From the IMG/VR virus record IMGVR_UViG_3300021964_000509, positions 1 through 24,608 of that record: DNA of 24,608 bases; one strand, written 5' to 3'. The DNA comes from a virus. Positions 1 to 24,608 of the stretch are shown piece after piece. Position 1 is the stretch's first letter. Each line of letters starts with the position of its first letter. The notes under the pieces were generated by a model. It saw only the letters and a program-made list of their open reading frames with translations. It was not told the origin of the DNA and ran no database searches. The translations under genes and the position numbers were made by a program.

Positions 1-1
1 T

Positions 2-262
2 TGGGACGCTACAACAAGACTAAAACAGTTGAAGCCAGCAAGGTTTAATTTTATTACAGACCAAGAAAAAGGAACTGTTGATGGTTTTCTTGCCCATGAA
101 GTATCAAGCGTTGTGCCTAGCGCGATTACAGGCGAAAAAGATGCGGTAGATAGTGATGGCAAACCAATTCATCAAGGCATAGATCAAAGCAAACTAGTAC
201 CATTACTGGTAAAAACAATACAAGAACTTGAAGCTAGAATAACCGCACTGGAGGCAGGCTGA
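2..262 (+). CDS. Tail fibre protein, C-terminal S74 chaperone fragment (5' partial)
   Basis: The reading frame is open from base 2 at the window edge, so this is the 3' end of a longer gene; the first in-frame start-like codon (TTG at 29) is not a real start. The visible residues include LKQLKPARFNF and DGFLAHEV, which match the end of the fibre at 1682-3001 almost word for word. This is the C-terminal part of the peptidase S74 intramolecular chaperone found on phage tail fibres and spikes, which helps trimerise the fibre and then cuts itself off. The catalytic Ser/Lys segment should lie just upstream of the window. The last 20 residues form a coiled coil. The stop overlaps the next start by one base (TGATG), so the two fibre genes are probably translationally coupled. 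Confidence 0.85.
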   Translation, partial: WDATTRLKQLKPARFNFITDQEKGTVDGFLAHEVSSVVPSAITGEKDAVDSDGKPIHQGIDQSKLVPLLVKTIQELEARITALEAG

Positions 263-1647
263 TGGCTTTAATATTAAACGGTTCAGATACATCAGCAGGC
301 GATGATGCAGGTCTTGGCTATACAGCCGCAGAAGGACTTATCCTTACTGGACAAGGCACTACCTCAGACGTAACCATTAAGAATGATGCCGACCAAACAG
401 TATTAAGCATACCGACAGGAACAACTAACGTAGGTATTGGGACGACTAGTCCTGCGACAGAGCTTGAAATATATAATGCGGGATTTACTGCGGCACAGAT
501 AACTAGTAATTCTAGCTCTGAAACTCAGTTAAGATTTGCTACTAACACCGCCGGACGTATAAGCAATCAAGCCAACACCGCACTAATATTTGATACAAAT
601 GCTACAGAGCGCGTCCGTATATCAAATGATGGCAAGGTTGGGATCGGTACAACTTCGCCAGCTTCTACTTTAGATGTGTTACTTGCAGGTAACGGAAACA
701 TATCAGGTCCAACATCAGGTGTTTGGGCGGCAAGAGTTGTTAATGAACAAGACTCCGATACCTATAATGGGCTAGCTGTTCAGAATAGGTGGGCGGCTGA
801 TAGTGCTTTTATTCTTGAAGGTGCTATGGGTTGGAACGGGTCAAGCACTGGTTATTTTCCTGTTTTTACTATTGATGGTCTTGGTCAGGCAATTTTCAAA
901 CCTCAACGCTCCGAAGCCATGCGTATTACTAGTGATGGCAAGGTTGGTATAGGTACAACTGCCCCAGATAGCCTTGTAGAAATTTCTAGTGGTGGAGCAA
1001 CCACCGCTAAAGTTTCAACGACTGTATCAAACAGCTACGCAGAAATAATTTTTGAAGATGGCAACGCTGGCTACGGCTTTCAAGTTAGGTCTGACGGAGC
1101 GCAGTCAATAGCAACAGGCTCTATGGTGATAAACGACAGAGATACTGGAAGTTTCCCTGTTGTTATAAATGAGGGTTGTGCTACAAATACCTTAAAGCTA
1201 AGTGGTGGCAATGTTTCAGTCGGGGGCGCACTATCAAAAGGCTCTGGTTCTTTTAAGATTGACCACCCGCTTGAGTCTAAAAAAGATACCCATTATTTAG
1301 CGCACTCATTTGTAGAGGGAGCGCAAGCAGATAATATTTATCGCGGTAAAATTAATTTAGTAAATGGTACAGCGACAGTAAATGTAGATACTGTTTCAAA
1401 CATGACAGATGGTACGTTTGTTGCACTTAATCGTGATATACAATGCTTTACAACAAATGAGACAGGTTGGACTGCTGTTAAAGGCTCTGTATCAGGCAAC
1501 CTGTTAACAATTAATGCACAAGACAATACATGCACAGACACAATTTCGTGGTTAGTGATTGGCGAAAGGCAAGACCCTCACATGTATGAGGTAGATTGGA
1601 CAGACGAGCATGGTAAGGTAATTACTGAACCATTAAAAGAGGAGTAA
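262..1647 (+). CDS. Tail fibre / adhesin-like protein without S74 domain
   Basis: This 461-residue protein is built from repeated fibre-shaft modules: an N-terminal block with TGQGTTSDVTIKNDAD, then three VGIGTT repeats, two of them preceded by an ER(V)RI- or AMRI-SDGKVG-type segment. Such repeats are typical of marine myovirus tail fibres. Unlike its neighbours, the C-terminus is not an S74 chaperone. It carries a different end domain starting near GSGSFKIDHPL and ending with MYEVDWTDEHGK, a combination I recall from other phage fibres but cannot name. The start ATG overlaps the previous stop by one base. Base composition is clearly GC-richer than the lysis genes downstream, as is common for exchanged receptor-binding modules. 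Its role as a receptor-binding fibre is inferred from modules and neighbours. Confidence 0.75.
   Translation: MALILNGSDTSAGDDAGLGYTAAEGLILTGQGTTSDVTIKNDADQTVLSIPTGTTNVGIGTTSPATELEIYNAGFTAAQITSNSSSETQLRFATNTAGRISNQANTALIFDTNATERVRISNDGKVGIGTTSPASTLDVLLAGNGNISGPTSGVWAARVVNEQDSDTYNGLAVQNRWAADSAFILEGAMGWNGSSTGYFPVFTIDGLGQAIFKPQRSEAMRITSDGKVGIGTTAPDSLVEISSGGATTAKVSTTVSNSYAEIIFEDGNAGYGFQVRSDGAQSIATGSMVINDRDTGSFPVVINEGCATNTLKLSGGNVSVGGALSKGSGSFKIDHPLESKKDTHYLAHSFVEGAQADNIYRGKINLVNGTATVNVDTVSNMTDGTFVALNRDIQCFTTNETGWTAVKGSVSGNLLTINAQDNTCTDTISWLVIGERQDPHMYEVDWTDEHGKVITEPLKEE
286..447 (+). repeat. Fibre module, copy 1 (paralogous to 1817-1978)
   Basis: This 162-base segment encodes 54 residues that align without gaps to the 54 residues encoded at 1817-1978. 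By eye 47 of the 54 residues are identical, while many codons differ at silent positions. It is a shared protein module of two adjacent fibre genes rather than a recent DNA duplication. Confidence 0.8.
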
Positions 1648-1649
1648 TT

Positions 1650-1682
1650 ATGGCTAACACACACATGAGAAAGGGAAGCTGA
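1650..1682 (+). other. Ten-codon upstream ORF coupled to the fibre gene
   Basis: ATG at 1650 follows an AGGAG-like sequence (GAGGAG at 1639-1644) and encodes MANTHMRKGS, ending in a TGA that overlaps the next gene's ATG (TGATG at 1680-1684). The first four residues equal the start of the protein at 3306 (MANTYTW). It could be a leader peptide that couples translation, or the remnant of an older gene start. Coding status is uncertain. Confidence 0.3.
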
Positions 1683-3001
1683 TGGGTAGCGTAGTTATAA
1701 GCGGAGCAACATCAGGCGCAGTAACGCTAGCAGTACCCGATGAAGCAGGGACTAGAACGCTGACCTTGCCTGCAACCACAGGCACAATATTAACCAATGA
1801 CATAAGCCAAGCTGGAGACACAAGTGCTGGAAATGCGGCGGCAGTAGGCTACACATCTGCTGAAGGGTTAATACTTACAGGACAAGGTTCAACATCAGAT
1901 GTAACAATTAAGAATGATGCTGATGCTACGGTTCTAAGTATACCCACAGGTACAACTAACGTAGGTATAGGTACAACTACGGCTGAGAACCCATTAACAA
2001 TACAAGATATTGGTGGCTCTACTTTTAATAGAGACTTTGCAATTAGAAACGGTGACGCATCAAACTATCACAGATTGGTTTTAGGATATAACGCGGCCTC
2101 AGCAGCTTCTGGTGTACCGACCAATGCTCAATTTGTCCTTGCTGAAAAAGGAGGAGGATACGGAACAAGTGCAGGATTGGTTGTTGGTAACAGTGATAAT
2201 GCGCCAGTAATGTTTACTACTAATGCAACTGAACGTATGCGTATTGACTCCAGTGGTAACGTAGGGATTGGGACGAGTTCGCCTTCTCAGCCCTTAGATG
2301 TAGTGGCATCTTCTTCTACGGCTGTTGGAGCAGGCCTCAGAGGCCGTTCTGCTGACAATTTAAACATTACGGCGTTCTTCAGCAATGACGGTGCGACACG
2401 TTACTCACAGATACGCAGTGCAAGCGATAGGCTTAATGTTTCAACTATTACTGCGATTCCGTTGGTGTTTGACACCAGCAACGCAGAACGTATGCGTATT
2501 GCTGCAGGTGGACAAGTTTTAATTAACTCAACCAGTACTATTGCTAGTGATACCGCACCCCTACAAGTTACTGGAGGCTCTGTAACAGCAGTTGCTCTCA
2601 AAGGCGGCACTAACAATTATTTTATGGCTTTTTATAACACTAGTAATTCGCTTATTGGGTCAATTACAGGTTCAACTGGTTCAATAACATATTACAATAC
2701 AACTTCTGACTATCGTTTAAAAGAAAACGTCAATTACACTTGGGACGCGACATCGCAATTAAAACAGTTAAAGCCAGCAAAGTTTAATTTTATAGCTGAC
2801 CCAGATAACACAGTAGATGGTTTTATTGCACACGAAGTCCAAGAGGTTGTGCCACACGCAGTAACAGGTGAAAAAGACGGAAAAGAAATGCAAGTTATTG
2901 ACCACTCTAAATTAGTGCCTTTGTTAACTGCCTCACTACAAGAAGCCCTTAAAAGAATTGACAGCCTTGAGGAGCAGGTAAATGCGCTTAAAGGTAAGTG
3001 A
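1682..3001 (+). CDS. Tail fibre protein with C-terminal S74 self-cleaving chaperone
   Basis: This is a 439-residue fibre. Residues 1-40 form an N-terminal SGATSGAVTL-type segment, and the module shared with the previous fibre follows. VGIGT repeats with ERMRID/ERMRIA segments run to about residue 300. The C-terminal S74 domain starts at the signature SDYRLKENV, where Ser342 and Lys347 correspond to the self-cleavage Ser-Lys pair. The domain continues through LKQLKPAKFNF and DGFIAHEVQEVVP and ends in a coiled coil. In known S74 proteins the chaperone is removed by cleavage before the serine after trimerisation, so the mature shaft is predicted to be residues 1-341. The ATG overlaps the stop of the upstream ten-codon ORF. 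Host-receptor binding is inferred. Confidence 0.88.
   Translation: MGSVVISGATSGAVTLAVPDEAGTRTLTLPATTGTILTNDISQAGDTSAGNAAAVGYTSAEGLILTGQGSTSDVTIKNDADATVLSIPTGTTNVGIGTTTAENPLTIQDIGGSTFNRDFAIRNGDASNYHRLVLGYNAASAASGVPTNAQFVLAEKGGGYGTSAGLVVGNSDNAPVMFTTNATERMRIDSSGNVGIGTSSPSQPLDVVASSSTAVGAGLRGRSADNLNITAFFSNDGATRYSQIRSASDRLNVSTITAIPLVFDTSNAERMRIAAGGQVLINSTSTIASDTAPLQVTGGSVTAVALKGGTNNYFMAFYNTSNSLIGSITGSTGSITYYNTTSDYRLKENVNYTWDATSQLKQLKPAKFNFIADPDNTVDGFIAHEVQEVVPHAVTGEKDGKEMQVIDHSKLVPLLTASLQEALKRIDSLEEQVNALKGK
1817..1978 (+). repeat. Fibre module, copy 2 (paralogous to 286-447)
   Basis: This is the second copy of the 54-residue module described at 286-447: the same length, no gaps, and the differences largely conservative or silent. 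It places the two fibre genes in one paralogous family that exchanges or duplicates shaft segments. Confidence 0.8.
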
Positions 3002-3293
3002 AGTTAAAACATCAACAAGTCCTAAGCAGTGGGCTGTTTTTAAAAGGCAAAAGTTAATACATAAACATATAGCAGAGCATGGCATGGTAAACCCTATTGT
3101 GGTAAACAGTAAACACGAGTTGCAGTTTGGCGGGTGTCGCTTGCAGTATGCAGTTTTTTCTGGATTAGAACATATTGACGTTATTGTGTGCGATGACCCA
3201 AAAGAGGTAAGGCGTTTGCAAGATGAGCAAGCACGATATGAATATAATTTTTTGCCAGAAAATTTTATTGAACGGCATAATCTTTTAGTTTAA
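2982..3293 (+). CDS. ParB-like domain protein
   Basis: This 103-residue protein fits the ParB/Sulfiredoxin-like N-terminal domain. A helix with KLIHKHIAEHGMVNPIVV is followed by LQFGGCRLQYAVFSGLEHIDVIV, equivalent to the ParB pattern of 'return to source, then G-x-R-R-hydrophobic helix, then I-x-V'. It has no DNA-binding HTH half, so it is a minimal domain. The ATG lies 20 bases inside the end of the fibre gene. Small stand-alone ParB-like proteins occur in many phages; some members bind CTP or have nuclease activity, but nothing here fixes the role. Its position among fibre genes is unusual for a DNA-partition function. Confidence 0.6.
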   Translation: MRLKVSEVKTSTSPKQWAVFKRQKLIHKHIAEHGMVNPIVVNSKHELQFGGCRLQYAVFSGLEHIDVIVCDDPKEVRRLQDEQARYEYNFLPENFIERHNLLV

Positions 3294-3305
3294 CAGGAGA
3301 AAACA

Positions 3306-3641
3306 ATGGCTAATACATACACATGGGAATTTGTACAACTAGATACAGCACCTACAGAGGGTTCGTTAAGTGACGTAGTTAAATCTATACACTGGCGTAT
3401 TACTGGCGTTAGTGACGCAAGTAGCCCAAATAATTCTACGTCAATTTACGGACAAGCAAATATAGGTGATGCAGATGCAGATAACTTTACAGCCTTTAAT
3501 AGCTTGACTAAAGATTGGTGTAAAACACAGGTGCTTGCAGCTTTAGATAGAACAGAAGCAGAGCTAAAGGCTGACATAGATACACAGCTAACAGAGTTAG
3601 ATACGCCTACTAGCGTAGGTAAACTACCTTCATCTTGGTGA
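3306..3641 (+). CDS. Conserved small tail-region protein (DUF7936-like)
   Basis: This is a 111-residue protein beginning MANTYTWEFVQLD and containing VVKSIHWRITG followed by SIYGQANI. This layout resembles a family of short proteins encoded next to tail fibres in marine T4-like and other pelagic phages, which I recall as DUF7936; the family number is from memory. The predicted fold is beta-rich with a helical C-terminal part (LAALDRTEAELKADID). A good Shine-Dalgarno sequence (CAGGAGAAAACA) sits just before the ATG. Function is unknown; a structural or fibre-assembly role is suggested only by position. Confidence 0.65.
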   Translation: MANTYTWEFVQLDTAPTEGSLSDVVKSIHWRITGVSDASSPNNSTSIYGQANIGDADADNFTAFNSLTKDWCKTQVLAALDRTEAELKADIDTQLTELDTPTSVGKLPSSW

Positions 3642-3659
3642 TAACAGCATTAGAACAAG

Positions 3660-3667
3660 TATAAATA
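3660..3667 (+). promoter_or_regulatory. T4-type late promoter (TATAAATA)
   Basis: An exact TATAAATA octamer lies 19 bases before the spanin-like gene at 3686, with a Shine-Dalgarno sequence (CGGAG) between them. In T4 this octamer is the whole late promoter, recognised by the phage sigma factor gp55 with the sliding clamp. Its place before lysis-type genes fits late expression. Confidence 0.75.
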
Positions 3668-3685
3668 GATGAACGGAGAAACAAT

Positions 3686-4093
3686 ATGTTAAGAATTTAT
3701 ATATTAGTTGCAGTTATTGGACTTGTTGGTGGTGCAGTTTATGGTGCGTACTTTTACTACAAAGATACACAAGCACGTATTCAAACCCTTACGGAAAATG
3801 CAGCCAAATTAGAAATTGCAACTCAAACACAAAAAAATACCATAGATACTCTTGTGCAAGATGCTGAAAAAAATGCAGAACTTGCTAAAGAACTAAATAA
3901 AAGACTTGAAGCTGCTAATGTTTATAAAAATAAATTAATTGGCAAATTAAGAAAACATGATCTTTCTCGTTTAAGTCAACAAAAACCTGCTTTGGTTGAA
4001 GGAAAAATAAACAATGCAACAAAGAGATTACTTGCCGAATTTGAAACAATCACTGGCTCTGTTTCTGTTATTGCCAATACTTCTACTGAGTAG
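3686..4093 (+). CDS. Putative inner-membrane spanin (Rz-like)
   Basis: This 135-residue protein has one N-terminal transmembrane segment (about residues 4-25). A long hydrophilic, helical and Lys/Glu-rich periplasmic region (about 28-100) with strong coiled-coil character follows. That topology, and the out-of-frame overlap with a lipoprotein gene, matches i-spanin/o-spanin pairs, which fuse inner and outer membranes in the last step of lysis of Gram-negative hosts. A T4-type late promoter lies directly upstream. No sequence identity to lambda Rz is visible, so the assignment rests on topology and gene arrangement. An alternative is an unrelated membrane-anchored coiled-coil protein. Confidence 0.55.
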   Translation: MLRIYILVAVIGLVGGAVYGAYFYYKDTQARIQTLTENAAKLEIATQTQKNTIDTLVQDAEKNAELAKELNKRLEAANVYKNKLIGKLRKHDLSRLSQQKPALVEGKINNATKRLLAEFETITGSVSVIANTSTE

Positions 4094-4466
4094 TGGGTGT
4101 TCGGTCTGGCCAAAACTAAAAGAAATATCTGTTCAAACTGTAGAAGTTAAAAGAACTATTCCATTACAAAATAATCCTCGTCCTGTTGATATGAACGAGA
4201 TGTATTTTTGGGTGGTTACAGAACAAAACTTTGATGAGTTTAAAGCTAAGTTTATTGACAAAAATACAGAATTTTTATTTTATGGTATCAGTGTAAGAGA
4301 TTATGAAAACCTTGCACTTAATATGGCAGAAATAAAAAGATACATAGAACAACAGAAAGAAATTATAATTTATTATGAAAATGCAATAACTTTTCAACAA
4401 ACTGGTAAAAAACCAAAAGAAGAGAAAGAAAAAGAGGTAAAGGATAATGGGAAAGTTCAACAATAA
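4014..4466 (+). CDS. Putative outer-membrane lipoprotein spanin (Rz1-like)
   Basis: This is a 150-residue predicted lipoprotein. A charged N-terminus is followed by a hydrophobic stretch and a lipobox LSSGC, with the modified cysteine at residue 29. The first 80 bases, including the entire signal peptide, overlap the end of the upstream membrane gene in another frame, an arrangement typical of spanin genes. The mature part (about 120 residues) is longer than most Rz1 proteins, with a helical middle (YENLALNMAEIKRYIEQQ) and a Lys/Glu-rich tail. Predicted location is the inner leaflet of the outer membrane. The lipoprotein call is firm; the spanin role is inferred from the pairing. Confidence 0.6.
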   Translation: MQQRDYLPNLKQSLALFLLLPILLLSSGCSVWPKLKEISVQTVEVKRTIPLQNNPRPVDMNEMYFWVVTEQNFDEFKAKFIDKNTEFLFYGISVRDYENLALNMAEIKRYIEQQKEIIIYYENAITFQQTGKKPKEEKEKEVKDNGKVQQ

Positions 4467-4926
4467 AATTTCAGCAGAATTTCATCCACCTAAAAAGTGG
4501 ATATTGGAACGTGCGCTTACATATCAAAATGTTGATATGGAAGAATCAGCACTTCAGTCAGTTGGAGTAAAATGTCCAGCAAGTAAAATTACTTGCAAAA
4601 AAGGATTTGAAACAGACCTTGCAAGTGTGCCTCGTGGTATTTGGTGGTTAATCTCGCCTTGGGATATTGCTCGAGCTGCAATTATTCACGATCTACTATA
4701 CAAACGTATTCGAGAATATCGTGCAGAAAATGATTACGCAGACAACCCAGATTTAGAAACAGTGGTTAATAACTACACGGCTGCAAAGAAAGCTGCAGAC
4801 GATGTGTTTCTAATGGCAATGGAAGATGCAAGTCCATCTGTTCCAAATTGGAAAATAAAAGCAGCTTACTATGCAGTTGTTTGTTTTGGTCGATGGTCAA
4901 TTATTCCTACAGAAAACGATATCTAA
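4447..4926 (+). CDS. DUF1353 family protein
   Basis: The 159 residues contain the DUF1353 signature: TDLASVPR at residues 56-63, then a PW-containing helix and HDLLY at 81-85. A helical half follows, in which a second acidic/aromatic region (DDVFLMAMEDA) completes the family pattern. DUF1353 proteins are common in tail and lysis regions of phages and prophages; their activity is not established as far as I know, though the conserved D/H residues suggest a metal site. The start overlaps the lipoprotein gene by 20 bases, so both are probably translated from the same late mRNA. Confidence 0.75.
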   Translation: MGKFNNKISAEFHPPKKWILERALTYQNVDMEESALQSVGVKCPASKITCKKGFETDLASVPRGIWWLISPWDIARAAIIHDLLYKRIREYRAENDYADNPDLETVVNNYTAAKKAADDVFLMAMEDASPSVPNWKIKAAYYAVVCFGRWSIIPTENDI

Positions 4927-4940
4927 GTAGGAGTTAAAAT

Positions 4941-5189
4941 ATGTGGTTCTTTTTAGTAAGTAGTATCTGTGGAAGCATACTTGGCAACGCAACAAATAGT
5001 TGGTTTGCTGATACAAAACTCGGTAAATGGTTTTACCGTAAAGTTGATGATGTATCGACATGGGCTTCAAAAAAATTGGGGTTGAAGATTTTACAAGATG
5101 AGGAAAATTGGAAGGCAAAATATCCAAATGTCGCCTTGAAAATCGGAGAACTAGAAGCCAAAATAAAACAACTAGAGGAGAAAAGCTAA
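4941..5189 (+). CDS. Small membrane-associated protein with coiled-coil tail
   Basis: This is an 82-residue protein of unknown function. The first 16 residues are hydrophobic (MWFFLVSSICGSILGN), and could be a signal-anchor. A basic aromatic stretch (KLGKWFYRKVDD) follows, and the last 25 residues form a coiled coil (IGELEAKIKQLEEK). A Shine-Dalgarno sequence (TAGGAG) precedes the ATG. It lies between the DUF1353 gene and another small membrane protein, within the late/lysis block, which suggests an envelope or lysis-related role, but no family is recognised. Confidence 0.6.
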   Translation: MWFFLVSSICGSILGNATNSWFADTKLGKWFYRKVDDVSTWASKKLGLKILQDEENWKAKYPNVALKIGELEAKIKQLEEKS

Positions 5190-5350
5190 TGAATTGGATT
5201 ACAGATAGATTATCAGAGAGAAGTTCATGGGACGGAGGCGCATTAATTGGTGTCGGTCTTGTGGTATTATTTCTTGGCCCATTTGCAAAGTATGCCGCTT
5301 TGGCTGCGATTGCGTGGGGTGCGATAACTTTATTAAAATCTGAAGACTAA
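5189..5350 (+). CDS. Short transmembrane protein
   Basis: This is a 53-residue protein. The chosen start is the ATG at 5189, which overlaps the previous stop by one base (TAATG) and has a strong GAGGAG Shine-Dalgarno sequence eight bases before it; the in-frame extension to 5108 would run through the upstream gene and lacks a site. After an amphipathic N-terminus (MNWITDRLSERSSWDGG) come two closely spaced hydrophobic stretches (GALIGVGLVVLFLGP and YAALAAIAWGAITLL). The size and hairpin-like topology would suit a holin or antiholin in this lysis neighbourhood, but this is only a possibility; no family is recognised. Confidence 0.6.
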   Translation: MNWITDRLSERSSWDGGALIGVGLVVLFLGPFAKYAALAAIAWGAITLLKSED

Positions 5351-5354
5351 CATT

Positions 5355-5789
5355 ATGGCTGAGTTGGAAACAGAGGTAAAACTTCTTAAAAAGGAACTAC
5401 ATGATCAACAAAAAATACATAATCGTATTGATGTTGCAATTGAAAAATTAACTGATGTTTCCAACTCTATTCATCGTATGCTTGCGGTGCATGAAGAAAA
5501 GATTGCAAGACAAGAAGAAGCAATCGAAGATGCAGAAAGATCATTAGAAAATAGACGAACTGAAATTGCTTCTAAAATAGACGAACTCCACTCTCGTATT
5601 ACCACAAACAGTAAAGAAATCATGGCAACTGCATCTACACAACATATCCAACAAAATAAAGAAATTCAAAAAATTAAAGATGAACTTGTTGCTAGAGTAG
5701 GTGTCTTAGAAAAATGGAGACACGTTCTTATTGGCGGTTCTATTGTAATAGGGTTTATATTACACAAATTTATTAACTTTAGTACTTGA
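5355..5789 (+). CDS. Coiled-coil protein with C-terminal membrane anchor
   Basis: This 144-residue protein is almost entirely heptad-like coiled coil from residue 1 to about 115, rich in Glu, Lys and Ile. It ends in a single transmembrane helix (HVLIGGSIVIGFILHKFI, about residues 122-139) with a very short tail. It is therefore a predicted tail-anchored inner-membrane protein with a long cytoplasmic rod. Proteins of this architecture recur in T4-like marine phages near lysis genes; the function is unknown to me. The last bases of the gene contain the -35 element of the primase promoter (TTGACT from 5786). Confidence 0.6.
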   Translation: MAELETEVKLLKKELHDQQKIHNRIDVAIEKLTDVSNSIHRMLAVHEEKIARQEEAIEDAERSLENRRTEIASKIDELHSRITTNSKEIMATASTQHIQQNKEIQKIKDELVARVGVLEKWRHVLIGGSIVIGFILHKFINFST

Positions 5790-5814
5790 CTTTTATGGTG
5801 CAGTTCTGTATGAT
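5786..5814 (+). promoter_or_regulatory. Host sigma-70-type early promoter for the primase gene
   Basis: TTGACT (5786-5791) and TATGAT (5809-5814) are separated by 17 bases, close to the sigma-70 consensus. The ATG of the primase gene is only nine bases after the -10 box and no Shine-Dalgarno sequence is visible, so the transcript would be almost leaderless. Thirteen bases around the -35 (5782-5794) are identical to 19638-19650, in front of another early gene. Confidence 0.75.
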
Positions 5815-5823
5815 GTATCTAAT

Positions 5824-6843
5824 ATGTCATATATTGATTCAAAATTCCTAAACATTCTCAGTCCTCAACTGTTAAAGTTTCAAAAGAAGGGTGATAACCT
5901 GTGGAACTTTAGATGTCCTTACTGTGGGGATTCCCAAAAATCTCGTTCCAAAGCAAGAGGGTTCGTATATCGCAAGAAAAATGATCTTTTCTTCAAGTGT
6001 CATAATTGTGGTATGGGAACAACTCTTGGAAATCTTATCAAGTATCTAGACTCTAAAATTCATAAAGACTATATAATGGAAAGATATTCAAGTGGCGTCA
6101 AAACTGTTGACCCCAAGCCGGAGTTTCATTTCAATGCCCCAGTGTTTCGTAAAAAAGGTATTCTCAAAAATCTTAAATCCATTTCAGATTTACCAGAAAA
6201 ACACCCAGCTCGAACCATCATTGAAAAACGAAAACTACCACCTAAATGTCTTAATGACTTATATCTTTGCGAATCATTTTACAAATTTACAAACTCATTA
6301 ATACCGAATAAATTTCCATCATTAGATGGGGATCACCCAAGGTTATTAATTCCGTTTCGTGATAAAGATGGTGAAGTGTTTGCGTATCAAGGTAGAGCGT
6401 TTGGTGACGAAATACCTAAGTATATCACAATCAAACTGAATAGTGATGCAGATAAAATATTTGGTTTAGACAAAGTAGATATGAAAAAGAAAATCTATGT
6501 TGTCGAAGGCCCGATAGATAGTTTGTTCTTAGATAATTGCATTGCAGTTGCTGGAGCAGACTTTAATAATGTTCAAGGTGATTTAACAGTTATCTATGAT
6601 AACGAACCAAGAAATAAGGAGATAGTTAAACAAATAGAAAAAACTATCAACCAAGGAAGAAGTGTTGTTTTGTGGCCTGACAGTATGAAAGAGAAAGATA
6701 TTAATGATATGATTTTGTCAGGATATACAAAATTACAAATACAAAAAATTATAGAAGACAATACTTTTGAAGGTGTTTCTGCTAAATTGAGATTTACAGG
6801 ATGGAAAAAAATAGATGAAAGAGGCGTTTCAAAAACAATATGA
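5824..6843 (+). CDS. 61: T4 gp61-like DNA primase
   Basis: This 339-residue primase is close in size to T4 gp61 (342). An N-terminal zinc ribbon is formed by Cys31, Cys34, Cys59 and Cys62 (CPYC and CHNC). A TOPRIM-like catalytic core has Glu228 in YVVEGPID and the acidic strand VIYDNE with Asp259; a further DINDMI motif follows. It makes RNA primers for lagging-strand synthesis and works with the phage helicase (gp41 in T4), which is not in the window. The gene follows a sigma-70-like promoter directly and the ATG at 5824 fits a near-leaderless start. It overlaps the downstream methyltransferase gene by 29 bases. Confidence 0.93.
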   Translation: MSYIDSKFLNILSPQLLKFQKKGDNLWNFRCPYCGDSQKSRSKARGFVYRKKNDLFFKCHNCGMGTTLGNLIKYLDSKIHKDYIMERYSSGVKTVDPKPEFHFNAPVFRKKGILKNLKSISDLPEKHPARTIIEKRKLPPKCLNDLYLCESFYKFTNSLIPNKFPSLDGDHPRLLIPFRDKDGEVFAYQGRAFGDEIPKYITIKLNSDADKIFGLDKVDMKKKIYVVEGPIDSLFLDNCIAVAGADFNNVQGDLTVIYDNEPRNKEIVKQIEKTINQGRSVVLWPDSMKEKDINDMILSGYTKLQIQKIIEDNTFEGVSAKLRFTGWKKIDERGVSKTI

Positions 6844-7390
6844 TGAAAAATCAGCACCTTGGAATTATGATGGATTTGATAAAGACTTTGATGAAATTTT
6901 TGAAAAGTTAAATCCACGTTCTACTGTTGTTGACCTTGGGTGTGGTAATGGCTCACAAGCATATCACATACAAAAAATAGGTTTTGATGTAACAGGAACA
7001 GATGTAGTAAATGCACTAGAATACAAATTAAATAATTTTGTTTTAGATGATGCACTACAAAGCAAACTGACAGAAAAATATGATGTTATTATAGACAGAG
7101 GGTTAATACACAACTTATTTCATTTAAAAGAAACACGACACAAGTATTTTGAAATGATAGGTAATATAACACATGACGATAGTTATATTATTTTAAAAGT
7201 ACTAAGTCCGTATGAAGCTAGATTTAATCCGTCTACTCATTCTGGGCCATATCGTTTTAATGAGAAACAACTGGAGGGATTTTACTCTGGTTTTGGATTT
7301 AAATGTGTGGAACTTAAAGACACACTTTTTTACACAAACTTGCAACCGCACCTAAGAGGATACTTGGGGATATATAAAAAGGAGTTATAA
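6815..7390 (+). CDS. Class I SAM-dependent methyltransferase
   Basis: The 191 residues have a Rossmann-type methyltransferase core: motif I VVDLGCGNG at about residues 38-46, an acidic motif II region (GFDVTGTDVV), and motif IV-like DVIIDRGLIHNLF. Overall it resembles small-molecule methyltransferases such as the TehB/thiopurine-type group more than DNA methyltransferases, because there is no NPPY or PCQ motif. Substrate unknown. The start lies inside the primase gene (29-base overlap) and nrdA follows five bases after the stop, so it is co-transcribed with replication genes. The C-terminal 40 residues may help bind the substrate. Confidence 0.8.
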   Translation: MKEAFQKQYDEKSAPWNYDGFDKDFDEIFEKLNPRSTVVDLGCGNGSQAYHIQKIGFDVTGTDVVNALEYKLNNFVLDDALQSKLTEKYDVIIDRGLIHNLFHLKETRHKYFEMIGNITHDDSYIILKVLSPYEARFNPSTHSGPYRFNEKQLEGFYSGFGFKCVELKDTLFYTNLQPHLRGYLGIYKKEL

Positions 7391-7395
7391 ACAAA

Positions 7396-9201
7396 ATGAA
7401 ATCTGCTGAAATCGTATACCTCGACTCGGAAGAAAAATATTTAAACATCAGCATAGAAAGAACCAAAGACAACAACATATCAGATCAGGCAAAAAAATTA
7501 TTAAAGGATTATTATCAATTAGAAGATGAGGTATCACCACAGCAGGCATACGCGAGAGCTGCAGTTGCATATTGTTATGGAGATTATGAATTAGCACAAA
7601 GAATTTATAACTACGCTAGTGATGGTTGGTTTATGTATGCATCACCAGTGTTATCTAATGCACCACTTCCTAATGAGAAAACAAGGGCTCTTCCTATCTC
7701 TTGTTTTTTAACCTATGTTCCCGATTCATTAGATGGTCTTATTGATCATTCTGCTGAACTGCGTTGGTTGTCAGTTAAGGGTGGTGGTGTCGGTGGACAT
7801 TGGAGTGATGTTCGTGCGGTGTCAGATAAGGCGCCAGGCCCAATGCCATTCATACATACGGTAGACGCTGATATGACGGCTTATCGTCAAGGTAAGACTC
7901 GTAAGGGGTCGTATGCTGCATACATGGATATATCACACCCCGATATTGTTGAGTTTCTAAACATGCGTATTCCTACAGGAGATGTTAATCGCAAGAACTT
8001 AAATTTACACCATGCAGTCAATATTAGTGATGCGTTTATGCGATCAGTAGAACGAGATGAAATGTGGGATTTGATTGATCCTAATGACCAGACGGTGCGT
8101 GATAGTATTCGTGCAAGAAAAATATGGGAGACTGTTTTAGAAACTCGTTATCGCACAGGTGAACCCTATCTAAATTTTATTGATACTGTTAATCGTGCAT
8201 TACCACAAACCATGAAGGACAAAGGATTAAAAATTCATGGGTCTAATCTATGTAATGAAATACATTTACCAACTGCTGATGACCGCACAGCTGTATGTTG
8301 TTTATCATCTGTCAATCTAGAAAAGTATGACGAGTGGAAAAATACTCCAATGATTCGTGACCTTGTTCGATTTTTAGATAATGTGCTTCAATTTTTTATT
8401 GAACATGCCGGTGATGAAATAAGTCGTGCAAGATATTCTGCTGAACAAGAAAGGTCGCTTGGTCTTGGTGCAATGGGTTGGCATTCCTATTTACATAAAC
8501 ATCGTATTCCTTTTGAGTCGGACATTGCAAAAGAAAAAAATATTGAAATTTTTGATTACATTAAAACAGAGTCAGTTATAGAATCAGTTCAATTAGCAGA
8601 AGAACGTGGCGAGTGTCCAGACATGGAAGGAACAGGTCGGCGTAACTCACATCTACTTGCGATTGCTCCTAATGCAAACAGTTCGATTATTTGTGGAACA
8701 TCACCATCTATCGAACCAAGTAAAGCAAACGCATACACACACAGGACAAGAGCTGGTTCTCATTTGGTCAAAGACAAATACCTTGAAGAAGAATTAGAAA
8801 AGGTGGGCAGAAATGACACTAAAGCATGGACTTCTATTATTACTAATGGTGGTTCAGTTCAACACTTAAAATATTTGTCAGATGAAGTGAAAAGTATATT
8901 TAAAACAGCAATTGAAATTAACCAAAATGAAATCATATCTATGGCTGCAGATCGTCAACAGTTTTTATGTCAGGGACAATCTTTGAATGTATTTTTTGCG
9001 TCTGGTGCTAAACGTGCAGAACTTCATGAGGTGCATTACAACGCTTGGAAACTTGGTTGCAAAGGAATGTATTATTTAAGAACAGAAACATCAAACAAAG
9101 CAGAAAACGTATCCACACAAATAGTTCGTGATGCGTTGAAGGACTATGAAACTCAAGCAATGGACACGGATCAAGAATCGTGTGTTGCGTGTCAAGGTTA
9201 G
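7396..9201 (+). CDS. nrdA: Ribonucleoside-diphosphate reductase class Ia, large subunit
   Basis: This 601-residue alpha subunit reduces ribonucleotides to deoxyribonucleotides together with NrdB. The active site is complete: NLCNEI with Asn284, Cys286 (radical cysteine) and Glu288; the redox pair Cys103 (ALPISC) and Cys301 (AVCCLS); the radical-transfer tyrosines Tyr559-Tyr560 (GMYYLRT); and the C-terminal shuttle pair Cys596/Cys599 (SCVACQG). At 601 residues it is much shorter than E. coli NrdA (761) and lacks the N-terminal ATP cone, so inhibition by dATP through that site is not expected. This suits a phage that needs sustained dNTP supply. A good Shine-Dalgarno sequence (AAAGGAG) precedes the ATG. 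Confidence 0.96.
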   Translation: MKSAEIVYLDSEEKYLNISIERTKDNNISDQAKKLLKDYYQLEDEVSPQQAYARAAVAYCYGDYELAQRIYNYASDGWFMYASPVLSNAPLPNEKTRALPISCFLTYVPDSLDGLIDHSAELRWLSVKGGGVGGHWSDVRAVSDKAPGPMPFIHTVDADMTAYRQGKTRKGSYAAYMDISHPDIVEFLNMRIPTGDVNRKNLNLHHAVNISDAFMRSVERDEMWDLIDPNDQTVRDSIRARKIWETVLETRYRTGEPYLNFIDTVNRALPQTMKDKGLKIHGSNLCNEIHLPTADDRTAVCCLSSVNLEKYDEWKNTPMIRDLVRFLDNVLQFFIEHAGDEISRARYSAEQERSLGLGAMGWHSYLHKHRIPFESDIAKEKNIEIFDYIKTESVIESVQLAEERGECPDMEGTGRRNSHLLAIAPNANSSIICGTSPSIEPSKANAYTHRTRAGSHLVKDKYLEEELEKVGRNDTKAWTSIITNGGSVQHLKYLSDEVKSIFKTAIEINQNEIISMAADRQQFLCQGQSLNVFFASGAKRAELHEVHYNAWKLGCKGMYYLRTETSNKAENVSTQIVRDALKDYETQAMDTDQESCVACQG

Positions 9202-9207
9202 TGATTT

Positions 9208-9215
9208 CATAAATA
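9208..9215 (+). promoter_or_regulatory. Possible late promoter (CATAAATA)
   Basis: CATAAATA matches the NATAAATA form of late promoter I recall for T4-like cyanophages and differs from T4's octamer only at the first base. It lies 19 bases before the ATG at 9234, the same distance as the spanin promoter. It would let the NUMOD3-type gene, and perhaps nrdB, be transcribed late. One mismatch in an AT-rich genome leaves real doubt. Confidence 0.4.
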
Positions 9216-9233
9216 ATCGTAAGGAGAACGATT

Positions 9234-9661
9234 ATGGATGATTGGTTAGAAGAACTAAAAAAATGGGCTCAATAGATATTCCTGATGATGCTGTGCATAA
9301 TAGTGGATATATTAGTGAGACAGTGTATAAGGAATGTTCTGAAAGAATGAAACAGAACAACCCTATGCACAACCCAGAAACTGTGGAGAAGATGAGGCAG
9401 ACTAAACTTGCAAAGTTTGCATCTGGTGAGTTGAAACCTAATATTATGGGGGAACAGGCTAGAAAAGAAGCATCCGAAAGGATGAAAAAAAATAACCCAG
9501 CACATACACACCCAGAGAAACATAACTTCAAAGGGAACTCATGGGTTAAAGGACGTAAGTGGTATAATAACGAAACAGAAAATCTTTACATATTCGGTGA
9601 ACCACCAAAAGGATATGTTGAAGGTATGATGTATAAACCAAAAAAGAGGACGAAAAAATAA
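9234..9661 (+). CDS. NUMOD3-type homing-endonuclease-related protein, read through a -1 frameshift
   Basis: The best-signalled start is ATG 9234 (AAGGAG eight bases upstream), giving MDDWLEELKK before an early stop at 9275. The long frame continues from 9242 to 9661, but its only starts are a TTG at 9242 and an ATG at 9263 without good ribosome sites. A run of seven A at 9257-9263 sits in the phase A_AAA_AAA, so a -1 slip would fuse the two parts as MDDWLEELKK-MGSIDIPDD (join 9234..9263 and 9263..9661). The body holds two NUMOD3-like repeats (SERMKQNNPMHNPE and SERMKKNNPAHTHPE), DNA-binding motifs of homing endonucleases, and a C-terminal GRKWYNNETEN...PPKGYVEGM domain. No HNH or GIY-YIG catalytic motif is visible. 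It sits between nrdA and nrdB, a site invaded by mobile genes in other T4-like phages. Confidence 0.6.
9257..9263 (+). promoter_or_regulatory. Candidate -1 ribosomal frameshift site (A_AAA_AAA)
   Basis: Seven A residues lie in the correct phase for tandem slippage in the frame that begins at ATG 9234. Slippage joins MDDWLEELKK to the long NUMOD3-containing frame. No strong downstream hairpin is obvious by eye. A single missing A in the sequence would give the same apparent structure, so an assembly or sequencing error is the main alternative. Confidence 0.4.
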
Positions 9662-10935
9662 TGTCAGGGATAAGAATAGTAACAAAATCAGAATGTCCAT
9701 TTTGTTCAATGGCCAAAAATTGGCTCAAAGAACACTCTTTTGAATATGTAGAAGATTTAATTGACAATGAAGAAGAACGTCTTGCGTTCTATCAAACCAT
9801 TAATGGTGCAACAGAAATTGTTGGTGAGTTGCCAAGTCGCAGAATTAATTCTGTGCCACAAATTTTTATTGACGATAAACATATCGGTGGGTATGAAGAG
9901 TTGATGAAAATTGGTGATGACCTATTAAGAAAACGTAGTGGTGGTGGACTGATGCAATTTAGTGAAACCTATAAACCATTTCATTATCCTTGGGCAGTAG
10001 AGATTACCACACGCCATGAGAAAGCACACTGGATAGAAGATGAGCTTGATTTGTCTGATGATGTTTCAGATTGGAAGTCTGGTAAGGTCACAGATATTGA
10101 AAAAGAATATGTCACAAACATTTTACGTTTGTTTACACAGTCAGATGTTGCAGTCGGTCAGAACTACTATGACCAGTTTATTCCTAAGTTTAAGAATAAT
10201 GAAGTGCGTAATATGCTTGGTTCTTTTGCAGGCCGAGAAGGTATTCATCAACGTGCGTATGCGTTACTCAACGAAACACTAGGACTACCAGACAGCGAGT
10301 ATCATGCGTTTCTAGAATACAAAGTAATGGTTGATAAGATTGAGTTTATGCAAGAGTCTGATAATAATAGTATGAAGGGTTTAGGTCTTGCACTTGCAAA
10401 GTCTGTATTTAATGAAGGTGTTGCGTTGTTCGCATCATTTGTTATGCTTTTGAACTTTCAAAGGTTCGGTAAAATGAAAGGTATGGGCAAAGTTGTTGAA
10501 TGGTCTATTCGTGATGAGTCTATGCATGTCGAAGGAAATGCAAAACTGTTTCGTCAATTTTGTGTTGAACACCCCAAAGTAGTTGATGATGAATTTAAAC
10601 AAAGTATATACGAGATGGCTCGTGTTGCAGTTAAACTAGAAGATAAGTTTGTTGACCTTGCATATAAGTTAGGAAATGTTGATGGTCTAGAAGCGTCTGA
10701 AGTAAAATTATATATAAGGTATATAACAGACAGAAGATTATTACAGTTAGGTTTAAAGACTAACTTTAAGGTAAAAGAAAATCCTTTACCTTGGCTAGAG
10801 TGGGTTTTGAATGGTGCAGACCACACTAACTTTTTTGAAAATCGTGTTACAGAATATGAAGTAGCAGGATTGTCTGGTAATTGGGATGATGCATATGGAG
10901 AAGAAAATGAGGTGGCCGTATGCTTAACGAATTAA
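9661..10935 (+). CDS. nrdB: Glutaredoxin-ribonucleotide reductase small subunit fusion
   Basis: This 424-residue protein has two domains. Residues 1 to about 95 are a glutaredoxin with active site Cys12-Pro-Phe-Cys15 and the cis-proline in NSVPQIF (Pro66). Residues from about 100 are a class Ia beta subunit with all metal ligands (Asp162, Glu193, His196, Glu252, Glu286, His289) and the radical Tyr200 in EGIHQRAY. Fusion to the reductant should couple NrdA re-reduction to catalysis in one complex. The ATG overlaps the upstream stop by one base (TAATG). The protein is longer than E. coli NrdB (376) because of the fusion. It acts in the cytoplasm with the NrdA at 7396-9201. Confidence 0.95.
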   Translation: MSGIRIVTKSECPFCSMAKNWLKEHSFEYVEDLIDNEEERLAFYQTINGATEIVGELPSRRINSVPQIFIDDKHIGGYEELMKIGDDLLRKRSGGGLMQFSETYKPFHYPWAVEITTRHEKAHWIEDELDLSDDVSDWKSGKVTDIEKEYVTNILRLFTQSDVAVGQNYYDQFIPKFKNNEVRNMLGSFAGREGIHQRAYALLNETLGLPDSEYHAFLEYKVMVDKIEFMQESDNNSMKGLGLALAKSVFNEGVALFASFVMLLNFQRFGKMKGMGKVVEWSIRDESMHVEGNAKLFRQFCVEHPKVVDDEFKQSIYEMARVAVKLEDKFVDLAYKLGNVDGLEASEVKLYIRYITDRRLLQLGLKTNFKVKENPLPWLEWVLNGADHTNFFENRVTEYEVAGLSGNWDDAYGEENEVAVCLTN

Positions 10936-11087
10936 TTGTTTGTAATGAATGTGATGCAGAATTTAAAGTTGCTCACATTATGGACGAAAATTATTATCGT
11001 GTTGAGTATTGTGTTTTTTGTGGTGCAGAATTGTCTGAAGAAAACAAAGATGAGGTTGTTCCACCATTATGGGAAGATGACGAGTAA
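10920..11087 (+). CDS. Small zinc-ribbon protein
   Basis: This is a 55-residue gene, below common length cut-offs. ATG at 10920 lies inside the nrdB 3' end (16-base overlap) with a GAGGTGG ribosome-binding sequence just upstream. The protein has two CxxC knuckles, Cys8/Cys11 (CNEC) and Cys31/Cys34 (CVFCG), separated by 19 residues, followed by a strongly acidic tail (SEENKDE and WEDDE). This is a typical rubredoxin-like or zinc-ribbon fold that could bind nucleic acid or a protein partner. Coupling to nrdB suggests co-expression with the reductase, but no function can be assigned. Confidence 0.75.
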   Translation: MLNELIVCNECDAEFKVAHIMDENYYRVEYCVFCGAELSEENKDEVVPPLWEDDE

Positions 11088-11101
11088 ATAGGAATATAAT
11101 A

Positions 11102-11266
11102 ATGCTGAATAAAATATGGCGTTACTGGTGTAAAGCAATGGGAAGTAGTGCTTATGATAATGATAAAAAAGATGACTACATACATCTCACAATTAGAACT
11201 TTTTGGTTCATACTACATATTATTACTTGTTGTGCTATTATAGCAAATGCGTGGAGACATTGGTGA
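11102..11266 (+). CDS. Small conserved membrane protein of T4-like marine phages
   Basis: This 54-residue protein, also below common length cut-offs, begins MLNKIWRYWCKAMGSSAYD. It ends in one transmembrane segment (about residues 31-50, TIRTFWFILHIITCCAIIAN) and a short AWRHW tail. The same layout, a basic-aromatic N-terminus then a Cys-containing helix, is one I recall from T4-like cyanophages; that memory is the only family evidence. The weak ribosome site (TAGGAAT) precedes the ATG. The stop overlaps the GTG start of the nuclease gene by four bases (GTGA), indicating translational coupling. Function unknown. Confidence 0.7.
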   Translation: MLNKIWRYWCKAMGSSAYDNDKKDDYIHLTIRTFWFILHIITCCAIIANAWRHW

Positions 11267-11628
11267 AAACATCATCAGCGAAAGCTAAAGGTCGTAAGTT
11301 TCAACAGTGGGTTCGTGACCAACTAATTGAAACATTAGATATTCATAGAGAAGATATTGAATCTCGTAGTATGGGTTCTCAGGGTGAAGACCTTATTATG
11401 GCAAGAGCTGCAAGAGAAAAGTTTCCATATTCTATTGAGTGTAAAAATCAAGAATCACTTAATGTGTGGAAGTCATACGAACAAGCAGAATCCAACTCTG
11501 GAGATTACGAGCCAGTAGTTTTTATAAAACGAAATAATCAAAAACCTCTAGTAGTGGTTGATGCAGAATACTTTGTTAAGTTGCATCAAATGTTACCAAA
11601 GGAATATAATATAGATGAACTTTATTGA
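11263..11628 (+). CDS. PD-(D/E)XK-type nuclease
   Basis: The chosen start is the GTG at 11263, which forms a GTGA overlap with the upstream stop and follows GGAGA; the open frame extends to 11203, but that part duplicates the upstream membrane gene's bases in another frame. The 121-residue product has the core of a PD-(D/E)XK nuclease: a basic N-terminal helix (KGRKFQQWVRDQL), Asp43 in QGEDLIM, and Glu59-Cys60-Lys61 (SIECKNQ) as the ExK element. A following helix has Gln/Glu residues (YEQAE). The size suits resolvase-like or restriction-like single-domain enzymes. A likely role is DNA processing during replication or recombination, or host DNA breakdown; the substrate is not clear. Confidence 0.75.
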   Translation: MKTSSAKAKGRKFQQWVRDQLIETLDIHREDIESRSMGSQGEDLIMARAAREKFPYSIECKNQESLNVWKSYEQAESNSGDYEPVVFIKRNNQKPLVVVDAEYFVKLHQMLPKEYNIDELY

Positions 11629-12175
11629 AGAATACAAACAGTATCACGCACAAGAAGAACAAAACTTTCCTGGCAACAGTCTTAGACCACAACTAAGACA
11701 TATAAACGATTTGGTAAAAGATACTAAAGCAGAAACTTTACTTGACTATGGTTGTGGTAAAGGATTACAATATTCTGAATGGAAACAACACGAGCAACTT
11801 GGAGTGATGCCTGCTTTATATGACCCAGCAGTTCCAGAATTTGAAGAACTGCCAGATGGGCCTTTTCATGGAGTTTTTTCTACAGATGTATTAGAACATG
11901 TACCCAAAGAAGAAATACCTGAGACATTACATAACATTTATTCCAGAGCAGAACGATTTGTTTTTCTTGGAATATGCACCAGACCTGCCAATACAATCCT
12001 TCCAAATGGAGATAACGCACATTGTACAGTAGAACCAATTAGGTTTTGGAAATCAATGGTCGAAGAACACGCTCCAAAATCTGTATACACCCACATAAAA
12101 ACTTATGGTTACTGCAATAGTTACGAAATACTTCATGAAGATGTCTATTTGGAGTGGTATATAGACAACATATAA
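11615..12175 (+). CDS. Class I SAM-dependent methyltransferase (second)
   Basis: This 186-residue methyltransferase has motif I LLDYGCGKG at residues 42-50, a motif II-like PALYDPAVPEFE, and the motif IV region GVFSTDVLEHVPKEEIP. This resembles a family of phage and bacterial proteins encoded near surface or tail genes. It is unrelated in detail to the methyltransferase at 6815. There is no DNA-methyltransferase catalytic motif, so a small molecule, sugar or protein is the likelier target. The start overlaps the nuclease gene by 14 bases. The following 61 bases contain a late promoter, so this gene probably closes the early/middle transcription unit. Confidence 0.8.
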   Translation: MNFIEEYKQYHAQEEQNFPGNSLRPQLRHINDLVKDTKAETLLDYGCGKGLQYSEWKQHEQLGVMPALYDPAVPEFEELPDGPFHGVFSTDVLEHVPKEEIPETLHNIYSRAERFVFLGICTRPANTILPNGDNAHCTVEPIRFWKSMVEEHAPKSVYTHIKTYGYCNSYEILHEDVYLEWYIDNI

Positions 12176-12206
12176 AAGCTAAATACTTTCACAGTATAGA
12201 TATTAT

Positions 12207-12214
12207 TATAAATA
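12207..12214 (+). promoter_or_regulatory. T4-type late promoter of the curli operon (TATAAATA)
   Basis: An exact TATAAATA lies in the only intergenic gap before the curli block, 22 bases before the GTG start at 12237, with a GAGG ribosome-binding sequence in between. No other promoter is evident before 18421. The eight genes from 12237 to 18390 should therefore be expressed late, under gp55-type control. Confidence 0.75.
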
Positions 12215-12236
12215 GTGATAATACGAGGTCATAAAT

Positions 12237-12530
12237 GTGGATGTATTTACTTTAATTGCAGAGGTTGGTGTCCCTATTGCTGTCGCAATAATTATGGGAT
12301 TTTTTATTTTTATGGTATTAAAACAAATACTAGAAGGTATAATCGACCAAATAAAAACTTTAACCATGTTTTGTAAAATGCTTGAGGATCGTGCTAGAGT
12401 GGGTTGTAATGAACTTATAAAAATTGATTTGTTGGTCAGTTCTGCTTTAGGAGTAACACCCGACATTGAACGCATTTCTAGAGCTGAAAACTTTAAAGAA
12501 GATGGTAAGTTAGATGTGAGGAGAGACTAG
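12237..12530 (+). CDS. One-TM membrane protein heading the curli operon (paralogue 1)
   Basis: This is a 97-residue protein starting at GTG 12237, chosen because ACGAGG sits nine bases upstream and the overlapping ATG at 12235 opens only a seven-codon frame. Residues 4-30 form a single hydrophobic segment (FTLIAEVGVPIAVAIIMGFF and on), followed by an amphipathic helical region with two cysteines. It aligns without gaps over about 65 residues to the next protein (AEVGVP/AEFGFP; MGFFIF/MGYFIF). The short TM plus helix layout recalls BhlA/UviB or YvrJ-type holin-like proteins, but membership is not certain. It could be an accessory factor of the secretion system or a holin. Confidence 0.6.
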   Translation: MDVFTLIAEVGVPIAVAIIMGFFIFMVLKQILEGIIDQIKTLTMFCKMLEDRARVGCNELIKIDLLVSSALGVTPDIERISRAENFKEDGKLDVRRD

Positions 12531-12850
12531 TGGAAAATGCAGCTGGTTTAGTTGCTGAATTTGGATTTCCAGTTGTTATGGCTGTTGGTATGGGATATTT
12601 TATATTCTACATATGGCAGTTTATTAGTAATAACATTCAACCAGAGATAGATGCGATGCATTTAGCTCTTATAAAATGTATTGATCAGAATCGTATGTTA
12701 GACAATGATATGATACGGTTACAACAAAAGGTAAAGGTAGTTTTAGAGTATAGAGAAAAAGATAAAATGCAAGAGGAAATACAAGAACAAGCAGAAAAAA
12801 TTAGTAACGAAAAGGCGTTATCTGGGGAAAGGCAAAATGAAAATAAATAG
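12530..12850 (+). CDS. One-TM membrane protein of the curli operon (paralogue 2)
   Basis: This 106-residue paralogue of the preceding protein has TM segment AEFGFPVVMAVGMGYFIFYI (about residues 9-28), then a helix (IQPEIDAMHLALIKCIDQNR) and a charged coiled-coil tail rich in Glu and Lys. The GTG start overlaps the previous stop by one base (TAGTG), with AGGAGAG upstream, so the two proteins are co-translated and may form hetero-oligomers. The stop overlaps csgF by 14 bases. Tandem duplication of a small membrane protein directly before CsgF/CsgG is, as far as I know, not part of bacterial curli operons. The role is open: holin-like, or inner-membrane support for curlin export. Confidence 0.6.
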   Translation: MENAAGLVAEFGFPVVMAVGMGYFIFYIWQFISNNIQPEIDAMHLALIKCIDQNRMLDNDMIRLQQKVKVVLEYREKDKMQEEIQEQAEKISNEKALSGERQNENK

Positions 12851-13316
12851 AGCACTTAATTTTAAAATTAAAATAGCTATTTTATTATCAATATTTTTGT
12901 GTATGCACGTTGCAGAATATGCTAGAGCAAACGATTTGACTCATCAGTGGAAGTCACCAGCTTTTAGTGGGAGCGGATATAGTTCCCATGTATTAACAAT
13001 TGAAAACCAAGAACATTCTAGAAAAAAAACAATACGAGAAAAAAGAGAAGCTGCAGAAAGAGAAGCAATAAGAGATGCAGCTAATACAAATCTTTCAAAG
13101 TTTATGAAAAATGTAGAATCAAGAATTTATGCCCAGTTATCTAAACAACTTGTAGATAATATGTTTGGTGAAGGTTCTGAAAATGAAGGCACAGTAACAT
13201 TTGAAGGTACAACAATTAGTTACGCTAAAAGTACGGATAACGTAACATTAACAATAGTGGATGCAAATGCAAGCGAAACGGTTATTACAGTTCCTATCGG
13301 CGATTTTACTTTTTAG
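12837..13316 (+). CDS. csgF: CsgF-like curli assembly factor
   Basis: This is a 159-residue secreted protein. Residues 1-31 are a signal peptide ending ARA. The mature N-terminus (LTHQWKSPAFSGSGYSSHVL) matches the CsgF segment (FRNPNFGG in E. coli) that inserts into the CsgG channel. The helix SKFMKNVESRIYAQLSKQLV and the C-terminal beta part (GTTISY, NVTLTIVD, ETVITVPIGDF) also match the family. In E. coli CsgF caps CsgG on the cell surface and links secretion to CsgB nucleation. Here the conserved Asn residues of the insertion segment are replaced by Ser/Ala. A charged helical insert (HSRKKTIREKREAAEREAIR) lies between the two halves. The last 56 bases overlap csgG. Confidence 0.85.
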   Translation: MKINRALNFKIKIAILLSIFLCMHVAEYARANDLTHQWKSPAFSGSGYSSHVLTIENQEHSRKKTIREKREAAEREAIRDAANTNLSKFMKNVESRIYAQLSKQLVDNMFGEGSENEGTVTFEGTTISYAKSTDNVTLTIVDANASETVITVPIGDFTF

Positions 13317-14049
13317 TTTAGTTGGTTGTGCTACATATGAAAGAATAGAACGACCAACATCTACATCATTTCCGATGGTGAAAAAATTAAAAGATTTTGC
13401 ACCTCCCGAAAGGAAGGTGGAAATAGCTGTTTATCAATTTATTGATCAAACAGGACAGAGGAAGCCTAGCGACAATCTTGCTTCTCTAAGCACAGCTGTG
13501 ACACAAGGAGCAGGAACGTGGTTAGTACAAGCACTTAAATCTGCTGGAAATGGAAAGTGGTTCACAGTTGTAGAAAGGATGCAATTAGACCAGTTATTAA
13601 AAGAACGGCAAATCATAAGAAATACGAGAAGTACTTATGAAGGAGATAAAGCAGAGAAAACTAGACCTTTATTGTTTGCTGGTGTTATAGCAGCTGGTGG
13701 GATTGTTGGTTATGACTCTAATACCGAAACTGGTGGTATTGGTGCAAGGGCTTTAGGAATAGGTATTCAAGACGAATACCGCAGAGATATGGTATCGGTT
13801 GCACTAAGATTAATATCGGTACAAACTGGCGAAGTTTTGATTGCAGTAAGCTCTCAAAAAACCATACTAAGTACAAAGGTTGGTATGAATGTTTTTAAAT
13901 TTTTAGATGTGGGTACTAAGTTGGTGGAAGTTGAAGCTGGTGCAACCGAAAATGAGTCTACGTCTTACGCAGTTCGAAAAGCAATCGAACACTGTGTAGG
14001 ACAGATGATTGAAGAAGGAATAAAAAAGGAACTATGGAAGTTTAAATAA
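13261..14049 (+). CDS. csgG: CsgG-like outer-membrane curli secretion channel
   Basis: This 262-residue lipoprotein has lipobox LVGC with Cys23 after a hydrophobic signal peptide. The body follows E. coli CsgG closely: VAVYQF-like VEIAVYQFIDQTGQ, the constriction loop KPSDNLASLSTAV, VERMQLDQLLKERQIIR, and the signature GGIGARALGIG (158-168). SVALRLISVQTGEVL, SQKTILSTKV and FKFLD follow. CsgG forms a nonameric outer-membrane pore exporting curlin subunits. E. coli constriction residues Tyr51, Asn55 and Phe56 align to Asp71, Ser75 and Leu76 here, and the E. coli C-terminal helix after LW is missing. The signal peptide is encoded inside csgF (56-base overlap; a second ATG at 13267 is possible). 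Export without CsgE is implied. Confidence 0.93.
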   Translation: MQMQAKRLLQFLSAILLFSLVGCATYERIERPTSTSFPMVKKLKDFAPPERKVEIAVYQFIDQTGQRKPSDNLASLSTAVTQGAGTWLVQALKSAGNGKWFTVVERMQLDQLLKERQIIRNTRSTYEGDKAEKTRPLLFAGVIAAGGIVGYDSNTETGGIGARALGIGIQDEYRRDMVSVALRLISVQTGEVLIAVSSQKTILSTKVGMNVFKFLDVGTKLVEVEAGATENESTSYAVRKAIEHCVGQMIEEGIKKELWKFK

Positions 14050-14061
14050 GGAGACAACTAA

Positions 14062-14745
14062 ATGAAAGCTAGCATACTTACAGTTCTCGCTTACTTTGTT
14101 ATGATGAGTGTGGGTTATGCGAGTGATGTATACATTACGCAGTCGGGTGCAAGTCTTACTGCAAACATCAATCAAGATGGACAGACCAATAAATTTGGTA
14201 ATTCAACTACGGACGTTACTTTAACAGGTGATACTCAAACATTGGACGTTGATCAAATTGGTAATACAAATACCATTGCAGCTTCTGTTGTGGGTGCGAC
14301 ACAAACATTCACACTTAAACAAGAGGGTAACAGTAATACGTCTACTGTTTCGGTTGGTGCTAACTCTGCGTCAGCAGACAACAGTATTATTCAAACTATT
14401 ACTGGTAGTCAAAACACCACAACAGTTAATGTGGGCAATAGTGCAGCCTCCAGTGATGCAGACATTGATTTAGTCGCAACTGGTGACAGCAACACTATAA
14501 CCATTAATGAAAACAGTACTGCATCAATGTTAGGTGATGATAAGAAGATAACAAACATTACAGCAATTGGTGGCAGCAATACCATTACATCAACACATAC
14601 TGGTGCGGCTGACCAAGACACAACTCTACATCACACTGGTTCTTCAAGTACGTTTTCTATAACTCAAGGTGGAGCATACGATGGAACAGTTGATATGACA
14701 ACAGTTGGGTCGGGACATAATGTTACAATTACTATGGACGATTAG
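14062..14745 (+). CDS. Curlin-repeat protein 1 (CsgA/CsgB-like)
   Basis: This is a 227-residue protein with a signal peptide ending VGYA and then curlin repeats of the type I-x-Q-x-G-x-x-N. Good copies are NINQDGQTN, DVDQIGNTN and TLKQEGNSN, with partial ones at YITQSG and SITQGG; central repeats have lost the Gln (LVATGDSN, ITAIGGSN). Such repeats form the amyloid cross-beta fibre of curli. Ser, Thr, Asn and Asp dominate and there is no cysteine. A strong ribosome site (AAGGAG) precedes the ATG, 12 bases after csgG. It is the likely substrate of the adjacent CsgG/F channel. The degenerate repeats could suit a nucleator (CsgB-like) role; this is inference. Confidence 0.88.
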   Translation: MKASILTVLAYFVMMSVGYASDVYITQSGASLTANINQDGQTNKFGNSTTDVTLTGDTQTLDVDQIGNTNTIAASVVGATQTFTLKQEGNSNTSTVSVGANSASADNSIIQTITGSQNTTTVNVGNSAASSDADIDLVATGDSNTITINENSTASMLGDDKKITNITAIGGSNTITSTHTGAADQDTTLHHTGSSSTFSITQGGAYDGTVDMTTVGSGHNVTITMDD

Positions 14746-15781
14746 TCTATTTCTTATTACTGGTAGTGTTTATAGTGCGATAGGAGATGTAGTTAAACAA
14801 GAAGGGAATGCTTCTGTGGAAAGATCAGGCGAAAAATCTGATCTACAAAAAGGTTCGAAGATTGAGTTTAAAGACAATGTTCGAACTGGTCGCGGTGACG
14901 TTGGTATCAAATTTGTAGATGATACAAATGTCGCAATAAGCTCACACAGTTCGTTAGTGATAGATGACTTTGTGTATGACCCAAATAATAAAGGTGGGTC
15001 TAAACTTATAATGAATGTTGCATTGGGAACAGTTAGATATGCAAGTGGTAATATTGCAAAACTAAATGCTCAAAATGTTGATATTCGCACTCCAACTGCA
15101 CGAATAGGTGTGCTTGGAACTGCGTTTAGTATGACAGTTGATGAGGTAGGAAAATCTTTGGTTATCCTACTTCCCAATGCAGATGGAACGGTGGGTAAAA
15201 TTTCAGTAGAAAGTGATGTTGGTCAAGTCATTCTTAATCAAGCATTTCAATCCACACTAGTCACAAATGGTGAGAGTGTACCAACTAAACCAGTTATACT
15301 TGATTTGACGTTAGACCAGATTAACAACTTATTAATAATTAAACCACCTAAAGAAAAACTTATAGAGATAGTCAGAAATTCTAATAGTCTAAAAAATTTA
15401 CTGGATATAGACTTTTTAGAATATAGAGAGTTGGAAAAGAACCAGCTTGATGAAGATGAATTACAATTTACTGAATTGGACATTAATCCTTTAGATGTAG
15501 ATTTGTTGATGAATGTACTAGACCAATTGATTTCATTGACCGCACAATCAGAAATGGTAGACGGAAGAACAAGTGGGTTCAACAAATCAACTCAAGTCAA
15601 TACGCTTCGTGATGGTTCTCGTTTAGAAATAATTAGACAGGTTGGATCAAGTAATATTCATTTAAAATTAAATGCAGATTGGGGTTATGTAATCAATTTA
15701 ACGCAAGGTGGAATACCTGTGCCGGAGATAACGACAGATGACGAAACTACTAATAATATTGTTATCTATCAGTCTGAGTAG
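14720..15781 (+). CDS. FecR-domain secreted protein with C-terminal curlin-like repeats
   Basis: The start chosen is ATG 14720, which gives a clean signal peptide (MLQLLWTISLFLITGSVYSA); an in-frame TTG at 14705 would add five residues. The 353-residue product has a FecR domain at about residues 25-145: KQEGNASVERSGEKSDLQKG, a GD-type turn (GRGDVGIKFVDDTNVAISSHS), and the hallmark VDIRTPTARIGVLGTAF. A Leu/Asp/Glu-rich linker follows, then two curlin-like motifs, IRQVGSSN (Gln307, Gly309, Asn312) and LTQGG (329-331). FecR domains act in the periplasm, classically in signal transfer. The gene overlaps curlin 1 by 26 bases and curlin 2 by 44. The curlin-like end suggests direct contact with the fibre or its subunits. 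Confidence 0.82.
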   Translation: MLQLLWTISLFLITGSVYSAIGDVVKQEGNASVERSGEKSDLQKGSKIEFKDNVRTGRGDVGIKFVDDTNVAISSHSSLVIDDFVYDPNNKGGSKLIMNVALGTVRYASGNIAKLNAQNVDIRTPTARIGVLGTAFSMTVDEVGKSLVILLPNADGTVGKISVESDVGQVILNQAFQSTLVTNGESVPTKPVILDLTLDQINNLLIIKPPKEKLIEIVRNSNSLKNLLDIDFLEYRELEKNQLDEDELQFTELDINPLDVDLLMNVLDQLISLTAQSEMVDGRTSGFNKSTQVNTLRDGSRLEIIRQVGSSNIHLKLNADWGYVINLTQGGIPVPEITTDDETTNNIVIYQSE

Positions 15782-16532
15782 TATTGCACACGCTGACAAC
15801 AGTGTGTTCATAGAACAGATTACTGCCAGTGATGATACAACAATAACCATCAACCAAGACGGTAATAACAATGCTGTCAACTTGTCTATGGCTCATGATG
15901 ATAACACACTTGATTTTGATCAAGTAGGAAACAACAATACAATTAGTTGGGTTTCCTATTGGGGTTCGGGTAAAAGTTGGGGTGGAGACTTGGACGGAAC
16001 AAATAATGACATAAAGATTGAACAGAATAATACTATTGGTTCTGATTCAAACAAAGTCGGGTTTCACATACAAAGCAACAACAACAATGTTCATGTGTGT
16101 CAAGGATCTACTTTTGCCAGCAGTACATCTACGTCTTGTTCTGGATCTAGTTCTGAAGAATATGGTGGACATACCACTAATCTAGATTTACATTCTGGCA
16201 GCAATAATATAAAGATAGGACAACAAACTGGTACAGGAAATGCAGATCATTATGTCCAACTATATACATATGGCGGTGAGAATAACGATATTTTTGTAAA
16301 CCAAAATGGTAACGGAAATAAAACATTAAACATGACTGTACGAACTGATGGTGGCGAACAATCTATAATTCAGAAAGATAGTGGAGCTCATACTGCGACA
16401 ATAGATTTAACAGGAAGTTATCACACAGATTTAGATTTAAAACAACAGGGTAGTACTAATCAATCGTATAGTTTAACACAAAATTGTCAAACGTCTGGCG
16501 GTTGTGGAATATCATTAACACAAGGAAATTAA
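15738..16532 (+). CDS. Curlin-repeat protein 2 (CsgA-like)
   Basis: This is a 264-residue secreted protein with signal peptide MTKLLIILLSISLSSIAHA. The curlin repeats include ITINQDGNNN, DFDQVGNNN, IFVNQNGNGN and DLKQQGSTN, with spacer-rich variants between them (IKIEQNN, IKIGQQTGTGN, IQSNNNN). They are spaced irregularly, unlike the evenly spaced repeats of E. coli CsgA. Two cysteine pairs (HVCQG/TSCSG in the middle and NCQTSGGC near the end) could form disulphides in the periplasm and would affect passage through the pore. The signal peptide is encoded within the end of the FecR gene (44-base overlap). It is probably the main fibre subunit; which of the two curlins is the nucleator cannot be told. 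Confidence 0.88.
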   Translation: MTKLLIILLSISLSSIAHADNSVFIEQITASDDTTITINQDGNNNAVNLSMAHDDNTLDFDQVGNNNTISWVSYWGSGKSWGGDLDGTNNDIKIEQNNTIGSDSNKVGFHIQSNNNNVHVCQGSTFASSTSTSCSGSSSEEYGGHTTNLDLHSGSNNIKIGQQTGTGNADHYVQLYTYGGENNDIFVNQNGNGNKTLNMTVRTDGGEQSIIQKDSGAHTATIDLTGSYHTDLDLKQQGSTNQSYSLTQNCQTSGGCGISLTQGN

Positions 16533-16533
16533 A

Positions 16534-18390
16534 GTGAAAAAATGGATTGTCTCTATATTAGTTATCTTGCTCTTTTGTGGTATTCGTTATTCAGACCCTT
16601 GGTTTTTGGATATGGTGCGACTGAAAGCACTAGACCAACACCAAAGAACACAACAGGAAACAATCACAGAAAAGATTGTAACTGTAGAAATAGATAATGA
16701 TTCTATAAGAGAAAATGGTCAATGGCCTTGGCCCAGAAACGAATTAGCAAAAGACATTGAAGAATTGTATCGCATGGGAGCTGCGATTGTTGTAGTGCCT
16801 GTATTATTTGCAGATGCAGATAGAATGGGTGGCGATCAGCAATTTGATGAGATGTTGAAAAAGACTCCCACCATCATAGGACAAATACCAGCAAACCAAA
16901 CCAAAGGCAATCCTGTACCCAGAGGAGTTGCAACGATAGGAGCTCCTTGGCAACCTTGGGTGTATAATTACGAGGGTGCGGTTGGGCCAATAGAATCATT
17001 TGCGAAATCTGCAATAGGTGTGGGTATGATGTTGATTGCACCAGAGGGGGATGGTGTGGTTCGTAGGATGCCTTTAGTGGTTCAGATAGACGGACAACTA
17101 TACCCATCGTTATCTATGGAGATATTAAGAACAGCTGCTGGAGATATGAGCTATCAGATGAAGATTGGTGAGGGTGGTATTGAAGCACTACGCATACCAA
17201 AATACAAAACAATAACAACTGATGCAAATGGCGCAATTTGGATTGACTTTAAATGGAAAACAAAAACCTATGCGATAAACAGATTGACAGAAAAAGAACT
17301 ATTTGATGGATTAAATTTTACAGGAAAAATTGTTATACTTTCACCAACTGCATCTGGTATTGATAATCCAGTTGCAACACCAGTGGGAGTTATTCAAAGC
17401 CATGATTTGATAGCTGCATCTATAACAACCATGATGACAGGAAGAAATATCACAAGGCCATTCTGGTCTGATTTAGCAGAGTTGTCAGTTACCTTAGTCG
17501 CGTCACTTATACTGACTGCGGTGGTGTTAACACTAAGTTGGTATTTCGGTGCGATACTGTTACCATTGTTTCTTGCTGGGTCGTATTATGGAAGTTCATA
17601 CTTATTTACTGAATACAGTTATCTAATAGATTGGTCTTATCCTATTCTCACTATGTTTGTGGTTTGGTCAGTTGCAGCTTTCCTGCGGTTCATGGAAGAG
17701 TTTAGATTGCGTCAACAGATTAAGAAACAGTTTGAACATTACCTTGACCCAAGACAGGTTGCAATTTTACAGAAAAATCCAGAAGCACTAAAACTTGGTG
17801 GTGAACGTAGAGAGATGAGTTTTCTTTTTATGGACATTGTTGGGTTTACACCCATATCAGAATACTACAAAAACAATGATGACCCAGAAGGATTGGTCGA
17901 GTGTATCAATGACTACCTAGACCGCATGACTAAGATTGTCTTGGATAATGGGGGAACGGTAGACAAATACATGGGTGACTGTATCATGGCATTTTGGAAC
18001 GCACCACTGGATTGTGAAAACCATGCAGAACTCGCAGTTCGTACCTCTATGGAGTGTGCGGTGGAGACTGAGAACCTAAAGGCTGCATGGAAGGAGAAAG
18101 GACTACCAGAGATTAATATCGGTAGTGGTGTCAATACAGGAACATGCATTGTGGGTAATATGGGTAGTACCACCAGATTTGACTATTCGGTTATTGGTGA
18201 TGCAGTCAATCTGGCTGCAAGATTAGAGGCTTCGACTCGTAATTATCACAAGGAAGATGGTAGTATTGTTAACACCATATATTCTTCATACACCCAAGAA
18301 CAGTTACCAAATGACCTAAAAGGTGTTGAAATAGACAAAATTAAGGTCAAAGGTAAAGAAGAATTAGTAACTATTTACAAATCTCTATGA
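16534..18390 (+). CDS. CHASE2-class III adenylate cyclase
   Basis: This 618-residue membrane enzyme starts at GTG 16534, one base after curlin 2. An N-terminal anchor (about residues 5-18) is followed by an extracytoplasmic CHASE2 sensor domain (about 40-305; VTVEIDNDSI, NGQWPWPR). Three transmembrane helices (about 314-386), a linker (FEHYLDPRQVAIL) and a cytoplasmic cyclase domain follow. Catalytic residues are present: metal-binding Asp434 (FLFMDIVGFT) and Asp482 (DKYMGD), adenine-type Lys478, and transition-state Asn559 and Arg563 (VNLAAR). Ser552 replaces the usual Thr/Asp beside Lys478, which still favours ATP over GTP. It should turn a periplasmic signal into cAMP. FecR genes next to CHASE2-cyclase genes also occur in bacteria, from memory. 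Confidence 0.93.
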   Translation: MKKWIVSILVILLFCGIRYSDPWFLDMVRLKALDQHQRTQQETITEKIVTVEIDNDSIRENGQWPWPRNELAKDIEELYRMGAAIVVVPVLFADADRMGGDQQFDEMLKKTPTIIGQIPANQTKGNPVPRGVATIGAPWQPWVYNYEGAVGPIESFAKSAIGVGMMLIAPEGDGVVRRMPLVVQIDGQLYPSLSMEILRTAAGDMSYQMKIGEGGIEALRIPKYKTITTDANGAIWIDFKWKTKTYAINRLTEKELFDGLNFTGKIVILSPTASGIDNPVATPVGVIQSHDLIAASITTMMTGRNITRPFWSDLAELSVTLVASLILTAVVLTLSWYFGAILLPLFLAGSYYGSSYLFTEYSYLIDWSYPILTMFVVWSVAAFLRFMEEFRLRQQIKKQFEHYLDPRQVAILQKNPEALKLGGERREMSFLFMDIVGFTPISEYYKNNDDPEGLVECINDYLDRMTKIVLDNGGTVDKYMGDCIMAFWNAPLDCENHAELAVRTSMECAVETENLKAAWKEKGLPEINIGSGVNTGTCIVGNMGSTTRFDYSVIGDAVNLAARLEASTRNYHKEDGSIVNTIYSSYTQEQLPNDLKGVEIDKIKVKGKEELVTIYKSL

Positions 18391-18420
18391 AAATCAATGA
18401 CTTACGGATAGCAATTTGCC

Positions 18421-18449
18421 TTGACAAAGTATGGCCCACCCCTTATAAT
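18421..18449 (+). promoter_or_regulatory. Strong sigma-70-type early promoter
   Basis: TTGACA (18421-18426) and TATAAT (18444-18449) are both exact consensus with a 17-base spacer. It lies in the 90-base gap after the cyclase gene and should start a new early transcript. The predicted start point is near 18456, five bases before an ATG at 18461. Confidence 0.88.
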
Positions 18450-18460
18450 GGTTACATAAG

Positions 18461-18484
18461 ATGAAAAAAGAGGTGACTGAGTGA
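18461..18484 (+). other. Seven-codon ORF overlapping the next start
   Basis: ATG 18461 encodes MKKEVTE and stops at a TGA that overlaps the GTG start at 18481. The ten bases at 18461-18470, followed after a ten-base interval by GTGAGTAAA, match the continuous sequence ATGAAAAAAGTGAGTAAA at 18756-18773. It may be a decayed former start region now acting as a leader. Coding status is uncertain. Confidence 0.3.
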
Positions 18485-18708
18485 GTAAAGTGAATAATTG
18501 GATAATGGAAATGGAAGACTACACAGCTGATGCGGCTGAAGAGGTACTTTCGCAATTGGAAGATGTCACCAGTAAAGAAACAATCCTTTCAAATATACTT
18601 GAGTACGTCAAAGAACGTATGGAAATTGTTGACGAAAGTTACATAAAAGAGTATTTTGAAACAAATATTGACGAGTGGCGATTTGAGTTTAATTCAAAAT
18701 ATATCTAG
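18481..18708 (+). CDS. Small acidic early protein
   Basis: This is a 75-residue acidic, helical protein (for example AEEVLSQLEDV and MEIVDESYIKEYFETN) of unknown function. The GTG start is set by AGAGGTG upstream and is preceded by a consensus host promoter, so it should be expressed right after infection. Small acidic early proteins of phages often bind and redirect host enzymes, but no specific target is indicated. The first codons (GTGAGTAAA) match codons 4-6 of the next gene's ORF, which hints that the two leaders arose by duplication. Confidence 0.6.
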   Translation: MSKVNNWIMEMEDYTADAAEEVLSQLEDVTSKETILSNILEYVKERMEIVDESYIKEYFETNIDEWRFEFNSKYI

Positions 18709-18715
18709 TCCTGCC

Positions 18716-18744
18716 TTGACAAACCCTGTTCGGTGTGTTAGCAT
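18716..18744 (+). promoter_or_regulatory. Sigma-70-type early promoter
   Basis: TTGACA (18716-18721) with a 17-base spacer to TAGCAT (18739-18744), which keeps the TA...T pattern of a -10 box. The next start codon (18753) is only nine bases downstream, so transcription would begin about two bases before it. Confidence 0.65.
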
Positions 18745-18752
18745 AGTTATAT

Positions 18753-19223
18753 ATGATGAAAAAAGTGAGTAAAAATATGAAGTTCGAATTCTTTTGTGAC
18801 AAACCCCAGAAAAAAACTGTGACAAGTCACGATCATGTAATCAACTCTAACTGTGAGTGGAATACGCTGTCTAACAAAAATGCAGAAGTCAAAATATTTG
18901 ATATTGTGATGGATGCAGTTGATTATGAAACTTTCATAAGACTCTATCATGCAGCTCTAGTTTCAGAGTATGTTCCAAAAGATGCGATGGAAACCTATAG
19001 AATGTGGTGTGCTGATATCACTGAAATACTTCTCAACAACGAAGAGAAGAATTTAAGTAGGTTAAAAATCAAAGAGTATGCTTTGTGTCATCGTGATTTG
19101 AAAGACTACAAACAAGAGTTCGATTGGGAAATGGTTGCTTTGAAGAAAGCAAAAGAAAAGTACCCACCACGTTATAGAGCTCTGTACTACAGACCAGAAG
19201 TAAAACTTGCGTTGGCCGCATAA
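18753..19223 (+). CDS. Early protein of unknown function
   Basis: The open frame gives 156 residues from ATG 18753; other starts in frame are ATG 18756 and ATG 18777. The first two suit an almost leaderless mRNA from the promoter just upstream; the third has a weak AGTGAG site before it and would give MKFEFFCDKPQ. The protein is largely helical and basic towards the end (KEYALCHRDLKDYKQEF, KKAKEKYPPRYRALYYRPE). No known domain is recognised. Its own strong host-type promoter marks it as early, and its place among small early genes suggests a host-takeover or regulatory role, by inference only. Confidence 0.6.
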   Translation: MMKKVSKNMKFEFFCDKPQKKTVTSHDHVINSNCEWNTLSNKNAEVKIFDIVMDAVDYETFIRLYHAALVSEYVPKDAMETYRMWCADITEILLNNEEKNLSRLKIKEYALCHRDLKDYKQEFDWEMVALKKAKEKYPPRYRALYYRPEVKLALAA

Positions 19224-19232
19224 GGAAATTTT

Positions 19233-19415
19233 ATGAAATACTACGAACAAAATGTACCATCCTTTGAAATTGAATGGAAATATTCAGCCACCGTATATAA
19301 CGAGTGCATGAGGCGTGCAGAGGAAATACTTGCATCATCTATCTTTGCAAAGGTGGTTGATGAGAATGATTTGATTGCACTTACTGAAAAACTAGTAGAA
19401 GAATACGAGGAATAA
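19233..19415 (+). CDS. Small acidic early protein
   Basis: The 60-residue protein starts at ATG 19233 after an AAGGAAA ribosome site. It begins MKYYEQNVPSFEIEWKYSA and is followed by amphipathic helices with an acidic C-terminus (LTEKLVEEYEE). No family is recognised. It lies nine bases after the preceding early gene and shares its transcript. The length, composition and clean Shine-Dalgarno sequence support it being a real gene. Confidence 0.55.
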   Translation: MKYYEQNVPSFEIEWKYSATVYNECMRRAEEILASSIFAKVVDENDLIALTEKLVEEYEE

Positions 19416-19423
19416 ATACTTTC

Positions 19424-19645
19424 ATGGACGTTTATACTCACACAATTATTGCAACAGGCGCAATTGCTGTCGCTTACTCACTAGGCAGATATGTGCAAAA
19501 CAGCACGTTGCATGAAAAGGTTGTGGGTTGGGTTCTTGAAAAGTTAGAAAAGGATGGTTTTATTCAGACCAAAACTGATGAAGATGGTGATAAACAACTA
19601 ATTAAAATATCAGAAATTATTGCAAAAAACATTAATGGTACTTGA
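19424..19645 (+). CDS. Small N-terminally anchored protein conserved in marine T4-like phages
   Basis: This 73-residue protein has one N-terminal membrane helix (HTIIATGAIAVAYSLGRYV, about residues 6-24). A cytoplasmic helical part (KVVGWVLEKLEKDGFI) and a short charged end follow. I recall similar MDVYTHT-type small proteins in T4-like cyanophages. The ATG lies eight bases after the previous stop with CGAGGAA upstream. The function is unknown. The last codons overlap the TTGACT of the next promoter. Confidence 0.6.
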   Translation: MDVYTHTIIATGAIAVAYSLGRYVQNSTLHEKVVGWVLEKLEKDGFIQTKTDEDGDKQLIKISEIIAKNINGT

Positions 19646-19671
19646 CTTTTTACATCAAATTGTGGTAAATT
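19642..19671 (+). promoter_or_regulatory. Sigma-70-type early promoter before the bS21 cluster
   Basis: TTGACT (19642-19647) with a TAAATT -10-like box (19666-19671, spacer 18; GTAAAT at spacer 17 is the alternative). Bases 19638-19650 are identical to 5782-5794 before the primase gene. The ATG at 19678 is at or within a base or two of the expected transcript start. Confidence 0.6.
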
Positions 19672-19677
19672 TATATT

Positions 19678-20046
19678 ATGACTATGCATCTATTGCCTGC
19701 GTATTATACGACAACTAATACACGCAAAAAAAAGAAACCTACCAAAAACAAGAGAATTATTGCAGAGCGTGCTGCACACGAAAAGTTTCTTCGTAAACAT
19801 GGCTGTCACCCTGACCAACTTAAAAATAAACCTAAGAAGTTTGTAGAGTGGAAAGGTCATGATGTGTATCGTAGAGAGACAAAATATATTCCTAGTCGTA
19901 TGGATATGGGCAACATAGATAGTTGCACAAAAAAAGACAACACTGAGAAACTAAAAATATCAGCTGGATACACTATTGCGCCTGCATACAATAAAGGTGC
20001 GTACCAAGTAATCACCAAAGACAACGTAAAGGACATTGGTAAATGA
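19678..20046 (+). CDS. Basic protein of unknown function
   Basis: This is a 122-residue strongly basic protein: MTMHLLPAYYTTTNTRKKKK, then a Lys/Arg-rich helix (NKRIIAERAAHEKFLRKHG) and a C-terminal half with VEWKGHDVYRRETKYIPSR. The composition suggests nucleic-acid or ribosome binding. I recall MTxHLLPAYYTTTNT-type proteins from other pelagic T4-like phages, without a known role. It directly precedes and overlaps the bS21 gene (ATGA), so a link to translation is possible but unproven. The start lies almost at the predicted transcription start of the promoter at 19642, with no Shine-Dalgarno sequence. Confidence 0.65.
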   Translation: MTMHLLPAYYTTTNTRKKKKPTKNKRIIAERAAHEKFLRKHGCHPDQLKNKPKKFVEWKGHDVYRRETKYIPSRMDMGNIDSCTKKDNTEKLKISAGYTIAPAYNKGAYQVITKDNVKDIGK

Positions 20047-20246
20047 AAGTGGAAGTTCGCAACAATAATGTTGATAAAGCTATCCAAATTATGAAAAAGA
20101 AGCTACAACAAGATGGCCTCTTTAATATACTTAGAGAACGAGAGTTCTATGAATCAAAAGGCTCTAAACGCAGAAAAACTAAAGCAGCTTCAATTCGTAG
20201 ACAACAAAGAGAAATAAAAAAGAGGAAGGAAGAACTTGGATACTAA
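20043..20246 (+). CDS. rpsU: Ribosomal protein bS21
   Basis: This 67-residue protein matches the size and pattern of bS21: an N-terminal strand MKVEVRNNNVDKAIQIMKKK, then the hallmark REREFYESKGSKRRKTKAAS, and a basic helix (IRRQQREIKKRKEE). bS21 joins the small subunit late, next to the anti-Shine-Dalgarno end of 16S rRNA, and influences initiation. Several aquatic phages, including Pelagibacter myoviruses, are known to encode it, presumably to replace or supplement the host protein. The ATG overlaps the previous stop (ATGA) with AAAGGAC upstream. It belongs to the early unit starting at 19642. Confidence 0.93.
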   Translation: MKVEVRNNNVDKAIQIMKKKLQQDGLFNILREREFYESKGSKRRKTKAASIRRQQREIKKRKEELGY

Positions 20247-20547
20247 CCAAAAAGTAGAAATTGTTGAACTGGAAGAATATGAAAATGCTTCTAAAACTTC
20301 AACTCCGTTAAAATTTCAACAACCATTTGTATGGTATATGAAATGGGCATCTTCAATCGTGCTTATTATTGCAATGATTATGACCACTAACAACATGTAT
20401 CCCTACAATATGTATTTACAGTGCGTTGGTGTTGCTGGTTGGTTAGTTGTTTCAATCATTTGGAACGACCGAGCATTAATAATTGTAAATGCAGTTGCAG
20501 TTGCAATTTTTCTAAATGGTATTTTTCAATATCTTACAAGGGGATAA
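20236..20547 (+). CDS. Conserved small multi-pass membrane protein
   Basis: The product has 103 residues from TTG 20236, which lies eight bases after AGGAAGA and overlaps the rpsU end by 11 bases. After a 25-residue acidic N-terminus the protein has FQQPFVWYMKWASSIVLIIA. Three to four hydrophobic segments follow (MIMTTNNMYPYN, QCVGVAGWLVVSIIW, LIIVNAVAVAIFLNGIF). I recall a close relative in nearly all T4-like cyanophages, with the same WYMKWASS and NDRALIIVNA motifs; its role is unknown to me. It is an inner-membrane protein by prediction. Confidence 0.75.
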   Translation: MDTNQKVEIVELEEYENASKTSTPLKFQQPFVWYMKWASSIVLIIAMIMTTNNMYPYNMYLQCVGVAGWLVVSIIWNDRALIIVNAVAVAIFLNGIFQYLTRG

Positions 20548-20550
20548 ATT

Positions 20551-21099
20551 ATGGTGCGAAAGAAAATAACTGCTACCACAGACAACAGTAAGTGGGAAGC
20601 ACCTGTAAGAAAGAAGTTTCGTAAACCTCGTAAACCTATGACTGAGGAACAAAGGAAAGCTGCATCAGAACGTCTTGCAAAAGCAAGAGCTGTAAGAGCT
20701 GCAAAAAATCCTGAGTATGGTTTATCTGGTATTCATATAAGTTTAAGAGAACTTGATGAAGAACATCAGTTGCATCCAGATAAAGTTAAGCAGTGGATTA
20801 AAACACAAAAATCATATGCGACAAGTGAACGTGCATCTGTACGACAAAATGTTAAAGGTGCAAGTTCAAAACTTGCTATGCATGAAGGGTATGTTCGCAA
20901 CATGCAATACTACCTCAAAAATGGCGATTGGATAGATATGTTCTATGGCGAATACATGCAAAACAAAATAAAGAGTTCTTGCAAAGCTTTAGCATACTAT
21001 TGGTATGGGCCAAAGAAAGGCGAACCAAAACGAGATATTGATACGTTCTATCCTGATTTGGGTTGTGTGTGGACAAAAGAAATGGCATTAGGAGAATAA
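20551..21099 (+). CDS. Conserved basic protein of T4-like marine phages
   Basis: This 182-residue protein starts with a very basic region (MVRKKITA, VRKKFRKPRKPMTEEQRKAA). A long helix (ERLAKARAVRAAK), a middle part LSGIHISLRELDEEHQLHPD and a C-terminal half with aromatic residues (NMQYYLKNGDWIDMFYGEYM, ALAYYWYGPKKGEPKRD) follow. The basic N-terminus suggests DNA or RNA binding. Relatives with the same DWIDMFYGEYQ-like motif occur in cyanophages, from memory. The ATG follows the membrane gene by three bases, with AAGGGG upstream. The function is unknown. Confidence 0.7.
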   Translation: MVRKKITATTDNSKWEAPVRKKFRKPRKPMTEEQRKAASERLAKARAVRAAKNPEYGLSGIHISLRELDEEHQLHPDKVKQWIKTQKSYATSERASVRQNVKGASSKLAMHEGYVRNMQYYLKNGDWIDMFYGEYMQNKIKSSCKALAYYWYGPKKGEPKRDIDTFYPDLGCVWTKEMALGE

Positions 21100-21103
21100 T
21101 TTT

Positions 21104-21499
21104 TTGGAAGAAGATATTGAAAATAATGTCATTAAGGGGCCATGGAAAAAATTACATGTAAAACAACCCGAAGACATTGAAGCAGAACTTGAAATGAAAA
21201 TGGAGTTTGCTGAAGAGTTGACACAAGAGTTGATTGTTCACATGGTACAAATGTGTAACGATAATAAAATTACCATAAGTGATGGAAAACTTATAAACGA
21301 CCTTGGTATGATAATTGAATTTACAAAAGGTATGGTTTACAGGGGAATGGAGATACCATACCCCACACAAAACATTGTGGATAGGTTTGTTGATGTTGAT
21401 AAAGACAACGATGGAGCTACTCACACTGATGTTAACATGGAACATTTGAGCAGATTCATAGAGTTGTTTATGTTGGAAGATGATAATGATTCTAGTTGA
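21104..21499 (+). CDS. Acidic protein upstream of RNase H
   Basis: The frame opens at TTG 21104, eight bases after GGAGAA, and gives 131 residues. The protein is acidic and helical (EDIEAELEMKMEFAEELTQELI), with a middle region TKGMVYRGMEIPYPTQNIVD and an acidic tail (LFMLEDDNDSS). No domain is recognised. The end overlaps the rnh gene by 20 bases in another frame, so translation of the two is coupled. Genes of this type precede rnh in other marine T4-like phages, as far as I recall, which would support a replication-linked role. Confidence 0.65.
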   Translation: MEEDIENNVIKGPWKKLHVKQPEDIEAELEMKMEFAEELTQELIVHMVQMCNDNKITISDGKLINDLGMIIEFTKGMVYRGMEIPYPTQNIVDRFVDVDKDNDGATHTDVNMEHLSRFIELFMLEDDNDSS

Positions 21500-22331
21500 T
21501 ATGAGCCAAATTTCAGTTGCAAGTGTTATGATGCATTTGCATATGACTAAACAAACTAAACCAGATGATAATATGGTTCGCCATATGATTTTAAATTCGT
21601 TACGCATGTATCGTACTCGTTTTAAATCTGAGTTTGGTGAATTGGTATTATGTTATGATTCCAAACACTATTGGAGGCGAGACTATTATCCAGAATACAA
21701 AGCTTCTCGTAAGACTACCAGAAAGAAATCAAACCATGATTGGGATGCTATCTTTGAGTGTCTTAACAAAATCAAAAAAGAATTTTCTGAAAACTTACCT
21801 TATAAGTTCATAGAAATATATGGTGCAGAAGCTGATGATATTATCGGTGTTCTTAGTGCAGAAACTTCTGATGAAGTTATGATACTATCTGGAGATAAAG
21901 ATTTTATTCAACTACAAAAGTATCCTAATGTAAAACAGTATAGTCCAATTACTAAAAAATTAATAGACGGCGAAAATCCTGTTACATATCTCCAAGAACA
22001 TATTTTTAAAGGTGATACCAGTGATGGGATACCCAATGTACTATCGCCCGATAATACTTTTACTGAGGGATTGCGTCAACGGCCGTTAGGTGCTAAAAAG
22101 ATTTCATCTTGGATTGATAATAACATTGATGATGTTTTACCAAACGATGAAGTAAAACGTAACTACCAAAGAAACAAAAAATTAATTGACCTTACTTGTT
22201 GCCCAGAAGAATTGTCGTCTGAGATAATACATACATATAAGGAAGCAATAGTTAATGACCGTAGCAAATTACTGAACTACTTTATTAAAAAGAGATTAAA
22301 AACTCTAACTGAATCTATAGGAGAATTTTAG
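21480..22331 (+). CDS. rnh: T4-type RNase H (5'-3' exonuclease, FEN-1 family)
   Basis: This 283-residue enzyme (T4 Rnh has 305) removes RNA primers and flaps during lagging-strand synthesis. The family's metal-binding acids are visible in order: Asp7 (ILVDMSQ), Asp60 in LCYDSKHYWRRDYYPEYKAS with the phosphate-binding Arg/Lys residues, Glu117/Asp119/Asp120 (GAEADD), Asp139/Asp141 (LSGDKDF) and Asp179/Asp182 (KGDTSDGIPNV). An internal ATG at 21486 is a possible alternative start. It overlaps the upstream gene by 20 bases. It works with the primase encoded at 5824 in phage DNA replication. Confidence 0.93.
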   Translation: MIMILVDMSQISVASVMMHLHMTKQTKPDDNMVRHMILNSLRMYRTRFKSEFGELVLCYDSKHYWRRDYYPEYKASRKTTRKKSNHDWDAIFECLNKIKKEFSENLPYKFIEIYGAEADDIIGVLSAETSDEVMILSGDKDFIQLQKYPNVKQYSPITKKLIDGENPVTYLQEHIFKGDTSDGIPNVLSPDNTFTEGLRQRPLGAKKISSWIDNNIDDVLPNDEVKRNYQRNKKLIDLTCCPEELSSEIIHTYKEAIVNDRSKLLNYFIKKRLKTLTESIGEF

Positions 22332-22332
22332 A

Positions 22333-22812
22333 ATGGATTTATTAATATCAGAAATTTTGGACAAGGTGTCCAAAGCAAAAACAAAACAAAACAAGATTGC
22401 TCTGTTAAAAGAGTATGATAGCCCGTCACTAAGAATGGTTATCAAGTCATCATTTGACCCCAAAATCAAATGGTCACTACCAGAAGGTGAAGTTCCTTTC
22501 AAACGAAACGAAGCACCAGCTGGCACTGAACACAGCACTCTTGCGTATGAAAGTAGAAGATTGTATCATTACATAGAGGGTGGCAATCCTTCTCTTAGTC
22601 AAACGAAAAGAGAGACTATGTTTGTTCAGATGCTTGAAGGATTGCATGATTCTGAAGCAGACGTTCTTGTAGCTGCAAAAGATAAAAGTTTACATCAAGC
22701 ATATAAAGGTCTGTCTGCAAATGTTGTCAAAGAAGCTTTCAACTGGACTGATGAATACATGGTAGATGACCACGCAATTTATCATCAAATGCCGGGGCCT
22801 GCGAATGGGTAG
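22333..22812 (+). CDS. Conserved T4-like phage protein (DUF6433-like)
   Basis: This 159-residue protein begins MDLLISEILDKVSKAKTK and contains SLRMVIKSSFDPKIKWSLPEG. It continues with a helical region typified by SEADVLVAAKDKSLHQAYKG and ends soon after VVKEAFNWT. I recall this layout from T4-like cyanophages as DUF6433; the family number is from memory and the function unknown. The gene starts one base after rnh stops, so the two are probably one unit. The predicted all-helical, cytoplasmic structure fits a DNA-replication or transcription accessory role, though nothing shows it directly. Confidence 0.75.
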   Translation: MDLLISEILDKVSKAKTKQNKIALLKEYDSPSLRMVIKSSFDPKIKWSLPEGEVPFKRNEAPAGTEHSTLAYESRRLYHYIEGGNPSLSQTKRETMFVQMLEGLHDSEADVLVAAKDKSLHQAYKGLSANVVKEAFNWTDEYMVDDHAIYHQMPGPANG

Positions 22813-23209
22813 TAATTTTTTAAATGATTATGTGAGTTTCGTAGACCACACTACAAGCGATCCTTCCAAACACATAAGTTACTTTAAAGAAACTTGTGAC
22901 GTAGTTAAAGAACAGGGAATGGCTCCAGAACGTATGCTAACAGCCGCATTGGGGTTGTCAGCTGAATCTGGAGAGTTCACTGAGATTGTTAAGAAGGTTA
23001 TCTTTCAGGGGAAACCTATGGACGAACACACCAAATATCATATGCAACGTGAACTTGGTGATGTTATGTGGTATGTTGCTCAAGCGTGTATTGCATTAGA
23101 TACAGATTTAAGTGATATCATTACCATGAACATTTCTAAATTAGAAGATAGATATCCTGATGGTTTCGAAGTTACTCGTTCTGAGAATAGAGCTAAAGGT
23201 GACATATAG
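22805..23209 (+). CDS. mazG: MazG-like nucleotide pyrophosphohydrolase
   Basis: The start chosen is ATG 22805, eight bases inside the end of the upstream gene; the frame runs back to 22766 but that segment lies in the upstream coding region and adds nothing family-like. The 134-residue protein has the MazG four-helix core with the metal-binding pattern E-x-x-E/E-x-x-D: Glu54, Glu57 and Glu60 (SAESGEFTE), and Glu83 and Asp86 (ELGDVMWY). These enzymes hydrolyse (d)NTPs, or in some cases (p)ppGpp-like alarmones, to monophosphates. Marine T4-like phages commonly carry one, thought to adjust host nucleotide pools. The substrate cannot be read from sequence. Confidence 0.9.
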   Translation: MGSNFLNDYVSFVDHTTSDPSKHISYFKETCDVVKEQGMAPERMLTAALGLSAESGEFTEIVKKVIFQGKPMDEHTKYHMQRELGDVMWYVAQACIALDTDLSDIITMNISKLEDRYPDGFEVTRSENRAKGDI

Positions 23210-23211
23210 AA

Positions 23212-23460
23212 GTGATCGAAAAACCAACTGATAATATAATATCATTATCAGATTTAATCGAACAACGACTTCGTAAACAACAAGAGATAGATTACTACAG
23301 AGAAACTCTTATAAAGTTAGAACGAAAGATTCGTGAACTTAGTAAAGAAGTAGATATTACTTCCTTAATTATTGATATGATTGAGACTGAAAGGGTATTG
23401 ACAATTGATGAGAAGCTTGGTAAAATACTACTATTGAATGAAAAAAAGAGAAAAGAATGA
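23212..23460 (+). CDS. Small coiled-coil protein
   Basis: This 82-residue protein starts at GTG 23212, two bases after the mazG stop. It is mainly one coiled coil (DLIEQRLRKQQEIDYYRETL and on to LSKEV). A short helical segment (ITSLIIDMIETERVL) and a basic tail (NEKKRKE) follow. The stop overlaps the next ATG by four bases (ATGA). Similar short helical proteins sit here in related phages, as far as I recall. The function is unknown. Confidence 0.6.
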   Translation: MIEKPTDNIISLSDLIEQRLRKQQEIDYYRETLIKLERKIRELSKEVDITSLIIDMIETERVLTIDEKLGKILLLNEKKRKE

Positions 23461-24017
23461 ATATATTCTATGTAGATCGCGATCCCAAGATTGCAGCCCA
23501 AATGCACTGTGACAAACACGTTTGTAAAATGGTGATTGAATATCCACAGCTTATGTCAACAGCTCATCGTGTGCTTGACGGCAATCAATATTATGGTCTT
23601 ACCAAGAATGGGAGAAAGATTAAACGCTGGAAGTTAAAAGACAAAGTAATGGAAGACAATCTAATGAAAGCGTCACATGTCAATCACCCTTCAAACCTGT
23701 GGGTTCGGGAATCTAAAACAAACTACAAATGGTTGTATTCTCTGTGGATTAATTTACTCAAAGAATATACACATCGTTATGGAAAAGAACATGCGTGTGA
23801 AGGTTATATAAATTTTCTCAAGGATTTGCCAACAAACATTCCTCATAATGAGTTTAGTGATCCACCACAATGTATGCCTAATGATTGTAAAACTACTGAC
23901 ACAGTGTCAGCATACCAAACCTACTACATAGTAAAGAAGTCAAACTTTGCAACATGGAAACTTAGACAACAGCCGGAGTGGTTCAATGAAAGATTTACAT
24001 ACCTTGCTCAAAGATAA
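23457..24017 (+). CDS. Conserved phage protein of the MNIFYxDxDPxxAA family
   Basis: This is a 186-residue protein with a distinctive set of motifs: MNIFYVDRDPKIAAQMHCDKHVCKMVIEY at the start (a CDKHV element likely to be catalytic or metal-binding). LMSTAHRVLDG, SHVNHPSNLWVRES and NYKWLYSLW follow, and DPPQCMPND comes near the end with an AYQTYYI helix. This family is widespread in phages and, from memory, is sometimes annotated as related to T4 endonuclease V (pyrimidine-dimer glycosylase); I would not rely on that label. The conserved His, Asp and Arg residues suggest an enzyme acting on nucleic acid or nucleotides. The ATG forms an ATGA overlap with the gene upstream. Confidence 0.75.
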   Translation: MNIFYVDRDPKIAAQMHCDKHVCKMVIEYPQLMSTAHRVLDGNQYYGLTKNGRKIKRWKLKDKVMEDNLMKASHVNHPSNLWVRESKTNYKWLYSLWINLLKEYTHRYGKEHACEGYINFLKDLPTNIPHNEFSDPPQCMPNDCKTTDTVSAYQTYYIVKKSNFATWKLRQQPEWFNERFTYLAQR

Positions 24018-24147
24018 TATCGCAGTACAACAAGAACAGTTGTATGACGCATATATTAGAATAAAAGAATTGACTGATGAACTTAATGCTTTGAAAAAAC
24101 AAGCAGCTAACACTCAACTGGAGTTTGACTTTAATGCCAACATATAA
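23986..24147 (+). CDS. Short coiled-coil protein
   Basis: This is a 53-residue protein. ATG 23986 is chosen because CGGAG lies seven bases upstream; the frame extends to 23947 but only through the upstream gene. It overlaps that gene by 32 bases and the next by 14. The product is one amphipathic coiled coil (LYDAYIRIKELTDELNALKK) with a short tail (LEFDFNANI). No family is recognised. Its size and overlaps on both sides are typical of the compact small genes of this phage group. Confidence 0.5.
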   Translation: MKDLHTLLKDNIAVQQEQLYDAYIRIKELTDELNALKKQAANTQLEFDFNANI

Positions 24148-24454
24148 TTTTTATAACAAAAATACTGATGAAAATTTTGAAAAGTTTATGAAAATTTCTG
24201 AACTTGATCAGTATAAGTTAGATAATCCTCACATTAGCCAAAGACCAGCTTTAGTAGCTTTTGTTGGTGATCACATTAGTGCAACAGCTCCAAAGATTGA
24301 TGGTGGTATGAATGAAAGATTAGAACAGATTGCACATTCGAATCCTGGCTCCCCCCTCGCAGATAGATATGGTGGTTCTACCAAAACAGTTAAAGAAATT
24401 AAAACAAGAGAAGTTCTCAAAAAACATGGTGTTCTCGATAGGTTAAAAAAATAA
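24134..24454 (+). CDS. Conserved MPTYNF-type phage protein
   Basis: The 106-residue protein starts at ATG 24134 (an in-frame TTG at 24125 would add three residues). It begins MPTYNFYNKNTDENFEKFMK, which resembles the first strand pair of FmdB-type zinc-ribbon proteins but lacks their cysteines. ISELDQYKLDNPHISQRPAL, then VGDHIS and a C-terminal part with PLADRYGGSTKTVKEIKTRE follow. Relatives are encoded near head and neck genes in T4-like marine phages, from memory. It is the last protein gene in the window; a late promoter starts three bases after its stop. Confidence 0.7.
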   Translation: MPTYNFYNKNTDENFEKFMKISELDQYKLDNPHISQRPALVAFVGDHISATAPKIDGGMNERLEQIAHSNPGSPLADRYGGSTKTVKEIKTREVLKKHGVLDRLKK

Positions 24455-24456
24455 AT

Positions 24457-24464
24457 TATAAATA
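24457..24464 (+). promoter_or_regulatory. T4-type late promoter (TATAAATA)
   Basis: An exact TATAAATA lies directly after the last protein gene. With T4-like spacing, transcription would start at about 24471, the first base or so of the structured segment that follows, rather than upstream of an open reading frame. Confidence 0.72.
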
Positions 24465-24471
24465 AAAATAA

Positions 24472-24608
24472 TGGTGCAGGCGAGAAATCACACTTCAGCA
24501 CAGATGCACGGCGTCTTGGAAGCTTGGAAGTCAATCCGCCTATGTACCAGAGGGGAGTTGACACCCTCAGGCGAACATCCTTGACTGTTGGCTCCCCTCA
24601 CCTTTTTT
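24472..24608 (+). ncRNA. Candidate late structured non-coding RNA
   Basis: The stretch is about 55 percent G+C by hand count, against roughly a third for nearby genes. TGGTGCA (24472-24478) pairs with TGTACCA (24543-24549, one G-T wobble). The stem continues as GGCG (24479-24482) with CGCC (24537-24540) across a two-base bulge, giving an 11-bp stem. The next base begins a second stem, GAGGGGAG (24550-24557) with CTCCCCTC (24592-24599), enclosing a small inner hairpin, then CCTTTTTT. Two adjacent domains, a late promoter at the 5' edge and a terminator at the 3' edge define a discrete RNA of about 137 bases. The interior repeats CTTGGAAG twice in tandem (24515-24530). The only ORF (24471-24584) lacks a ribosome site. 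I recognise no known RNA family. Confidence 0.55.
24550..24608 (+). terminator. Probable rho-independent terminator
   Basis: An 8-bp perfect stem (24550-24557 with 24592-24599) encloses a 34-base loop that can form its own 5-bp hairpin (24567-24571 with 24580-24584). It is followed by CC and six T at the window end. The large loop is atypical, but the G/C-rich stem plus U-tract is the expected layout. The T-run may continue beyond the window. Confidence 0.55.

Follow-up and report, generated by a model that had tools for sequence, protein, structure and literature searches.

The window analysed here, a stretch of viral DNA of 24,608 nucleotides (IMGVR_UViG_3300021964_000509, positions 1–24,608, one strand), carries eight + strand genes at 12237–18390 with the motif TATAAATA at 12207–12214 upstream, and this unit is probably a self-contained cassette for type VIII (curli) secretion, from a T4-like, marine-type phage with pelagimyophages and Melnitz among its relatives; the cassette would be expressed late in infection and work to display curli-like fibres encoded by the phage on infected cells. 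The genes stand in the order tmA, tmB, CsgF, CsgG, curlin 1, FecR-domain protein, curlin 2 and CHASE2 adenylate cyclase, and most of 80 related viral contigs keep this order. Profile matches, the exact TATAAATA and the homologues of the curlins support the original prediction of a type VIII secretion operon in a phage that brings its own curlin-type substrates and has a late-type promoter; the T4-type primase and RNR that it placed in the window are present, and its RNase H is an RNase H-type exonuclease. Its gene list is correct for the genes that it named (CsgF, CsgG, two curlins, FecR and cyclase) but missed two members of the unit, at 12237–12530 and 12530–12850.

Gene products of the cassette

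The CsgF, CsgG, FecR, CHASE2 and cyclase matches all exceed curated profile cut-offs; signal peptides were judged by eye. CsgF (12837–13316, +; PF10614, 1.6e-21) has a signal peptide and an N-terminal F-K-x-P-x-F segment, the CsgG-docking segment common to the window and E. coli, with P41, F43 and G45 conserved in the alignment. CsgG (13261–14049, +; PF03783, 9.2e-55; PDB CsgG matches, 2e-62) is an outer-membrane lipoprotein pore; in the alignment its lipobox Cys23 is invariant and shared with E. coli CsgG, to which it is 40% identical, and the E. coli constriction residues Y51 and F56 are not preserved in the phage proteins. No CsgE, CsgC or CsgD gene was found among the ORFs of the module, and the absence of CsgE is no bar to type VIII membership, since alphaproteobacterial operons also do without it (PMC9599517). 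In the CsgG tree, the window and a close relative (L005) alone form a deep separate lineage. The CsgG of a Gammaproteobacteria MAG (L121) falls within the viral clade on a long, weakly supported branch, and other members of the order to which this MAG belongs carry no similar CsgF; this is the sole FecR-bearing bacterial csg operon among those examined, and its placement identifies no bacterial donor.

Curlin 1 (14062–14745, +) and curlin 2 (15738–16532, +) both have signal peptides, and curlin 2 has a conserved C-terminal cap with two Cys. The curlin-repeat assignment stands on homologues: taken alone, neither window curlin reaches the Pfam curlin cut-off (E about 0.2), but at the permissive limit of E ≤ 1, PF07012 is matched by 19 of 24 homologues of curlin 1 (best 6e-10) and by 20 of 21 homologues of curlin 2 (best 5e-18). 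A profile built from the phage curlins also picks up both E. coli curlins (CsgB and CsgA) and those adjoining csgG in bacterial operons, and the curlin core Q-x-G-x-x-N occurs in 3 copies in curlin 1 and 5 in curlin 2, compared with 0.11 and 0.29, respectively, in shuffles. AlphaFold predicts an all-beta curlin 1 with good confidence (pLDDT 82), and a Foldseek search with this model returned no significant CsgA match (CsgA, E 2.2; best match, a SufB/SufD beta-helix, E 0.016). It can be seen from dN/dS values of 0.10 and 0.09 that the curlin substrates are being retained instead of decaying. Adhesive domains vary in the second curlin.

The FecR-domain protein (14720–15781, +; PF04773, 5.6e-7) combines a signal peptide, a periplasmic FecR fold and a CsgB-like C-terminal motif, and from these features it appears to be exported. 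Its fold matches the periplasmic domain of PupR and the cell-surface anchoring domain of MpAFP; MpAFP is a giant adhesin. The end motif, which is common to both curlins and E. coli CsgB, is present in 67/67 FecR-domain proteins compared with 4/1656 other ORFs, and hhalign of the FecR tail against the curlins did not establish homology (12% with curlin 2). In 26 homologues, the FecR domain alone was found, with a signal peptide before it and no sigma-binding N-terminus; a classical anti-sigma FecR regulator is thus not supported, the cytoplasmic sigma-binding part being missing, and the label "iron regulator" should probably be dropped.

At the left end of the unit, tmA (12237–12530, +; 97 aa) has one N-terminal membrane helix and a coiled coil, and tmB (12530–12850, +; 106 aa) is its paralogue, both belonging to phrog_18771. 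By their position they were equated with the "HK" genes of the published module. A domain scan found a HisKA/HATPase domain in none of 45 tmA/tmB homologues (57–126 aa), and similarity to the YvrJ family is only weak (E about 0.1). A histidine kinase is ruled out for proteins of about 100 residues with a single membrane helix and no kinase domain, so this label should probably give way to specific structural hypotheses. Among named phages, tmA/tmB are restricted to genomes with the curli cassette. At the right end, the last gene (16534–18390, +) encodes a CHASE2 sensor (PF05226, 4e-40) with a class III adenylate cyclase (PF00211, 1.5e-15; PDB adenylate cyclase matches, 1.8e-30). All catalytic residues are present in the alignment (D434, K478, D482, S552, N559 and R563), including the class III metal Asp pair D434/D482, the base-reading Lys K478 and the transition-state residues N559/R563, and it was therefore reasonable to predict a sensor-cyclase from CHASE2 and a full class III active site.

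Late promoter, mobility and selection

The -10 element of the T4-type late promoter (12207–12214, +), an exact motif, is also the left border of a mobile unit. Taken alone, the motif is non-significant, with 3 copies on the + strand of the window compared with 1.55 expected; across related contigs, it lies 8–30 nt (77 nt at one locus) upstream of the first module gene at 29 of 80 loci, against a background of 2.8% of random windows. Such conservation predicts late timing of the cassette, which is testable. In the close relative L005, which has 79% DNA identity to the window, nucleotide homology begins at 12206, at the promoter motif, and the cassette occupies a different genomic site, directly downstream of the lysis-gene region; judged from this homology, the cassette moves as a unit together with its late promoter. 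In another contig (L036), the module sits in a matching nrdB-RusA...rnh neighbourhood. All eight genes have dN/dS of 0.04–0.20, which indicates purifying selection. No tRNA or Rfam RNA element was found in the window, so that, unlike Melnitz, it has no tmRNA or riboswitch.

Proposed mechanism and alternative roles

In the favoured reading, a phage-modified RNA polymerase would transcribe the cassette from the promoter motif late in infection, and Sec would export the two curlins, CsgF, the CsgG lipoprotein and the FecR-domain protein, after which the curlins would reach the cell surface through the CsgF-capped CsgG pore and assemble there into curli-like fibres. The products of tmA and tmB may be obligate inner-membrane partners, the FecR-domain protein is probably partly periplasmic as an anchor or nucleator whose CsgB-like end reaches the fibre, and the CHASE2-cyclase may sense the envelope, with the FecR protein as one conceivable signal, and make cAMP. 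The likely benefit would be a sticky or shielded infected cell. Counted against fibre display are the non-clumping of Melnitz, the missing CsgE/C/D, the failure of Foldseek to match CsgA and the unestablished profile homology between FecR tail and curlins. A wider proposal, conceivable but on the whole doubtful, would make the FecR protein a third exported fibre part instead of a regulator, a periplasm-retained anchor or nucleator with an anchoring-domain-like fold and a CsgB-imitating end. Together with tmA/tmB and the cyclase, it would amount to curli rewired by viruses: the fibre would be held by way of the CsgG pore, and the cassette, taking its late promoter along, would pass from site to site and from phage to phage.

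It has been proposed for Melnitz that CsgG/CsgF have been co-opted to time lysis, acting as a gated secretin or pinholin, with any curlins incidental, and this role is less likely than fibre display and improbable overall. The late promoter would suit it, as would the position of the cassette next to the lysis-gene region in L005 and the behaviour of Melnitz in culture, where Buchholz et al. (2022) saw no clumping (PMC9004378); but Buchholz et al. believed that the curlins were absent (PMC9004378), and purifying selection acts on both curlins and on the FecR protein as strongly as on the pore. Moreover, a spanin pair for outer-membrane disruption is encoded by this phage itself (3686–4466), and the cassette lies away from lysis genes in the window, in L036 and in HTVC008M. 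It is quite improbable that FecR and the cyclase form a separate envelope-signalling pair that controls host genes through cAMP, with fibre export secondary: the FecR and CHASE2 domains are both periplasmic and the cyclase active site is complete, but FecR lies between the curlins and carries their end motif, and no bacterial csgG locus among those examined has the cyclase as a neighbour, which means that bacteria do not habitually pair the two. A pore that lets nutrients (iron, vitamins or larger molecules) into the infected cell, with FecR as the iron link, was suggested in PMC7029224 and PMC9599517 and agrees with the lack of a CsgE gate gene and the altered constriction; it is very improbable, as it leaves CsgF and two conserved curlins unexplained and the FecR protein is without the sigma-binding part of an iron regulator. 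Finally, although CsgG and CsgF are bacterial families and viral-like contigs turn up in bacterial bins, neither a misjoin of bacterial DNA to a viral contig nor a passenger in decay is credible. An independent contig (L004) has 100% identity over 12730–19244, 6.5 kb that take in the right junction and the greater part of the module, which together with the matching neighbourhood in L036 rejects an assembly join. The block is also present in the isolate genomes of HTVC008M and Melnitz; in a set of 50,697 records, no others than these phages have tmA, tmB, FecR or a full-length cyclase of such a type; and the dN/dS values, well under 1, reject passenger decay.

If the cassette works as a fibre-display system, some of the commonest ocean phages would make their hosts (SAR11 and OM43), which cannot make such fibres themselves, display curli-like fibres, and open-ocean encounter, aggregation and superinfection would change. 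Two of the roles that the original prediction put forward, host aggregation and a block to superinfection, had been proposed earlier in PMC9599517 and PMC7029224.

Relation to known curli systems

The cassette shares CsgG, CsgF and curlin-repeat substrates with bacterial curli systems (E. coli csgBAC/csgDEFG; alphaproteobacterial csgF-csgG-curlin), but the phage module is without CsgC/D/E, and among the bacterial csgG loci examined, tmA/tmB and the cyclase occur in none and FecR in one (L121). The csg region of HTVC008M (NC_020484) has eight genes in the same order, with 48% identity for CsgG, 47% for FecR and 52% for the cyclase; it lies between the ssDNA-binding protein and the tape measure, distant from nrdB/RusA/rnh, and its second curlin has an added N-terminal PA14-type domain. 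Melnitz (MZ577097) has all eight genes and is the closest isolate for RNR (75%) and primase (54%), but the catalytic domain of its cyclase is of another type, with Ser in place of N559 and a longer C-terminus.

The original prediction was wrong to regard the complete set, two curlins, FecR and cyclase included, as undescribed in viruses. Pelagibacter and Methylophilales phages were already known to carry the module (PMC7029224, PMC9004378), and Wittmers et al. (2022) described the same set and order in pelagiphages, including curlins, FecR and cyclase, at 65 ocean stations and expressed in metatranscriptomes (PMC9599517). Their order, one or two "HK" genes followed by CsgF-CsgG-CsgA/B-FecR-CsgA/B-adenylate cyclase, is that of the window, but the "HK" genes of the window have no kinase domain and its FecR has the look of a protein that is exported and linked to the fibre, as opposed to an iron regulator. 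The window cassette is a deep-branching, divergent new example of the phage curli set published in 2020–2022.

Gene content and conservation of the module

An exact TATAAATA at 12207, the T4-type late promoter element, is followed by eight close-packed genes on the same strand, tmA, tmB, csgF, csgG, curlin 1, FecR, curlin 2 and cyclase, ending at 18390. CsgF, CsgG, FecR, CHASE2 and the class III cyclase were all identified over curated Pfam cut-offs, which bears out CsgF, CsgG, FecR and cyclase in the original prediction, but its gene list had omitted two genes of the unit, at 12237–12530 (tmA) and 12530–12850 (tmB). Alignments with E. coli show that the CsgG lipobox and the CsgF docking segment are both kept. 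The two predicted curlins each fall below the Pfam cut-off when taken singly, but the claim holds at family level: at a permissive limit of E ≤ 1, the curlin repeat was matched in 19 of 24 homologues of the first curlin (best E 6e-10) and 20 of 21 of the second (best E 5e-18). A profile built on the phage second curlin picks up both curlins of the E. coli csg locus, CsgB and CsgA, and, in the majority of some 70 bacterial loci, the curlins next to csgG. The AlphaFold model of curlin 1 is all-beta and confident, and no significant structural match to CsgA was found for it. Against the close relative L005, dN/dS is 0.036 for tmA, 0.18 for tmB, 0.20 for csgF, 0.14 for csgG, 0.10 for curlin 1, 0.15 for FecR, 0.09 for curlin 2 and 0.12 for cyclase, the absolute values being rough at a dS of about 1; all eight are kept as working genes, with selection on the curlins as strong as on the pore.

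Promoter, mobility and phage context

L005 and window positions 12206–18230 share 79% DNA identity, and this homology begins exactly at TATAAATA, upstream of which the two sequences are unrelated, and stops close to the 3' end of the cyclase gene. In the window, the cassette is flanked by a methyltransferase on one side and, on the other, by the gene at 18481 and then rnh; in L005, orthologues of the window's spanin region lie upstream of it and the primase region comes after it; in Pelagibacter phage HTVC008M its neighbours are the ssDNA-binding protein and the tape measure. The cassette moves together with its promoter, and its left junction in the window is supported by the gene neighbourhoods of relatives rather than by an identical second contig. 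In 29 of 80 related viral loci, TATAAATA stands 8–30 nt (77 nt in one locus) upstream of the first module gene, against 2.8% of random 120-nt windows; this recurrence, with the exact copy at 12207, favours the late-promoter reading, but the count within the window (3 observed versus 1.55 expected) is uninformative and proves nothing by itself.

The window is one viral contig in full, whose T4-type genes have Methylophilales phage Melnitz and pelagimyophages as nearest isolates (identity to Melnitz 75% for the RNR large subunit and 54% for primase). The RNR small subunit (9661–10935) carries a fused N-terminal glutaredoxin/thioredoxin-type domain (phrog_22, residues 6–84). A short TTG-start ORF between nrdA and nrdB (9242–9661), with weak HNH endonuclease similarity, is possibly a homing endonuclease or a remnant.

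Probable roles of the module proteins

By analogy with curli biology, the module would be transcribed late in infection and its products exported by Sec, after which the CsgG pore with CsgF would export the two curlins into predicted surface fibres. It has been reported that Melnitz did not clump in culture, and a lysis role was proposed for its pore (Buchholz et al. 2022, PMC9004378). The window phage has its own overlapping i-spanin/o-spanin pair (3686–4466; Rz-like families, 4e-13 and 9e-12), which makes a lysis pore formed by CsgG less necessary; the pair has its own TATAAATA at 3660. As for the predicted fibre, the second curlin of HTVC008M (L002 10638–11963) has an extra N-terminal stretch, probably the PA14 match (PF07691, 2.7e-6) seen in one member of second-curlin alignment A10; such a domain fits a fibre carrying variable adhesive parts. 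Second curlins with different N-terminal additions occur in L015 and other related loci.

Judged by eye, the FecR protein starts with a signal peptide, and its homologues contain the FecR domain and no other (26/26). Structural matches of its AlphaFold model (pLDDT 72) are the periplasmic domain of PupR (E 4.6e-5) and an adhesin cell-surface anchoring domain (5ix9; E 6e-4, 62 columns, 0.9 Å, 39% identity; E 0.06 by sequence profile). The C-terminal pattern [VIL]x[VIL]xQ is found in 67/67 FecR proteins, 73/78 first curlins and 22/48 second curlins, against 4/1656 other ORFs, and the E. coli CsgB C-terminus fits it; profile homology between FecR tail and curlins is weak (hhalign 12%), and 18 of the 22 weak hits of the tail profile outside FecR are curlins. 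With moderate confidence, the protein is read as an exported anchor or nucleator, and its label as a FecR regulator probably needs revising. The CHASE2 sensor is expected on the periplasmic side, the predicted location of the FecR protein as well; that FecR signals to CHASE2 is a guess. In the window cyclase, the residues for metal binding (two aspartates), base reading (lysine) and the transition state (asparagine and arginine) are all in place, whereas the Melnitz type has serine for this asparagine. The catalytic domain that follows the shared CHASE2 half thus comes in two types (L003 12661–14712 and similar loci).

Comparison with known viral and bacterial systems

For pelagimyophages, Zaragoza-Solas et al. 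2020 (PMC7029224) described csgF/csgG and put forward 'sibling capture', and in Melnitz the pore was found with curlins believed missing (PMC9004378). Wittmers et al. 2022 (PMC9599517) reported the full module from both podoviruses and myoviruses, with one or two 'histidine kinases' and an adenylate cyclase alongside CsgA/B and FecR. They recorded it at every one of 65 ocean stations and its expression in metatranscriptomes. From position, we infer that the 'histidine kinases' are tmA and tmB. This family (57–126 aa, mostly about 95) has a single membrane helix at the N-terminus, and a coiled coil in which N-D and R residues are conserved; no kinase domain was found in the 45 homologues scanned, and the label probably needs revising. 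Among 50,697 phage records, tmA/tmB occur only in cassette-carrying phages, and, once the phage-like contigs L085–L089 and L159 are excluded, they were not found in any bacterial csgG locus examined. These contigs, binned as Flavobacteriaceae, Rhodobacteraceae, Pirellulales and Pelagibacter species genomes, have curli genes of the phage type, the most complete being L085 and L086 with the entire cassette, and are most likely phage DNA inside bacterial bins. The record OR851715.1, 1499 bases long, is labelled Salmonella phage and matches CsgG (39%); it is probably csg DNA of the host.

A chromosomal csg operon in a Gammaproteobacteria MAG (L121 7176–12782) combines csgF and csgG with three curlins and a FecR gene; the CsgF of this operon scores 138 bits against the phage proteins, versus about 67 or less for other bacterial CsgF, and the operon may be a donor or a recipient of the viral module.

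Across the 80 viral loci, the gene order tmA-tmB-csgF-csgG-curlin-FecR-curlin-cyclase is mostly repeated where the contig is long enough, and tmA/tmB remain with the module despite varied placement, on the opposite strand past the cyclase in at least 8 loci and interleaved with csgF in others. HTVC008M and Melnitz, both isolates, carry all eight genes in identical order; since they do, and the whole module is published (PMC9599517), the claim that the full set was undescribed fails. In the CsgG tree, viral sequences form a single clade (99/98) separate from alphaproteobacteria and E. coli, and the window and L005 make up their own deep branch; the window is therefore a divergent member of an already known kind of module.
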